The notes under the pieces were generated by a model. That model worked only from the letters and a program-made list of their open reading frames with translations. It was not told where the DNA came from and made no database searches. A stretch of 64,000 nt of DNA from Mesorhizobium sp. SARCC-RB16n (GTDB lineage: Bacteria; Pseudomonadota; Alphaproteobacteria; Rhizobiales; Rhizobiaceae), in contig NZ_ML703285.1 in the NCBI RefSeq assembly GCF_008520305.1, positions 62,001 through 126,000 on the forward strand, written 5' to 3'. Each line of letters begins with the position of its first letter. Within the stretch, counting starts at the first letter, position 1. The position numbers and the translations under genes were made by a program. Of the stretch, positions 1 through 64,000 are shown one piece after another.

Positions 1-432
1 TCGGTTGCGCTGGGGTCGCATTTCCCGATCCTCGAAACCAGTTCGGGTGCCGTGCTGCTTGCCCATTCGAACCGGACCGAGCGCGATCGCATCGTCGAGC
101 GCATCCTTGTCTCCGGCGAAGGCCAGGGCACGCGAGCGGAAATCGAGGCGCGGCTGAACGAAGTGTCGAGGCTCGGCTACGAGATGCGTGCCTCGCTGGC
201 CGTCGAAGGTTGCACCAACATCTCGATGCCGGTGCGCGACCACACCGGGGCCGTCATCGCCGCGCTCACCGTGCCGCTGCTGCCGCAAAAGGCGGCGCGG
301 TTTGGCCGCGAAGCCGTTTTCGAACGCACCCAGGCCGCCGCCGAAAAGATATCGGCGGCACTCGGCTGGTCCGAATCCACCCCCTCTTTACGTGCCGACC
401 CGGAACGGCGGGATTACCCGTTCAGCGACTAA
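1..432 (+). CDS. IclR-family transcriptional regulator, C-terminal part
   Basis: The frame is open from the first base, so the start and the DNA-binding N-terminus lie outside the window. The visible 143 residues read like the effector-binding domain of IclR regulators: the stretch ending GAVLLAH, a helical region, then CTNISMPVRDHTGAVIAALTV, the usual ligand-domain core where small inducers bind. It stops 27 bases before the sugar-binding protein gene and points the same way, so it is the probable local regulator of the catabolic operon that follows. The family assignment is fairly safe; the inducer cannot be told. Confidence 0.8.
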   Translation, partial: SVALGSHFPILETSSGAVLLAHSNRTERDRIVERILVSGEGQGTRAEIEARLNEVSRLGYEMRASLAVEGCTNISMPVRDHTGAVIAALTVPLLPQKAARFGREAVFERTQAAAEKISAALGWSESTPSLRADPERRDYPFSD

Positions 433-459
433 CAAAAGCGATAAATCTGGGAGAAGAAA

Positions 460-1491
460 ATGCTCTGGTCCAAATCAATCCTGTTTGCGTCAGCCGCCAT
501 GCTGGTGCTCGGCGCCGCCGCCGCGCATGCCGAAAACATGCCCAAGCGCATCGGTTACGTCACCAACTACGCCACCCATGAGTGGTATCAGAACGTCATC
601 AAGGGCATGAAGGCTCACGGCAAGGAACTCGGCATCGAAGTCGAGGTGCAGGACGCCAATCTCGACATCGCTAAGCAGGTCGCCGCGGCCGAAGACTTCA
701 TCGCCAAGGGCGTCGACGTGCTGATCATCACCCCGGTGAACGAGGAAGGCGTGGTGCCGCTGCTGCGTCAAGCCAAGGCCGCCAACGTCCCGGTGGTGCT
801 GGAAGGCAACCCGGTCAAGGGCATGACGACGATGGTCGCCATCTGCGACTACGACACCGGCTATATGTCCGGCGTCGAAGCGGGCAAATACGCCAAGGAC
901 AAGCTGGGCGGCGTTGCCAAGGTGATGAATGTCGGCCTGCCGCTTCTGTCAGCCACGGTGCTGCGCTCGCACGGCTTCATGGACGGGCTGAAGACCGTCA
1001 TTCCCGATGCGGTCATGGTCCATGACCTCGACGGCGGTGGCAATCCCGACCGTGCGCTCGAAGTCTCTTCGGCGGCGCTCGCCAAGAATGCCGACATCAA
1101 CATCATCTACGGCATCAACGACTCGTCCTCGCTTGGCGGCCTGCAAGCCTGGAAGGCGGCGGGCAAGTCGCAGGATAGCCTGTTGACAGTCGGTACCGGC
1201 GGCGAGGGCCTCGCCTTCATCAACGCCATGCAGAACGAGCCGTCCTACCGCATCGAGGCCGCGATGTTCCCGGAGAAGGAAGGGTTCACCGCCATCGACG
1301 CGGCGGTCAAGCTCTTCAACAACGAGGAAGTGCCCGAGCACATCGTCAGCCCGACGGCGCCGATGAACGGCGACGACTGGAAGAAGTACTATGATTATGA
1401 CGGCACCACCCGCACCATCAAATGGGATGCCGTCAACGCGCTCCAGCCGCCGGCAAAGTGCATGAAGACCTCCGCCGACCTGAAGCAATAA
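460..1491 (+). CDS. Ribose-type ABC transporter substrate-binding protein
   Basis: A 343-residue periplasmic binding protein of the RbsB/type 1 class. It begins with a typical signal peptide (positive start, hydrophobic SAAMLVLGAAAA, cleavage near AHA-E around residues 24-26). The mature part has the two-lobe sugar-binding features: GYVTNYATHEWYQ, then DFIAKGVDVLIITPVNEEG and later YGINDSSSLGGLQAW. A GGGAG ribosome site lies just before the ATG. It is the first gene of the importer and is followed by a strong hairpin. The ligand is probably a sugar, polyol or sugar acid; the exact compound is unknown. Confidence 0.9.
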   Translation: MLWSKSILFASAAMLVLGAAAAHAENMPKRIGYVTNYATHEWYQNVIKGMKAHGKELGIEVEVQDANLDIAKQVAAAEDFIAKGVDVLIITPVNEEGVVPLLRQAKAANVPVVLEGNPVKGMTTMVAICDYDTGYMSGVEAGKYAKDKLGGVAKVMNVGLPLLSATVLRSHGFMDGLKTVIPDAVMVHDLDGGGNPDRALEVSSAALAKNADINIIYGINDSSSLGGLQAWKAAGKSQDSLLTVGTGGEGLAFINAMQNEPSYRIEAAMFPEKEGFTAIDAAVKLFNNEEVPEHIVSPTAPMNGDDWKKYYDYDGTTRTIKWDAVNALQPPAKCMKTSADLKQ

Positions 1492-1492
1492 C

Positions 1493-1540
1493 GCCTGACG
1501 GCACCGCCCTTCCCGTGACGCGGGAAGGGCGGTGTCAGGC
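1493..1540 (+). promoter_or_regulatory. Strong intercistronic hairpin after the binding-protein gene
   Basis: A 14-bp perfect stem (1502-1515 with 1521-1534, loop TGACG) is extended by GCCTGA at 1493-1498 pairing with TCAGGC at 1535-1540. There is no T-run after it, so it is not a classic terminator. In ABC importer operons such hairpins commonly protect the binding-protein mRNA or allow partial termination, giving more binding protein than permease. That role here is inferred. Confidence 0.7.
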
Positions 1541-1562
1541 AAGCGGTCTGGAATGGACTGAA

Positions 1563-2546
1563 ATGAGCGAGCTTACACACGCCTCCGCACCGAAGCGTTT
1601 CATCGGCGGCCAGTTGCTGGGCAGCAGCCAGCTCGTGCTGTGTATCATTCTGGCTGTGCTGTGCATCGCCATCTCGATCGCGGCGCCGCAGTTCTATTCG
1701 GAGGCCAACATCATCGCCATCCTGCGCCAATGCGCGCTGGTGCTGATCGTCGCCTCGGGCATGACCATGCTCATCATCACCGCCGAGGTCGACCTGTCGG
1801 TCGGCGCGTCGCTTGCCTTCGTCGGCTGCATCGGCATGGCGGTGCTGAATTCCACCCACAGCCTGGCGCTCGGCATGCTGACCGCACTTGCCTTCGCCGG
1901 CGGGGTCGGCCTGTTCAACGGCCTGGTCGTCACCAGGCTCCGGGTGAACTCGCTGATCGCCACCATCGGCACGATGATGATGCTGCAGGGCGGCGTCTAT
2001 CTGTTCACGCGCGAGGCGGTGCAGAACCACAATCAACTGGCGAGCTTCACCGACCTCGGCGCCGGCTATGTCGGGCCGGTGCCTGTGCCTGTCATCCTGG
2101 CGGCGCTGATCTTCGTGGTTGCCTATGTGACGCTGCGCTTCACTACGCTCGGCCGCTACCTCTATGCGGTGGGCGCCAATGAAAAGGCGGTGCGCCTGTC
2201 CGGCGTACGCTCCGAACGTCTCAAGCTGTTTGCCTTCGTCGTCACCGGCCTGTGCGTCGGCGTTGCCGGCATGATCCTGTCGTCGCTAATGAATGCCGGC
2301 CAGCCGACCGCCGGCCGCGGTTTCGAACTGACGGTCATCGCCGCCGTCATCCTCGGCGGCACCAGCCTGCTCGGCGGCCGTGGCTCGCTGTTCGGCACCT
2401 TGCTCGGCGTGCTGGTGCTGAAGGTGATCGACAATGGCATCATCATCCTCGGCTGGAACCAGGACCTGCAGATGGTGGTGCCGGGCGTCGTCATCATCCT
2501 GGCAACCTATCTCGACATTATCCGGAACAGAGCCAATGTCCGTTGA
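1563..2546 (+). CDS. Ribose-type ABC transporter permease 1
   Basis: A 327-residue inner-membrane permease of the RbsC family (BPD_transp_2). Hydrophobic segments run through the protein, with the family motif ITAEVDLSVGASLAF near residue 75 and the loop GGTSLLGGRGSLFGT toward the C-terminus that contacts the ATPase. The open frame continues upstream, but the ATG at 1563 gives the expected N-terminus MSELTHAS and avoids running through the hairpin. The 3' end overlaps the ATPase start by 11 bases, indicating translational coupling. Partner of the second permease at 4073. Confidence 0.88.
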   Translation: MSELTHASAPKRFIGGQLLGSSQLVLCIILAVLCIAISIAAPQFYSEANIIAILRQCALVLIVASGMTMLIITAEVDLSVGASLAFVGCIGMAVLNSTHSLALGMLTALAFAGGVGLFNGLVVTRLRVNSLIATIGTMMMLQGGVYLFTREAVQNHNQLASFTDLGAGYVGPVPVPVILAALIFVVAYVTLRFTTLGRYLYAVGANEKAVRLSGVRSERLKLFAFVVTGLCVGVAGMILSSLMNAGQPTAGRGFELTVIAAVILGGTSLLGGRGSLFGTLLGVLVLKVIDNGIIILGWNQDLQMVVPGVVIILATYLDIIRNRANVR

Positions 2547-4068
2547 TTTCCTGCACCCCGGCGAAGGCGCGGCCATCGAAAAAGATGTGCCGGCGCTGGA
2601 ATTGCGCGGCATCGACAAACGCTTCCCGGGCGTCGTGGCGCTCGACAATGTCGACTTCACACTGGAGCCCGGCAAGATCCATGCCCTGATGGGTGAGAAC
2701 GGCGCCGGCAAGTCGACGCTGATCAAGATCATGGCCGGTGTCTACGGCAAAGATGCCGGCACGATCCGCATGCGCGGACGCGAGGTCGACATCAAGTCGC
2801 CGCGCGACAGCTTGAAGGAGGGCATCAAGGTCGTCTTCCAGGAGATCGCGCTGATCTCCGAATTCACCGTTGCCGAGAACATCTTCCTTGAGGGCTATCC
2901 GACCGGCAAGACGGGCTCGATCGACTGGAAGAAAATCCGCGCCGATTCAGCCGCCTTGTTCAACCGCATCGGCTTCAACGTCGATCCGGCTGCACGCACC
3001 GGATCGCTGCCGGTCAGCCAGCAGCAGATGGTCGAGATCGCCCGCGCGCTCGCCCATGAAGCCCGCGTCGTGGTGATGGACGAGCCGACATCCTCGCTGA
3101 CACCGAATGAGGTGTCGCTGCTGTTCACCGTCATCCGCCGTCTGGCCAGCCTCGGCATCGCGGTGGTCTATGTCAGTCATAAGCTCGACGAGGTGTTCGA
3201 GATCGCCGATACGGTGACGGTGCTGCGCGACGGGCGCCACATCTCGACCAAGCCGGTCGGCGAGCACACCAACGACACGCTGATCCAGGATATGATCGGC
3301 CGCCGCATCGACAATCTGTTTCCCCGCCAGCGCGGCGCGGCCGGCAGCAAAATTGCCTTGTCGGTGGAGAAGCTCAGCACGGCGAAGAAGCTCGACGACG
3401 TGTCCTTCGAGGCACGCGCCGGTGAAGTGCTCGGCTTCTTCGGCTTGATGGGCGCGGGCCGCACCGAACTCGCCAAGGCGATTGTCGGCTATGATCCGAT
3501 CACCGCGGGCACGATCAGCGTGGATGGTCAGCGCCTCACGCCACATGACACGCGGACCGGTGTGCGTCTCGGCATCGGCCTGCTCACCGAGGATCGCAAG
3601 AGCGAAGGGTTGATGGGAGAATTGCCCGTCTACCAGAATGCCAGCCTCGCCTCGCTTGGTGCCTTCGCGCGCATGGGCTTCGTCGACACGGCGAAGGAGC
3701 ACCGCGCGGTGCAGGACTATGTCGACCGCTTCCGCATCAAGACCCCCAGCCTGTTCCAGCAGGTGAAGAACCTGTCGGGCGGCAATCAGCAGAAGGTGCT
3801 GATCTCGCGCTGGCTGATGCGCGGCCTCAAGGTGATCGTCGTCGACGAGCCGACGCGCGGCATCGATGTCGGCGCCAAGTCGGAGATCTTCGCGTTGATC
3901 GACCGGCTCGCCGGCGAGGGCCTGGCGGTCGTCATGATGACGTCCGAGATGCCGGAACTGCTCGGTCTCGCCGACCGGATCGCGGTGATGTGCGAGGGCC
4001 GTCTGACCGCGATCATGTCGCGCGATGAAGCCACGCAGGAGAAGATCCTCAATGCGGCGATCGGATAA
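2536..4068 (+). CDS. Sugar ABC transporter ATP-binding protein (two ABC domains)
   Basis: A 510-residue double ATPase of the RbsA/MglA/XylG type that drives the importer. The first domain has Walker A GENGAGKST and Walker B VVVMDEPTSSL. The second has the degenerate Walker A (GLMGAGRTEL) usual for this family, signature LSGGNQQK and Walker B VIVVDEPTRGID. The start at 2536 overlaps the upstream permease; longer frames would begin inside it. It sits between the two permease genes. Confidence 0.92.
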   Translation: MSVDFLHPGEGAAIEKDVPALELRGIDKRFPGVVALDNVDFTLEPGKIHALMGENGAGKSTLIKIMAGVYGKDAGTIRMRGREVDIKSPRDSLKEGIKVVFQEIALISEFTVAENIFLEGYPTGKTGSIDWKKIRADSAALFNRIGFNVDPAARTGSLPVSQQQMVEIARALAHEARVVVMDEPTSSLTPNEVSLLFTVIRRLASLGIAVVYVSHKLDEVFEIADTVTVLRDGRHISTKPVGEHTNDTLIQDMIGRRIDNLFPRQRGAAGSKIALSVEKLSTAKKLDDVSFEARAGEVLGFFGLMGAGRTELAKAIVGYDPITAGTISVDGQRLTPHDTRTGVRLGIGLLTEDRKSEGLMGELPVYQNASLASLGAFARMGFVDTAKEHRAVQDYVDRFRIKTPSLFQQVKNLSGGNQQKVLISRWLMRGLKVIVVDEPTRGIDVGAKSEIFALIDRLAGEGLAVVMMTSEMPELLGLADRIAVMCEGRLTAIMSRDEATQEKILNAAIG

Positions 4069-4072
4069 GACC

Positions 4073-5068
4073 ATGAGCCTTGCAAACACCGCTTCCGTCA
4101 AAACCGAGCCATCCGTGCTGGCGCGGCTCTTTGCCCGGCAGGAACTGGCGTTGCTCGTCTGCCTCCTCCTGGTGCTGGTCTTCTTTTCCGTCACGGTCGA
4201 GAATTTCTTCTCCGTGCGCAACATGACCAACGTGCTTGGCCAGGCCTCGCTCGCGCTCACCGCCGGCATTGGCTGCGCCATCGTCTTCATTTCCGGCGAG
4301 GTCGATATCTCGATCGGATCGTTGCTGGCGACCATCGCCTTGCCGCTGATCATCATCATGAACGACACAAATTCGCTGCTGCTCGGCGTCAGTGCGGCGC
4401 TGCTGTTCGGCCTGATCATCGGGGTGGTGAACGGCTACCTCACCGCCTATGCCGGCATCAACTCGCTGATCGTGACCTTGGGCACGATGTTCATCATGCG
4501 CGGTGGCGTCTATCTCTACACCGGCCAGCGCGCGATCCCGGACAATGCCAGCCTCGACAGCTTCATCGCGCTCTCGGATGGCCGCCTGTTCAACATCATC
4601 CCCTATTCGGCCGTCATCGCCATCGTCCTGCTCGTCGCCTTCGGCTACATGATGCAGCACCGGCCGTTCGGGCGGCAGATCTATGCCGTCGGCGGCAACC
4701 AGGAAGTCGCGCGGCTGGCCGGTTACGACGTGCGGCGCGTGAAATTCATCTGCTTCATCATCAGTTCGCTGTTGGCGACGGTTGCCGGCATCATCCTGGC
4801 CGCGCGGGTTGGCTCCGCGCAGCACACGGCGGGTCTGAATTTCGAATTCCAGGTCGTGGCCGCGACGGTGCTGGGCGGCGTCAGCCTTGCCGGAGGCATC
4901 GGCAGCCTCACCGGCATGGCGCTCGGCGTGCTGATCCTGCAATTCCTGTCCAACGGCCTGCGTGGGCTCGGCCTGCCGACCGAGTGGCAACTGGTCATCA
5001 CCGGCATGATCATCATCGCCGCGGTCGCCTTCGACGAGGCGAAACGCCGGCGTGCGAACGGAGGCTGA
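4073..5068 (+). CDS. Ribose-type ABC transporter permease 2
   Basis: A 331-residue membrane permease of the same RbsC family as the 1563 gene, with the motif ISGEVDISIGSLLA and the late loop GGVSLAGGIGSLTG. Two different permeases in one operon suggest a heterodimeric channel, seen in some polyol and sugar importers of rhizobia. The ATG at 4073 lies four bases after the ATPase stop. The stop is followed at once by the SDR gene, so transport and catabolism are co-transcribed. Confidence 0.88.
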   Translation: MSLANTASVKTEPSVLARLFARQELALLVCLLLVLVFFSVTVENFFSVRNMTNVLGQASLALTAGIGCAIVFISGEVDISIGSLLATIALPLIIIMNDTNSLLLGVSAALLFGLIIGVVNGYLTAYAGINSLIVTLGTMFIMRGGVYLYTGQRAIPDNASLDSFIALSDGRLFNIIPYSAVIAIVLLVAFGYMMQHRPFGRQIYAVGGNQEVARLAGYDVRRVKFICFIISSLLATVAGIILAARVGSAQHTAGLNFEFQVVAATVLGGVSLAGGIGSLTGMALGVLILQFLSNGLRGLGLPTEWQLVITGMIIIAAVAFDEAKRRRANGG

Positions 5069-5069
5069 C

Positions 5070-5855
5070 ATGGCTCGTCTCGAAGGAAAAACGGCCGTCA
5101 TCACGGGTGCCGCCGACGGCATCGGCCACGCGATCGCCGAAGCGATGGCGCGCGAAGGCGCGCATGTTTTCCTCGGCGACATCGCTGACAGCGCTGGCGA
5201 GGCCTTCGCGGCTGCACTGCGTGCGGCCGGCTACCATGCGGACTATGTGCATTGCGACGTGTCGCAGGAGGCCGATATTTCGGGCCTCATCGACAGTGCC
5301 GTCAAGGAGACCGGACGCCTCGATATCATGGTCAACAATGCGGCCATCGCCATTGGCGGCATGCCGGTGCACGAAATGACCGACGAACAATGGCACCGGC
5401 TGATATCGGTCAACCTGACCAGCGTCTTCCGCGGTTGCAAATACGCGCTGCCGCATATGATCGCGCAAAAATCCGGCTCGATCATCAACATGGCGTCTGC
5501 ACAGGGGCATATCGGGCTGGATGGCTGGACCGCCTATGCCGGCGCCAAGGGCGCGGTGATGGCGATGACGCGTCAGATGGCGGTCGAGTTCGGCCCGGTG
5601 AACATCCGCGTCAATTCGATCTCGCCAGGCACCATCAACACGCCGATGAACGACAAGCTGATCAAGGAGATCGGCGGCAATCTCGCCAAGGCCTGGGTGA
5701 AAATGCATCCGCTCGGCCGTATCGGCGAACCGTCCGAGGTGGCCGAGGCGGCGGTCTATCTCGCCTCCGATGCCGCCGGCTTCACCACCGGAACCGATTT
5801 GCGCGTGGACGGCGGGCTGACCGCAGCTCCGCGCTACGTTCCCGAACTGCTTTGA
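5070..5855 (+). CDS. SDR-family oxidoreductase
   Basis: A 261-residue classical short-chain dehydrogenase. The nucleotide site TGAADGIG lies near the N-terminus, then NNAAI, a catalytic Ser in NMASAQG, the YAGAK tyrosine-lysine pair, and SPGTINTP. It should oxidise a hydroxyl of the imported compound or of a later intermediate using NAD(P). The ATG at 5070 follows GGAGGCTGAC, one base after the permease stop. The SDR fold and active site are certain; the substrate is not known. Confidence 0.88.
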   Translation: MARLEGKTAVITGAADGIGHAIAEAMAREGAHVFLGDIADSAGEAFAAALRAAGYHADYVHCDVSQEADISGLIDSAVKETGRLDIMVNNAAIAIGGMPVHEMTDEQWHRLISVNLTSVFRGCKYALPHMIAQKSGSIINMASAQGHIGLDGWTAYAGAKGAVMAMTRQMAVEFGPVNIRVNSISPGTINTPMNDKLIKEIGGNLAKAWVKMHPLGRIGEPSEVAEAAVYLASDAAGFTTGTDLRVDGGLTAAPRYVPELL

Positions 5856-5876
5856 AACTTTGAAACGAGACATGAC

Positions 5877-7082
5877 ATGAACAAGGCCCTCGAAGGCGTC
5901 CGCATCCTCGATTTCAGCCATCTGCTGCAAGGGCCGTTCGCCACACAACTGCTCGGCGACATGGGCGCCGATGTCATCAAGGTCGAGCGCGCCGGCGCCG
6001 GCGACATGTTCCGTGGCATGACCTTCTTCGCCAAATGGGTGGGCGGATCGGAGAGCCCGAACTTCCTCGCCTGGAACCGCAACAAGCGCTCTATCGCGCT
6101 CAATCTGAAGAGCCGCAAGGTGCATGCCATCATCATGGAGATGGCCAAGAGCGCCGATGTGGTGGTGCAGAATTTCCGCCCCGGCGTGCTGGCCAAGCTC
6201 GGCTATGGCTATGAGGACTTCAAGGCCGTCAATCCGCGCATCATCTACTGCTCGGGTTCGGGCTATGGCGAGGAAGGGCCCTATGTCGAGCGCCCCGGCC
6301 AGGACATGCTGATCCAGGGTCTCGCTGGCCTGATCGCCAACACCGGCCGTGGCGATCAGGCTCCGGTTCCCGCCGGCGCCGGCCTCGCCGACCAGATCGG
6401 CGCGATGAACATGGTCTACGGCATATTGTCGGCGCTCTATTATCGCGAGAAGACCGGCAAGGGCCAGAAGATCGAGGTCAACCTGCTCGCCGGCCTTTTG
6501 GCGCATCTCAACCAGGAATATGTCGCCGTGCTCAACCTCGGCGAGGATTTCGTACGGCCGAATTCCGGCATCGGCCATCCCGGCATGCAGGCGCCGTTCG
6601 GCATCTACGAGACGAAGGACGGCGGCTACGTGTCGATTGCCATGAGCCCGTTCAAGACGCTGTACGAGGTGTTGGAGGCGCCGCAGCTTGCCGTCTACGA
6701 CGATCTCAAGACGTTGTTCGACAAGCGCGACGAGGTGTTCGAGAGGGTCAATGCCGAGACGAAGAAATTCGCCACGCATGACCTGCTGGCGCGGCTGCTA
6801 GCAGCCGACATCTGGTGCGCCGAGGTGAAGGATATAAGGCGCGCGGCAGAGGATCCTCAGGTCAGGCACATGGGCATGATCACCAGCTACGATCATCCGC
6901 GCGGCGGCAAGGTGCGGGTGGTGGCGCCCGCGGTCAAGATGAGCGAGACACCGGCGACCATCGAGCGGCCGGCGCCGCTGGTCGGCCAGCATGGCCGCGA
7001 GATCCTGGCCGAGTTCGGCCTGTCGAAGGACGAGATCGAAGCGCTGGAGGCATCCGGCGACATGACCGTGGACGCGGCCTGA
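5877..7082 (+). CDS. CaiB/BaiF (family III) CoA-transferase
   Basis: A 401-residue family III CoA-transferase, which moves CoA between carboxylic acids through a mixed-anhydride mechanism. Typical features are FSHLLQGPFATQLLGDMGADVIKVE without break in the N-terminal region (given only as its first and last parts: FSHLLQGP and DVIKVE), QNFRPGVLAKLG near residue 98, and the conserved catalytic Asp at about residue 172 in GLADQIGAM. Length fits the family. It implies that a carboxylate intermediate of the pathway is activated to a CoA thioester. Next gene is a crotonase. Confidence 0.88.
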   Translation: MNKALEGVRILDFSHLLQGPFATQLLGDMGADVIKVERAGAGDMFRGMTFFAKWVGGSESPNFLAWNRNKRSIALNLKSRKVHAIIMEMAKSADVVVQNFRPGVLAKLGYGYEDFKAVNPRIIYCSGSGYGEEGPYVERPGQDMLIQGLAGLIANTGRGDQAPVPAGAGLADQIGAMNMVYGILSALYYREKTGKGQKIEVNLLAGLLAHLNQEYVAVLNLGEDFVRPNSGIGHPGMQAPFGIYETKDGGYVSIAMSPFKTLYEVLEAPQLAVYDDLKTLFDKRDEVFERVNAETKKFATHDLLARLLAADIWCAEVKDIRRAAEDPQVRHMGMITSYDHPRGGKVRVVAPAVKMSETPATIERPAPLVGQHGREILAEFGLSKDEIEALEASGDMTVDAA

Positions 7083-7084
7083 CG

Positions 7085-7873
7085 ATGCGCGCCTACCAGA
7101 CACTCACGGTCGAGACCCAAGGCCGCATCGCGGTCGTCACTTTCCGCCGGGCCGACCAGCTCAACGCCATGAACCGGCTGATGCAAGGTGAGATCACCGA
7201 GGCCTTCGAGGCGCTGTCGGTCGACGAAGGCGTCGGTGCGATCGTGGTGACCGGCGAGGGACGCGGCTTCATGGCCGGCGCCGACATCAAGGAATATGCA
7301 GCGCAGACCGGCCCGGAGTTCGACACGTTCCAGGCGGCCGGCATGCGCATGTATGCGGCGATCGAGAACAATGCGAAGCCAGTGATCTCGGCGGTCAACG
7401 GCTTTGCATTGGGTGGCGGCATGGAACTGGTGCTCTGCTGCGATATCGTCATCGCCAACCAGTTCGCCAAGCTCGGCCTGCCGGAGATCAAGCTCGGGCT
7501 GATCCCCGGCGGCGGCGGCACGCAACGCAGCGTCGCCAAGCTCGGTCGCAACCGCGCCAATTTTCTGCTGATGACCGGCGCCATCGTGCCGGCCTCCGAA
7601 TTCGTCCATGCCGGCCTGGTCAACGAAATCGTCGACGTCGACAGGTTGATGCCGCGCGCGCTGGAACTGGCCGGAATGATCGCGGCCGAGCCTGCCGCCG
7701 CGATCGAAGGGCTGAAGACGCTGACGGCGCACGCCGTTTCGGGCGACCTGGCCGCCGGTCTCGCCATGGAGCGCGACATATTGGGCGGCCTCTACCGCGG
7801 CGAGATCGGCCAGCGGCGCGTCAGGGAATTCGCCGAGAGGAGCACTGCGAAGGTGAAGAAGGCCGGGCCGTGA
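7085..7873 (+). CDS. Enoyl-CoA hydratase/isomerase (crotonase) family protein
   Basis: A 262-residue crotonase. Both glutamates used by true hydratases are present: Glu114 in GGGMELVLCCD and Glu134 in GLPEIKLG, together with the oxyanion region MAGADIKEY near residue 63 and PGGGGTQR. It could add or remove water on a CoA thioester made by the neighbouring CaiB-type enzyme. The ATG at 7085 comes two bases after the CoA-transferase stop; longer frames would start inside that gene. No acyl-CoA dehydrogenase or thiolase accompanies it, so ordinary fatty-acid beta-oxidation is unlikely. Confidence 0.88.
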   Translation: MRAYQTLTVETQGRIAVVTFRRADQLNAMNRLMQGEITEAFEALSVDEGVGAIVVTGEGRGFMAGADIKEYAAQTGPEFDTFQAAGMRMYAAIENNAKPVISAVNGFALGGGMELVLCCDIVIANQFAKLGLPEIKLGLIPGGGGTQRSVAKLGRNRANFLLMTGAIVPASEFVHAGLVNEIVDVDRLMPRALELAGMIAAEPAAAIEGLKTLTAHAVSGDLAAGLAMERDILGGLYRGEIGQRRVREFAERSTAKVKKAGP

Positions 7874-8886
7874 AGAGCGGCGACGACTATCGCGCCCTGG
7901 GCTGGGCGCACGGCGCGCTGACAGTACAGCGGCTCGGCGCCATGCTGGCGCCTGTCACGTTCCTGCTCGCCGATGGCCGGCAGGTCTCGCCGATGCACAT
8001 CGCACCCTGGTCGAACGAGCCTGCGGCAGAAGCGCTGCCGGGCATCCTGCGCAAGCTGCGCGGCGAATGGCCTTGCGTGCCTTTCGGCTATTCGGTGCCT
8101 GCCGAAGGGTGGCCCGAGGACTGGGCGCGCGTGATGGGTTCGCCAGCGCCCGATGAAGAAATCCATGGACATAGCTCCAACCATGATTGGGCTTGGCGCG
8201 ACAGCGACAGCGGATCATTATCGCTAATGCTGGCCTATCCCCAGGGCAGCGAGATCGAACGCGTTGAACGGACAGTGAGGCCCGATCCGTCGGCGGCGGC
8301 CATCGACATCGAGTTCAAGATCGCTGTTCGCCGCGCCTGCCGCCTGCCGATCGGCCTGCATCCGGTGTTCCGGTTGCCGATAGAACCTGGTGCAGCCGCG
8401 CTGGAACTCGGCAGCTTCGATGAAGGCGGCACCTATCCACACGATGTCGAACCCGGCGCGGAACTGTTCGCCCGGGACAAATCCTTCACCGACTTGATCA
8501 GCGTGCCGACGCGCGCCGGCGGGATGGCCGACGCCTCGCGATTGCCTCTGGCCGCCGATACCGAGGAATTGTTGCAGATCGAGGGGGTCGGCGGCACCGT
8601 GGCGCTCGCCAACCACGCTGACGGGTATCGGGTGAGACTCACCTGGCAGAAGGAGCACTTCCCGAGCCTTCTGCTGTGGTACTCCAATCGCGGCCGCAAG
8701 GCCGCACCCTGGAACGGGCGTCATGTCGCCATCGGCATCGAGCCGATCTGCTCGCCCTTCGGGCTCGGCCCGGCGACGGCCCTGGCCGGTAATCCCATCG
8801 CCCAATCCGGCATTGCGACGGCGCTGGAATTCTCGCCCGAAAAGCCGTTCGTGACCCGCTACCGCATCGAGGCATCCGCGCTCTAA
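7870..8886 (+). CDS. Aldose 1-epimerase-like (galactose mutarotase fold) protein
   Basis: A 338-residue protein that starts with GTG at 7870, overlapping the crotonase stop by four bases. Stretches such as GAMLAPVTFLL, PWSNE, a central GLHPVFRLP with a His, and GIEPICSPFG near the C-terminus resemble galactose-mutarotase-like proteins, which interconvert sugar anomers or bind sugars. Similarity is by eye and general. Its presence in this operon supports a sugar or sugar-derived substrate despite the CoA enzymes on both sides. Confidence 0.6.
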   Translation: MKSGDDYRALGWAHGALTVQRLGAMLAPVTFLLADGRQVSPMHIAPWSNEPAAEALPGILRKLRGEWPCVPFGYSVPAEGWPEDWARVMGSPAPDEEIHGHSSNHDWAWRDSDSGSLSLMLAYPQGSEIERVERTVRPDPSAAAIDIEFKIAVRRACRLPIGLHPVFRLPIEPGAAALELGSFDEGGTYPHDVEPGAELFARDKSFTDLISVPTRAGGMADASRLPLAADTEELLQIEGVGGTVALANHADGYRVRLTWQKEHFPSLLLWYSNRGRKAAPWNGRHVAIGIEPICSPFGLGPATALAGNPIAQSGIATALEFSPEKPFVTRYRIEASAL

Positions 8887-10676
8887 TGAACAGGTCTGCA
8901 ACGTCGCTGGTGAAACCGAACCGGCCGCGCTTCACCGATATCGAGGGGCTGGCCGCGATGGTCGGCCAGGGTGACTCGCTTGGCGTAGGCGGCCACCATT
9001 TCGCCCGGCTGCCGATCGCCTTGCTGCATGCTATCGCGCGTTCCGGCGTCAGGGACTTGCACTACGTCTGCTGGGCCGGCGGCTTGCCGCTCGAATTGTT
9101 GCTCGAGGCAAATGCTGTCGCGAAAATCGACCTCTGCTTTTCCAGCCTCGATATTTTTGGCCTGCCGCCGAAGTTCCGCGCGGCCGCCGAGGCCGGCGCA
9201 ATTCCGGTTCGCGATTGGACGGCACTGGCCATGATCCAGGCATTGCGGGCTGCACAGCAGAACCTGCCGTCGATGCCGTTCCAACTGCCACTGGGATCGG
9301 ACATGCTGGCGCGGATACCGGGCGCAAGCGCCGGACCTGATCCGTTGAACGGAACAGATACCGGATTTATCCCGCCGCTGCGGCTCGATACGTCCGTCGT
9401 CCATGCCCAGCGCGCCGACGAAAGCGGCAATGTGCAGATCATCGGGCCGCGTGCCTTGGACTTCGCCATGGCGGGCGCGGCGCGCAATGTGCTGGTGACG
9501 GTCGAGGAAATCGTCCCGGTCGGGGCGCTGCGGCAGGACGGCCGTCAGAGCATCCTCACGCGTAATCAGGTTTCGGCCATAGCGCTGGCGCCCGGCGGCG
9601 CTTATCCGGCATCCTGCCTGCCATTCTATGTCACGGACTATCAGGCATTGTCGGAGGCATTCGCGGCAAGGGACATAGCCCTGGCGGACAGCTTGCGCAT
9701 GCCTTCCGGAGGCGTGGCGGAGTCGCTGCAGCAAGCTGCGAAAGTCAGCGCTGAGACTGTCCTCGCGATGCCAGGTCTCGTGCATGCCGACAAGGAAGCA
9801 TCCATCGACGAGATCATCGCCGCCCGCATAGCCGCCGAGCTCGACAATGAGAGCTTCGCCAGTGCGGGCGCCGTGTCGCCGCTGGCCAACGTCGCCTACC
9901 GGCTGGCCAAGGCAACGCACGCGCCCGACATGATCATCGCGACGATGAGTTGCGGACATCTCGACGTCGCTCCGAGCCCGATGATCCTGTCGTTGATCGA
10001 AAGCCTGGATTGTGAAACGGCCGCAGCGCATGCCGGTGGTGATGACACCTACTCAGGTTACTACCAGCCAGGTGCGGTGACGCATGAGATCGTCGGCGCG
10101 GCGCAAGTCGACCGGCGCGGGCGTGTCAACACGATCGCGCTGCGCAAGCCAAGCGGCGGCCTGATCCGGCTGCCGGGGCAAGGCGGGATGGCCGATGTCG
10201 CCAACATGCATCGCGATTATTTGCTCTACGTCCCCCGCCATTCGGTCCAATCGCTGGTGGACGAGGTCGAGATTGCCAGTTCCGCGCGTGGACTGCTGAC
10301 GCCGGCTGAGCGTGAGCCGATGGGCTATCGCACCGGCAAGGCGCTGGTCTTCACCGACCTCTGCGTCTTCGGCCTCGACCAGATATCCCGGGAATTGATC
10401 GTCATCGAGACGATGCCTGGAATCACGCAGCAGCAGGTCCGCGATGCCACCGGATTTGCAGTGACGTTCGATGCTGATTGCCGCGAGGTCGCACAACCCT
10501 CCGACGATACACTCGCCACCTTGCGCCACCGCATCGACCCGCTCGGCCTGCGCCGCCTGGAGTTCGTCAGCGCCAAGCAGCGCGGCGCGCTCATCGCGGA
10601 AATTCTCGCCGCCGACCGCGCCATGGTCGAGCGCTGTGTCGCCGCGCAGCAAAGGCTGTCCATCGCGAGGAGTTGA
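8886..10676 (+). CDS. Fused alpha-beta family I CoA-transferase homologue, catalytic Glu apparently absent
   Basis: A 596-residue protein joining two CoA-transferase-like halves, as in the separate GctA/GctB (glutaconate) or IpdA/IpdB pairs. The first half has GDSLGVGGHHFARLP; the second, from about residue 310, has GAAQVDRRGRVNT and RLPGQGGMADVAN, close to GctB. At the place where GctB carries its catalytic Glu (IIVESG), this protein reads MIIATMSCG (residues 349-357), with no Glu. IpdAB, which also lacks that Glu, is a carbon-carbon hydrolase. So transferase activity should not be assumed. ATG overlaps the previous stop (TAATG). Confidence 0.75.
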   Translation: MNRSATSLVKPNRPRFTDIEGLAAMVGQGDSLGVGGHHFARLPIALLHAIARSGVRDLHYVCWAGGLPLELLLEANAVAKIDLCFSSLDIFGLPPKFRAAAEAGAIPVRDWTALAMIQALRAAQQNLPSMPFQLPLGSDMLARIPGASAGPDPLNGTDTGFIPPLRLDTSVVHAQRADESGNVQIIGPRALDFAMAGAARNVLVTVEEIVPVGALRQDGRQSILTRNQVSAIALAPGGAYPASCLPFYVTDYQALSEAFAARDIALADSLRMPSGGVAESLQQAAKVSAETVLAMPGLVHADKEASIDEIIAARIAAELDNESFASAGAVSPLANVAYRLAKATHAPDMIIATMSCGHLDVAPSPMILSLIESLDCETAAAHAGGDDTYSGYYQPGAVTHEIVGAAQVDRRGRVNTIALRKPSGGLIRLPGQGGMADVANMHRDYLLYVPRHSVQSLVDEVEIASSARGLLTPAEREPMGYRTGKALVFTDLCVFGLDQISRELIVIETMPGITQQQVRDATGFAVTFDADCREVAQPSDDTLATLRHRIDPLGLRRLEFVSAKQRGALIAEILAADRAMVERCVAAQQRLSIARS

Positions 10677-10679
10677 TTC

Positions 10680-11525
10680 ATGGCAAAGCCGTTGCTTGAC
10701 ATGTCAGCCGCGCGCGTCTTTTTCGACGGCATCTTCACCACCCCGCGTGTCGCGCATCCCGAGGGCGTGGCTGTCCACCGCGATGGCTCGATCTGGTGCG
10801 GCACCGAGACAGGTGACCTCTTGCGGCTGGCCGCGGATGGCGGCTCGGTCGAGCGCATGGGCGGCACGGACGGCTTTCTGCTCGGCATTGCCTTCGACAG
10901 CGCTGGCAACTGCTTTGCCTGCGATCTCAGGCATGCCGCGATCTTCCGCCGGGATGCCGCTTCAGGTCAGATGGAGCGCTTCGCGTCATCCGGCATCCGC
11001 GTGCCTAACTATCCGATCGTCGATGAGGCCAGGGGCTGGCTTTATGTCTCGGACAGCGTCGGCGAAGACAATCGTTCGGGCATCTTCCGCTACGATCTCA
11101 AAACCGGCGAGGGTGGCCCCTGGTGCCGGGAGGCGATGTCCTTCGCCAACGGCATGGCCATGGCGCCAGATGGCAACGGCCTCTATATCGTGGAAAGCGA
11201 CGCACCCTGCATCAGCCATGTGCCGATCCTCGCCGACGGCTCGGCAGGGCCGCGAAAAGTCGTCATCGAAGGCGTGCGCAATGTTCCGGACGGCCTCGCC
11301 TTCGCGCCTGACGGCTCATTGTTCATCTCATGCTACGAGCCAAGTCGCATCTATCGCTGGCGCAAGGACAAAGGCCTCGAAGTGCTGATCGAGGACCCGG
11401 CGGCGACAACGCTGGCGCACCCGACCAATATCGCCTTCAAGGGCGACAAACTCTACACCGCGAACCTCGGCCGCTGGCACATCACCGAGATCGACCTGGC
11501 GGGGCTTCGAGACGTAAGAAGCTGA
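10680..11525 (+). CDS. SMP-30/gluconolactonase/LRE-family protein
   Basis: A 281-residue beta-propeller of the SMP-30 family, which hydrolyse sugar lactones using a bound metal. Visible family features are HPEGVAVHRDGSIWCGTE at the N-terminus (metal-binding Glu), FANGMAMAPDGNGLY in the middle and VPDGLAFAPDGSLF later, with the conserved Asn and Asp of the active site. It begins three bases after the CoA-transferase homologue and is the last gene of the long operon. It suggests a lactone intermediate or a lactone substrate. Confidence 0.85.
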   Translation: MAKPLLDMSAARVFFDGIFTTPRVAHPEGVAVHRDGSIWCGTETGDLLRLAADGGSVERMGGTDGFLLGIAFDSAGNCFACDLRHAAIFRRDAASGQMERFASSGIRVPNYPIVDEARGWLYVSDSVGEDNRSGIFRYDLKTGEGGPWCREAMSFANGMAMAPDGNGLYIVESDAPCISHVPILADGSAGPRKVVIEGVRNVPDGLAFAPDGSLFISCYEPSRIYRWRKDKGLEVLIEDPAATTLAHPTNIAFKGDKLYTANLGRWHITEIDLAGLRDVRS

Positions 11526-11775
11526 GCCACCATCCCGCTTTGCCAGGTCATGTAGCGCCGGCCGGAGCTCAGTTCTCGAAGCCTGCGTATCGCAAAGAGC
11601 AACGGCCTCGACGGTGGTCAACAATTTCATCGAGCTGGCATGCAGATTTTCGAGACCGGTCGTGTAGTGCTCGTCGACGCACTTCATGCTTGGCCAGCAT
11701 CCGATGAACGCGGGCGACTTTCGCGCCACTGGGACCAGCCACCGCTAAGGCCATGCTCATGAAAAGGACAATCCT

Positions 11776-13122
11776 TTGACGACCTTCCCTTTCACCGAAG
11801 CCAGTCCGATCCAGTTTCAAGCGCCGCTGACGAAGACGTCGGATGTGGTCATTGTCGGTGGTGGCATCATCGGCGTGACCGCGGCCTTGTTCCTGGCCCG
11901 GCGCAACATAGCAGTGACTTTGCTGGAGAAGGGTCGCATCGCAGCGGAGCAGTCCTCGCGCAATTGGGGCTGGATCCGCCAGCAGGGCCGCGACGCGGAC
12001 GAACTGCCCATCGTCATCGAAGCGCAGCGTCTCTGGCGCCAACTGGCCGAGGAATGTGGCGAGGACATAGGCTTGACGCAGACGGGCGTGACCTATCTTG
12101 CGCGCACCGACAAGGACATGGCTGATTTCGCCAAGTTCCTGAAGATCGCCGAGGTCCATGGCGTCGACACGCGTCTCCTCGACCGGGGTGAGACTGCCAG
12201 GCTGATCCCGGCCATGTCACGCCCCTTCAAGGGCGCCATGACCACGCCGTCGGACATGCGTGCCGAGCCCTGGGTCGCCGTGCCGGCGCTTGCCCGCCTG
12301 GCCGTTCGCCAGGGTGTCACCATCATCGAGAATTGTGCGGCACGCATGCTCGATATCTCGGCTGGACGCATCAGCGGCGTGTGGACCGAACGAGGCCGCA
12401 TCGCCACATCGAACGTGCTTGTCGCAAGCGGCGCCTGGACGTCGCTGTTCCTGCGCGCGCATGGCGTCTCGATCCCGCAGCTCAGCGTCCGGACGACCGT
12501 CGCGGCGACCATGCCGATGCCGGAAATCCATGCGGGCGCCGCCGCGGACGAACGCATAGCCTTCCGGCGTAGAAAGGACGGCGGATACACGTTGGCGGCG
12601 GGAGGCAGCCACCTGCTCTATGTCGGGCCGGATGCATTGCGTCACGCACCGAAATATCTGCCCGCCCTGAAGGCAAATCCTTTCGGCACGCGCTACCTGC
12701 CGGCGGCGCCGCGTGCATATCCGGACAGCTGGTCTACCCCACGTAAATGGGAGGCGGACAAGGAAAGCCCGTTCGAACGAATGCGCGTTCTCAATCCGGC
12801 TCCGGAGGCCAAGGCGCTTCGCGCCATCGACGTGGGCTTTCGGAAACTCTTCCCGCAATTCGAGGCGGTACCGCTCAAGGCAAGCTGGGCCGGCATGATC
12901 GATGCGATGCCGGATGTCGTGCCGGTGGTCGATCGCGCCGACAAGGTTCCAGGTCTCATCATCGCGACAGGGATGAGCGGCCACGGCTTTGGCATAGGCC
13001 CTGGCATGGGCCGCGTGCTGTCCGACTTGATCCAGGGCAACGAGACCGGACACAATCTGCAAAGGTTTCGCCTATCACGTTTCAGCGACGGCAGCCGTAT
13101 CCAGATGGGGCCATCGCTTTAG
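11776..13122 (+). CDS. FAD-dependent oxidoreductase, DadA/glycine-oxidase type
   Basis: A 448-residue flavoprotein with the Rossmann dinucleotide site VIVGGGIIGVTAAL near residue 28, followed by SSRNWGWIRQQGRD, typical of D-amino-acid dehydrogenases and sarcosine/glycine oxidases (DAO family). The C-terminal FAD motif GHGFGIGPGMG is also present. It oxidises an amine or amino acid; the substrate is unknown. The best start is TTG at 11776; the nearby ATGs are out of frame. It is separated by 250 bases from the lactonase, so it may not belong to the same transcript. Confidence 0.82.
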   Translation: MTTFPFTEASPIQFQAPLTKTSDVVIVGGGIIGVTAALFLARRNIAVTLLEKGRIAAEQSSRNWGWIRQQGRDADELPIVIEAQRLWRQLAEECGEDIGLTQTGVTYLARTDKDMADFAKFLKIAEVHGVDTRLLDRGETARLIPAMSRPFKGAMTTPSDMRAEPWVAVPALARLAVRQGVTIIENCAARMLDISAGRISGVWTERGRIATSNVLVASGAWTSLFLRAHGVSIPQLSVRTTVAATMPMPEIHAGAAADERIAFRRRKDGGYTLAAGGSHLLYVGPDALRHAPKYLPALKANPFGTRYLPAAPRAYPDSWSTPRKWEADKESPFERMRVLNPAPEAKALRAIDVGFRKLFPQFEAVPLKASWAGMIDAMPDVVPVVDRADKVPGLIIATGMSGHGFGIGPGMGRVLSDLIQGNETGHNLQRFRLSRFSDGSRIQMGPSL

Positions 13123-13497
13123 TGCTGAGAAGCCGGCTGAGCTCGCATCCCGACGTCGCGCGCCGGCATTACGCCGCCCTGCTTCAGCCAGAAACCGGAG
13201 CGGGTTGAGCCAGTTGAAGCAAGAACGAATGGGATTTTTCGCAGTTCTGGCTGATTTTGGAAAATCGTTCGTCGTATCCGCGCAAGGATCGGTTCAAAAC
13301 AGAAAAACCCGTTCGGTGTTTTCCTCCCATTTAGCTGAACGGTGTTCCCCTCTGAAGGTTATGACCTTCTTTTGGCCGGGCCGTTTTCGCGCCCGGCCAT
13401 TTTTCTTTCCGCCCTGCGCGTTGCCGGTGCGGCGCCGATCCGGCAGACTTCACCTTGCCGGCTATTGGCCGCAACCATCGGAAAGGGGAGAGGTCTC
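13123..13497 (+). other. Non-coding stretch with a terminator and possible small RNA
   Basis: No convincing gene is present. The segment holds a T-rich run, an unpaired TCCTCCCATT resembling an anti-Shine-Dalgarno sequence at 13321-13331, and an intrinsic terminator at 13373. It may be the 3' untranslated region of the flavoprotein gene or a separate small RNA. Confidence 0.4.
13373..13408 (+). terminator. Rho-independent terminator
   Basis: TGGCCGGG (13373-13380) pairs with CCCGGCCA (13392-13399) around an 11-base loop and is followed by a T-rich tail (TTTTTCTTT). The tail is only on the plus strand, so transcripts coming from the flavoprotein gene or a small RNA should end here. Confidence 0.75.
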
Positions 13498-14187
13498 ATG
13501 ACATCCAACGTCGCCGTCATTGCCGGCGCGGGCTCCGGCCTGAGCGCCTCGCTCGCGCGTCTTCTCGTCAGGGAAGGGTTCCACGTTGTCCTGGCTGCCC
13601 GCAACATCGAGAAGCTCGGTGCATTGCAGGCGCAAACCGGCGCGCAGGCCGTGGCAACGGACGTCTCGGATCCAGCGTCGGTGGAGCGTCTGTTCAATGT
13701 CGCCGACCAGGCTGGCCCGCTTTCCCTGGTGGTTTTCAACGCCAGCGGGCGCGCCCGCGGCCCGTTTGCCGAACTCGATCCCGAGGCGGTCCGTCAGGCG
13801 CTGCTGGTCGGAGCCTATGGCGGGTTCCTGGTCGGCCAGCAGGCCGCCCGCCGGCTGCTGGCCCAAGGTTCGGGGTCGATCCTCTTCACCGGCGCGACGG
13901 CAAGCGTGAAGGGGTTCGCCGGCTCCGCCGGCTTTGCGATGCCCAAGTTCGGATTGCGCGGGCTGTCCCAGTCCATGGCCCGTGAACTGGCGCCCAAGAA
14001 CATCCATGTCGCGCATTTCATCATCGACGGCGCCATTGCCTCGGCCGCGTCCGGACAGGAGTCCGAACCGCAGGATCGCCGGCTGTCGCCGGACGCGATC
14101 GCCGAGGCCTATCTCTCCATCCATCGCCAGCACCGCAGCGCCTGGACCTGGGAAATGGAACTCAGGCCGTGGGTCGAAAACTTCTGA
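13498..14187 (+). CDS. Atypical SDR-family protein lacking the catalytic tyrosine
   Basis: A 229-residue SDR-like protein. It keeps a glycine-rich nucleotide site (AGAGSGLSASLA) and NASG in place of the usual NNAG, but the YxxxK pair reads FAMPK (Phe146, Lys150), so the catalytic Tyr is missing. Later ELAPKNIHVAHFIIDG is well kept. It may bind a nucleotide without classical dehydrogenase chemistry, or use another residue. The ATG at 13498 follows GGGGAGAGG; longer frames run through the upstream terminator. It stands alone between non-coding stretches. Confidence 0.75.
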   Translation: MTSNVAVIAGAGSGLSASLARLLVREGFHVVLAARNIEKLGALQAQTGAQAVATDVSDPASVERLFNVADQAGPLSLVVFNASGRARGPFAELDPEAVRQALLVGAYGGFLVGQQAARRLLAQGSGSILFTGATASVKGFAGSAGFAMPKFGLRGLSQSMARELAPKNIHVAHFIIDGAIASAASGQESEPQDRRLSPDAIAEAYLSIHRQHRSAWTWEMELRPWVENF

Positions 14188-14587
14188 CCGTATCAGCGAT
14201 CCATGCGACCTTTGCATAGCTCGTGTGCACAGGCCATGAGGAGAGTCGACATCGTATGAGGATGTCACTATATAGCGGCGGCTTCGATGGCTCGCGCCTT
14301 GAAGCGTAACGTCATAAGGCGGCTGCAGCGACAGCCATTGAGATACGAAACGGACTGGAAACCGTAAAAGGTAGAAGCAATTGCTCGGAGCGGGCAGATC
14401 CCGCCAACGGTACAGTCCTTCAGAATCAGAAAATGCTCTTAACCCCTCGATTTCCTTCGGCTCTGTGGACCCTGGTCGGCTTCGGCTTGCCGGCTGGCCG
14501 CGACTCGGCTGGAATGGGAACATGCATCCTTTGCGGGATGCCGACGTTTATGATTACCAACCGGCCTTGCCGCCAGGGAACAGCAGC
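14188..14587 (+). other. 400-base stretch without a recognised gene
   Basis: Only short imperfect dyads are visible, for example GACATC/GATGTC near 14248-14266. No tRNA, terminator or convincing open frame was found. It probably holds the promoter of the small DUF768 gene. Confidence 0.4.
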
Positions 14588-14839
14588 ATGAGTGAACACG
14601 CGATCGAGTTCTTGCGGGGATGGATCGGCGAAAAGGTCCATTGCCAGTCCCACGCCAGGATCGAGAAGCAGGCCGAGACGCTGGCCAGGGAATGTGCCGC
14701 CAATGCAGCCGAGGTCGGCATACCGCTGGAAGACATCCAGGAGGAAGTCGGCGATATCAAGGAACTCATTGCGTCACGGCTCGAGGAAGCGGCAGAAGCC
14801 GACGAAAGCCAGCAGGCTTCCAGCAAGGCCGCGGAATAG
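14588..14839 (+). CDS. DUF768-like small protein
   Basis: An 83-residue protein. The opening MSEHAIEFLRGWIGEKV and the following Glu/Ala-rich helical part (EVGIPLEDIQEEVGD) resemble the DUF768 family, known mainly from Mesorhizobium-type bacteria and without known function. The ATG at 14588 is chosen because upstream frame sequence looks non-coding and AGGGAA precedes it. It ends just before a terminator with a TTCG loop. The family call is from memory of its N-terminal pattern. Confidence 0.65.
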   Translation: MSEHAIEFLRGWIGEKVHCQSHARIEKQAETLARECAANAAEVGIPLEDIQEEVGDIKELIASRLEEAAEADESQQASSKAAE

Positions 14840-14866
14840 TTTAAGCGGGCAACCCCGTTCGAGACG

Positions 14867-14888
14867 CGCGGGCTTCGGCCCGCGTTTT
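14867..14888 (+). terminator. Rho-independent terminator with TTCG loop
   Basis: CGCGGGC (14867-14873), TTCG loop, GCCCGCG (14878-14884), then TTTT. It ends the small gene at 14588 and separates it from the convergent peptidase gene. Confidence 0.8.
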
Positions 14889-14905
14889 CGTCTCAGCCAT
14901 CCTTC

Positions 14906-16024
14906 TCAGCCAAATTTTTCTTTGAGCCACGCTTTCGGCAGGGCAGGCACGAAATTCCCGTCCCGACCGGTCATGTCGTGATTGGCGACAAGGGCGTTGA
15001 GGATCGATTCCTCCACTGTCTGGATCACGGCATCGAAGAACGGGTCAATGTCCACATCGGGAATGAAATCGGCGCTGGCGATGCGGCCAGACAGCCCCAG
15101 CGCAGCGGCAGGATTGGCTGTCGAGAAGGCGAGAAAAATGTCGCCCGAACTGTGGTAGCCGAAGCCGCCGGTCATGGCGACGCCGAGCGGCACCCGGCGG
15201 GCGAGCCGCTTCATCTGGTGCGGCAGCAAAGGCGCGTCGGTCGCGACGACGGCGATGATTGAGCCCTTTTCCGCGCGCGACGTGGCTTCGCGGATCGCCG
15301 GTTCGGTTAGTTCGGAACCGGCGCGCAGGCCACGAATGGTGAAATTGTGCCGCTTGCCGAAATTCGACTGCACGAAGGCGCCGACCATGTAGGTGCGCCC
15401 TTGCCATGCGACGATGCGCGAGGCCGTGCCGGAACCGGCCTTGAAGCCGAAGGTGATCATGCCTGTGCCGCCGCCGACGCTGCCTTCCTCGATCAGACCG
15501 CTGGCGGCGCCATCAAGGGCTTCGGCGACATGCTCCGATGTCAGATGGTGGCCGTTGATGTCATTGAGAAACCCGTCATAGGTCTCCGCCGCCACCGGCA
15601 GGCCCCAGGCGCTGTCGACGGCCGCCGGCAGCACTTGGTTCATCCAGCGTAGTGTGCCGTCACGCGAAACGCCGCAGGAATGCGTGTTGGTGACGGTAAT
15701 CGGGAAGTTGAAGGCGCCGGTTTCCTCGATGATGTGCGAGCCGGTCAGCTCGCCATTGCCGTTCTGGCTGAAAATGCCGGCAAAGACCGGGGTCGCCAGC
15801 TCGGCGCGCAACCTGGGCAGGATCGCGGTGACACCGGTGCGGACCGGTCCCTTGCCGACGACGAGCGCGCCATCGCCCGATATCAGCGTCGCATAGCCGA
15901 CCGCGACCCCAGACACGTCGGTGATCGCATTGAACGGCCCAGGCGTTCCGTCGAAGCCGATATTGAAGCTTCGCGCGCGCGGCTTGCCGGACGGCGTTGC
16001 CAGATGGTGCTGATTGTCGGCCAT
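14906..16024 (-). CDS. P1-family (DmpA-type) peptidase
   Basis: A 372-residue protein of the P1 family, N-terminal-nucleophile aminopeptidases such as DmpA that mature by self-cleavage. Seen are ITDVSGVAVGYATL, VRTGVTAILPR, THSCGVSRDG and the GGGTGMITFGFKAGSGTAS region; the nucleophile Ser is expected in the ATDAPLL-side C-terminal half of the family but was not fixed with certainty here. The ATG at 16024 is preferred; further upstream sequence overlaps xseA. It lies four bases after the xseA stop and is probably co-transcribed with it. Confidence 0.8.
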   Translation of the reverse strand: MADNQHHLATPSGKPRARSFNIGFDGTPGPFNAITDVSGVAVGYATLISGDGALVVGKGPVRTGVTAILPRLRAELATPVFAGIFSQNGNGELTGSHIIEETGAFNFPITVTNTHSCGVSRDGTLRWMNQVLPAAVDSAWGLPVAAETYDGFLNDINGHHLTSEHVAEALDGAASGLIEEGSVGGGTGMITFGFKAGSGTASRIVAWQGRTYMVGAFVQSNFGKRHNFTIRGLRAGSELTEPAIREATSRAEKGSIIAVVATDAPLLPHQMKRLARRVPLGVAMTGGFGYHSSGDIFLAFSTANPAAALGLSGRIASADFIPDVDIDPFFDAVIQTVEESILNALVANHDMTGRDGNFVPALPKAWLKEKFG

Positions 16025-16028
16025 GCTC

Positions 16029-17675
16029 TTAGAACAAGGATCCCTGATTGCCGTGTTCTTTAGCCTTGGCAACTGGGGCCTTGGCCGCGGGCCTGGCAGC
16101 GGGCTTCGGCCGCGCCGCGCCACTGGTCGCCACCGCATCCGCCGTGCCATCGGCGAACTCCAGCGAAAGCGCCATCCCCGACGCCACGTCGGCGACCTGC
16201 TTGATGACGGCGCCCTCGGCATCCTTCACCAGCGCGAAGCCGCGCGCCAGGACGGCTTTGTGCGAAAGCGTCGCCATCAGCCGGTCGGCCTGGACGATGC
16301 GGCCGCGCAACCGCTCCAGCCTGAGCAGCATCGCCTGGCCGCCGCGTCTCGTCAAAGCCGTCAGCAAATCCCTCTGCACACGTTGCCGTCGGGCTGTCGG
16401 CTCGATCGTGATGCGGCCCTGCAGCAAAGCCAATTGCTGCCTGTGCCGCCGCAGCGATGCCTTGGCGCATTTTGGCAACTGATCCGCGGCACGATTGAGC
16501 TCCGCGCGCCGGCTTCTCGCCAGAGTGCGCAGGGCCCCTTGCGCCCGCAAAAGGTTACGGTCGTTGGTGCGCCGCGCCTCGGCAATCCGCTGCGACAGCA
16601 TTGCCGGTGTCAATTTTACGGCAAAGAATCGTGCTCGCTTGCGCTCGGTGGAAACCATGAGGCCACGACCGAGCCTCGATGTCGCCTCGTCCAGGCGCCG
16701 GCGCGGCAGCGCCAGCAATTGATCGGGAGAGGGCAGCGCACGCGCCGCCGCCCGGGCTGCCTGCCGCTTGCGCTCGAAATTGCGCAGAACCGCGGCCTTG
16801 AGCCGTGCGCCGAGGCTGGCCAGCGTCGCTTCGAGGTCTGCCTTCACCGGCACGGCGATTTCGGCCGCGCCCGTCGGTGTCGGCGCCCGCACATCCGCGA
16901 CAAGGTCGATCAGCGTCCAGTCGGTCTCGTGCCCGACGGCCGAAATCACCGGAATGCCCGAGGCGGCGACGGCGCGGGCGAGTGCCTCGTCGTTGAAGCC
17001 CCAGAGATCTTCCAGGCTGCCGCCGCCGCGCGCGACGATCAGCAGATCGGGACGCTGGATGGAACTGTCCCATGCCAGCGCGTTGAACCCGGTGACGGCA
17101 TTGGTCACTTCCGCACTCGCCGTGTCGCCCTGCACCCGCACCGGCCAGACCAGCACATGCAGGGGAAAGCGATCCTTGATGCGGTGGATGATGTCGCGGA
17201 TGACGGATCCGGTCGGCGAGGTGACAACCCCGATGACGCGCGGCATGAACGGCAGCCGGCGCTTGCGGCCGGCATCGAAAAGCCCTTCAGCCTGCAGCCG
17301 GCGCTTGCGCTCCTCCAGCAGCGCCATCAGCGCCCCGGCGCCTGCCGGCTCCAGATTGTCGATGACGATCTGGTAGTTGGACTTGCCGGGATAGGTGGTG
17401 AGCTTGCCGGTGGCGATCACCTCCATCCCTTCCTCGGGACGGAATTTCAGCCGGCTCATCGTGCCTTTCCACACCACGGCGTCGAGCCGGGCGCGGTCGT
17501 CCTTCAGCGCGAAATAAGCATGGCCGGAGGAATGCGGCCCGCGATAGCCCGAGATTTCGCCGCGCACCCGCACATTGCCGAAGACGTCCTCGACCGTACG
17601 CTTCAGCGCGCCTGATATTTCGCTCACCGTGTATTCGGTGGCGTTGGTGCGTGATTCGGATGCTGCTTCGCTCAT
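16029..17675 (-). CDS. xseA: Exodeoxyribonuclease VII large subunit
   Basis: A 548-residue XseA. It has the N-terminal OB-fold ([33 protein letters not shown]) and the catalytic core [29 protein letters not shown] and [11 protein letters not shown]. Long Arg/Ala-rich helices follow and the C-terminus is an Ala/Lys-rich tail ([13 protein letters not shown]). With the small subunit XseB, not in this window, it degrades single-stranded DNA from both ends in repair. The tail after about residue 515 is longer than in E. coli, which is common in Rhizobiales. Confidence 0.95.
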
Positions 17676-17747
17676 CGGTCGATTGGGGGCTGGTTGGACG
17701 CCGGCGTCAAGGCGGCCGTGTCAGGCCCGATATTCATGATCCGGTTT

Positions 17748-18704
17748 TTACCAGCCCGGCAGGATCTGGTTCGGCTTGCTCCGCTTCATCTTGGCGAAGG
17801 CAAGTGCCGCGAAATCGAACGTTCCCGTCTCCTCGCCAAGCGGGATCGAGATGTTGTCCAGGCTTTCCGAGATATGGCGGGCAAGCGCATCGACGATCTC
17901 CGGCCGCGAGGTCTGGCCGCGCATGATGCCGATGCGGCAGTCGGGCAGGGCGCCAAACCCGTCGGCTTCGCCCAGCACCCGCATGCCGGGTCTGAGCGCG
18001 CATTCCGGCAGCACCGAGACCGCCAGGCCGGACAGCACGGCGGCGGCGATCACGGTCGCCGAGAAGCTGGTGAACAGGATGCGATAGTCGCGGTTCTGCT
18101 GGTCCAGCACGTCGACGGCGGCGCGCCGCCAGATGCAGTTCGGTCGACCGAAGGCCATCGGCAGCGTTTCCTGCTCGTGCGTCGCATGATTGGCGGAGGA
18201 GACCCACAGCAGCGGTTCGCGCCGCACGACTTCCGACTGGCCGCGCACATCATTGTGCGTCACCAGCGCCAGGTCGAGATTGCCGCGCTTGATGTGTTCG
18301 ACAAGCCCCGGCGTCGGCTCGCAGATGACGGTCAGTTCGACGCGCGGGTTGGAGCGCGTGAACCGTGCCATGATCTCGGGCAGGAAACGGTCCGCATAGT
18401 CGTCCGGCGTGCCGATGCGGATCGTGCCTTCGAGCCGCTGGTCGTCGAAGGCGGCGAGCGTCTCGCGGTTGAGATAGAGCAGCCGCCTTGCGTAGGAGAG
18501 CAGCTTGTCGCCTTCCTCCGTCAGCCTGTTGCTGCGCCCCTCCTTCTCGAACAGCGGCTTGCCGATCCGCTCCTCCAGCCGGCGCATCTGCATCGACACC
18601 GCCGACTGGGTCCGGTGCACCTCTTCCGCTGCGCGCGTGAAGCTGCCGGTGTCGGCGATCGAGATGAAGGTCTGCAACTGATCCAGATCGAGCGGCGCTT
18701 TCAT
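17748..18704 (-). CDS. LysR-family transcriptional regulator
   Basis: A 318-residue LysR regulator. The N-terminal winged helix-turn-helix reads LDLDQLQTFISIADTGSFT then QSAVSMQMRRLEE, and the co-inducer domain starts around residue 90 (GTIRIGTPDDYADRFLP). It is divergent from the DUF1127 gene, 177 bases away, a pairing often seen in rhizobia, so it may control that gene as well as itself. Targets and inducer are unknown. A 72-base gap separates it from xseA on the same strand. Confidence 0.9.
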   Translation of the reverse strand: MKAPLDLDQLQTFISIADTGSFTRAAEEVHRTQSAVSMQMRRLEERIGKPLFEKEGRSNRLTEEGDKLLSYARRLLYLNRETLAAFDDQRLEGTIRIGTPDDYADRFLPEIMARFTRSNPRVELTVICEPTPGLVEHIKRGNLDLALVTHNDVRGQSEVVRREPLLWVSSANHATHEQETLPMAFGRPNCIWRRAAVDVLDQQNRDYRILFTSFSATVIAAAVLSGLAVSVLPECALRPGMRVLGEADGFGALPDCRIGIMRGQTSRPEIVDALARHISESLDNISIPLGEETGTFDFAALAFAKMKRSKPNQILPGW

Positions 18705-18881
18705 CGGTCCAATCCATCACTAGTGTTGATGCCAAAGATTAAAAACATTCGTTGGATTAATCAATCGGTCGATGGCAAATTGGCGTTGTCCACATGAAGG
18801 CATGTGAATCGAAGCCGGAACGGCCGCTGTCATCAGCGCCGATCGTCGGGTTTCGTCTGTTCGAGTCTGAAGGAGACCGAC

Positions 18882-19172
18882 ATGACCACGATCGATTTCG
18901 CCACCGAGACCTCGCGCATCACCTCGCGTCCGGCCGTTGCGATGCGCGTGGCCAACACGGTCTTCAATTTTTACCGCGCGTGGAAAAACCGCCGGGCGTT
19001 CTACCGTCTTGGTGAGATGTCGGACGCCGAGCTCGCCGATATCGGCCTGACGCGCGCCGACCTGCATGTCGCTATTGACGTGCCGTTTGGCCGCGACCCG
19101 ACGGCGATCCTGCGTGAAATCGCCAGCGATCGCGTGGAAACGATCGAGGATATCGCCCGCAAGGTGGCCTGA
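18882..19172 (+). CDS. DUF1127 small protein
   Basis: A 96-residue protein with the DUF1127 signature: aromatic/basic NFYRAWKNRRAFYRL followed by GEMSDAELADIGLTRADL. Small DUF1127 proteins such as CcaF1 of Rhodobacter sphaeroides bind RNA and influence small-RNA maturation. The ATG at 18882 is preceded by GAAGGAGACCGAC. Immediately downstream is a chain of hairpins with C-rich loops ending in a terminator, just as in the Rhodobacter CcsR locus. It is longer than the 45-50-residue members but has one clear domain. Confidence 0.88.
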   Translation: MTTIDFATETSRITSRPAVAMRVANTVFNFYRAWKNRRAFYRLGEMSDAELADIGLTRADLHVAIDVPFGRDPTAILREIASDRVETIEDIARKVA

Positions 19173-19222
19173 TTGGTTCAGTTTCGGTCCCGTTGAACCT
19201 TTTTGCGGTGCAGCGCGACCAA

Positions 19223-19303
19223 GGTTCATGCAGGCTCCCCACTCCCTGCCGGTTCCCCGCCGGCCCGCCTGCACGCTGCCCGGTCCTCCCAAGGACCGGG
19301 CTT
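19223..19303 (+). ncRNA. Candidate small RNA with C-rich loops downstream of DUF1127
   Basis: TGCAGGC (19229-19235) pairs with GCCTGCA (19267-19273); inside are an unpaired CTCCCCACTCCC and a small stem GCCGG/CCGGC with loop TTCCCCG. The terminator hairpin that follows carries CTCCCA at its loop. Three exposed C-rich segments able to pair with Shine-Dalgarno sequences, right after a DUF1127 gene, match the layout of CcsR-type small RNAs. Processing from the DUF1127 mRNA is inferred. Confidence 0.55.
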
Positions 19304-19309
19304 TTCTTT
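19278..19309 (+). terminator. Rho-independent terminator
   Basis: GCCCGGTCCT (19278-19287), loop CCCA, AGGACCGGGC (19292-19301), then TTTTCTTTT. A 10-bp perfect stem ending the DUF1127 transcript. Confidence 0.9.
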
Positions 19310-19333
19310 TGGGGTTTGCTGAAGGCCGGGTGG

Positions 19334-20329
19334 CTACCGCCGGTCCATGTCCCGCTTGAACTGGTCGAAGATCGTTTCGACGCCCTTCTGGTAGTCGTCG
19401 CGCTGCTGGGCACCGGTCTCGAACATCTTGCCGAAAATGTCGTCGAACGGGTTCCTTGGCCGGCCGCTCGGATTGGCCTGCGGCTGCGGCGCTTGAGGTT
19501 CCTGCGCCGGCTGTCCGCCGGGCAGGCCGAAGCCCCCGCCTTGCCGCAGCATCTCCTCGAAGATTTTCCCCAGCGGGTTGTCGCCGTAGGGGCTCTGTGG
19601 CTGCTGGGGCTGAGGCCGACTTTGTGGCTGCTGCGGCGCGCTGCCGCCAAACATGTCCTGCAGCACCTTGCCGAGCGGATTGTCGCCATAGGGATTGGGT
19701 GCCGGCTGCGGCTGACTTTGCGGTTGCGGTGAGCCGCCGCCGAACATGTCCTGCAAGACCTTGCCGAGCGGACTATCCATGGGGCTCTGAGGCGGCGGCG
19801 CCTGGCGCTGTTGCGACGCCTGCATGCCGCCTTGCCGCATCATCTGCTCGATGATCTCTCCCAGTGGATTGTTGCCGCCACTACCAAGACCAGCCGCGGC
19901 CTGCATCTGATTTGTCGTCTGCTTGAACAGTCCGCCCATCACCATCGAGGCGATCGCGGGCAGCATCTGCTGCAGCACTTGCTGGCTGACGCCGCTCGCT
20001 TGCGCCGCCTGGCTGGCCACGGCGCGCGACAAATCCTTCGAACCGAACAGATGTCCCAGAATGCCGTTGCCTTCCTCGACGCCTTGCGGCGAGAAGGCGC
20101 GCGTCGCATCCTCGAAATACTTCGCGTGCTGGCCGCTTGCCATCGCCGTCATGAAGGCGCCGAGCCCATAGGGATCGGCAGTGTTGCGCTGCAACCCCTG
20201 CGAAAAGGCCGGCAGCAGTGCGGCGACCGCCGCCTGCGTCTGCTGCATCGAAAGCCCGTATTGCTGGGCAAGCGCCTGCATGCCATTGCCGTTCTGGGCC
20301 TGCGTCAGCATGTCGAACAAGGTAGGCAT
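19334..20329 (-). CDS. DUF937 family protein with Gln/Pro-rich repeat tail
   Basis: A 331-residue protein. The first 150 residues (LFDMLTQAQNGNGMQALAQ, ILGHLFGSKDLSRAV, SQQVLQQMLPAIASMVMG) fit the DUF937 fold. The rest is low-complexity, with the unit NPLGKVLQDMFGG or a close variant repeated four to five times between Gln/Pro/Ser-rich spacers. Function unknown. The start at 20329 is chosen for the GGAGGAGAAGCC ribosome site just before it; the 16 extra upstream residues have none. It is convergent with the DUF1127 unit. Confidence 0.8.
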   Translation of the reverse strand: MPTLFDMLTQAQNGNGMQALAQQYGLSMQQTQAAVAALLPAFSQGLQRNTADPYGLGAFMTAMASGQHAKYFEDATRAFSPQGVEEGNGILGHLFGSKDLSRAVASQAAQASGVSQQVLQQMLPAIASMVMGGLFKQTTNQMQAAAGLGSGGNNPLGEIIEQMMRQGGMQASQQRQAPPPQSPMDSPLGKVLQDMFGGGSPQPQSQPQPAPNPYGDNPLGKVLQDMFGGSAPQQPQSRPQPQQPQSPYGDNPLGKIFEEMLRQGGGFGLPGGQPAQEPQAPQPQANPSGRPRNPFDDIFGKMFETGAQQRDDYQKGVETIFDQFKRDMDRR

Positions 20330-20419
20330 CGGCTTCTCCTCCGGCAAATCCTCGGAAGAGAGCCTAATTCGTTTCAACGCCCGATTGAAGCGGCTTTTGC
20401 CGCTCGTTAATGCGCGGGT

Positions 20420-21793
20420 TTAATAGGCATATTCCATGAATACGGGCTCGATCGAGCCGCCCCAGCGCGTGTGATAGGCCGACAGCATCTCCTCGGCGCT
20501 GGTAGTGCCACGCGCCACGACCTCGTCGAGCGTGTTGAGGAACGAGGTTTCATCGTAGCCGTCGCGGTTCTTCTTGCCGCGGTTCTTCAGCCCGGTGCGT
20601 GAAATGGCCATGACGTCGCGGGCGACCTCGCGCAGCGTGGTGTTGCGGAAGGGCGCGGAAATGCCGAGTTCAGGCACGGCGTTGCGCATGGCCAGCACTT
20701 CGCTGTAGGTCCAGCTCGACGTCAATGCCTCGGCCGCGTCGAGCGCCGCCTCGTCGTAAAGCAGCCCGACCCAGAAGGCCGGCAGCGCGCATATGCGCCG
20801 CCACGGCCCACCATCGGCGCCGCGCATTTCCAGGAAACGCTTCAGCCGCACGTCGGGGAACAGCGTCGACAGATGGTTCGCCCAGTCGCCCATCGTCGGC
20901 AGCCCGTCCGGCACCTCGTTGCGCGCGGTCCCGGCCATGAACTGGCGGAAGGTGACATGCGTCATGTCGTGATAGCGGCCGTCGCGAATGACGAAATACA
21001 TCGGCACGTCGAGCGCCCATTCGACATAGTCGGCGAAACCGAAATCGGGCGAGAAGCAGAATTCGAGCAGGCCCGAGCGCTGGTTGTCGGTATCGCGCCA
21101 GATATCGCCGCGCCAGCTCTGCAGCCCGTTCGGCCGGCTGTCGGTAAAGGGCGAGTTGGCGAACAGCGCCGTCGACAGCGGCTGCAGTTTCAGCGACACC
21201 TGCATCTTGCGGCGCATGTCGGCCTCGCTCTCGAAGTCGAGGTTCACCTGGATCGTGCAGGTGCGGTACATCATGTCGAGGCCCTTGGTGCCGACCTTGG
21301 GCATGTAGCGCGTCATGATCTCATAGCGCGACTTCGGCATCTTCGGCGTCTCGGCCAGCGACCATTTCGGGCTGCCGCCGAGACCGAGGAAGCGGATGCC
21401 CATCGGCTCGGCGATCTCGCGGACCTGCGCCAGATGGGCATTGCCTTCGCGGCAGGTCTGGTGGATCGTTTCCAGCGGCGCGCCGGAGAGCTCGAACTGA
21501 CCGCCGGGTTCCAGCGAAATCGCGCCCTGGCCGGTCGGCTCGACCAAGCCGATGATGCGGCCGTCATCGATGATCGGATCCCAGCCCAGCTTGTTCTGCA
21601 TGCCTTCAAGGATGGCGCGGATGCCGCGCTCGCCGCCGTAAGGCACCGGTGCGTTGCCATCGACATAGAACGGGAATTTCTCGTGCTCGGTGCCGATGCG
21701 CCATTTTTCGCGCGGCTTGTTGCCTTCGGCCAGGTGCTCGACAAGCTCGTCTACGCCTTCGATGGGCCGGAAATCGGTTGTGTCGCGCGCCAT
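20420..21793 (-). CDS. gshA: Glutamate-cysteine ligase
   Basis: A 457-residue ligase of the plant/alphaproteobacterial type that joins glutamate and cysteine in the first step of glutathione synthesis. Clear signs are RIGTEHEKFPFY near residue 36, EPGGQFELSGAPL, LGLGGSPKWSL, and AFWVGLLYD in the C-terminal half. The start at 21793 gives the family's usual length and has GAGGGCTTGAAA upstream; the longer frame adds 29 unrelated residues. It follows rsmE on the same strand, an order common in rhizobia. Confidence 0.93.
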   Translation of the reverse strand: MARDTTDFRPIEGVDELVEHLAEGNKPREKWRIGTEHEKFPFYVDGNAPVPYGGERGIRAILEGMQNKLGWDPIIDDGRIIGLVEPTGQGAISLEPGGQFELSGAPLETIHQTCREGNAHLAQVREIAEPMGIRFLGLGGSPKWSLAETPKMPKSRYEIMTRYMPKVGTKGLDMMYRTCTIQVNLDFESEADMRRKMQVSLKLQPLSTALFANSPFTDSRPNGLQSWRGDIWRDTDNQRSGLLEFCFSPDFGFADYVEWALDVPMYFVIRDGRYHDMTHVTFRQFMAGTARNEVPDGLPTMGDWANHLSTLFPDVRLKRFLEMRGADGGPWRRICALPAFWVGLLYDEAALDAAEALTSSWTYSEVLAMRNAVPELGISAPFRNTTLREVARDVMAISRTGLKNRGKKNRDGYDETSFLNTLDEVVARGTTSAEEMLSAYHTRWGGSIEPVFMEYAY

Positions 21794-21937
21794 TTTCAAG
21801 CCCTCAAAGGCGGTTGGACCACCGCCGGCGCTAAATGGACGAAATGTCAGTAGCCGATCAAGCGAAAAATCCTGAGCCACAGGTCAAGAGGAATTGAAGG
21901 CCACGGCCCGCAAACCCCTCTTGCAAGGGACAACGTC

Positions 21938-22672
21938 CTACCAGTCGCCAATTGTTGCCTGCATCGCGGCAAGCGCCGCCACCGCCGCCGTGTCGGCGCG
22001 CAGGATACGCGGCCCGAGCGGAATGGCGGTCACGAAGGGGAGCGCCCGCAGCATCTTGCGCTCCTCGTCGGAAAAGCCGCCCTCGGGCCCGACCAGCAGG
22101 GCGAGCTTCTTCTCCTTTACCGCTTGCAAGGCAGGCAGCGGATTGTTGGTCGAGGCGTCCTCGTCGCAGAAGATCAGCCGCCTTTCCTTGTCCCAGCCGG
22201 TCAGCAGGCGCTCGAATTTTTCCGCCTCGCGCACCTCCGGCACAGCAAGGATGCCGCATTGTTCGGCGGCCTCGACGACATTGGCGCGCAGGCGATCGAT
22301 GGAGGGCTTTGCCACCTGCGTGTGCTGGGTGATGACCGGCTGCAGGATGCCGGCGCCCATTTCCACTGCCTTCTGCACGAGATAATCGAGCCGGCCCTGC
22401 TTCAGCGGCGCGAAGCAATAGATGAGATCGGGCAGGGGCGGCTGCGGTCTTTGCGGTGCCAATACCTTCAGCCTCACCGACCGCTTTGATTTCGCTGATA
22501 TCGCCGCCGACCACTCGCCATCGCGGCCATTGAAGACAAGGATCTCGGCGCCTTCGGCGAGCCGAAGCACATGCAGGAGATAATGGCTCTGCTGTTGGCC
22601 GGGTTCGAACTCGATGTCTGGTCCGAGGTCGTCGGGCACGAACAGGCGTTGCATCTTGTAGTTGGCGCGCAT
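21938..22672 (-). CDS. rsmE: 16S rRNA (uracil1498-N3)-methyltransferase
   Basis: A 244-residue SPOUT-class methyltransferase that methylates U1498 of 16S rRNA. Recognisable are QRLFVPDDL at the start, [15 protein letters not shown], then LPKAVEMGA-like [10 protein letters not shown], and the C-terminal knot [13 protein letters not shown] and [15 protein letters not shown]. The ATG at 22672 is chosen since the upstream 29 residues do not fit the family. It precedes gshA with a 144-base gap. Confidence 0.93.
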
Positions 22673-22703
22673 GACCGAGGAATGGGCGAGGCGGCCGCCG
22701 GCG

Positions 22704-23351
22704 TCAAGCCTTGGCGGAAGGATGCCACACGGGTTGAAAGCCATGGCGCAGGACGGCAAGCGTCGTTTCCGGGGTCAGCAGCACAAGCGTCTCGTCCTTG
22801 AGCCGATCAAGGCTGGTTGGCGGGCCGTATCCAGGAAAAGCCCATGGCAACGCGTTGCCTTTGCGCAAGGCATAGGCGTCGCCGCCGGCTGCGATCATCG
22901 CGCCGTCAGGCAGGCTGGCAAGCGCATCCGTTGCGACGGCCGGCCGCTTGCCGCCCGACGCCAGCCGCTCCTTGTGCAGCCGCTTGTCCACCTGCGGGGC
23001 GCGTGGCTCGGCAATACCGAAGGCTTGGCCGAAGCGGGCGACAAAATCCCTAGCGCGGTCACGCTGGCAAAAGAAACAGGGGCGATGCCCGGCCGCCAGC
23101 GCCGTTACCTCGTCGAGGAAAAACAATTCGGTCCAGCCGGCCTTGCCACCGGGCCGATTGCGGCCCATCGGCTCGCGCCGCACATTGCGGAATTGGCACA
23201 CGCAGGTGATCCAGGCTTGAAGCGCCCAGTGCTTTTTCAGGAGAGTCTTTGTAGCGGGGTCGTGGATGATGCCGCGGTTGCCAGTGAACAGGCCGCGCTC
23301 CGGCACGGCATGGATGGCGCCGAACGGATCGACCCGGTTCTGCAGTGGCAT
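22704..23351 (-). CDS. Conserved hypothetical protein with two Cys pairs
   Basis: A 215-residue protein not recognised by name. Cys50 and Cys52 (WITCVCQFR) and Cys92 and Cys95 (RPCFFCQRD) could hold a metal such as zinc, with [17 protein letters not shown] between them. The C-terminal half is rich in small residues and has [13 protein letters not shown]. The start at 23351 follows GGAGAAAAC. It lies 31 bases before rsmE on the same strand and may be co-transcribed. No enzymatic motif was found; an HNH- or Ada-like metal site is only a guess. Confidence 0.65.
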
Positions 23352-23438
23352 AGTTTTCTCCTGGGATACGCATCTTGGCTGCAATACTGACGGCATGATA
23401 TCGCTCGTTTCACCGTTTTCATGTCAGCAGGGTTTGCG

Positions 23439-24137
23439 ATGCGGGTGCTGGTGGTCCAGAACTACGACAATACCGGCCTTGGCCAGGTTGGCGCGGCCCT
23501 CGCGGAAGCGGGCGCCGATCTCGACCTGCGCCTCCCCTATAAGGGCGATCCGCTGCCTGAGGACGCAACCGGCCATGATGCCATGGTGGTGCTCGGAGGC
23601 GGCCAGAACGCGTTGGCCGACGAAGAATATCCCTATTTCCCGGCGTTGCTCGAACTGACCCGCGATTTCGCCGGCAAGGACCGTGCCGTGCTCGGTATCT
23701 GTCTCGGCAGCCAACTCGTCGCCCGCGCCTTTGGCGGCGAGAACCGCATTGGCGGCGCCAACGAATTCGGCTGGCGCGGCGTGTCGCTGACGCCGGATGC
23801 CAAGGCCGATCCGGTGCTGGCTGATCTGCCGGAAAAGTTCCCGATCTTCCAGTGGCACGACGATACGTTCGTATTGCCCGAAAACGCCGTGCGGCTTGCC
23901 GGCAACGATGTCGCCGAAAACCAGGCGTTTCGCGTGGGCCGCGCCGTCTACGGCTTTCAGTTCCATTTCGAGGCCGACCGGCCGATGGTGAAAGACTGGA
24001 GCTCTTCCTTCGCGCCGACCATTGCCGCGCGCCATCCCGATTGGGCCGGTAAGCTCGATGGCGAAATGGCCCGCAACGGCGCTGACGCCGATGCTGCCGG
24101 TCTCGCCATCGCCCGTGCCTGGGTGGCGACGATCTAA
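23439..24137 (+). CDS. Class I glutamine amidotransferase-like protein
   Basis: A 232-residue stand-alone GATase1 domain related to the amidotransferase part of GMP synthase. The nucleophile Cys lies in GICLGSQLVAR and the His/Glu pair in FQFHFEAD, so the triad is complete. Such proteins release ammonia from glutamine or act on gamma-glutamyl compounds; no synthetase partner is adjacent. The ATG at 23439 (MRVLVVQNYD) has CAGGG upstream; an ATG 18 bases earlier lacks a ribosome site. Confidence 0.82.
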   Translation: MRVLVVQNYDNTGLGQVGAALAEAGADLDLRLPYKGDPLPEDATGHDAMVVLGGGQNALADEEYPYFPALLELTRDFAGKDRAVLGICLGSQLVARAFGGENRIGGANEFGWRGVSLTPDAKADPVLADLPEKFPIFQWHDDTFVLPENAVRLAGNDVAENQAFRVGRAVYGFQFHFEADRPMVKDWSSSFAPTIAARHPDWAGKLDGEMARNGADADAAGLAIARAWVATI

Positions 24138-24413
24138 CCTCCGCTCACGCTTCGCGTGACATAATTGGCACTCGGTCGGGAATCCGTCTGGGGAAAACCT
24201 TTTCATGCTTGGCTTGTGTCCGGCCGCTATCCTAGAAGGCGCGCGCCCTACGTCGGCTGTGCAACCGGGATGAACCTTTTGTGTGGCCCGTGCGACACAC
24301 CATCGATACGGAACACGCCTAGAAGCGCGAAATCGTCGAAACTTTGAGACGTATTTTCCGTTTCAACACATTGGTAACCGCCTCGTGCACAGATGCAGGA
24401 AGCTCAACAAGAG

Positions 24414-24554
24414 ATGACCTCCGTGAAAGCAGCGCTTCTGTCCTTTGCCATGCTGTCCGCCATCGTGCTTTGCGGTCTTGGCATTTACGCCGCCGATGCC
24501 GCCAACAATCACAATGCAGTCGACGGCTACGGCGTCACCGCCTCCCTGCGCTGA
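24414..24554 (+). CDS. Small single-span membrane or secreted protein (46 residues)
   Basis: A short frame reading MTSVKAALLSFAML, a hydrophobic stretch AIVLCGLGIYAADAA, and a polar tail NNHNAVDGYGVTASLR. This has the form of a signal peptide or one membrane helix followed by a small periplasmic part. An in-frame ATG at 24393 would add seven residues (MQEAQQE). Neighbour genes are convergent on the right. No family recognised; coding is supported by its composition only. Confidence 0.45.
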   Translation: MTSVKAALLSFAMLSAIVLCGLGIYAADAANNHNAVDGYGVTASLR

Positions 24555-24590
24555 GCCAACGCATCCCTCGCGTCCACGGACGCCGGGGTC

Positions 24591-25394
24591 TCAAGGCTCC
24601 CTTATCGACATTTCCAGGATGCGTTTGTCCGCGCCGTCCACGACGAGCGCGGTAAGCATGCCTGATTGCCAGGCAAGCGTGTCGACATTGACGCGGTTGG
24701 CCATCACTTCCGCCTCCGGGACCGGTGTGTGGCCATGGACCACGATCTTGGCGAAGAGGCCGGTGTGGTCGTGGAAGACGTCGCGGATCCAGATCAGGTC
24801 CTGCGGGTTCTGATTCTCCAGCGCAATGCCTGGCCTGACGCCGGCATGGCAAAAGAAGAAGTCGCCAGATGTTACCGAGAACGGCAGCGATCGCAGGAAA
24901 TCGATATGGCTTTGCGGCACGGCTTCGAGCAAGGCTTGATGGCCCTTGCGCATGGTTGCTTCCGCCTTGCCGAACCAAACGCCGTTGCCGTTGTTGATCG
25001 TCACCCCATAGGATTGCGCGGTCTGGATGCCGCCAAAGCGGATGAAGAGCCCTTCGGGATCGGGTGCCTTGAGAAAATCGAGAAAGCCGATGTCGTGGTT
25101 GCCGGCCAGCATCATATTTCGCGGATCGCGTTCGCGCGCCTCGATCAGGAAGTCGATGACGCCCTTGGAATCCGGTCCGCGATCGACATAGTCGCCAAGA
25201 TGAATGATGCGCCAGTCAGCGACCAGGTCCCTCGCGATCTCGGCCTTTATCTGGCCATGCATGGCGGCCAGCAGGTCGAGCCGGCCATGCACGTCGCCGA
25301 TCGCGTAAAGACGCACGCCGTCCGGCCCGTGTGCGTCGAGGAAATGGATGCCGGGTTCCGCCAAGGTCTGGATGTCTCCGTGGTCAGACGTCAC
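24591..25394 (-). CDS. Metallophosphoesterase (PrpA/ApaH-like serine/threonine phosphatase)
   Basis: A 267-residue calcineurin-type phosphoesterase with all metal-binding blocks: GDVHGR (33-38), GDYVDRG (67-73), GNHD (98-101), then FCHAGVRPG and VHGHTPV. Members dephosphorylate proteins or nucleotides such as Ap4A using two metal ions. It lies four bases from the lldD end on the same strand, so it may be read with lldD, but a functional link to lactate is unproven. Confidence 0.88.
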   Translation of the reverse strand: MTSDHGDIQTLAEPGIHFLDAHGPDGVRLYAIGDVHGRLDLLAAMHGQIKAEIARDLVADWRIIHLGDYVDRGPDSKGVIDFLIEARERDPRNMMLAGNHDIGFLDFLKAPDPEGLFIRFGGIQTAQSYGVTINNGNGVWFGKAEATMRKGHQALLEAVPQSHIDFLRSLPFSVTSGDFFFCHAGVRPGIALENQNPQDLIWIRDVFHDHTGLFAKIVVHGHTPVPEAEVMANRVNVDTLAWQSGMLTALVVDGADKRILEMSIREP

Positions 25395-25398
25395 GGAC

Positions 25399-26535
25399 CT
25401 AGCGTCGGAGCTGGTCCTTGCCCATGTCTGTGACCAGACGCTTTCCGCACAGCGCCAGCGTGATGTCCATCTCCTTGCGGATGATTTCCAACGCTTTGGT
25501 AACCCCTTCCTTGCCGAGCGCGCCCAGCCCGTAAAGAAATGGCCGGCCGATATAGGTGCCCTTGGCGCCCAGGCAGAGCGCTTTCAATACGTCCTGGCCG
25601 GAGCGGATGCCGCCGTCCATATGCACCTCGATCTGGTTGCCAACCGCATCGGCGATTTCCTCCAGCACCATGATCGAGGACGACGCGCCATCGAGCTGCC
25701 GCCCGCCATGGTTGGAAACGATAATCGCGTCGGCGCCGGTCTTGGCGGCCATCAGCGCGTCTTCCTTGTCGAGGATGCCCTTCAGGATCAGCTTGCCGCC
25801 CCAGCGCTCCTTGATCCACGCAACGTCCTTCCACGACAGTTGCGGATCGAACTGCTCTGTCGTCCAGGACGACAGCGAAGAGACGTCGCCGACGCCCTTG
25901 GCATGGCCGACGATGTTGCGGAAGGTGCGACGCTTGGTACCGGCCATCCCTAGGCACCAGCGCGGCTTGAGGGCCAGGTCGATGATGTTGGCAAGCGTCA
26001 TCTTGGGTGGCGCCGAAAGACCGTTGCGGACATCCTTGTGGCGCTGGCCGAGGATCTGCAGGTCGAGCGTCAGCACCAGCGCCGAACACTTCGCCGCCTT
26101 CGCCCGGTCGATCAGGTCGAGCACGAAATCCTTGTCGCGCAGCACATAGAGCTGGAACCAGAACGGTTTCTTCGTCACCGAGGCGACATCCTCGATCGAG
26201 CAGATGCTCATCGTCGAGAGCGTGAACGGCACGCCGAATTCCTCCGCAGCCTGCGCTGCCAGCATCTCGCCATCGGCATGCTGCATGCCGGTCAGGCCGG
26301 TCGGCGCCAGCGCTACCGGCATCGACACTTTCTGACCGATCATGGTCGATTCCAGCGAGCGGTTGCTCATGTCGACCAGCACGCGCTGGCGGAACTTGAT
26401 CTTCTGGAAGTCTTCCTCGTTCGCCCTGTAGGTGCTCTCGGTCCAGGCGCCCGAGTCGGCATAGTCGAAGAACATCTTGGGCACGCGCCGGCGCGCGAGA
26501 TCCTTGAGGTCTGCGATGGTGAGAATGTCGCTCAT
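25399..26535 (-). CDS. lldD: FMN-dependent alpha-hydroxy-acid (L-lactate) dehydrogenase
   Basis: A 378-residue FMN enzyme of the LldD/glycolate-oxidase family. It has PKMFFDYADSGAWTE at the N-terminus, the FMN-site APTGLTGMQH, FQLYVLRDK, LTLDLQILGQRHKD, the catalytic His in SNHGGRQLDG, and MDGGIRSGQDV near the end. It oxidises L-lactate (or a similar acid) to pyruvate and passes electrons to the respiratory chain. The upstream neighbour on the same strand is a FadR-type regulator, 25 bases away, as in lactate operons. Confidence 0.9.
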   Translation of the reverse strand: MSDILTIADLKDLARRRVPKMFFDYADSGAWTESTYRANEEDFQKIKFRQRVLVDMSNRSLESTMIGQKVSMPVALAPTGLTGMQHADGEMLAAQAAEEFGVPFTLSTMSICSIEDVASVTKKPFWFQLYVLRDKDFVLDLIDRAKAAKCSALVLTLDLQILGQRHKDVRNGLSAPPKMTLANIIDLALKPRWCLGMAGTKRRTFRNIVGHAKGVGDVSSLSSWTTEQFDPQLSWKDVAWIKERWGGKLILKGILDKEDALMAAKTGADAIIVSNHGGRQLDGASSSIMVLEEIADAVGNQIEVHMDGGIRSGQDVLKALCLGAKGTYIGRPFLYGLGALGKEGVTKALEIIRKEMDITLALCGKRLVTDMGKDQLRR

Positions 26536-26560
26536 GGTGGTCCCCGCTTGATCGAACTGA

Positions 26561-27364
26561 CTAGGAGCGTCTGCGCGCTGGTTCGCTGTCGCCGGCTTCC
26601 GAACGCTGCCGCAGCCTCAGCCGCGACACGCGTTGCCAGTCGCCGCTGCGTTCGGCTTCCGCCATCGAACGCTCGACATAAATCATGTGGTCCATCGCCG
26701 CCTGGCGGGCGCCGGCTGGGTCGCCGGCCTTGACCGCGGTGTGGATCGCCCGGTGCTGCGCCAGCAGCGCCTCGCGCGCGCCGGGCACGGTGAACACCAG
26801 CAGCCGGTTCTGGAACACGCCTTCCGAAAGCAGCCGGTAGCAGGAGCGCAGCGTGTGCAAGAGCAGGATGTTGTGCGCGCATTCGCAGATCGCATGATGG
26901 AACTCGACGTCGATCTCGGCCTCGTCGTCGAAGTCGCCGGTGCGATGCGCCTCGTCCATGCGCGCCATGATGCGGTCGAGCAGGGCGAGGTCTTCCGGTG
27001 TGGCGCGCCGCGCCGCATATTCGGCGGCTATGCCTTCGATCTCGCGGCGGTATTCCAGATAGTCGGCCACCGCCTTGCGATGCGTCGAGATCAGGTCCGC
27101 CACCGGCTTGGTGAACAGCTGGCCGATGATGTCGGCGACGTGCGTGCCGCCGCCCGGACGGGTCGACAGCAGGCCGCGCCCTTCGAGCGCCTTCAGCGCA
27201 TCGCGCAAGATTGGCCGCGAGACCTCGAACTGGCGTGCCAGCTCGCGCTCGCCCGGCAGCCGGTCGCCGGTGCGCAGCACGCCTTCGAGAATAAGGCTCT
27301 CGATCTGCTGCACCACCTCGTCGGCGGTGCGCGAATGCTCGATCCTGGAGAAAATGTCGCTCAA
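26561..27364 (-). CDS. GntR-family (FadR subgroup) regulator, LldR-like
   Basis: A 267-residue regulator. The winged helix has TGDRLPGERELARQF and SRPILRDALKALEGRG; the FCD ligand domain follows, with metal-binding His residues in DVEFHHAICECAHN. It lies just before lldD and likely controls it. A CTGGT-N11-TCCAA element 57 bases before its start resembles an inverted repeat before glcD, so one regulator could serve both lactate and glycolate genes. The inducer, presumably a 2-hydroxy acid, is inferred from context. Confidence 0.87.
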   Translation of the reverse strand: MSDIFSRIEHSRTADEVVQQIESLILEGVLRTGDRLPGERELARQFEVSRPILRDALKALEGRGLLSTRPGGGTHVADIIGQLFTKPVADLISTHRKAVADYLEYRREIEGIAAEYAARRATPEDLALLDRIMARMDEAHRTGDFDDEAEIDVEFHHAICECAHNILLLHTLRSCYRLLSEGVFQNRLLVFTVPGAREALLAQHRAIHTAVKAGDPAGARQAAMDHMIYVERSMAEAERSGDWQRVSRLRLRQRSEAGDSEPARRRS

Positions 27365-27420
27365 AGGAAGCGCCTGGAGAACGGAATGAATGTCGCGCAG
27401 ATTAATGCTTCCGTCGTCAA

Positions 27421-27441
27421 CTGGTCAAATTATTTATCCAA
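27421..27441. promoter_or_regulatory. Candidate GntR-type operator before the lactate regulator
   Basis: CTGGT (27421-27425), 11 A/T-rich bases, then TCCAA (27437-27441). Spacing and ends match the more perfect element at 29011-29031 before glcD (13 of 21 positions the same). Probable binding site for the FadR-type regulator; function inferred. Confidence 0.45.
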
Positions 27442-27571
27442 TTCGTCTTGTGTAGTCGATTTTCGCGCCGCGCCGGCATATCGCCTCCCGCTAAACTTTG
27501 CTGTTTACGTCCCTTGCTGATTGCCGCAAGACGACGCCATTGCACGAAGGTCGAAACCAGGGGGACCAGAC

Positions 27572-28894
27572 GTGTCGGACGAGACGTCCAATCTTGAATT
27601 CCAGCCGCGCAGCCAGGGCAGCGTCATGGGCTTTCCGGCGCATGAAGGCCGGCCCGGCGCGCTCGGCGAGGTTCATGCCCGCCCACATCCGCTGGTCGAG
27701 AAACCGCGTGTGCTCGTCCAGCTCTCCTTCATGACCGAAGGAGGTTCCGCGGTCGACCATGCCGTGCTTTCAGAGCTGTCGCGCCGCCTCGGCATCGCCG
27801 CCCCCGAGCGTCATGCCCGCCACCACGCCATGAAATGGGGCAAGGGCACGCTGCGCTGGGAGCGGCATACGGAATTTTCGACCTATCTCTGGGAAGGGCC
27901 GCTGGCCGAGAATGGCCGGGGCCAAGAGGATTCGCCCTTCGGCAATGGCTTTTCGCCGCCGGGAACCGTCATCTCGGGCATCCGGCTCGAGATCCGTAAA
28001 TGGACGCAGGCAGCCGAACGGCTGGTCGCCGGTTTCGACCCAACCAGCCTGAGTTACTCGGTGGTCGAGCGCGGCAATGCGGCCATCGTAACCGACTTCC
28101 GCCAGGACGGCGACGGCATGACCCGCATGCTGGTGCTCGACCGTGGTCTGACTCCGGCCAGCACGGGCGCGCTGTCGCAGCGGCTGATCGACATCGAGAC
28201 CTACCGCACGCTTGCCATGCTCGGCCTGCCGCTGGCGCTCACCTTGTCCGGCCGCGCTCGCCGCATCGAGGATCGCCTGGCCCAGACGACGCTGGAAATG
28301 AAGGTGGCCGAGACCCGCGACAGCCAGACGCTGCTCGCCGACCTGACTGAACTCGCGGCCGAATTGGAGGCCGACGCTGCCTCCAGCCTCTACCGCTTCG
28401 GCGCCAGCCGCGCCTATGATGGGATCGTCACGGAAAGGCTGGAGGCCCTGGATGAGGAGCCTGTGCAGGGCTACGACACCTGGGCGGGCTTTCTGCTGCG
28501 ACGCATGGCGCCAGCCATGCGCACCTGCCGCTCGGTCGAGGAGCGCCAGGCCAATCTGTCACGCAAGCTGACCCGTGCCACCACGCTGCTGCGCACCTGG
28601 GTCGACGTCGAGGTCGAAAAGCAGAACCGCGACCTGCTCGCCTCGATGAACAACCGGGCCCGCCTGCAATTGCGCCTGCAGCAGACCGTCGAAGGCCTCT
28701 CGGTCGCCGCCGTCTCCTATTACGTCGTAGGCCTCATCGGCTATGTCGCCAAAGGTGCGTCAGTCTTTGGCCACGCCTTCGCGCCGGAGGTCGTCACTGC
28801 CGCATCGGTGCCGGTCGCCATTCTCCTGGTCTGGTGGGGCGTGCGCCGTGTGCGTCGCATGCATTCCGAGCCGGCCAAACATCCGGGCGAATAG
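27572..28894 (+). CDS. DUF3422 family membrane-associated protein
   Basis: A 440-residue protein matching DUF3422 in form: N-terminal GEVHARPHPLVEKPR, a middle ERHTEFSTYLWEG, long helices, and two C-terminal hydrophobic segments (VAAVSYYVVGLIGYVA and APEVVTAASVPVAILLVWW) followed by a basic tail. Function unknown; a membrane-anchored cytoplasmic protein is likely. The start is GTG at 27572 with a strong AGGGGG site; a TTG 51 bases earlier is less likely. It is divergent from the lactate regulator and precedes glcD, but no link is proved. Confidence 0.82.
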   Translation: MSDETSNLEFQPRSQGSVMGFPAHEGRPGALGEVHARPHPLVEKPRVLVQLSFMTEGGSAVDHAVLSELSRRLGIAAPERHARHHAMKWGKGTLRWERHTEFSTYLWEGPLAENGRGQEDSPFGNGFSPPGTVISGIRLEIRKWTQAAERLVAGFDPTSLSYSVVERGNAAIVTDFRQDGDGMTRMLVLDRGLTPASTGALSQRLIDIETYRTLAMLGLPLALTLSGRARRIEDRLAQTTLEMKVAETRDSQTLLADLTELAAELEADAASSLYRFGASRAYDGIVTERLEALDEEPVQGYDTWAGFLLRRMAPAMRTCRSVEERQANLSRKLTRATTLLRTWVDVEVEKQNRDLLASMNNRARLQLRLQQTVEGLSVAAVSYYVVGLIGYVAKGASVFGHAFAPEVVTAASVPVAILLVWWGVRRVRRMHSEPAKHPGE

Positions 28895-29010
28895 TCCGCT
28901 CTACGCCTCAAGCGCTATGGATGTGCAGCGGCAGATTGCCGCTGCGGAAGCTTTGCCTGCCTCCGCCGCCCGGAGACTACCAAAGCAAGGTTTGCAACAA
29001 ATGTCGCTAG

Positions 29011-29031
29011 CTGGTAAATCATTTTTACCAG
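29011..29031. promoter_or_regulatory. Perfect 8-bp inverted repeat before glcD, candidate operator
   Basis: CTGGTAAA (29011-29018) and TTTACCAG (29024-29031) around five bases, ending 19 bases before the glcD start. It resembles the site at 27421. A bound repressor here would cover the start region of glcDEF. Confidence 0.55.
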
Positions 29032-29050
29032 TCGAGTGGAGGAAGTGCCG

Positions 29051-30547
29051 ATGTCCGGCCTTGCCATGCCCAAGCCAGACGCCGGGACGCTGCGCCGGCG
29101 CAACGAAATCGTCGCCGACATGCGCATCATCGTGCCGGGCGAGGGCGTGGTCGACGCCGCCAATGAAATGCGCGCCTTCGAAAGCGATGGTCTGACCGCC
29201 TACCGGCAAGTGCCGCTGGTCGTGGTCCTGCCCGAGACGGTGGCGCAGGTCTCGCGCGTGCTGAAATACTGCAACGACCGCAACATCCGCGTCGTGCCGC
29301 GCGGCTCCGGCACCTCGCTGTCCGGCGGCGCGCTGCCGCTGGAGGACGCGGTGCTGCTCGTCATGAGCCGGTTCAACCGCATCCTCCAGATCGATTTTCC
29401 CAACCGCATTGTCGTAGCCCAGCCGGGCGTCACCAATCTCGGCATTACCACCGCCGTCGAGGAGGAGGGCTTTTACTACGCCCCGGATCCATCCTCCCAG
29501 ATCGCCTGCTCGATCGGCGGCAACGTGGCCGAGAACTCCGGCGGCGTGCACTGCCTGAAATACGGCCTCACCGCCAACAATGTGCTGGGCATCGAGATAG
29601 TGCTGATGAATGGCGAGGTGGTGAGGCTCGGCGGCGGCCACCTCGACGCGGAAGGCTATGACCTGCTCGGCGTCATGACCGGCTCGGAAGGTTTGCTCGG
29701 CGTCGTCACCGAGGTCACAGTGCGCATCCTGAAGAAGCCGGAGACCGCGCGCGCCCTGCTGATCGGCTTTCCGACCAGCGAGCAGGGAGGCCAGTGCGTC
29801 GCCGACATCATCGGCGCCGGCATCATTCCCGGCGGCATGGAAATGATGGACCGGCCGGCGATCCATGCTGCCGAGGATTTCGTCCATGCCGGCTATCCCC
29901 TCGACGTCGAGGCGCTGCTGATCGTCGAACTCGATGGCCCGAGCGTCGAGGTCGACCACCTCATCACCGCCGTCGAGGCGATCGCCATCCGCAACGGCTC
30001 GACCACCTGCCGTATCTCGCAATCCGAGCAGGAGAGGCTGAGTTTTTGGGCCGGCCGCAAGGCAGCGTTCCCCGCGGTCGGCCGCATCTCGCCCGATTAC
30101 TACTGCATGGACGGCACCATCCCGCGCAAGGAACTGCCGCGCGTCCTGCACGGCATGCGCGAGCTGTCGGAAAAATACGGTCTCGGCGTCGCCAATGTTT
30201 TTCACGCTGGCGACGGCAATCTGCACCCGCTGATCCTCTACGATGCCAACGTGCCGGGTGAACTCGACAAGGCCGAAAGCTTTGGCGCCGACATTTTGCG
30301 GCTCTGCGTCAAGGTCGGCGGTGTCTTGACCGGCGAGCATGGCGTCGGGGTCGAAAAGCGCGACCTGATGCCGGAAATGTTCAACCAGGTCGATCTCGAC
30401 CAGCAGATGCGCGTCAAATGCGCCTTCGATCCCAATCATCTGCTCAATCCCGGAAAGGTGTTCCCGCAATTACGCCGTTGCGCGGAACTCGGTCGCATGC
30501 ACGTGCATCGCGGGCAGGTGGCGTTTCCCGACATTCCGAGGTTTTGA
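29051..30547 (+). CDS. glcD: Glycolate oxidase FAD-binding subunit GlcD
   Basis: A 498-residue flavoprotein that oxidises glycolate (or D-lactate) to glyoxylate. It shows the PCMH FAD site (VVPRGSGTSLSGGA), GGNVAENSGGVHCLKYG, and the C-terminal HAGDGNLHPL and GEHGVGVEKR. The ATG at 29051 follows GTGGAGGAAGTGCC and gives the usual length. Normally glcE follows directly; here a DUF559 gene with flanking repeats lies between. Confidence 0.93.
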   Translation: MSGLAMPKPDAGTLRRRNEIVADMRIIVPGEGVVDAANEMRAFESDGLTAYRQVPLVVVLPETVAQVSRVLKYCNDRNIRVVPRGSGTSLSGGALPLEDAVLLVMSRFNRILQIDFPNRIVVAQPGVTNLGITTAVEEEGFYYAPDPSSQIACSIGGNVAENSGGVHCLKYGLTANNVLGIEIVLMNGEVVRLGGGHLDAEGYDLLGVMTGSEGLLGVVTEVTVRILKKPETARALLIGFPTSEQGGQCVADIIGAGIIPGGMEMMDRPAIHAAEDFVHAGYPLDVEALLIVELDGPSVEVDHLITAVEAIAIRNGSTTCRISQSEQERLSFWAGRKAAFPAVGRISPDYYCMDGTIPRKELPRVLHGMRELSEKYGLGVANVFHAGDGNLHPLILYDANVPGELDKAESFGADILRLCVKVGGVLTGEHGVGVEKRDLMPEMFNQVDLDQQMRVKCAFDPNHLLNPGKVFPQLRRCAELGRMHVHRGQVAFPDIPRF

Positions 30548-30548
30548 G

Positions 30549-31067
30549 ATGACGGGGCCGCAGAACTTGGGTTCCTCGCCCCCGCAAAGCGGGGGAGAGG
30601 TGGCTCGGGCGGAGCCCGAGACGGAGAGGGGGCCTGCGACCGACGTGCCAAGCCGCCGCTCACCTGAAAGGATCGCCCGCGCCCGCGCGCTTCGCCAGGG
30701 CGACAATCAAGCGGAGGCAGTTCTCTGGAGCGAGTTGAAGGCAAAACGCCTCGCTGGCTACAAATTCATCCGTCAGATGCCTGTCGGACCTTATTTCGCG
30801 GACTTTGCCTGCCGTAGCGAAAAGCTGGTTGTCGAATTGGACGGAAGCCAGCACGCAGAGAGTTCCTACGACAGACGGCGCGATGAATTTATGCGCGGCG
30901 AGGGCTTTTCGGTGCTGCGTTTCTGGAATGTCGATGTTCTCAAGACTCGCCGGACTGTCTGCGAGATCATTCTTGCCGTGCTCGAGGGGCGATTAGCCGA
31001 AGACGTGGTCGCCACGGATCTGAGGTTCGTTTTCGCAGCCAAGAAAATTGGAGGCGACGCTCTATGA
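30549..31067 (+). CDS. DUF559 endonuclease-like protein inside a repeat-flanked cassette
   Basis: A 172-residue protein. Residues 40-145 form a DUF559 domain (Vsr-like fold): GDNQAEAVLW (Glu56), PYFADFACR (Asp85) and VVELDGSQHA (Glu96, Asp98, His102), a plausible nuclease site. The first 35 residues (SSPPQSGGEVARAEPETERG) are encoded by the left 65-bp repeat. The ATG lies one base after the glcD stop and the TGA one base before the right repeat. It looks like an insertion into the glc operon, perhaps a mobile or homing-type nuclease; activity is untested. Confidence 0.8.
   Translation: MTGPQNLGSSPPQSGGEVARAEPETERGPATDVPSRRSPERIARARALRQGDNQAEAVLWSELKAKRLAGYKFIRQMPVGPYFADFACRSEKLVVELDGSQHAESSYDRRRDEFMRGEGFSVLRFWNVDVLKTRRTVCEIILAVLEGRLAEDVVATDLRFVFAAKKIGGDAL
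30570..30634 (+). repeat. Left 65-bp inverted repeat of the DUF559 cassette
   Basis: Matches the reverse complement of 31069-31133 with one mismatch. It holds two internal hairpins: CCCCCGC-AAA-GCGGGGG and CTCGGGC-GGA-GCCCGAG, like REP elements. It is translated as part of the DUF559 protein. Confidence 0.9.
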
Positions 31068-31068
31068 T

Positions 31069-31133
31069 GGCCCCCTCTCCGTCTCGGGCTTCGCCCGAGC
31101 CACCTCTCCCCCGCTTTGCGGGGGCGAGGAACC
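31069..31133 (-). repeat. Right 65-bp inverted repeat of the DUF559 cassette
   Basis: Inverse copy of 30570-30634, differing only in the loop of one hairpin. It starts one base after the DUF559 stop and ends 10 bases before the glcE start, so it now forms the glcE leader. Confidence 0.9.
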
Positions 31134-31143
31134 AGGTGCGAAT

Positions 31144-32349
31144 ATGAGCATCTTCACCCCCCTTACCCCAGATGAAGTCCTCTCTACCGTCGCCTGGGCC
31201 GCGGCGGAAGAGTCGCCGCTCGAAATCATCGGCCACGGCTCAAAGCGCGGCATTGGCCGTCCGTTGCAGACCGAGCATACACTCGACCTGTCGAAACTCT
31301 CGGGCGTGACCCTTTATGAACCGGCCGAACTGGTGCTGTCGGCCAAATCAGGCACGCCGCTGGCCGAGGTCGACAAGCTGCTGGCTGAAAATGGCCAGCA
31401 ACTCGCCTTCGAGCCGATGGACTACGGCCCGCTGCTCGGCGGCAAGCCGGGCAAAGGCACCATCGGCGGCGTGCTCGGCACCAACCTGTGCGGCCCGCGC
31501 CGGCTGAAGGCGGGCGCCGCGCGCGATCATATCCTCGGCATCAATGTCGTCTCCGGCCGAGGCGAGGCCTTCAAGTCGGGCGGCCGCGTGGTCAAGAATG
31601 TCACCGGCTATGATCTCTCCAAGCTGATGGCCAACAGCTGGGGCACGCTGGCCGTGTTCACCGACGTCACCTTCAAGGTGCTGCCGGCAGCCGAGACCGA
31701 GGTGACGCTCGCCGTCCGTGGGCTGCTCGACGATGCCGCAGCGAGCGCCATGGCTCTGGCGCTCGGCTCAAGCGCGGAAGTGTCGAGCGCTGCCCACTTG
31801 CCGGAGCGCATCGCCGCGCGCGTGGCGGGCGGTGCGCTCGGCAGTGAAGCCGCCACGCTGCTGCGCGTCGAAGGCTTTGGCCCGTCCGTTGCTTACCGCA
31901 TCACCGCGCTGAAGACACTGCTTGGCAAGGCCGGGCCGCTGGAGGAGATTGCCAGTGAGACCTCCAAGGCAATCTGGCGCGACGTGCGCGATATCAGGCC
32001 CTTCGTCGATGGCAGCGAGAAGCCGGTCTGGCGGGTCTCGATGACGCCCGCCCAGGGGCATCAGATGGTGCTGACGCTGCGCATGCAGGCCGCCGTCAGT
32101 GCCTTCTACGACTGGCAGGGTGGGCTGGTGTGGCTGCGCATGGAGGGAGGCGAACCGGAAGCCGCCTTGCTGCGCGGGCTTCTAAAAAAACATGGCGGCG
32201 GCCACGCGACGCTGGTGCGCGCTACCCCTTCTCATCGGGCGGCCCTGGCGGTGTTCGAGCCGCAGGCGCCGGCGTTGGCGGCGCTCAGCCAGCGGCTGAA
32301 ACAGGAATTCGACCCGAAGAACATCCTCAATCCCGGCCGCATGGCCTAG
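31144..32349 (+). CDS. glcE: Glycolate oxidase subunit GlcE
   Basis: A 401-residue FAD-binding subunit of glycolate oxidase. Family marks are IIGHGSKRGIGRP, FEPMDYGPLLGG, GKGTIGGVLGTNLCGPRR, GRVVKNVTGYDLSKLM and the terminal FDPKNILNPGRM. The ATG at 31144 gives the standard N-terminus; the longer frame to 31048 would translate the right repeat. The sequence before the ATG, GAACCAGGTGCGAAT, comes partly from the repeat, so the insertion may have changed its ribosome site. Confidence 0.92.
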   Translation: MSIFTPLTPDEVLSTVAWAAAEESPLEIIGHGSKRGIGRPLQTEHTLDLSKLSGVTLYEPAELVLSAKSGTPLAEVDKLLAENGQQLAFEPMDYGPLLGGKPGKGTIGGVLGTNLCGPRRLKAGAARDHILGINVVSGRGEAFKSGGRVVKNVTGYDLSKLMANSWGTLAVFTDVTFKVLPAAETEVTLAVRGLLDDAAASAMALALGSSAEVSSAAHLPERIAARVAGGALGSEAATLLRVEGFGPSVAYRITALKTLLGKAGPLEEIASETSKAIWRDVRDIRPFVDGSEKPVWRVSMTPAQGHQMVLTLRMQAAVSAFYDWQGGLVWLRMEGGEPEAALLRGLLKKHGGGHATLVRATPSHRAALAVFEPQAPALAALSQRLKQEFDPKNILNPGRMA

Positions 32350-32359
32350 GACATCAGAG

Positions 32360-33658
32360 ATGCAGACCAATTTTTCGCCCGCACAGCTTGCCGATCCGCA
32401 TGTCGCCGAGTCCGAAAAGATCCTGCGCAAATGCGTGCATTGCGGCTTTTGCACCGCTACTTGCCCGACCTATGTAACGCTTGGCAACGAGCTCGATTCA
32501 CCGCGCGGGCGCATCTACCTGATCAAGGACATGCTGGAGAACGGCCGTCCCGCCGACAAGGAGATCGTCACCCATATCGACCGCTGCCTGTCCTGCCTGG
32601 CCTGCATGACCACCTGCCCGTCAGGCGTCAACTACATGCACCTGGTCGACCATGCCCGCGCCCATATCCAGGAAACTTACAAGCGGCCGCTGCTCGACCG
32701 GTTGACCCGCGCCATGCTGGCCTTCGTGCTGCCTTATCCCCAGCGATTCCGCGCCGCGCTCAAATTGGCTAAACTCGGCAAACCGTTCATCGGCCTGTTC
32801 GAGAAGCTCCCGGCGCTCAAGCCGCTTGGCGCGATGCTCAGGCTCGCACCGGCATCGATCCCCGCGCCCTCGCCGATGGCCTCGCCCGGCGTCCATGCCG
32901 GGCAGGGAACTAAAAAGGGCCGCGTCGCCATCCTTACCGGTTGCGCGCAGTCGGTGCTCGACCCCGCCATCAACGACGCCACCATCTCGTTGCTGACACG
33001 GCTTGGCGTCGAGGTGGTTGTGCCACCGGGCGAGGGCTGCTGCGGCGCACTGGTCCATCACATGGGGCGGGAAGAGGCGGCGCTGGCCTCGGCCAGGCAG
33101 AATGTCGATGCCTGGACACGCGCCATCGACCAGGGCCGGCTCGACGCCATCATCATCACCGCGTCGGGCTGCGGCACGACGATCAAGGATTACGGCTTCA
33201 TGCTGCGTCTTGATCCGGCCTATGCCGACAAGGCAGCGCGCGTGTCGGCGCTGGCCAAGGACATCACCGAATATCTGTCGGCCATCGAACTGCCTGAACC
33301 GGTGCGCAGGCCGGGCACGGTCGTTGCGTATCACTCGGCCTGCTCCATGCAGCACGGCCAGAAGATAACGCGCCAGCCGAAGGAACTGCTCGCAAAGGCC
33401 GGTTTCGTCGTGCGCGAGCCACGCGAAGGCCATCTGTGCTGCGGTTCGGCCGGCACCTACAACATCCTGCAGTCCGAGATTTCGGCAAAACTGCGCGATC
33501 GCAAGGTGAAAAACATCGAGGCGACGGGTGCCTCGATTGTCGCCACCGGCAATATCGGCTGCATCACGCAGATCGCGTCCGCCGCCAGGATGCCGGTGGT
33601 GCACACGATCAAGCTGCTCGACTGGGCCTATGGCGGCGAGCCGCCCAAACTAAGTTGA
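32360..33658 (+). CDS. glcF: Glycolate oxidase iron-sulfur subunit GlcF
   Basis: A 432-residue subunit that carries electrons from GlcDE to the quinone pool. Two 4Fe-4S motifs lie at the N-terminus (CVHCGFCTATCP and CLSCLACMTTCP) and two CCG-type cysteine blocks later (EGCCGALVHHMG and LCCGSAGTYN). It starts 10 bases after glcE. The glc operon is complete apart from the inserted DUF559 cassette. Confidence 0.93.
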   Translation: MQTNFSPAQLADPHVAESEKILRKCVHCGFCTATCPTYVTLGNELDSPRGRIYLIKDMLENGRPADKEIVTHIDRCLSCLACMTTCPSGVNYMHLVDHARAHIQETYKRPLLDRLTRAMLAFVLPYPQRFRAALKLAKLGKPFIGLFEKLPALKPLGAMLRLAPASIPAPSPMASPGVHAGQGTKKGRVAILTGCAQSVLDPAINDATISLLTRLGVEVVVPPGEGCCGALVHHMGREEAALASARQNVDAWTRAIDQGRLDAIIITASGCGTTIKDYGFMLRLDPAYADKAARVSALAKDITEYLSAIELPEPVRRPGTVVAYHSACSMQHGQKITRQPKELLAKAGFVVREPREGHLCCGSAGTYNILQSEISAKLRDRKVKNIEATGASIVATGNIGCITQIASAARMPVVHTIKLLDWAYGGEPPKLS

Positions 33659-33689
33659 TCGCAAACAATTTGCGCGAGAGAATCTGGCG

Positions 33690-34697
33690 ATGACCGATTT
33701 GGAAACGCTGGAGATCGAAACCGTCGTTCGGCTGTTGTCGAAGACGCCGCGGCTGACACGCCAGGCGCGCTATGAAGAGTGCACGGCAATCGTGGCTCGG
33801 CACCTGAGCGGCGGATCTGAATTCCTGTTTGCGCTGATCAAGGCAGCTATCAAAGCCGGTGTCCATCAGACCCCTTTGATCGAAGATGCCGTTTCGTTTC
33901 TCGATGATGCGGGCCTGGCCCGTCTTGCATTCTTTCTGCAAGGGGAGGCGAAGCGCGGGACCGATGTCGATGACCTGTTGTCGGGAGCAGCTTTGCAGCA
34001 GCCTAACCTGTTCCCGGACGACGTGCTGGCGAATATTCCCGATTTCGAAGACTGGCTGACCCATGCCGATCCTCGCTCACCCCCCGGATGTCATCACCTT
34101 GTCTTTGAAGGCGGTGCGCCGGACGACCCGTTCTTTCCAACACGCGTCAATCATCCCACCTGGCATCTGCCGACGGCGGGGCAGCCATTCACGATCGGTG
34201 GTGAAGGAACGGGTCAATGTCCAACTTGCAGCGAAAGGCTGGCGCATCTGATCACCCTGGACAACTTCGGTGTCTCGGCAAATTTGTCTCTGCCTCGGCT
34301 TCGCATCGAGACGTGCCATGGCTCACTGGAGGTCACCTTTTACGTGCATGATGAAGAGGGCAGGCCGACTCCGATTGCACCATTTCACTCCGACAACGAT
34401 TTCACGCCTCAACCGATGACGAGGAAGAGCACAGTCCGTCTGGCGCCCACACCGCCACGCTGGCTTAGGCAGTCCTACGGAACAAGCAATTCGCGGCAGA
34501 ACCTGTTCCGGCTCGGCGGACTGCCGTCCTGGGTTCAGGGACCGCAATTTCCGGTAGTTCCCGGAACGGACCGGCCAATGAAATTCTTGCTGCAGTTTGA
34601 TTCGCTGGCCGGTTTCTTCTGGGGCAGCGGCGGCATGCTCTACATCTTCTGGGACGAGGAGAGCCGCATGACCTGCCACGTGCCGCAATACACCTGA
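33690..34697 (+). CDS. DUF1963/YwqG-like protein
   Basis: A 335-residue protein. The C-terminal 80 residues (FRLGGLPSWVQGPQFPV, KFLLQFDS, GGMLYIFWDEES) fit the DUF1963 fold of YwqG-like proteins, which often occur beside toxin-immunity or unknown genes. The N-terminal 110 residues are helical and not recognised. CPTCSER (about residues 170-176) is a possible metal site. No operon partner of clear relation; it follows glcF by 31 bases on the same strand. Function unknown. Confidence 0.6.
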   Translation: MTDLETLEIETVVRLLSKTPRLTRQARYEECTAIVARHLSGGSEFLFALIKAAIKAGVHQTPLIEDAVSFLDDAGLARLAFFLQGEAKRGTDVDDLLSGAALQQPNLFPDDVLANIPDFEDWLTHADPRSPPGCHHLVFEGGAPDDPFFPTRVNHPTWHLPTAGQPFTIGGEGTGQCPTCSERLAHLITLDNFGVSANLSLPRLRIETCHGSLEVTFYVHDEEGRPTPIAPFHSDNDFTPQPMTRKSTVRLAPTPPRWLRQSYGTSNSRQNLFRLGGLPSWVQGPQFPVVPGTDRPMKFLLQFDSLAGFFWGSGGMLYIFWDEESRMTCHVPQYT

Positions 34698-34706
34698 CGC
34701 CAGCGC

Positions 34707-35627
34707 CTATTCCGCCGCGAGCTGGTCCGGCACGCCATAAGTGGCGCGATAAAGCGCGCGCTGGCGGTTGAGCGCCACCATCGTGTTGCGCAGCAGGATC
34801 GCCACCGTGAGCGGGCCGACGCCGCCAGGCACCGGCGTGATCCAGGCGGCCACTTCCTTGACGCTTTCAGTGTCGACGTCGCCGACTATGCGGCTCGCCC
34901 CGTCCGGTCCGATCTCGGAATTGATGCCGATGTCGATGACACAAGCGCCTGGCTTGACCATGTCGGCCTTGATCAACCTGGGTTTGCCGACGGCGACGAA
35001 CAGCGCATCGGCGCGGCGGGCGTGCGCGGCGACCGAGCGCGTCATGTGATGGCAGACCGTCACCGTCGCACCCTCGCTCATCAACAGGAAGGCGATCGGC
35101 TTGCCGACGATCTCGGAATGGCCGACGACAACCACCTCGAGCCCCTTGAGGTCGAGGCCGGTTTCCTTGAGCAGTTCGACCGAGGCGGCCGCCGTGCAGG
35201 GCGCGAGGTCGAGCTGGTTGTAGACTATGTTGCCGATCGAGGCCGGGTGCATGCCCTCGACGTCCTTCAGCGGATGCACGGCCGCCTGCAGCGTCTTGAT
35301 AGGGATATGCCCGGGAACCGGCCGCTGGATGATGATGCCGGTGACGCGCGGATCGGCGTTCAGCCCATGAATGGCCGCTTCGAGCTCGCCTGAGGTGATG
35401 GTGGCGGGAAAGCGCCGCTCCTCGAAATCGATGCCGGCAAGCTGAGCCTTGGCGCGCTGGTTGCGCACATAGACATCGACAGCGTCGGTATCGCCGACGG
35501 TGATCGAGATCAGCTTGGGCGGGAAACCTTCGGCTTTGGCAATCGCCGCATCCTCGCGCACGGCGGCGATGATGCGCTGGGCAACCGGGCCGCCCTTAAG
35601 ATAGCGGCTGTCGTCGGACACGGACAT
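34707..35627 (-). CDS. folD: FolD-like methylene-THF dehydrogenase, catalytic Lys replaced
   Basis: A 306-residue FolD homologue. It retains HPLKDVEGMHP, VVVGHSEIVGKP and VPGGVGPLTVA of the NADP dehydrogenase site. The YxxxK motif reads YVRNQ (Tyr53, Gln57), so the Lys needed for cyclohydrolase is Gln, and QLPLP reads QRPVP. Published human K56Q-type changes lose cyclohydrolase but keep dehydrogenase, so this may be a dehydrogenase-only paralogue. Start at 35627 preferred over a 12-residue longer frame. Its leader carries a structured RNA element. Confidence 0.82.
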   Translation of the reverse strand: MSVSDDSRYLKGGPVAQRIIAAVREDAAIAKAEGFPPKLISITVGDTDAVDVYVRNQRAKAQLAGIDFEERRFPATITSGELEAAIHGLNADPRVTGIIIQRPVPGHIPIKTLQAAVHPLKDVEGMHPASIGNIVYNQLDLAPCTAAASVELLKETGLDLKGLEVVVVGHSEIVGKPIAFLLMSEGATVTVCHHMTRSVAAHARRADALFVAVGKPRLIKADMVKPGACVIDIGINSEIGPDGASRIVGDVDTESVKEVAAWITPVPGGVGPLTVAILLRNTMVALNRQRALYRATYGVPDQLAAE

Positions 35628-35739
35628 AGTTCGAACCTTTGGTGGGGAGATTGTGCACTGCAATAGCAGAGCCTGGCCCGGAAATCAGCCCTGAAAACGA
35701 AACGCCGTGCCTCCGGGGCGACCTGTCGCACCTGAAACG

Positions 35740-35769
35740 AAAAGGGCAGCCCGGTTACCCGTGCTGCCC
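35740..35769 (-). terminator. Intrinsic terminator in the folD leader
   Basis: On the minus strand GGGCAGC and GCTGCCC (35763-35769 with 35744-35750), with inner CGG/CCG pairing, are followed by TTTT. It lies about 112 bases before the folD start, so it can stop transcription before the gene or end a separate small RNA. Confidence 0.65.
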
Positions 35770-35880
35770 TCTCGTGACTGGCCGTATCCCCACACGGCCC
35801 GTCCCCCGTAAACCCGTTGCCAGTCTAAGCACGTCTTCCAACAGTGCGCTATGGCCTGAGGGCAACAGCGCGCCAAAACC
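35744..35880 (-). ncRNA. Structured leader or small RNA with mutually exclusive stems
   Basis: On the minus strand TGTTGCCCTC (35858-35867) can pair with GAGGGCAGCA (35762-35771), which also forms half of the terminator, so the two stems exclude each other. Further stems are GACTGGC/GCCAGTC (35819-35825 with 35776-35782) and GCAC/GTGC. This fits an attenuator or riboswitch ahead of folD or a stand-alone RNA. No known class was matched with confidence. Confidence 0.5.
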
Positions 35881-35915
35881 TGCTCAGCACTGCTTAACCG
35901 GCTGATTCGCTACCA

Positions 35916-36653
35916 CTATATCACTTCGACCGTCGCTCCGACATTGACCCGTTCATAGAGGTCGACGACATCCTCGTTGCGCATGCGGATACAGCCCGAC
36001 GATACCGCGCCGCCAATTGTCCATGGCTGGTTGGTGCCGTGGATGCGGTATTCGGTCGTGCCGATATAGAGTGCGCGCGCGCCGAGGGGGTTTTCCATGC
36101 CGCCGGCGAGATAGGTCGGCAGGTAGCGGCCCTTGGCCGCCTCGCGCTTGATCATCTGCGCCGGCGGACGCCAGTCGGGCCAGACGCGCTTGTTGGTGAT
36201 CTTGTGCGTACCCGACCATTCGAAGCCGGGCTTGCCGGTGCCGACGCCATAGCGCCGAGCCTTGCCGTTCTTCTCGACCAGATAGAGGAAATTCTGCGTG
36301 GTATCGATGACGATCGTGCCCGGTTTCTCCGCGCCGTCATAGGCGACTTCCTGCGGCAGGTAGACCGGGTTGATCTGGGGGCGCATGACCATGCGTTTGC
36401 CTGGCGCCTGCACGGCGGTCGTCTGCACGCGGTCGGGCTGCGCGGTGCGCTGGCGCGGCTGCTGCTGCTGCTGCGCGGCCTGTCGGTTCTGCCGCACGAT
36501 GCCCGGCGCATGGCCGAGCTGCAGCACCCAGGGCGCGGAAAGGTCGGGGCTCACCATCACCGGCGGTCTGTCGGCATAGCGGTCGCCGGCAAGGGAGGGC
36601 ATTGCGCTTGCGGCAAGCACTGCCGCACTGAACAACGGAAGCAGGAGTTTCAT
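35916..36653 (-). CDS. L,D-transpeptidase (YkuD/ErfK family)
   Basis: A 245-residue exported enzyme. A signal peptide (LLLPLFSAAVLAASAMPSLA) is followed by a Gln/Arg-rich linker (RQAAQQQQQPRQR) and the YkuD domain with IHGTNQPW and SSGCIRMRNEDV, giving the catalytic His and Cys. It makes 3-3 cross-links in peptidoglycan or anchors lipoprotein in the periplasm. Rhizobiales, which grow from the pole, carry many of these. The gene is single, divergent from tag. Confidence 0.92.
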   Translation of the reverse strand: MKLLLPLFSAAVLAASAMPSLAGDRYADRPPVMVSPDLSAPWVLQLGHAPGIVRQNRQAAQQQQQPRQRTAQPDRVQTTAVQAPGKRMVMRPQINPVYLPQEVAYDGAEKPGTIVIDTTQNFLYLVEKNGKARRYGVGTGKPGFEWSGTHKITNKRVWPDWRPPAQMIKREAAKGRYLPTYLAGGMENPLGARALYIGTTEYRIHGTNQPWTIGGAVSSGCIRMRNEDVVDLYERVNVGATVEVI

Positions 36654-36865
36654 CGGGAACGCACCCTTGATCGTCTGATACGCCGGGCAGGAACGTCCCG
36701 GTTTGCGCGATCATTGGCGGCGAGCAGCAACCGAAACATGAATCGGAATGCGTAAAATGCGGTTCTGTCAGTAAACCCTTTGGTGTGGTTACCGCCGGGT
36801 TCAGGAATCTGGTAAAGCCACGGTAAAAACAGCGCGGAAGCGCGTTAACGGATGGGTTTTTGAGG

Positions 36866-37504
36866 ATGAGCAATGAAAACACCGGCCTGCTTGCCGGTCC
36901 TGACGGTGTCGCGCGCTGCTTTTGGCATGGCAATCTGCCCGACTATCTGCACTACCATGACCATGAATGGGGCCGGCCGGTGGCCGACGACCGCAGGCTG
37001 TTCGAGAAAATCTGCCTCGAAGGGTTTCAGTCGGGTCTGTCGTGGCTGACCATCCTGCGCAAGCGGGAGAATTTTCGCGAGGCCTTCGCCGGCTTCGACT
37101 TCGATAAGGTCGCCGCCTTCACGGAGCGGGATGTCGAGCGCCTGCTCGGCAATGCCGGCATCATCCGCCATCGTGGCAAGATCGTGTCGACCATCAACAA
37201 TGCCAAACGCGCCCGCGAGATGGTGGATGAATTCGGCTCGCTGGCTGCCTGGTTCTGGAAGTTCGAACCCGGAAAGGAGGAGCGGCCCAAGATCGTCGAC
37301 CTGGCCCATCTGCGCGCCAACCCGACCACCGCGGTCTCCGTGCGGATCTCGAAGGACCTGAAGAAGCGCGGCTGGACCTTCGTCGGCCCGACCACGGTCT
37401 ACGCCTTCATGCAGGCCATGGGCCTGGTCAACGACCATCTCGAGGGGTGCGTGTGCCGCAAGGAGGTCGAGAAGGAACGGAAAGCTTTCAAGCGGCCGAA
37501 ATAG
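36866..37504 (+). CDS. tag: DNA-3-methyladenine glycosylase I
   Basis: A 212-residue glycosylase that removes 3-methyladenine from alkylated DNA. The N-terminal CFWHG and YHDHEWG hold the zinc-site Cys and the active residues; then LFEKICLEGFQSGLSW, FVGPTTVYAFMQAMGLVNDH and C-terminal EGCVCR. The ATG at 36866 is chosen over TTG two codons earlier. It stands alone. Confidence 0.92.
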   Translation: MSNENTGLLAGPDGVARCFWHGNLPDYLHYHDHEWGRPVADDRRLFEKICLEGFQSGLSWLTILRKRENFREAFAGFDFDKVAAFTERDVERLLGNAGIIRHRGKIVSTINNAKRAREMVDEFGSLAAWFWKFEPGKEERPKIVDLAHLRANPTTAVSVRISKDLKKRGWTFVGPTTVYAFMQAMGLVNDHLEGCVCRKEVEKERKAFKRPK

Positions 37505-37541
37505 CGGCGAGGCTCAAGTCCCGAGAGCAGCCCGGCACATA

Positions 37542-37790
37542 TCAGGTGCCGGCGGCTCCGGACAGATATAGCCCGGCGACAATGGCGGCCACGATGGCGA
37601 GGGCCGGATAGATCACCAGCAGGCCGGTCACCAGCGCGTCGCGCGTAGAGGGGCCGGCGCCTTCGCCGGGCTCGAAGGGACCGGCTGCCTGGCTTGTTAT
37701 CTTGTGAGTGTGGATGTCGGCCGGGCGCAGATGTGCGTGCAGGTCGCTGGCGCCGCCATAGCCGATGTCGAATTTCCGCGCCACCGCCAT
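37542..37790 (-). CDS. Small hypothetical membrane protein
   Basis: An 82-residue frame: a polar N-terminal half (MAVARKFDIGYGGASDLHAH) and one C-terminal helix (ALVTGLLVIYPALAIVAAIV) followed by a short tail. This form suits a tail-anchored inner-membrane protein. No family recognised. It lies between tag and hisS on the opposite strand; coding is plausible but unproved. Confidence 0.5.
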   Translation of the reverse strand: MAVARKFDIGYGGASDLHAHLRPADIHTHKITSQAAGPFEPGEGAGPSTRDALVTGLLVIYPALAIVAAIVAGLYLSGAAGT

Positions 37791-37954
37791 GGCCCGATCC
37801 CCTTGTTCCGGCCCGCTTTATCGCCCGCGATTGTGTCGGCGGAATGCCGCGCTTGTGGCGGAATTGGTTCATTTCCGCAGTGGTTTGTTGCAGCATGCGA
37901 GGCTTCGCGCGCGGCCTTGCCGCACCATGCGTCATCGTTTAGGACACGCGCGTT

Positions 37955-37990
37955 GTGAAAATCGCATCATATTGCGAAAATCGCACTATG
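37955..37990 (+). repeat. Two 19-bp near-identical units before hisS
   Basis: GAAAATCGCA occurs at 37957-37966 and 37976-37985, exactly 19 bases apart, within larger similar units (TTGTGAAAATCGCATCAT and TTGCGAAAATCGCACTAT). Such phasing could mark a regulator site in the hisS promoter or leader. Confidence 0.5.
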
Positions 37991-38029
37991 ACTGACCTGC
38001 CATCGCCACAAACATCGAGCAAGCACCCC

Positions 38030-39526
38030 ATGGCCGACAAATCGGAAAAGACGAAAGCGCGGCTGCCGCGCGGTTTTGCCGACCGCAGCGCCGAGGACAT
38101 CCGCGCCGTCGAGAAGATGATGGCGACGATCCGCTCGGTTTATGAGCTCTATGGCTTCGAACCGGCCGACCAGCCGCTGATCGAATACACCGATGCGCTG
38201 GGCAAATTCCTGCCTGATCAGGACCGGCCGAACGAAGGCGTGTTCTCGTTCCAGGACGATGACGACCAGTGGCTTTCCCTGCGCTACGACCTGACGGCGC
38301 CCACGGCGCGTTTCGTCGCCGAGAATTTCGAACGCCTGCCAAAACCCTATCGCAGCTACCGTTCCGGCTGGGTGTTCCGCAACGAAAAGCCCGGCCCCGG
38401 CCGCTTCCGCCAGTTCATGCAGTTCGACGCCGACACGATCGGCACGCCGGGCGTGGCGGCTGACGCCGAGATGGCGATGATGATGGCCGACGTCATGGAA
38501 GCGCTCGGCATCAAGCGCGGCGACTACGTCATTCGCGTCAACAACCGCAAGGTGCTGGACGGCGTGCTCGAAGCGATAGGCCTTGGCGGCGAGGAGAATG
38601 CCGGCCGCCGGCTGACGGTGCTGCGCGCAATCGACAAGCTCGACAAGCTCGGCCCGGACGGTGTCCGGCTTCTGCTTGGCCCGGGGCGCTGGGACGGCGG
38701 CAAGGAAGGCGAGGGCGACTTCGCCAAGGGCGCCGGGCTGAATGATACGCAAGCCGAGGCCGTTCTTTTGGCGACCGCGCGAAATGCGCAGGCTGGCCTG
38801 GATGCCAGCGTCAGCGGGAACGCGGTCTACCAGGAGGGCGTTGGCGAACTCGCGACGATCGAAGCCCTGGTCAGGGCCACCGGATATGCCGAGGACCGCA
38901 TCGCCATGGATCGTTCCGTCGTGCGCGGCCTGGAATATTACACCGGTCCCGTCTTCGAGGCCGAACTGCTGGCCGAAATCCCCAACGAAGACGGCCAGAT
39001 CGTGCGCTTCGGATCGGTCGGCGGCGGCGGTCGCTATGACGGCCTGGTTTCCCGCTTCCGTGGCGAGCCGGTTCCGGCGACCGGTTTTTCCATCGGCGTC
39101 TCCAGGCTGATGACGGCGCTGAAGAACCTCGGCAAGCTCGACAGCGCCGATGTGATCGCGCCGGTTGTCGTGCTGGTCATGGACAAGGACACCGAAAGCC
39201 TCGGCCGCTACCAGAAAATGGTCTCGCAATTGCGCGCCGCCGGCATCCGCTCCGAAATGTATCTCGGCGGCGCCGGCATGAAGGCGCAGCTCAAATATGC
39301 CGACCGGCGCGGCTGTCCGGTCGCAATCATCCAAGGCGGCGACGAGCGCGCGAAGAGTGAGCTGCAGATCAAGGACCTGATCGAAGGCGCGCGCATGTCG
39401 GCCGAGATCACCGACAACGCCGAATGGCGCGCAGCAAGGCCGGCGCAGGTGACGGTGGCGGAAAGCGAACTGGTCACCGAGGTGAAGAAGATTTTGGCGG
39501 CGCAGGCCGGCGAGCGCGCGAAATAA
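38030..39526 (+). CDS. hisS: Histidyl-tRNA synthetase
   Basis: A 498-residue class II synthetase charging tRNA-His. Motifs seen: [18 protein letters not shown] (motif 2 region), [34 protein letters not shown] and [10 protein letters not shown], with the anticodon-binding domain at the C-terminus. The start at 38030 (MADKSEK) agrees with rhizobial relatives; an in-frame ATG at 37988 is possible. First gene of the overlapping hisS-hisZ-hisG run. Confidence 0.93.
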
Positions 39527-39537
39527 GAGCGCGGCCA

Positions 39538-40659
39538 GTGACCTCCCGCTACCCCGCCATCGCAGCCGACATCACCACCCTCTTCGCCGCGCGTAACACA
39601 CATGCCGTCGAAGTCGCGGTGCTGCAGCCGGCCGATCCGTTCCTCGACATGGCCGGTGAGGATCTGCGCCGCCGCATTTTCCTCACCGAGAGCGAGAACG
39701 GGCAGACGCTCTGCCTGCGGCCCGAATTCACCATTCCCGTCTGCCTCGACCATATAGCCAGCCAGGCCGGCACGCCGCGCCGCTACTCCTATCTCGGCGA
39801 AGTGTTTCGCCAGCGCCGCGAGGGCGGCAATGAGTTCTTCCAGGCCGGCATCGAGGATCTCGGCGACCGCGACACGGCTGAAGCCGATGCCCGCTCGGTC
39901 GCCGACGCGCATGCGCTGCTGTCGCTGGTGCTGCCCGGCCAGTCGCTGGCGGTCACGCTCGGTGACCAGGGCATCTTCGAGGCAGTGCTGGCGGCGCTCG
40001 GCCTGCCGCGCGGCTGGCGCATGCGGCTGGCCCGCGCCTTCGGCTCGGCGCTGATGCTGGAGGCAGCACTCGCCGATCTTGCCAACCCGCCACGCAACAG
40101 CCAGCTCTCTGGCGATGTTGCGGCGCTCGTCCTCGATGGTGATCTGGACGGTCTTTCCCGGCACATTGCCGACGGCATGGAGAAGGCCGGCCTGTCGGCA
40201 TCCGCCGGGCGCGCGCCATCGGATATCGCTCGGCGGCTGATCGAGAAAGCCGAATTGCGCAGCGTGCGGCTGTCGAACGAGGCCTTCGCGGCATTGAAGG
40301 GTTTTCTGGCGATCGACGTGCCGCTCGATGGCGCGGCGCAGGCGCTGGATTCTTTCGCCGCTGGTGCCGGGCTTTCATTGGGTTCCGCGTTGGAAAAGTT
40401 CGCCGCTCGCGCCAAGGCAATCGAGGCGCATGGCTTGCCCTCGGGAGAAATCCGCTACGATGCCGCTTTCGGCCGTCCGCTCGATTATTACACCGGCATC
40501 GTCTTCGAAATCGCGGCCGCTAATGGCGAGCGTCCCCTGGCCGGTGGCGGGCGTTACGACAGGTTGCTGACGCTGCTCGGCGCCAAGACCGCGATCCCCG
40601 GCGTCGGCTTCTCGGTGTGGCTCGACCGCATCGAGGCGTTGCGGGGGGCGGCATCATGA
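39538..40659 (+). CDS. hisZ: ATP phosphoribosyltransferase regulatory subunit
   Basis: A 373-residue HisS-like protein without synthetase function that partners the short HisG and gives feedback control by histidine. Recognised by [50 protein letters not shown] and [12 protein letters not shown]. It starts with GTG at 39538, 11 bases after the hisS stop; the longer frame overlaps hisS. Its stop overlaps the hisG start. Confidence 0.92.
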
Positions 40660-41354
40660 TCACACTGGCGATCCCATCGAAGGGTAGGCTCAAGGAGCAG
40701 TCCCTGGAGGTGCTGGCCAAGGCCGGCCTCGCCGTCAGCCTGCGGGGAGACGAGCGTAAGTATCACGCCCGCGTCGAGGGCCTGAACAATGTCGAAGTCG
40801 CTTTCCTGTCTGCCTCCGAAATATCGGGCGAGATTGGCCAGGGCGCGGTCGATCTTGGCATCACCGGCGAGGACCTGGTGCGGGAAAATCTCGCCGACTG
40901 GGAAGCGCGGGCCGAGATCGTCGCCCGTCTCGGCTTCGGCCATGCCGATGTCGTGGTCGCGGTGCCCGACATCTGGCTCGATGTCGACACCATGGCCGAT
41001 CTCGACGACGTCGCCGCCGATTTCCGCCAGCGTCATGGCCGGCGGCTCAGGATCGCCACCAAATACTGGCGGCTGACGCAACAGTTCTTTTCGCTCAAGC
41101 ACGGCATCCAGGTCTATCGCATCGTCGAGAGCCTCGGCGCCACCGAGGGCGCGCCGGCGGCCGGCCTTGCAGACGTCATCGTCGACATCACCAGTACGGG
41201 CTCGACGCTGCGCGCCAATCATCTCAAGGTGCTGGGCGACGGCGTGGTCCTGAAATCGCAAGCCTGTCTGGTGGCCTCGAGGAAGACACGTGCGGCCGCC
41301 GACGAAGCCGTCCTGCGCGACATCGCAGCGAAGATGGCGGCCACGGTCGCATAG
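40656..41354 (+). CDS. hisG: ATP phosphoribosyltransferase catalytic subunit, short form
   Basis: A 232-residue HisG lacking the C-terminal regulatory domain, hence dependent on HisZ. It joins ATP and PRPP in the first step of histidine synthesis. Seen are [40 protein letters not shown] and the PRPP site [16 protein letters not shown]. The ATG overlaps the hisZ stop by four bases (ATGA), so the two are translated together. Confidence 0.94.
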
Positions 41355-41447
41355 CGATCCTTCAGGGAAGGAGTTCCAGTACCATCGACGGGATTTCCAG
41401 CATCCCGGCAGGCTGATAGGTTCAGCCAGTCTTGGGAGGAGACAGCG

Positions 41448-43220
<1,773 letters not shown>

Positions 43221-43227
43221 GGCGGGA

Positions 43228-44859
43228 TCAGCCGCGTCGTACAAAGGCACTGATGCTGTCGAGCAGCGACTGCTGGTCGCCGACCCAGAACCAGTGGTCG
43301 TCGCCGTCGACCTCGATGAACCGGGCGCCCGGAATCCTGGACGCGAGGAACCGCCCGGCCTCGATGCGCACGGCGCGGTCGCCGGAACGGTGGAGGACCA
43401 TCGTCGGGGCGGAGACTTTTGCCAGCAGGTGACGGACATCGGCGTCCCGTAATGCCTCGAGCAGGCCCGCGACCGCGCCCGGGCTGGAGGCCGCCCTGAG
43501 CAATCCGGCCCACCAGGTCCTCGCCTGACGGTCGCCAGTGAGGCTTGGGGCGAAGGTTTCGATTTCCGCTGGGCCACCCCAACCCGCGAGCAGGCGTTGC
43601 TTCCACAGATCATACTGCGCGACGGTCAATGCGTAGGGATAGTCGGGTGCACGGCTGCCTTTCGCCAGCGAGCCCCAGAGAACAAGGCCGCTCAGCCGAT
43701 CGGGATGCGCGACCGCGAAGCGGATACAGCCCGGCCCGCCCTCCGACGCGCCGACCAGCAAGGCCCGGCGGCTGCCGGCCGCGTTCATGACCGCCAGAAT
43801 ATCCTGCGCCGTTGCCTCGACCGTGGGACGGGCGCCGACCCGGTCGGAAAGTCCCATGCCGCGCCGGTCGAAGAGGATCAGGCGACCCAGGCGCGAAACC
43901 GCGGTCAGCCAGTTGCGGCAGCCTGGGTCTTCCCAGATACGCTCGACATGCGAAATGAAGCCGGGAACAAGCACGATGTCCGTCGGGCCGCTGCCGACGA
44001 TCTGGTACGCGATGTGGATGCCGTCCACCGCGACGTAGCGCGTCCTGGGCACGTCCAAGGTAGCGTCCTGAGTTGGCTCGCGCAGCATGGCTAGCGTGGC
44101 GGGGTCCGGCGCTACGCCGAGTTCGTCCCGCAAGAGCCGGATGCACGTCTCGATCTGGCGCTCGGCCGCTGCCCTGTCCCCGGCGGCCAGGTGGACACGG
44201 ATCAAGTGGCGGTGCGCGCTTTCGCTCAAAGGGTCGAGCGCCGTCAGCCGTGTCGCATGAACGACCACGCCGCGCGGCTCGCCGCCGGCGATCTTGGCTT
44301 CGACGAGCCGCTCCAGCGCCTGCACCAGCCGGCCGCGCAAGGTCTCTCGCCGGAAGAAGATCCATTCCTCGAATTCCGGACAGTCCGGCAGTGAGAAGCC
44401 GGCGAGATAATCGTCGTTGTAGACGTCGGCTGCCTCATCGAGCGAGCGGGAATTGCAGGCCTGCTCGAAAACCCTGGTGTCGATCTCGGCGGACAAGGCT
44501 GGGTGCAGGCTCAGCGAGGCGCCTGTGGCGGCGATGATCTCTCTGCCGAACGCGATGCGGATTTTATAGAGGGTCCGCCGAAGGCGGGCGCGAGCGGCCT
44601 GTTCGTCGGTCTCGGGCCACAGAAGCGTGGCGACGACATCGCGCGCCACCGGCCCGCTGGCCTCGGCCAGGTAGATGAGGAGCGCTGCCGCCTTGCGCAA
44701 GGCAAGTTCCACCCGCCGGCCGTTCAAGCGGAACTCCGGAAAACCCAGAAATCGGAATTCCAATCGCTCCATCGATCCGACCACGGCCATGCGGGGACGC
44801 TGAGGGGACGCCGGCCTTCTATCCATTCCCACGACATCGGGCCGATCGGGCCCGATCAT
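43228..44859 (-). CDS. SARP-type regulator fused to an alpha/beta hydrolase
   Basis: A 543-residue fusion. Residues 30-275 hold an OmpR-like winged helix (LEFRFLGFPEFRLNGRRVE, ARARLRRTLYKIR) and a BTAD domain (YLAGFSLPDCPEFEEW, HLIRVHLAAGDRAAAE) as in SARP activators. Residues 285-543 are an alpha/beta hydrolase: DIVLVPGFISHVE, LILFDRRGMGLSD, nucleophile in VGASEGGPG, and a late His in DGDDHWFW. The hydrolase may sense or cut a small signal. Start at 44859 has AAGGGAG upstream. Divergent from a methyltransferase gene. Confidence 0.85.
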   Translation of the reverse strand: MIGPDRPDVVGMDRRPASPQRPRMAVVGSMERLEFRFLGFPEFRLNGRRVELALRKAAALLIYLAEASGPVARDVVATLLWPETDEQAARARLRRTLYKIRIAFGREIIAATGASLSLHPALSAEIDTRVFEQACNSRSLDEAADVYNDDYLAGFSLPDCPEFEEWIFFRRETLRGRLVQALERLVEAKIAGGEPRGVVVHATRLTALDPLSESAHRHLIRVHLAAGDRAAAERQIETCIRLLRDELGVAPDPATLAMLREPTQDATLDVPRTRYVAVDGIHIAYQIVGSGPTDIVLVPGFISHVERIWEDPGCRNWLTAVSRLGRLILFDRRGMGLSDRVGARPTVEATAQDILAVMNAAGSRRALLVGASEGGPGCIRFAVAHPDRLSGLVLWGSLAKGSRAPDYPYALTVAQYDLWKQRLLAGWGGPAEIETFAPSLTGDRQARTWWAGLLRAASSPGAVAGLLEALRDADVRHLLAKVSAPTMVLHRSGDRAVRIEAGRFLASRIPGARFIEVDGDDHWFWVGDQQSLLDSISAFVRRG

Positions 44860-44880
44860 GAGACTCCCTTGGAGCGAGAA

Positions 44881-44979
44881 ATGTCACTGGTCAATACTCT
44901 CATCCACCATTGCACTGCAGGGCCTGTTGCCGGCGGTGGCGCCCCTGTTGGCGCTGCCGGCGCAGGGCACGGAGGCTGA
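44881..44979 (+). CDS. Possible 32-residue leader peptide
   Basis: A short frame starting ATG at 44881 after GGAGCGAGAA: MSLVNTLIHHCTAGPV then a Gly/Ala-rich end. It stops three bases before the methyltransferase ATG, so it could be a translated leader. The Gly/Ala tail suggests it may be chance; low certainty. Confidence 0.3.
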   Translation: MSLVNTLIHHCTAGPVAGGGAPVGAAGAGHGG

Positions 44980-44982
44980 GAC

Positions 44983-45624
44983 ATGTGTCAATCCTGTCTC
45001 TCCTGGTACGCGCGCTGCATGGCTCCCTACTTCGTCCACGTCGGCTGTTCGGCCCGCGTTTTCACGCATATGCGACGGCGCCTGATCCCACGGGCAGACG
45101 GCGTTGTCGTCGAGGTCGGTTTCGGGTCCGGCCTGAACCTTCCCTATTACGACGCCGGCAGGGTGAAGCGGCTGGTCGGCGTCGATCCCGACGGCACGAT
45201 GCTCGGCCTGGCCGAACCGAAGAGCCGTTCCTTGCCATTCAATGTCGACTGTATCCGGGCCAGCGGTGAAAGACTGCCGTTGACCGACACCTTCGCCGAC
45301 ACGGTCGTCGTCACCTACGCCTTCTGCACCATTCCGGATCCCGAGGCGGCGCTGACCGAGATCCGGCGCATCCTGAAGCCCACGGGCCGGCTGATCTTCA
45401 TCGAGCACGGCCAGGCCGAGGGGCCGCGCTGCCGCAAATGGCAGGAGCGTCTGAACCGGCCTTGGGGCCGACTCGCCGGCGGCTGCCACCTCAACCGAGA
45501 TCCATTGCACCTGATCCGGGCGGCGGGCTTCCATGTCGTCGAAGCGGAGCGTCAGCGCTTCCGGCTACCCTTCTGGCAGTTGGGAAGCCACCATGCTGGC
45601 ATCGCGATACCCCCAACGGGCTGA
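44983..45624 (+). CDS. Class I SAM-dependent methyltransferase
   Basis: A 213-residue Methyltransf_11-type enzyme. SAM-binding motif EVGFGSGLNLPYY near residue 45, then VGVDPDGTM and the post-motif VVTYAFCTIPDPEAAL. It starts MCQSCLSWYARC, with several cysteines. Substrate unknown (small molecule or lipid). It is divergent from the SARP-hydrolase fusion, which may control it. Confidence 0.85.
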   Translation: MCQSCLSWYARCMAPYFVHVGCSARVFTHMRRRLIPRADGVVVEVGFGSGLNLPYYDAGRVKRLVGVDPDGTMLGLAEPKSRSLPFNVDCIRASGERLPLTDTFADTVVVTYAFCTIPDPEAALTEIRRILKPTGRLIFIEHGQAEGPRCRKWQERLNRPWGRLAGGCHLNRDPLHLIRAAGFHVVEAERQRFRLPFWQLGSHHAGIAIPPTG

Positions 45625-45639
45625 TGCGCCTTCGCCCCG

Positions 45640-46314
45640 CTATCGCCGTCCGCCGCGTATTTCCACCGGCCTCGGCGCCGAACCCGGCTCCTGGACCCGC
45701 GGGCCGAGCAGCACTTCGCCGAACAGCGGCTGGTAGCTCCGGCGCACCGCCGGGTCCTCCTTGAAGGACAGAGCGTATTGGCCGATCTGGTGGAAATAGG
45801 TGATGCGGGCCCTGACCAGGCTCTCATCCTCGGGATAGCCCATGGCGCGGAAGGAGCGGATCAGGAGTTCGATGCGCAGGTCGTCGATATCCTTGACCTC
45901 CTGCGCCAGTTTTTTCGAAGTTCGCGACCAGTCGCGCACGGCGAGGTCGAGCAGGGGGCTGAACGGCGCCTCGTCCACCCAGACATGCACGATGTCGGTG
46001 AAGAACTGTAGGCCGTCTATATCTAGCATCTCGCGCATCGCCCAGAAGGGCTGGCAATTGATATCTCGCCATTCCTGCAACAGGCCGTCGCGAAGATCGG
46101 CCAGGCTGGTGAAATGGAAATAGAAGCTGCCGCGCGTCACCTTGAACTGCTTCGCCAGGCGGTCGATCTTGACCTCGCCGATGCCGTGCTTCTCCAGCAC
46201 CTTGCGCGCCGCTGATATCCAGGCCTCGCGGCTCAGCGTCTGCCGCGCCGCCTTCGGGCGCAGGGCGGCTTTGGACGATCTCTTGCTTTTGGCCGGGGCG
46301 CTGTCCGATTTCAT
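45640..46314 (-). CDS. TetR/AcrR-family regulator
   Basis: A 224-residue TetR-type repressor after a basic, Ala/Lys-rich N-terminal extension of about 25 residues. The helix-turn-helix reads VLEKHGIGEVKIDRLAKQF and VTRGSFYFHF. It follows the nucleoside hydrolase gene on the same strand by 103 bases. A perfect 14-bp palindrome at 47425-47438, between the nucleoside hydrolase and the oxygenase operon, is a likely target. Confidence 0.88.
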   Translation of the reverse strand: MKSDSAPAKSKRSSKAALRPKAARQTLSREAWISAARKVLEKHGIGEVKIDRLAKQFKVTRGSFYFHFTSLADLRDGLLQEWRDINCQPFWAMREMLDIDGLQFFTDIVHVWVDEAPFSPLLDLAVRDWSRTSKKLAQEVKDIDDLRIELLIRSFRAMGYPEDESLVRARITYFHQIGQYALSFKEDPAVRRSYQPLFGEVLLGPRVQEPGSAPRPVEIRGGRR

Positions 46315-46417
46315 CCGATCAAGACCTTCATCGCACGCGCAACGCCCGCAAATCCGTTCGCCGGCTCCGATGCGCTTCGCGACTCATCAAGCGTCCATCT
46401 ATCGCGGAAGGCGCGAC

Positions 46418-47362
46418 TCAGGGCAATGCGCTGATCCGCTCCAGCATCAGTTCGAAGAACGGCGCCGGATCGATGCGCCGCAGGACGTTGCAGTTCTTGC
46501 GGCGCCCGGTCACGTGCCACCAGTCGACGACGGTCATGCCGATCGTCTCCGGCGAGACGATGTCGACCGTCACCGCGCACTGGCGCTGTTCGTAGATCTG
46601 CGGCGCCAGGAGATAGCCGGTGACGCAGGCATCGTGAATGGGGCGTGCCGGCGTCTCGAATTTGTGGGTGCCGTATTGACGGTAGAAGTCGGCCAGGTTC
46701 GCGGCCTCGATCGCGGCGCGGCTGCCGGTGGCGCGCAGGCGCTCCAGCCATTCGGGCGTCATCAGCGCGGTGTAGGTGCAGTCGATGCCCGCCATGGTCA
46801 CCGGCGCGCCGCTATCGAACACCTTGTGGGCGGCATGCGGGTCGACGAAGATGTTGAACTCCGCGGCCGGCGTGGCGTTGCCGCCCTGGAAGAAGCCGCC
46901 ACCCATCAGAACCACTTCGCGCAGGCGCGGCACGATCCTCGGCTCCATGGTCATGGCCATGGCGAGGTTGGTCATCGGCCCGAGCGTGCAGACGGTCAAT
47001 TCGCCTTCCGGCGCCTCCATGATGGCGCGCACCATGTAGTTGACCGCGTGTTCGTCCTGCAGGGGCGTCGCCGGTTCGGGAAGATCGGCGCCGTCGAGGC
47101 CGGTTTCGCCGTGGACATATTCGGCGGTGATCAGCTTGCGCACCATCGGTGCCGGGCATCCGGCATGGACCGGCACGTCCGGCCGCCCGGCGAGTTCGAC
47201 GATCTTCAGCGCGTTCTTCGAGGTCAGGGCAAGCGGCACGTTGCCGCCGACCGTGGTGATGCCGACCACATCGAGTTCATCAGGCGACCCCAGCGCGAAG
47301 AGGATGGCGAACGCGTCGTCCTGCCCCGGATCGGTGTCTATGATGATCTTGCGTGGTGCCAT
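46418..47362 (-). CDS. Inosine/uridine-preferring-type nucleoside hydrolase
   Basis: A 314-residue hydrolase that cuts the N-glycosidic bond of nucleosides. The calcium and ribose site IIDTDPGQDDAFAI is at the N-terminus, TLGPMTNLAMAM and the metal Asp region follow, and the catalytic His is in PIHDACVTGYLL. The start at 47362 has GAAGGACG upstream; a longer frame adds 29 unlikely residues. It is divergent from the oxygenase/ABC operon. Base specificity cannot be told. Confidence 0.9.
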   Translation of the reverse strand: MAPRKIIIDTDPGQDDAFAILFALGSPDELDVVGITTVGGNVPLALTSKNALKIVELAGRPDVPVHAGCPAPMVRKLITAEYVHGETGLDGADLPEPATPLQDEHAVNYMVRAIMEAPEGELTVCTLGPMTNLAMAMTMEPRIVPRLREVVLMGGGFFQGGNATPAAEFNIFVDPHAAHKVFDSGAPVTMAGIDCTYTALMTPEWLERLRATGSRAAIEAANLADFYRQYGTHKFETPARPIHDACVTGYLLAPQIYEQRQCAVTVDIVSPETIGMTVVDWWHVTGRRKNCNVLRRIDPAPFFELMLERISALP

Positions 47363-47424
47363 GATGCCGCGTCCTTCGTTTTGCGATCGAAAGCCTATTG
47401 ATGAGGCCGTTTGGATGTGTAGAA

Positions 47425-47438
47425 ATACAGTACTGTAT
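47425..47438. promoter_or_regulatory. Perfect 14-bp palindrome, candidate TetR operator
   Basis: ATACAGTACTGTAT lies between the divergent nucleoside hydrolase (start 47362) and the oxygenase gene (start 47466). Its form (AATAC-GTA-type halves) is common for TetR operators. Probably bound by the product of the TetR gene at 45640. Confidence 0.6.
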
Positions 47439-47465
47439 CTTATGTTCAAGACAGGGTGTTCGAAA

Positions 47466-48479
47466 ATGGATGCACAAGAGCGCGGCGATTTTTCCGAAAT
47501 TCCGATCCTCGATGTCTCGGCGCTCTATGGCGACGACGAAGGCGCGATCCGGGCAACGGCAGCGACACTGCGCCGTTATCTCGAGACGATCGGCTTCCTC
47601 TATGTCACCGGCCATCCCATTCCGCGCGCCGATGTCGAAGCGGTCCGCGAAGCCTCCAAGCGCTTCTTCGCCTTGCCCGAGGCGGAAAAGGCGAAGTTGA
47701 AGATCGACAAGAATTTCCGCGGCTACCTGCCCTTTGCCGGCTCGACCATCGTGACCTCGTCGGTGGCGACCGTCAGCAAGCCGAACCAGAGCGAATCGAT
47801 CTTCTTCATGCACGAGGTCGGCGCCGATGATCCCCGGGCCTTGGCCGACAAGCCGCTGCAAGGCCCCAATCAGTGGCCTGATGAGGCCGCCGTGGCGGGT
47901 TTCAGGCAGACGATCGAGCATTATGTCGATGAGATGGGCACGCTCGCCCGCAAGATGGTGCGCGCCATCGCGCTCTCGCTCGGACTACCCTCCGACAGCC
48001 TCGACCGCCATTTCGAGCAGCCGACGACCTTCCTGCGACTGCTGCACTATCCGACACAGCCCCAGGAGGAGGGGCTTTTCGGCTCGGCCCCGCACACCGA
48101 CTATGGCTTCATCACCCTTTTGGCGCAGGACAATGTCGGCGGCCTCGAGGTGAAGAACAAGGCCGGCGACTGGGTTCCCGCGCCCCCGGTCCCGGATTCC
48201 TTCGTCATGAATGTCGGCGACATACTGGCACGCTGGTCGAACGACCAGTTCGTCTCGACGCCGCACCGCGTCATCAACCGCTCCGGACGCGAGCGCTATT
48301 CGCAGCCCTTCTTCTTCGATCCCTCGATGGACGAGACTATCGAAGCACTGCCGGTCTGCGTGCCGGCCGGCACACAGCCTAAATACGCGCCGGTGCTCTA
48401 TGGCGATTATCTGATGGAGCGCATCGACAAGAATTATCACTACCGCAAGAAGAAGGCGGCCGAAGCCGCCGCTTCGTAA
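47466..48479 (+). CDS. 2-oxoglutarate/Fe(II) oxygenase, isopenicillin-N-synthase type
   Basis: A 337-residue dioxygenase. The iron-binding HxD...H is seen in SAPHTDYGFITLL and STPHRVINR; the oxoglutarate-binding RxS is in RYSQPFFFDP. N-terminal DVSALYG and TIGFLYVTGHPI fit the DIOX_N domain. It should hydroxylate a small substrate at the expense of 2-oxoglutarate. It starts an operon with an ABC importer and is divergent from a nucleoside hydrolase. The ATG at 47466 lies just after the palindrome. Confidence 0.9.
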   Translation: MDAQERGDFSEIPILDVSALYGDDEGAIRATAATLRRYLETIGFLYVTGHPIPRADVEAVREASKRFFALPEAEKAKLKIDKNFRGYLPFAGSTIVTSSVATVSKPNQSESIFFMHEVGADDPRALADKPLQGPNQWPDEAAVAGFRQTIEHYVDEMGTLARKMVRAIALSLGLPSDSLDRHFEQPTTFLRLLHYPTQPQEEGLFGSAPHTDYGFITLLAQDNVGGLEVKNKAGDWVPAPPVPDSFVMNVGDILARWSNDQFVSTPHRVINRSGRERYSQPFFFDPSMDETIEALPVCVPAGTQPKYAPVLYGDYLMERIDKNYHYRKKKAAEAAAS

Positions 48480-48557
48480 GGGATGCCGGGCCCGTGCCGG
48501 CTGCCGGCGCGGGCTTTGCCGGAAGACTGCAAACAAGGACAAGAAAGGGGAACAGCA

Positions 48558-49415
48558 ATGAACAGATATCTGCGAATGACCAGCCTTGCGCTGGCGATCT
48601 CCGCCACCGTCTGGGGCGGGGTTTCCAAGGCCGCCGATGTGCCGAAATCGGCTGAGGTGAAAGCGAGCGGAACGCTCGCCGTCGCCAACACGCTGGACTT
48701 CGCGCCGTTCGAATATCTCGACGCCGACGGCAAGCAGACCGGCATCATCATCGAACTCGCGGGCGAGGTGGCCAAGCTCGTCGACGCCAAGCTCGATATC
48801 CAGCGCACGCCGTTCCCGTCGATGATCCCCGGCCTTGCGGCCGGGCGCTTCAAGATCGCCTGGGAGACCTTCTCGGCCACGCCCGAGCGCCTGAAGCAGG
48901 TCGATTTCGTCATGTTCCTGAAGGCCGGCCTGGCCGTCTCCACGTCGCCGGACAAGAAGACGAGCTTCAGCGGCGATACGCCGCTTTGTGGCAAGCGCAT
49001 CGGCGTCTCGGCCGGCAGCGCCTCGGATTTCCTGGTCGACAAGCTCGGCAAGGAGTGCACCGACAAGAGCCAGAAAGCCATCGAGAAGTCGGTGTTCAAT
49101 TCCTCGACCGACATCGTCCAGGCCGTGCTTTCGGACCGGGTCGACGCGCGTATGGACGATGCCACCGCATCGAGCTATTTCGAGGTGACGAGCAAGGGCC
49201 AGCTGGTGGTCCTGCCGACGCTTTACGAGGTCGCGCCACTCGGCATGGCGATCGCCAAGGGCGACAAGGAGACCGCCGACATGATGGTGGCGGCACTTGC
49301 CGAGCTGTTCAAGAACGGCACCTACAAGGCTATCCTGGACAAGTACGGCATGGGCGCATACGCCATCAAGGAACCCTACTTCGTCGGCTCCATGGACGCG
49401 CTTCGCGCCGAATGA
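48558..49415 (+). CDS. Polar amino-acid-type ABC transporter substrate-binding protein
   Basis: A 285-residue periplasmic protein of the type II (SBP_bac_3) class. Signal peptide with cleavage near SKA-ADV; then LAVANTLDFAPFEYLDADG, LCGKRIGVSAGSASDF and DRVDARMDDATASSY. The Arg/Asp pair usual for alpha-amino-acid ligands is only partly visible, so a nucleoside- or betaine-like ligand is possible. ATG follows GGGGAACAGCA. Second gene of the oxygenase operon. Confidence 0.88.
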   Translation: MNRYLRMTSLALAISATVWGGVSKAADVPKSAEVKASGTLAVANTLDFAPFEYLDADGKQTGIIIELAGEVAKLVDAKLDIQRTPFPSMIPGLAAGRFKIAWETFSATPERLKQVDFVMFLKAGLAVSTSPDKKTSFSGDTPLCGKRIGVSAGSASDFLVDKLGKECTDKSQKAIEKSVFNSSTDIVQAVLSDRVDARMDDATASSYFEVTSKGQLVVLPTLYEVAPLGMAIAKGDKETADMMVAALAELFKNGTYKAILDKYGMGAYAIKEPYFVGSMDALRAE

Positions 49416-49471
49416 GATTACCCGGCGCCTGATCATCGGTCAGCGCCGGCCAGCAATCTGGAGATCCATCG

Positions 49472-50413
49472 ATGGGCGTTGCCCACCCGACCGACATCGG
49501 CGTCGAGCCAGGCGTTTCCGCCGCTGTGTCACGACTGACCGTCGTGCCGCAGCGCCGCTATGGCATCTGGGTCGGCACGGCGTTCGCCCTGCTGCTGGCC
49601 TTCCTGATCATTCGCGCTTTCGCCAGCAACCCGGCCTTCGCGTGGGGCACGGCCGTCGGCTACCTGTTCCACCCCTCGATCATGCGCGGCCTGGGCAACA
49701 CGCTGATGCTCACCGTCATCATCATGGTTCTGGCGATCGTGGTCGGCACCGTCATCGCCATCATGCGGGTGTCGCCGAGCCCGGTGCTGCGCGGCTTTTC
49801 TGGCGTCTATGTCTGGTTCTTCCGGGGTGTCCCCGCCCTGATCCAGCTGATCTTCTGGTTCAACCTGTCGCTGCTGGTGCGCGAAATCTCGCTGACGCTG
49901 CCATTCCTCGGCACACTGTTTTCCGTACGCACCAATGATTTCATAACCCCGTTCTTCTCTGCCGTGGTGGCGCTCTCGCTGTGCGAGGCCGGCTACATGG
50001 CCGAGATCATCCGCGCTGGCATCAAGTCGGTGCCGTCCGGCCAGTCGGAGGCGGCGAGCGCGCTCGGCATGCCCTACCGCATGATCCTGAAGCGCATCAC
50101 CTTGCCGCAAGCCATGCGCTTCGTGCTGCCGCCGACCGGCAATGAGGCGATCAACCTCCTGAAGATGACCTCGCTGGTGACATTCATCGCGGTCGATGAC
50201 CTGTTCTACACGGCGCAGAGCATCTATGCGCGCACTTTCGAGACGATCCCGCTGCTGATCGTGGTCGCCTTCTGGTATCTCGCCGTGGTCAGCATCATGT
50301 CGGTGGGGCAGCATTTCCTGGAGCGCCATTTCGGCCGCAGCGATATCAGGCGAGAACCCCTGACGATGCGCGCCTTGCGCAACGCCGTCAGCCTGCGCGG
50401 CGTTGCCCGATGA
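49472..50413 (+). CDS. Polar amino-acid-type ABC transporter permease
   Basis: A 313-residue HisM/GlnP-type permease with about six hydrophobic segments and the ATPase-contact loop [33 protein letters not shown] is typical of the family. Only one permease gene is present, so a homodimer channel is expected. Its stop overlaps the ATPase start by four bases. Confidence 0.9.
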
Positions 50414-51216
50414 GCGATGTGAAGTCCGAAAATCGTACCCGCTTCGGCGTGCCGGCCAACTCCATGGTGTTCGCGCGCGGCGTGCGCAAGACCTATGGCC
50501 AGCTTGAAGTTCTCAAAGGCGTCGACCTCGATGTACCGGAGGGATCGGTAGCCTGTATCATCGGCCCGTCGGGATCCGGCAAGAGCACGTTCCTGCGCTG
50601 CATCAACCATCTCGAAAAGCTCAGCGGCGGCATCCTGCTCGTCGACAGCCAGTTCGTTGGTTACGACCTCCAGGGCGACAAGCTCTATGAGGTGAAGGAC
50701 GACCTTCTCTGCCAACGGCGCGCCGAGATCGGCATGCTGTTCCAGTCCTTCAACCTGTTCTCGCACATGACGGTGATGGAGAACTTGATCGAGGCGCCGA
50801 CGCAGGTACGTCGGATCCCGCTCGACCAGGCGAAGGCCGAGGCGGAAGTCCTGCTGCGGCGCGTCGGCCTCTCCGACAAGGTCGACCGCTATCCGCGCGA
50901 ACTGTCCGGCGGTCAGCAGCAGCGCGTCGCGATCGCGCGCGCCATGGCGATGAAGCCCAAGGTGCTGCTCTTCGACGAGCCGACCTCGGCGCTCGATCCG
51001 GAACTGGTCGGCGAGGTCCTCCAGGTCATGCGCGACCTTGCCGAGAGCGGCATGACGATGGTCGTCGTCACCCACGAGATCGGCTTTGCCCGCGAGATCG
51101 GTGACCAGCTCGTTTTCATGGACGGCGGTGTGATCGTCGAACGCGGCGTGCCGCGCGAGATGATTGCCAATCCGACTTCGCTGCGGACCCGCGAGTTCCT
51201 GTCGCGGGTGCTGTAA
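50410..51216 (+). CDS. Polar amino-acid-type ABC transporter ATP-binding protein
   Basis: A 268-residue GlnQ/HisP-type ATPase: Walker [10 protein letters not shown], signature LSGGQQQR, Walker [14 protein letters not shown] and the switch His in [10 protein letters not shown]. It overlaps the permease stop (ATGA) and ends the operon 20 bases before the convergent oxyR. Confidence 0.93.
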
Positions 51217-51235
51217 CGCCTGGTTTGACCCGCTG

Positions 51236-52144
51236 TCAGGCCGCCAGCACCGCCGTGCCGAGGCCCCGGATAATCTTCGCCAGTTCGACGCATTCGCCAT
51301 GCCGCGCGTTGTTGCGTCGCCAGGCAAGGCAGATCATGCGCTGCGGCATCGGCTCCTGGAACGGCACGATCTTGAGGTCGGGGATCGTGCCGGCCGGCCC
51401 CACCGCCATTTCGGGGATGAGCGTGACGCCGAGCCCGTGCGCCACCATCTGCAAGAGGGTGGTCAGGCTGGTGGCGCCGTAGCTTGCCATCGCCATCGGC
51501 CGCACATTGCCGCAGACGGCGAGCGCCTGTTCGCGCAGGCAATGGCCTTCTTCCAGCAGCATCAGTCTTTCCAGCGCCGGGCTCTCGGGTGGAACCGGCG
51601 GCGAGGCAAAGGCCGGATCGCCTGACGGCACGGCCAGGAAGAACCGGTCGGGAAACAGCGCTTCGGTGATCAGCCCGGGATGATCGAGCGGAAGCGCGGC
51701 GATGAAGGCGTCGAGCTTTCGCGATGCGGTGTCCTCGACCAGGGAGGTGGTGACCGCCTCGCGCAGTTCGAGCAGCAAGGCCGGGAAATGCCTCTTCAGT
51801 TCGGGCAAGGCACGCGGCAGAAGGTAGGGCGCGACAGTCGGGATGATGCCCAGGCGGAACCGTCCCTCCATGGCCGTGCGGCCTCGCCGGGCCGTCGTTT
51901 CCACGTCACGTATGTCGGCCAGGATGCGCTCGATACGCGGCAGCAGGGCGATCGCGTCATCCGTCATGCGTACCGACTTGCCACCGCGTTCGAACAGCCG
52001 GCAGTTCAGCCGCTGCTCCATTTCGGCGATCTGGGAAGACAGCGCCGGTTGGCTGACACCGGCAAGTTTCGCCGCACGCCCGAAATGCAGCGTCTGCGCC
52101 AGCGCGTCGAAATAATGCATTTGGCGAACTGTCAATCCGATCAT
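51236..52144 (-). CDS. oxyR: Hydrogen-peroxide-sensing LysR regulator OxyR
   Basis: A 302-residue OxyR. The helix-turn-helix is at residues 20-45 (AAKLAGVSQPALSSQIAEME). The redox cysteines Cys202 and Cys211 lie in LLEEGHCLREQALAVC, matching E. coli Cys199/Cys208, so peroxide can form the disulfide that activates it. Start at 52144 is preferred; a frame to 52309 would cross the promoter. Divergent from katG, its expected target. Confidence 0.93.
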   Translation of the reverse strand: MIGLTVRQMHYFDALAQTLHFGRAAKLAGVSQPALSSQIAEMEQRLNCRLFERGGKSVRMTDDAIALLPRIERILADIRDVETTARRGRTAMEGRFRLGIIPTVAPYLLPRALPELKRHFPALLLELREAVTTSLVEDTASRKLDAFIAALPLDHPGLITEALFPDRFFLAVPSGDPAFASPPVPPESPALERLMLLEEGHCLREQALAVCGNVRPMAMASYGATSLTTLLQMVAHGLGVTLIPEMAVGPAGTIPDLKIVPFQEPMPQRMICLAWRRNNARHGECVELAKIIRGLGTAVLAA

Positions 52145-52159
52145 GCGGTCAAGCCTATC

Positions 52160-52174
52160 ATAAGAAATTCCTAT
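52160..52174. promoter_or_regulatory. Candidate OxyR/LysR-type binding dyad
   Basis: ATAAGAAATTCCTAT is a near-perfect dyad (12 of 14 paired positions) of T-N11-A type, 16 bases before the oxyR start and about 150 before katG. Position suits autoregulation and katG activation. Confidence 0.5.
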
Positions 52175-52269
52175 CGAAATAAACAGGAAAGGCAATTTGT
52201 TTTTATCGCCGGTGTGGCCTAGTCTGGACCGGTTCCAGATTGGCGCGGGCCGCTGGCCGCCCCCAAAAT

Positions 52270-52317
52270 CTCGGCAAAAATCAACCTCGGCAAAATCAAA
52301 CCTCGGCAAAATTGGAG
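52270..52317 (+). repeat. Three 16-bp tandem repeats in the katG leader
   Basis: Units beginning CTCGGCAAAA start at 52270, 52286 and 52302, exactly 16 bases apart, ending seven bases before the katG ATG; the last unit supplies the TTGGAG ribosome site. Variation of copy number could alter katG expression. Confidence 0.8.
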
Positions 52318-52320
52318 TGA

Positions 52321-54531
<2,211 letters not shown>

Positions 54532-54554
54532 TCCGAGCTTGAGGACGTAAAAAA

Positions 54555-54584
54555 GGGGCGCGGGCCACGGCCCGCGCCCTTTTG
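54555..54584. terminator. Terminator between katG and aqpZ
   Basis: GGGCGCGGGCC and GGCCCGCGCCC with almost no loop, followed by TTTT on the plus strand and preceded by AAAAAA (a T-run on the minus strand). Probably serves both convergent genes. Confidence 0.85.
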
Positions 54585-54601
54585 CGTTCAGGCTTTGGAA
54601 A

Positions 54602-55279
54602 TCAATCCTTCTCGAAGATACGCGCCTTGGCGACGACGCCGGCAATGGCGCCGCCGATCAGCGGTGCGACGATGAACAGCCAGAGCTGGCTGAGTGCGGC
54701 ACCACCGGTAAACAGCGCCGGGCCGATCGAACGGGCCGGATTGACCGAGGTGCCGGTGACCGGGATCATGGCGAAGTGAATGCCTGCCAGCGTCAGGCCG
54801 ATGACCAGGCCGGCAAAAGCCGTCGAGTGCTTTTCAGCGGTAACGCCGAGGATTACCGTGACGAAGGTGAACGTGCCAATCAGTTCCCACAGGAACGCCG
54901 AGCTCATGCCCCATTTCGTCTCGTCCCAGCCATTGGCGCCAAAGCCGCCGGTGTGGCCGCCGGCCTGGCCGGAAACGATGATCCACAACGCCAGCGAGGC
55001 GATGATGGCGCCGATGATCTGCGCGATCCAGTAGGGGATGACGTCCTTGGCCGGCAGCCGGCCGGCAAGGAACACGCCGAGCGTCACCGCCGGATTGAGA
55101 TGCGCGCCCGAAATCGGGCCGATCGCATAGGCCGCCGCGATCAGGCCGATGCCGAATGCCAGGCCGATGCCCTCCTGGCCAAGCGGCAGCGCGCCGCCGA
55201 AGCCGCCCGTCACCACCGACGCCGTGCCGATGAACACCAACAGAAATGTGCCTAGAACTTCCGCCAGATAAGTCTTCAT
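54602..55279 (-). CDS. aqpZ: Aquaporin Z-type water channel
   Basis: A 225-residue MIP-family protein with six membrane segments and both NPA loops: SGAHLNPAVTLG and TSVNPARSIGP, where the Arg after NPA is the selectivity residue. Length fits AqpZ. It moves water (and possibly peroxide) across the inner membrane. Convergent with katG. Confidence 0.93.
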   Translation of the reverse strand: MKTYLAEVLGTFLLVFIGTASVVTGGFGGALPLGQEGIGLAFGIGLIAAAYAIGPISGAHLNPAVTLGVFLAGRLPAKDVIPYWIAQIIGAIIASLALWIIVSGQAGGHTGGFGANGWDETKWGMSSAFLWELIGTFTFVTVILGVTAEKHSTAFAGLVIGLTLAGIHFAMIPVTGTSVNPARSIGPALFTGGAALSQLWLFIVAPLIGGAIAGVVAKARIFEKD

Positions 55280-55600
55280 TGCCCTCTCCTCGTGACGATC
55301 CGCCGGTCCACGTTTTCCGCGCCGCGAATCATGGCGGCTAGAGTATTCCCAACCGAAAAACTTGGAAAGCAGAGCTGTAGCGCTACGTGCCGTGCTTGCG
55401 GTCGCCAGTTATGAACATTAGAGATCTTTCATCTATTGATCGATCTGTTGTCGTCGGCAGGAGAGATTTATTGGTCGGGCAAATTTCGCTGGCCATGGTC
55501 AGGCTGCCTCCTCGTTGCAAGACGAAGCGGGGTTCAATCCGGACCTGAAAGGCTCTAAGAGCAGGCCGAAAGATCTGTGCTCGATTTGATGGAATGACGA
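55280..55600 (+). other. 321-base intergenic stretch
   Basis: Lies between divergent aqpZ and the RsmB-like gene and should hold both promoters. No tRNA, repeat or credible small frame was seen. Confidence 0.4.
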
Positions 55601-56890
55601 ATGCGACTGGGCGGACGGCTGGCTGCGGCTATCGAAGTGCTGGAGGACATTGGGCGGCGTCACCGGCCGGTGGCCGACGCGCTGAAGGACTGGGGCCTTT
55701 CACATCGCTTCGCCGGCGGGGGTGATCGCGCCGCGATCGGCAACATCGTCTACGACGCGCTGCGCCACAAGCGCTCCGCCGGCTGGTTGCTGGGCGAAGA
55801 CACGCCGCGCGCCATCGGCTTCGGGGCGCTGCTGCTCGAGTGGAGCCAGACGGGGCAGTCGCTCAACGCCGCGCTCGAGGGTGATAAGTTCGCGCCGCCG
55901 CTGCTGAGCCCCACCGAACTCCAGGCAATCGCGGAACGCCGGCTTGCCGACGCGCCGCTCGCGGTTCGCGCCGACATACCCGATTGGTGCGAACCGCTTT
56001 TCGAACGGGCCTTTGGCGAGACATGGGTCGAGGAGGGCGCGGCGCTCGCCACCCGTCCCCCGCTCGACATCCGGGTCAACACGCTTCAGGCCGATCGCGC
56101 CAAGGTCTTGGCCGAACTGGAACAGACCGGTGCCGCCGCCGCGCGGATCGCACCCTACGGTATCCGCATCCCGCCGATCGACGGCGACGGCCGACACCCG
56201 AACGTGCAGGCCGAGCCGGCCTTCCAGAAGGGCTGGTTCGAGGTCCAGGACGAGGGGTCGCAAATCGCGGCAGCGCTTGCCGGCGCGACGGCTGGCATGC
56301 AGGTGCTCGACTTCTGCGCCGGCGCCGGCGGCAAGACGCTGGCGTTGTCGGCGGCGATGGACAATCACGGTCAGATCTTCGCCCACGATGCCGAAAAGGC
56401 GCGGCTGGCGCCAATCTTCGACCGCATCCGCCGTTCTGAGACCCGCAATGTGCAGGTCGCCACCAAGCCGGCCGAGCTTGCCCCGCTGGTGGGCCATATG
56501 GACATAGTGCTGGTCGATGCGCCCTGCACCGGCAGCGGCACCTGGCGGCGTCGCCCCGACGCCAAATGGCGGCTGACGGAGAGACAACTCGACGCCCGCA
56601 AAGGCGAGCAGGCGACGATCCTCGATGCCGCCAAGATGTATGTCAAACCCGGCGGCCTGCTGGTTTATATCACCTGCTCGGTGTTCGACGAGGAAAATGG
56701 CGAACAGGTCGCGGCGTTTCGCGAGCGGCACAGCGGTTTTGCCCCGATCGATCATCGCCAGCTCTGGGACAGCCGCTTTCCAGGCCATGCTGCCGCGATG
56801 CGGATCGGTGCCCTGGGTGGCATTTCGCTCTCGCCGGCGCTGAGTGGCACTGACGGATTTTACTTCTGCGCCATGCGTCGGGCGGACTGA
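55601..56890 (+). CDS. RsmB/NOP-type RNA cytosine methyltransferase
   Basis: A 429-residue m5C methyltransferase. SAM-binding motif LDFCAGAGGKTLALS, then LVDAPCTGSGTWRRRPD and the catalytic-Cys motif YITCSVFDEENGEQV. The N-terminal NusB-like/RNA-binding half is present. It modifies rRNA or tRNA cytosine. Genes for a thioesterase, a nucleosidase and guaA follow on the same strand, the usual order in rhizobia. Confidence 0.9.
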   Translation: MRLGGRLAAAIEVLEDIGRRHRPVADALKDWGLSHRFAGGGDRAAIGNIVYDALRHKRSAGWLLGEDTPRAIGFGALLLEWSQTGQSLNAALEGDKFAPPLLSPTELQAIAERRLADAPLAVRADIPDWCEPLFERAFGETWVEEGAALATRPPLDIRVNTLQADRAKVLAELEQTGAAAARIAPYGIRIPPIDGDGRHPNVQAEPAFQKGWFEVQDEGSQIAAALAGATAGMQVLDFCAGAGGKTLALSAAMDNHGQIFAHDAEKARLAPIFDRIRRSETRNVQVATKPAELAPLVGHMDIVLVDAPCTGSGTWRRRPDAKWRLTERQLDARKGEQATILDAAKMYVKPGGLLVYITCSVFDEENGEQVAAFRERHSGFAPIDHRQLWDSRFPGHAAAMRIGALGGISLSPALSGTDGFYFCAMRRAD

Positions 56891-57031
56891 GCCCTACCGG
56901 ATCCGCCACCAATTCGCGTCCACTTGGCCGGCGACGGCCAACGAGGCCAATTGTTGCAGTGCAGCAATTGAGATTGCCTGCCGCTCATGCCTCTGCGATA
57001 AGCTTTCCCGGCAAACGTGAAGGCAACGGCG

Positions 57032-57490
57032 ATGGCAGCAAAGATCGTACCGGCTCCGGACTATGAGGATCGCGTCAGGACGTCCTTCGCGCGCCAGCAG
57101 GCGATGGCGACGATCGGCGCCGAATTGACATTGGTGACACCCGGCATCATCGAGATCGAGATGCCCTATTCGGCCGCGCTGACCCAACAACACGGTTTTC
57201 TGCATGCAGGCGTCATTTCGACGGCGCTGGACTCGGCTTGCGGCTATGCCGCGTTCTCGCTCATGCCGGAGAATTCCGGCGTGTTGACCATCGAGTTCAA
57301 GGTCAACCTTCTGGCGCCGGGCCGGGGCGAACGCTTTCTGTTCCGCGGTTCGGTAACCAAACCCGGCCGCACCATCATCGTTGCCGACGGCCAGGCCTAT
57401 GCCTTCGCCGCCGACGGCGAGGCCAAGCTGATCGCCACCATGACCGGCACGATGATGACGATGGTTGGTCGCGACGGCATAGCAGGATGA
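57032..57490 (+). CDS. PaaI-type hotdog thioesterase
   Basis: A 152-residue hotdog-fold protein, PaaI family. Key part: QQHGFLHAGVISTALDSACGYAA, quoted here as HGFLHAGVISTALDSACG, with the conserved His-Gly and Asp, then LTIEFKVNLLAPGRG. It hydrolyses small acyl-CoA esters. ATG at 57032 is chosen; a GTG five codons earlier is possible. It stops four bases before the next gene. Confidence 0.85.
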   Translation: MAAKIVPAPDYEDRVRTSFARQQAMATIGAELTLVTPGIIEIEMPYSAALTQQHGFLHAGVISTALDSACGYAAFSLMPENSGVLTIEFKVNLLAPGRGERFLFRGSVTKPGRTIIVADGQAYAFAADGEAKLIATMTGTMMTMVGRDGIAG

Positions 57491-57494
57491 TCCG

Positions 57495-58160
57495 ATGAGC
57501 AACGTTGTGCGCATTGGTGGCAAGGACGTCCTTTTCGTCATGGCGGCACAGGCCGAATACGGGCCGCATTTGCAGCGGCTGTTCACCCCGCTGATGACGG
57601 GTGTCGGCCCGGTCGAGGCCGGCGTCCGGCTGGGCGCCGAGCTGTCCTGGTTGAAATCCGCAAAAGCATTGCCGGACCTTGTCGTATCGCTCGGCTCGGC
57701 CGGCAGCCGGACCCTGGAACAGACGGAAATTTATCAGGCCATCTCGGTCGCCTATCGCGACATCGATGCCTCGCCGCTGGGCTTCGAGAAGGGCGCCACA
57801 CCGTTTCTCGACCTGCCGGTGACCGCACCGCTGCCGTTGCGTATTCCCGAAATCAAGCAGGCGACATTGTCGACCGGCGGCGCAATCATCACCGGCGCGG
57901 CCTACGAAGCGATCGTCGCCGACATGGTCGATATGGAGACCTTCGCCTGCTTGCGTGCCTGCCAGCTTTTCGGCATTCCGCTCATCGGGCTGCGCGGCAT
58001 TTCGGACGGCGCGGCTGATCTCAGGCATGTCGGCGATTGGACCGAATATCTACACGTCGTCGACGAAAAGCTGGCCGACGCCGTCATGCGCCTCGAAAGG
58101 GCGATCGGCTCGGGCATGCTCCGGCCGGCAGCACCCCGTGACGAGGCGATACCGCTCTGA
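57495..58160 (+). CDS. 5'-methylthioadenosine/SAH nucleosidase-like phosphorylase
   Basis: A 221-residue nucleosidase of the PNP/UDP family. It opens VLFVMAAQAEYGPHL (an MTAN-type start), has MTGVGPVEAG, VVSLGSAGS and the purine-site DMVDMETFACLRAC, then GLRGISDGA with the catalytic Asp. It likely cleaves MTA or SAH to recycle adenine and methionine parts. Shorter than E. coli MtnN at a few loops; specificity unproved. Confidence 0.8.
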   Translation: MSNVVRIGGKDVLFVMAAQAEYGPHLQRLFTPLMTGVGPVEAGVRLGAELSWLKSAKALPDLVVSLGSAGSRTLEQTEIYQAISVAYRDIDASPLGFEKGATPFLDLPVTAPLPLRIPEIKQATLSTGGAIITGAAYEAIVADMVDMETFACLRACQLFGIPLIGLRGISDGAADLRHVGDWTEYLHVVDEKLADAVMRLERAIGSGMLRPAAPRDEAIPL

Positions 58161-58215
58161 AAGTCTGCTGACGCAACCCATTGCGTCGACTCGTTTCTTT
58201 CTCTAAAGGCTCGCC

Positions 58216-59778
58216 ATGACGACAGCCAATCACACCGACACCGTCCTGATTGTCGATTTCGGCAGCCAGTTTACCCAGCTCATCGCCCGCCGCATCCGCG
58301 AAGCCGGCGTGTTTTCCGAGATCGTGCCGTTCCAGTCGGCCGAAGCCGCGTTCAAGCGCATCAACCCGAAAGCGGTGATCCTGTCGGGTGGTCCAGCCTC
58401 GACATCGGACATCGGCAGCCCGCGCGCGCCACAGATCGTCTTCGACGCCGGTGTGCCGGTGCTGGGCATCTGCTACGGCCAGATGGCCATGTGCGTGCAG
58501 ATGGGCGGCGTCGCCGAAAGCTCCAACCATCGCGAATTCGGCCGCGCCTTCGTCGAGATCGAGAAGGACAGCCCGCTGTTCGAGGGCCTTTGGGCGACCG
58601 GCCAGCGCCATCAGGTGTGGATGAGCCATGGCGACCGCGTCATCGCCCTGCCGCCGGGCTTCGAGGTGTTCGGCAAGTCGGAAAGCTCGCCCTTCGCCAT
58701 CTTCGGCGATGTCGAGCGCAGGATGTACGGCATCATGTTCCACCCCGAGGTGGTGCACACGCCGGACGGCGCAAGGCTGCTCCGGAACTTCGTCCACAAC
58801 ATCGCCGGCATCGAAGGTGACTGGACGATGCGCGCCTACCGCGAGCACGCGGTCGAGGCGATCCGCAAGCAGGTCGGCAAGGGCAAGGTCGTCTGCGCGC
58901 TCTCGGGCGGCGTGGACTCCTCCGTCGCGGCGCTGCTCATCCACGAGGCGGTCGGCGACCAGCTCACCTGCATCCTCGTCGACCACGGCCTGATGCGCAA
59001 GGACGAGGCCGCCGGCGTGGTGGCGATGTTCCGCCAGCACTACAATCTGCCGCTGATCCTGGTCGACGCCTCGGAAAAATTCATCTCGGCGCTGGAAGGC
59101 GAGGCCGACCCGGAAAAGAAGCGCAAGACCATCGGCCGGCTGTTCATCGAAGTGTTCGAGGACGAGGCGAAGAAGCTCGGCGGCGCCGACTTCCTGGCAC
59201 AAGGCACGCTCTATCCCGACGTCATCGAAAGCGTCTCCTTCACCGGCGGTCCGTCGGTGACCATCAAGTCGCATCACAATGTCGGCGGTCTGCCCGAGCG
59301 CATGAACATGCAACTGGTCGAGCCGCTGCGCGAACTGTTCAAGGACGAGGTGAGGGCGCTGGGCAAGGAGCTTGGCCTGCCCGAAAGCTTCATCGGACGC
59401 CATCCCTTCCCAGGCCCCGGCCTCGCCATCCGCTGCCCCGGCGGCATCACCCGCGAGAAGCTGGAGATCCTGCGCGAGGCCGACGCCATCTATCTCGACG
59501 AGATCCGCAAGGCCGGCCTCTACGACGCGATCTGGCAGGCCTTCGCCGTGCTGTTGCCGGTGCAGACCGTCGGCGTGATGGGCGACGGCCGCACCTACGA
59601 ATTCGTCTGCGCACTGCGCGCCGTCACCTCCGTCGACGGCATGACAGCTGACTTCTACCACTACGACATGGCCTTCCTAGGTGCCGCCGCCACCCGCATC
59701 ATCAATGAAGTGCGCGGCATCAACCGCGTGGTTTATGATGTAACGTCAAAGCCGCCCGGAACAATCGAGTGGGAATGA
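58216..59778 (+). CDS. guaA: GMP synthase (glutamine-hydrolysing)
   Basis: A 520-residue enzyme turning XMP into GMP. The amidotransferase domain has Cys in [11 protein letters not shown] and MFHPEVVHT; the ATP-pyrophosphatase loop is [14 protein letters not shown]; the C-terminal dimer domain ends [12 protein letters not shown]. Length and ending are exactly those of the family. Confidence 0.97.
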
Positions 59779-60061
59779 TTCAGGCCTTCTGGATCATTTC
59801 AGCGAGTTCAACACTTCGCAGGATATCAGCCTGCCGCTGTGGGGCCTCGACCACGGCAGCTTTTCGCTCTCCTGGCTTTTGACCAATCCCATCAACAACA
59901 AGGCAACGCTGACGCGCGATGGCGAGGGCGTTGCGCTGTCGCTTGGTCACGAATTCACAACGCTGGACCCGAACGCCGCGATGACGCTTGTTCTGCATCT
60001 CGGCGAGGCCGACCCGCTTGATGGAACACAGCGGGATCGATTTCGGCGTCTTTACCTGTGA
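59777..60061 (+). pseudogene. Open gene fragment without a start
   Basis: A stop-free frame from the guaA end reads DHFSEFNTSQDISLPLWG, then SWLLTNPINNKATLTRDGEG and LDPNAAMTLVLHLGEADPL, ending TAG-like at 60061. The residue pattern looks like real protein but there is no start codon or ribosome site, so it is probably a remnant of a longer gene. Family not recognised. Confidence 0.4.
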
Positions 60062-60275
60062 CCCGCCCCTCGCCGGTTTTTACTCCCGGGTGGGAGCATG
60101 GCCGATTGTGCCGGATGCAGTGCTGGTCGGAAGCCGGGCAACAGGTGCCTTGCGCAGCGATACGCTGGGCAAAGTCGTGTTGATGCGTCTTTTTTCGCCG
60201 AAGGCCGTTACGGCCGGATTGGAGATCACCCGCGCAACGATCGATCTTGATCTCCCGGTCGGGCAGTTCTGGTAA
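60018..60275 (+). pseudogene. Fragment resembling a GNAT acetyltransferase C-terminus
   Basis: The frame reads MEHSGIDFGVFTCDPPLAGFY (first part: MEHSGIDFGVFTCDPP), then YSRVGAWPIV and VLMRLFSPKA and ends GQFW. This is like the last third of a GNAT enzyme, where a Cys-Asp-containing strand and FYxRxGW are usual. The N-terminal acetyl-CoA site is missing, and the fragment begins inside another broken frame. Likely a remnant left by deletion. Confidence 0.45.
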
Positions 60276-60465
60276 GCTCGTATCGGAGGGAGGAATCTCT
60301 GTGGGCCGCCACCCATCCAAGTCACCACTCGGCGAAGGAGCCGTCCCTGTCGCGACAGATCGGGTTGGCCAGCGATCTTCGCGATCTGCTCATGGGAATC
60401 TCGCTGGCTGCCCGCGAATAGGCCTGTTTGCATTAGACATCAAAAGCACCAGATGCGGGATTGCG

Positions 60466-60511
60466 CCGCAAATGGTCTTGTTGTACGAACGTTCAACAAG
60501 ACCATTTGCGG
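60466..60511. repeat. 18-bp perfect inverted repeat with 10-base loop
   Basis: CCGCAAATGGTCTTGTTG (60466-60483) is matched exactly by CAACAAGACCATTTGCGG (60494-60511) around TACGAACGTT. It ends ten bases before the likely start of the CocE-type gene. Could be an operator, a leader hairpin, or the trace of a mobile element. Confidence 0.85.
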
Positions 60512-60520
60512 GTACCTGCC

Positions 60521-62530
60521 TTGGTAAGAACCGAATTTCCCTTTGCCGTCGAAACGGTCGATCCTCTTTGGATCGTGCTGGCCGACGGCACCCGCATCGC
60601 TGCCACTTTATGGCGCCCACGTAGTGAGGCCGCGGTACCTGTCGTCGTCGAAATGGTTCCCTATCGCCGCCGCGACGGCACGGTGGCGCGCGACGTCGAC
60701 ATCCATCCCTGGCTCGCCGGCCACGGCATTGCCTGCGTCCGCATCGACATTCGCGGCTCCGGCGATTCCGACGGCGATCTGGCCGACGAATATCTGCCGC
60801 GCGAACAGGAGGATGCCTGCGAGATCATCGCCCATCTTGCAGCACTGACCTGGTGCAACGGCAAGGTCGGCATGACCGGCATTTCCTGGGGAGGCTTCAA
60901 CGCGCTGCAGGTCGCGGCGCGTCGGCCGCCGGCCTTGAAGGCAATCATCGCCAACTGCGCCACCGACGACCGTTATGCCGACGACATCCACTATATGGGC
61001 GGCGCGCTTTTGACCGAGCAGGAGATGTGGTCGAACTTCATGCTGGTGAAGAAGACGATGGCGCCCGACCCACAGATCGTCGGCGATGCTTGGCGCGCCA
61101 TGTGGATGGGTCGGCTTGCGGCGACAACCTCGCTGTCGGAAATCTGGCTCGCGCATCAGCGCCGCGACGATTACTGGCGACAGGGCTCGGTCTGCGAAGA
61201 CCACTCCGCCATCGAATGCGCGGTCATGGCCGTCTGCGGCTGGGAGGACAGCTATTCGAATTTCGTGCCGCGCCTGCTTGAGCATCTGCCGGGACCGAAG
61301 CTTGGCATTGTCGGGCCGTGGTCGCATGCCTATCCCTGCCGCGGTGCGCCGGGACCGCTGATCGGCTATCTGCAGGAGGCGCTGCGCTGGTGGCGCCATT
61401 GGCTCGCCGGCGAAGACACCGGCATCATGGACGAGCCACTCTACCGCGTCTGGGTAACGGGAGAGGAGCGGCCGCAACCTTTCTATCTGCCCGATCATGC
61501 GGGCAACTGGGCCGCGGAGGATGCGTGGCCATCGCCGCGCATCGAGCGCCGTGTGTTGCACCTGAATGCCGCCGGATTGCGCCGCGAATCCGCTCCGGGC
61601 GCTGTGCTTTCCGTCCGCTCGCCAGCCACCGCCGGGCGTGATTGCGGCCGCTGGGGCGGTTATGGCGGCTCCTGTCCGGACATGCCCATCGACCAGCGCC
61701 GCGAGGACGGCATGGCGCTTTGCTTCGATACGCAACCGCTCGACGATGACCTGACCCTGCTTGGCGCGCCGGAACTCGATCTGCTCGTCACCGTCGACCA
61801 GCCGCATGTCAACCTCGCCGCACGGCTCTGCGATGTCTATCCCGATGGCACCTCGGCGCTGATGACCTATGGCGTGCTCAACCTCAGCCATCGCGACAGC
61901 CACGAGCATCCGACGCCCTGTCCAGTCGGAACGCCGTTCCGTGTGCGACTGAAGCTCAACGATTTCGCCCGCACCATTCCCAAGGGCCATCGCATCCGGC
62001 TGGCGCTGGCCAACCAGCACTGGCCCGTCCTGTGGCCACAACCGCACCTGTCGACGCTGTCGGTCGCGACCGGCGACAGCACGGTCATGCTTCCGCTGCG
62101 CCCGCCGTCGTCGCGCGACCGCGATGTCCGCTTCGAGGCGGCCGAAACCGCGCCGCCGGTTCCGACCACGACGCTGGATGAAGGCTTCGACCGTCGCGTC
62201 GTCACCGACGATGTCGGCAGCGGCATTCAGACCATCGCGCTGACCTCGGACCATGGACGCAGGCGCTATGACGATCGCGCCATCACCGTGTCCTCAGCCA
62301 ACAGCGACACGATGAGCATTCGCGCCGATGATCCGCTGTCGGCGAAACTCGTCACCGAATATCGCTGGGCGATCGCAAGCGCTGGAGCCGACACGGAAGC
62401 GACGGCATTGACCGAACTGACATCGGACGAAACCCATTTCAACCTGAGTTGGTGTGTCGAGGCGCGAGAACGGGGCAAGCTCGTCCACAGCGCCTCGGCG
62501 ACGCGGCGCATCAGGCGCGATTTCGCCTGA
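60521..62530 (+). CDS. CocE/NonD-family serine hydrolase (X-prolyl dipeptidyl-peptidase type)
   Basis: A 669-residue hydrolase of the Xaa-Pro dipeptidyl-peptidase/CocE group. N-terminal domain: VDIHPWLAGHGIACVRIDIRGSG (core: ACVRIDIRGSGDSDG) and nucleophile in GMTGISWGGFNAL; a late His is in GPWSHAYPCRG; the C-terminal jelly-roll (LLGAPELDLLV, GHRIRLALANQHWP) is complete. It hydrolyses peptides or esters, matching the peptide-type ABC genes downstream. No ATG fits: TTG at 60521 is preferred, TTG at 60461 would lie inside the inverted repeat. Confidence 0.82.
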   Translation: MVRTEFPFAVETVDPLWIVLADGTRIAATLWRPRSEAAVPVVVEMVPYRRRDGTVARDVDIHPWLAGHGIACVRIDIRGSGDSDGDLADEYLPREQEDACEIIAHLAALTWCNGKVGMTGISWGGFNALQVAARRPPALKAIIANCATDDRYADDIHYMGGALLTEQEMWSNFMLVKKTMAPDPQIVGDAWRAMWMGRLAATTSLSEIWLAHQRRDDYWRQGSVCEDHSAIECAVMAVCGWEDSYSNFVPRLLEHLPGPKLGIVGPWSHAYPCRGAPGPLIGYLQEALRWWRHWLAGEDTGIMDEPLYRVWVTGEERPQPFYLPDHAGNWAAEDAWPSPRIERRVLHLNAAGLRRESAPGAVLSVRSPATAGRDCGRWGGYGGSCPDMPIDQRREDGMALCFDTQPLDDDLTLLGAPELDLLVTVDQPHVNLAARLCDVYPDGTSALMTYGVLNLSHRDSHEHPTPCPVGTPFRVRLKLNDFARTIPKGHRIRLALANQHWPVLWPQPHLSTLSVATGDSTVMLPLRPPSSRDRDVRFEAAETAPPVPTTTLDEGFDRRVVTDDVGSGIQTIALTSDHGRRRYDDRAITVSSANSDTMSIRADDPLSAKLVTEYRWAIASAGADTEATALTELTSDETHFNLSWCVEARERGKLVHSASATRRIRRDFA

Positions 62531-62548
62531 GGCGAGGGGAGGAAGGCC

Positions 62549-63499
62549 ATGCTTGCGTATGCAGTGAAGCGCATCGGTCTCGGTATCCTGATCCTCGTCC
62601 TCGTCATGGTCGCGATGTACGCGGCCGTCTTCCTGGTTCCGGGCGATCCGGCAACCGTCGCACTCGGTCCGCGCGCAACGCCGGAACTGAAGCGGCTGCT
62701 GATCGAGCGCATGGGCCTCGACCAGCCGGTCTGGTGGCAGATCGTCGAATTCTTCCGCAACGCGCTGACCGGCAATCTCGGTTACGACGTCTGGTCGAAC
62801 CGGCCGGTTTCCACGCTGGTGCTGGAGGCACTGCCGAACACGCTGATCCTCAGCCTGACGGCACTTTCGGTCGCGCTCCTCCTCGGCGTGCCGCTCGGTT
62901 GCCTGTCGGTGATGCGGCGCGGGACGGCAGCCGATGCGGTCATCGGCGTGCTCTCCGTCGGCGTCATCGCCGTGCCGTCCTTTGTCGTCGCCATCTATTC
63001 GCTGCTCGTCTTTGCCGTCACGCTGCGCTGGCTGCCGGCCATCGGCGCGGGCGAGGCGGGTGACTTCATCAGCCAGGCCAAGGCGCTGGTCATGCCGGCC
63101 GCGGCGATCGCGCTGGGCTGGATCGGCTACATCGCCCGCATGGTGCGTGCCTCGATGATGGAGGTGATGGGGGAACCGCACATCCGCACCGCGCGCTCCT
63201 TCGGCCTGCCAGAGTGGAAGATCGTCTCCAAATACGCTCTGCGCATCGCCATCATCCCGACCATCTCGCTGGTCGCGGTCGGCTTGGGCAGCATCCTCTC
63301 CAGTGCCGTTTTCGTCGAGGCGGTGTTTGCCCGGCCAGGCATCGGCAAGCTGATCACCGACGCCGTCAACACCCGCAACTATCCGGTCGTCATGGGCACG
63401 GTGCTGATCATGACCGCCATCTACGTCTCCATCACCATTGCCGCCGATCTCTTGATTGCGCGGCTCGATCCGAGGGTGCGCGATGTCTTCCGTGGCTGA
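62549..63499 (+). CDS. Dipeptide/oligopeptide-type ABC transporter permease (DppB family)
   Basis: A 316-residue permease with an N-terminal helix, the early FLVPGDPATVALGP of the DppB family, about six segments and the ATPase-contact loop RTARSFGLPEWKI. It follows the hydrolase gene by 18 bases and overlaps the next permease by 17. Substrate likely a peptide or peptide-like compound handled by the hydrolase. Confidence 0.92.
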   Translation: MLAYAVKRIGLGILILVLVMVAMYAAVFLVPGDPATVALGPRATPELKRLLIERMGLDQPVWWQIVEFFRNALTGNLGYDVWSNRPVSTLVLEALPNTLILSLTALSVALLLGVPLGCLSVMRRGTAADAVIGVLSVGVIAVPSFVVAIYSLLVFAVTLRWLPAIGAGEAGDFISQAKALVMPAAAIALGWIGYIARMVRASMMEVMGEPHIRTARSFGLPEWKIVSKYALRIAIIPTISLVAVGLGSILSSAVFVEAVFARPGIGKLITDAVNTRNYPVVMGTVLIMTAIYVSITIAADLLIARLDPRVRDVFRG

Positions 63500-64000
63500 G
63501 GCCTCCCTGTCCACGCCCGATCGACAACGGTTCGCGCTGTTGCGTGCACTGCTTGCGGATCCGTTTACCGGCGTGGCGCTGATCCTGGTTACGGGCTTCC
63601 TCGTCACCGCGATCCTCGCGCCGTGGCTGGCGCCCTATTCCCCGGTCAAGATCGATGTGCTGCACAAGCTGCAGCCGCCATCGGCCGGACACTGGTTCGG
63701 CACTGATCATCTCGGCCGCGATCTCCTGTCGCGCGTCATCTACGGCGCGCGCACGGCGCTGACGATCGCCATGATGTCGGTGGCCATCGCCGGCGCCATC
63801 GGCCTGCTGCTCGGCCTGATCGCCGGCTACGGCCCGCGCTGGCTGGATGCTATCCTGGTGCTGAGCTTCGACAGCCTGAACTCGCTGCCGATGATCATGT
63901 TCGCGCTCGCCATCATCACCGTGCTCGGCGCCGGCGCCGGCACGCTGATCATCGTCATCGCGGCGACCTCATTCCCGAGCTATGCCAGGCTGATCCGGGC
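63483..64000 (+). CDS. Dipeptide-type ABC transporter permease (DppC family), 3' end missing
   Basis: The frame starts ATG at 63483 (MSSVAEASLSTPDRQR) and stays open to the window edge, 172 residues. It shows WLAPYSPVKIDVLHKLQPPS and HWFGTDHLGRDLLSRVIYGA, the hallmark of DppC, then membrane segments. The stop and the ATPase and binding-protein genes are expected beyond the window. Confidence 0.9.
   Translation, partial: MSSVAEASLSTPDRQRFALLRALLADPFTGVALILVTGFLVTAILAPWLAPYSPVKIDVLHKLQPPSAGHWFGTDHLGRDLLSRVIYGARTALTIAMMSVAIAGAIGLLLGLIAGYGPRWLDAILVLSFDSLNSLPMIMFALAIITVLGAGAGTLIIVIAATSFPSYARLIR

Follow-up and report, generated by a model that had tools for sequence, protein, structure and literature searches.

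Few repeats in bacterial genomes are as common as short palindromes, and some families of these have no known enzyme. The Vsr endonuclease functions in T:G mismatch repair (very short patch, VSP) and is found beside Dcm. Inverted doublets of REP sequences are known as REPINs (PMC3116915), and RAYT genes have flanking REPs (PMC3733652). A 2013 survey distinguishes two REP superfamilies: GTAG, which is tied to RAYT, and CGTC, for which it knows of no dedicated enzyme ("apparently lack a dedicated transposase") and whose stems almost always open with A-T pairs and carry loops of 4–5 nt (PMC3733652). In Caulobacter, the DUF559 protein VsrA has been proposed to act in VSP repair, and two such DUF559 genes have already been deleted; the accessible part of that paper describes no role in repeats (PMC12907096). 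A literature search by title and start of abstract, with bioRxiv preprints and most subscription papers outside its scope, found no report linking DUF559 or Vsr-like proteins with palindromic repeats. Among the papers listed, "DUF559" and "palindromic" co-occur in two, one whose abstract spells out CRISPR (PMC8861277) and one on NAD in cancer (PMC9454445).

The window analysed here is a stretch of 64,000 nucleotides, whose nearest relatives are Mesorhizobium. We consider it fairly probable that it contains one gene-carrying member of a REP-like system, in which a DUF559 nuclease is bracketed by its own cognate palindrome and would recognise and cut it, so that the units spread. An open reading frame of 172 residues (30549–31067, + strand) lies between glcD (29054–30547, +) and glcE (31144–32349, +), both identified by Pfam and NCBIfam matches, and glcF comes after glcE. 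The frame starts one base past the glcD stop and ends one base short of the right-hand repeat, as originally predicted, and the neighbouring frames of GlcD, GlcE and GlcF are open, in line with the claim that the glc frames are left intact. Residues 42–145 (30672–30983, +) match the DUF559 profile PF04480 with an E-value of 3.9e-35 and 120.4 bits, against a curated cut-off of 20.6. The fold is that of Vsr and of a homing-endonuclease catalytic domain, which places the protein among those with a Vsr fold, and E56, Q76, D85, E96, D98, G99, H102 and R124 are near-invariant in 189 DUF559 cores. Rfam gave no match at E up to 1 (30300–31400), a scan of 28800–31400 found no intrinsic terminators, PHROGs gave no match, and PADLOC returned a single weak and partial match, to DpdF (E 0.0042). 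Directly past glcF is a 335-residue ORF (33690–34697) with no Pfam or NCBIfam match.

The two arms (left, 30570–30634, +; right, 31069–31133, −) are 65 nt long, 98% complementary with one mismatch, and 434 nt apart, and form the longest of the 93 inverted-repeat pairs reported in the window. Control flanks at 145 positions in the window have a best inverted-repeat score of at most 15.5; 65 nt with one mismatch corresponds to 62.5 on this scale, by arithmetic rather than by a scoring run. When folded as single-stranded DNA, each arm forms two hairpins (z −4.1 and −4.2; none of 200 shuffles as good), and the left unit carries a G-rich tail on the gene side. Repeat search and folding thus agree with the prediction of near-perfect inverted repeats carrying two hairpins each. 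With up to three mismatches allowed, the hairpin core is found nowhere in the window besides the two arms. The left arm had also been predicted to be translated into the protein. It does lie within the long ORF, at approximately codons 8–29, so that part of this claim stands; translation is not required, because in one relative (L024) the arm is split into two partial matches, yet the protein match begins at residue 19. The N-terminal stretch up to about residue 30 may therefore be untranslated, and on the sequence a candidate start is the in-frame GTG at 30645.

A search for the 65-nt unit elsewhere in Mesorhizobium had been suggested, and the unit is indeed dispersed, both alone and with DUF559 genes: twelve related genomes have 9–56 arm matches each, 328 in total. 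By this abundance and its palindromicity, the arm fits a REP sequence in the general sense. The layout was read for 150 listed positions among the 328, of which 90 stand alone, 44 make up 22 close pairs and 16 make up eight pairs at gene distance. The close pairs are 12–95 nt apart, and 18 of the 22 are inverted in the sense of the element, by raw count a possibly REPIN-like layout, with the other four in the other sense. All eight gene-distance pairs (433–437 nt apart) coincide with a DUF559 match, and all are the glc locus; among the 150 copies there are no pairs at any other distance up to 1500 nt. In 104 distinct copies, stem cells are paired in 91% of cases, against 43–56% when the partners are slid, and two-sided changes are found at several pairs, for example G-C to A-T at pair 15–21 in 14 copies; pair 9–27 is a G·A mismatch in 93 of them. 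Pairing is kept by changes on both sides, and the arm units are therefore maintained as hairpins. Where both arms are complete (22 loci, counting the window), the left arms differ on average at only 2.8 and the right arms at 4.1 of the 65 sites, compared to a median dS of 0.77 for the protein gene. The two arms of one locus were also tested for concerted evolution, which is not seen: the within-locus difference is 3.9 of 65, with 633 of 5000 permutations as low.

The glcD-glcE junction was then compared among relatives. Relatives found through the protein have the DUF559 gene beside glc genes in 26 of 32 cases (one of them, L023, cut by a contig end). In a family sample of 247 genomes, 220 have a glcE match, and the best 30 loci were read: glcD is beside glcE in 29, of which 11 have DUF559, four have a clean stop-start overlap, and the others are short, scarred or occupied by other genes. 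In a genus sample of 109 Mesorhizobium genomes (four of which are also in the family set) all junctions were read, and 24 have DUF559, 31 have no DUF559 but an arm match, and 54 have neither; seven are only 2–32 nt long. Filled, scarred and empty junctions therefore coexist. That of L299, one of the seven short ones, is empty and reads TGA-GATGATGGGGCCGCAGAAC|CAGGTGCGAAT-ATG; the window flanks are identical to it but for one base, and an element of 566 bp (30567–31132, +), comprising everything present in the window and missing here, is absent. The junction point is CAGAAC|CAGG and GAAC is present at both ends of the window element, which on comparison with L299 may be either a 4-bp duplication or chance; the inverted ends are as in an insertion sequence or MITE. 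The empty site of L299 may represent precise loss rather than the original state, the two being indistinguishable because GAAC is at both element ends. A single fused hairpin replaces the element in six further genomes, three by a strict pattern (L291, L295, L324) and three as judged by eye (L247, L250, L323). Relatives thus provide both empty sites and copies of the repeat elsewhere, and on both counts the original idea of an inserted unit survives.

Other sequences also occupy this junction. In six genomes (L252, L253, L264, L273, L296, L301) the glcD-glcE gap is 582–585 nt and holds another coding-looking insert, with no DUF559 or arm match, and in L102 and L103 the gaps of 715 and 708 nt hold an insert that by eye resembles a toxin-antitoxin type gene pair. 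By a motif test, 49 of the 109 Mesorhizobium junctions (e.g. L242, L261, L327) are about 200 nt long with inverted arms ATCTCCCCC / CAGGACAGAGGGG of another palindrome family. This insert is a MITE-like doublet with no gene inside. The family also flanks other DUF559 genes (L038, L042, L051, L059), and palindromes of several families seem to accumulate at this junction. Independent palindromes could on this basis have landed by chance on either side of a gene at a repeat-collecting site, and those 49 junctions, including by the same test 31 of the 54 that have neither DUF559 nor an arm match, are what such an account would predict. It does not, however, explain why every gene-distance pair among the listed copies encloses DUF559, nor why bracketing recurs in three samples of DUF559 loci (below) against none of 162 controls, and we regard it as barely credible.

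The history of the gene at glc was analysed using trees. A FastTree was built from 189 non-identical DUF559 cores, and one of its branches, with support 86, has all 42 distinct proteins of the glc junction on the same side; the alignment has 107 columns, many forks are open, and this branch is not among the starred (well supported) ones. This placement probably reflects a single occupation of the glc site, with inheritance and loss of the gene thereafter. On the glcD/E tree, which has 107 rows, its presence and absence require at least 19 changes, eight of them forced by starred branches. One old arrival followed by many losses is the simplest account, perhaps with exchange among relatives. 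The gene is under purifying selection, with a median dN/dS of 0.072 over the 91 of 861 possible pairs that have dS of 0.05–1, the others being dropped. The element is old and decaying, as the fused hairpins and lone arms attest. The locus had been said to look like a self-contained mobile unit; a single lineage with so many changes of state does not support an active or recent hopper at glc.

The nuclease might also belong to a homing-type element, which would cut gene-less sites and be copied into them by repair, its arms being borders derived from resident palindromes. This sits poorly with dozens of gene-less arm copies per genome, with cognate arms at many different loci and with a single lineage at glc showing many losses, and is in our view improbable. 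A REP-like system with its own nuclease remains the preferred reading. A dose test within the genus, using first-look counts with eight candidates scored per genome, relates arm copies to presence of the glc gene in the positive direction (medians 32.5 and 20, p 0.003 uncorrected), and on seven independent Mesorhizobium pairs there is no signal. At another locus (L034:774-3019) the complete arm-gene-arm unit occurs twice, at a distance of about 1085 bp, with a gene-less doublet alongside, and G788, G801 and G815 have similar DUF559 spacing. The arms of the doublet are 49 nt apart, and its inner ends resemble those of the adjacent full elements. Transposition was considered for L034 and L045 and rejected, because the full units, about 1085 bp from each other, have outer flanks that resemble one another, as in a local duplication.

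The pairing of DUF559 with palindromes is not restricted to glc. In 12 Mesorhizobium-type genomes with 30 DUF559 loci, 16 of the 29 testable loci have a flanking inverted repeat above all controls. A set of 289 alphaproteobacterial genomes was searched, 93 of which have any DUF559 match; of the best 90 loci by rank, 87 were testable, and 54 are bracketed and 33 have no flanking inverted repeat, compared to 0 of 162 off-centre control windows of the same loci. A further 249 Pseudomonadota gave 25 new loci (a few of them again Mesorhizobium), of which 16 are bracketed. A recount without duplicates and using different domain borders yields 16/29, 55/87 and 15/25. A pattern hairpin is present on at least one side of 59 of 87 and 20 of 25 loci; among control windows this is so for 2 of 164 and 0 of 48. 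Some of the short "inverted" cases are one palindrome per side, for which inverted and direct are indistinguishable. The arms differ in sequence between DUF559 groups, and many are built alike, from a CCCTCTCCC-type hairpin and a G-rich tail, with another hairpin in some. Arm similarity tracks DUF559 identity (Mantel rho 0.39, 0 of 1000 permutations as high, over 106 distinct cores among which the glc family weighs heavily), with median arm similarities of 0.32 and 0.33 in the two classes below 50% protein identity, 0.90 at 70–85% and 0.97 above.

The same association is found at the level of whole genomes. Among the 289 Alphaproteobacteria, at least five hairpins are present in 50 of 68 genomes with a strong DUF559 match and in 14 of 221 without, giving an odds ratio of 41 (p 5e-28, kinship ignored), and the association also holds inside three genome-size bins. 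The exceptions are the 14 genomes with at least five hairpins and no strong DUF559 match, and 18 of the reverse kind; the DUF559 search has gaps, since it returned nothing for the E. coli control, even though ycjD is present in K-12. The reversed hairpin pattern is almost absent, save for one genome with 48. For PF01797 (Y1/RAYT) in the same genomes, the corresponding counts are 13 of 58 and 51 of 231, an odds ratio of 1.02 (p 1.0, kinship again ignored). Taking both proteins together, at least five hairpins are present in 38 of 50 genomes with DUF559 only, 1 of 40 with Y1 only, 12 of 18 with both and 13 of 181 with neither. One Mesorhizobium genome (G002) has 101 hairpins, six DUF559 matches and no PF01797 match. 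DUF559 and the palindrome thus occur together and vary together, and the prediction that a Vsr-like nuclease rather than a RAYT accompanies REP-type palindromes holds far beyond glc.

The nuclease could nevertheless serve the host, by cutting or repairing hairpins, cruciforms or mismatches, with the palindromes spreading by other means and the arms acting as its targets or as regulatory sites. Strong purifying selection, long vertical inheritance at glc and the Vsr-like fold would all suit such a policing or repair role, as would the proposal for Caulobacter VsrA cited above. It gives a poorer account of why the gene lies between copies of the repeat that it would police, and of why the arm family tracks the DUF559 clade; moreover, no alternative palindrome-spreading enzyme was found, PF01797 being the sole one tested. 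We consider this role unlikely, and continue to prefer a nuclease that spreads its own palindromes.

Eight further named loci were looked at once each, and four pass the flank score. On pSymB of Sinorhizobium meliloti (L344:1480-1884), a DUF559 gene lies between 114-nt inverted repeats with four mismatches and hairpins in each, and an ISRm16 transposase gene is nearby. The gene of Deinococcus proteolyticus lies between 56-nt repeats with three mismatches, and that of Sphingomonas has a 23-nt palindrome on either side. On a Picosynechococcus plasmid (L347:1474-1839), the gene has a 22-nt CCCCTAAATCCCCAATTTGGGG-type inverted repeat whose score is barely over the limit, so the pairing may extend to Cyanobacteria. 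The single loci of Azospirillum, Neisseria, Methylobacterium and E. coli failed the bracket test, though hairpins occur in the flanks of all four.

In E. coli K-12, a CCCTCTCCCC hairpin (L341:2205-2242) lies about 165 nt beyond the end of ycjD (L341:2408-2761), a gene whose deletion is viable. The repeat, which we take to be BoxC, occurs at a median of 19 places per genome in 5376 of 5426 E. coli genomes, and ycjD was found in 3365 of the 5426. BoxC is listed with 22 copies of 50 nt (PMC2267715); the match is by number and length, not by consensus. In 60 spread rows, the median is 21 places in the 37 with at least 97% coverage of the ycjD-side query and seven in the 22 other chromosome rows (one plasmid row was dropped), a comparison confounded by lineage; coverage of this query is not equivalent to presence of ycjD, as 3903 genomes have at least 80% coverage. 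Two ycjD-less strains were rejected as clean empty sites, as they have TetR and efflux genes beyond fabI.

The mechanism that we propose for the preferred reading is as follows. The cognate palindrome, besides flanking the gene, is spread over the genome both singly and in inverted doublets. The nuclease would read the folded palindrome, as hairpin or cruciform, and nick or cut at its foot, and units would be copied or moved during replication or repair. Loss of the gene from its place between the arms would leave doublets behind; singlets and doublets would spread, while the gene would for the most part be passed on at its site and disappear through deletions between the arms. We infer by analogy that DUF559 may cut palindromes and thereby spread them, and the same holds for copying and for any benefit or cost to the host. 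More tentatively, and with rather less confidence than for the window itself, DUF559 could be a new class of mobilising enzyme that alone spreads its cognate hairpins, and that accounts for a large share of the intergenic palindromes of CCCTCTCCC type in GC-rich bacteria; we lower the odds of this slightly, because half of the further named loci fail the bracket test. If true, there would be a second, unrelated enzyme type with its own palindromes, and REP-like systems would have arisen more than once; a protein family still named DUF would gain a role, and REP-like families without a known transposase would be supplied with the missing enzyme. E. coli YcjD would then form a model pair with the repeat next to it, which has about 20 copies and is probably BoxC, and the question is made testable in E. 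coli K-12, using ycjD, and in Caulobacter.

Among known systems, the locus resembles REP/REPIN with RAYT (TnpA-REP), which likewise consists of dispersed short palindromes, single or in inverted doublets, with a dedicated gene that is flanked by its own units and long inherited in place, as at glc. RAYT, however, is a Y1 HUH transposase, whereas the enzyme in the window is a Vsr-like nuclease; by reading, the window arm contains neither GTAG nor CTAC; and the link of GTAG REPs to a Y1 tyrosine transposase does not apply, G002 having the repeats without PF01797 and there being no class-wide association. CGTC REPs of Alphaproteobacteria share the hosts of the window arm, and its hairpin 2 (CGT-CTCGGGC-TTC-GCCCGAG-CCA) has a CGTC-like head and the CCA tail of CGTC REPs, but no A-T start and a loop of 3 nt; hairpin 1 differs in sequence. 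Vsr acts beside Dcm, while the window gene has glc genes as neighbours and no adjacent methyltransferase. Unlike the homing endonuclease I-Bth0305I, the window has no intron or split gene, and has dozens of gene-less repeat copies. The gene of the window is two-armed, whereas E. coli ycjD has its repeat on one side only. On our reading, a superfamily of REP-like palindromes may have DUF559 as its own enzyme, which would be an analogue of RAYT without being its homologue. Repeats of this type that come with a gene of their own are already known, and we rate the unrelated enzyme as what is new here.
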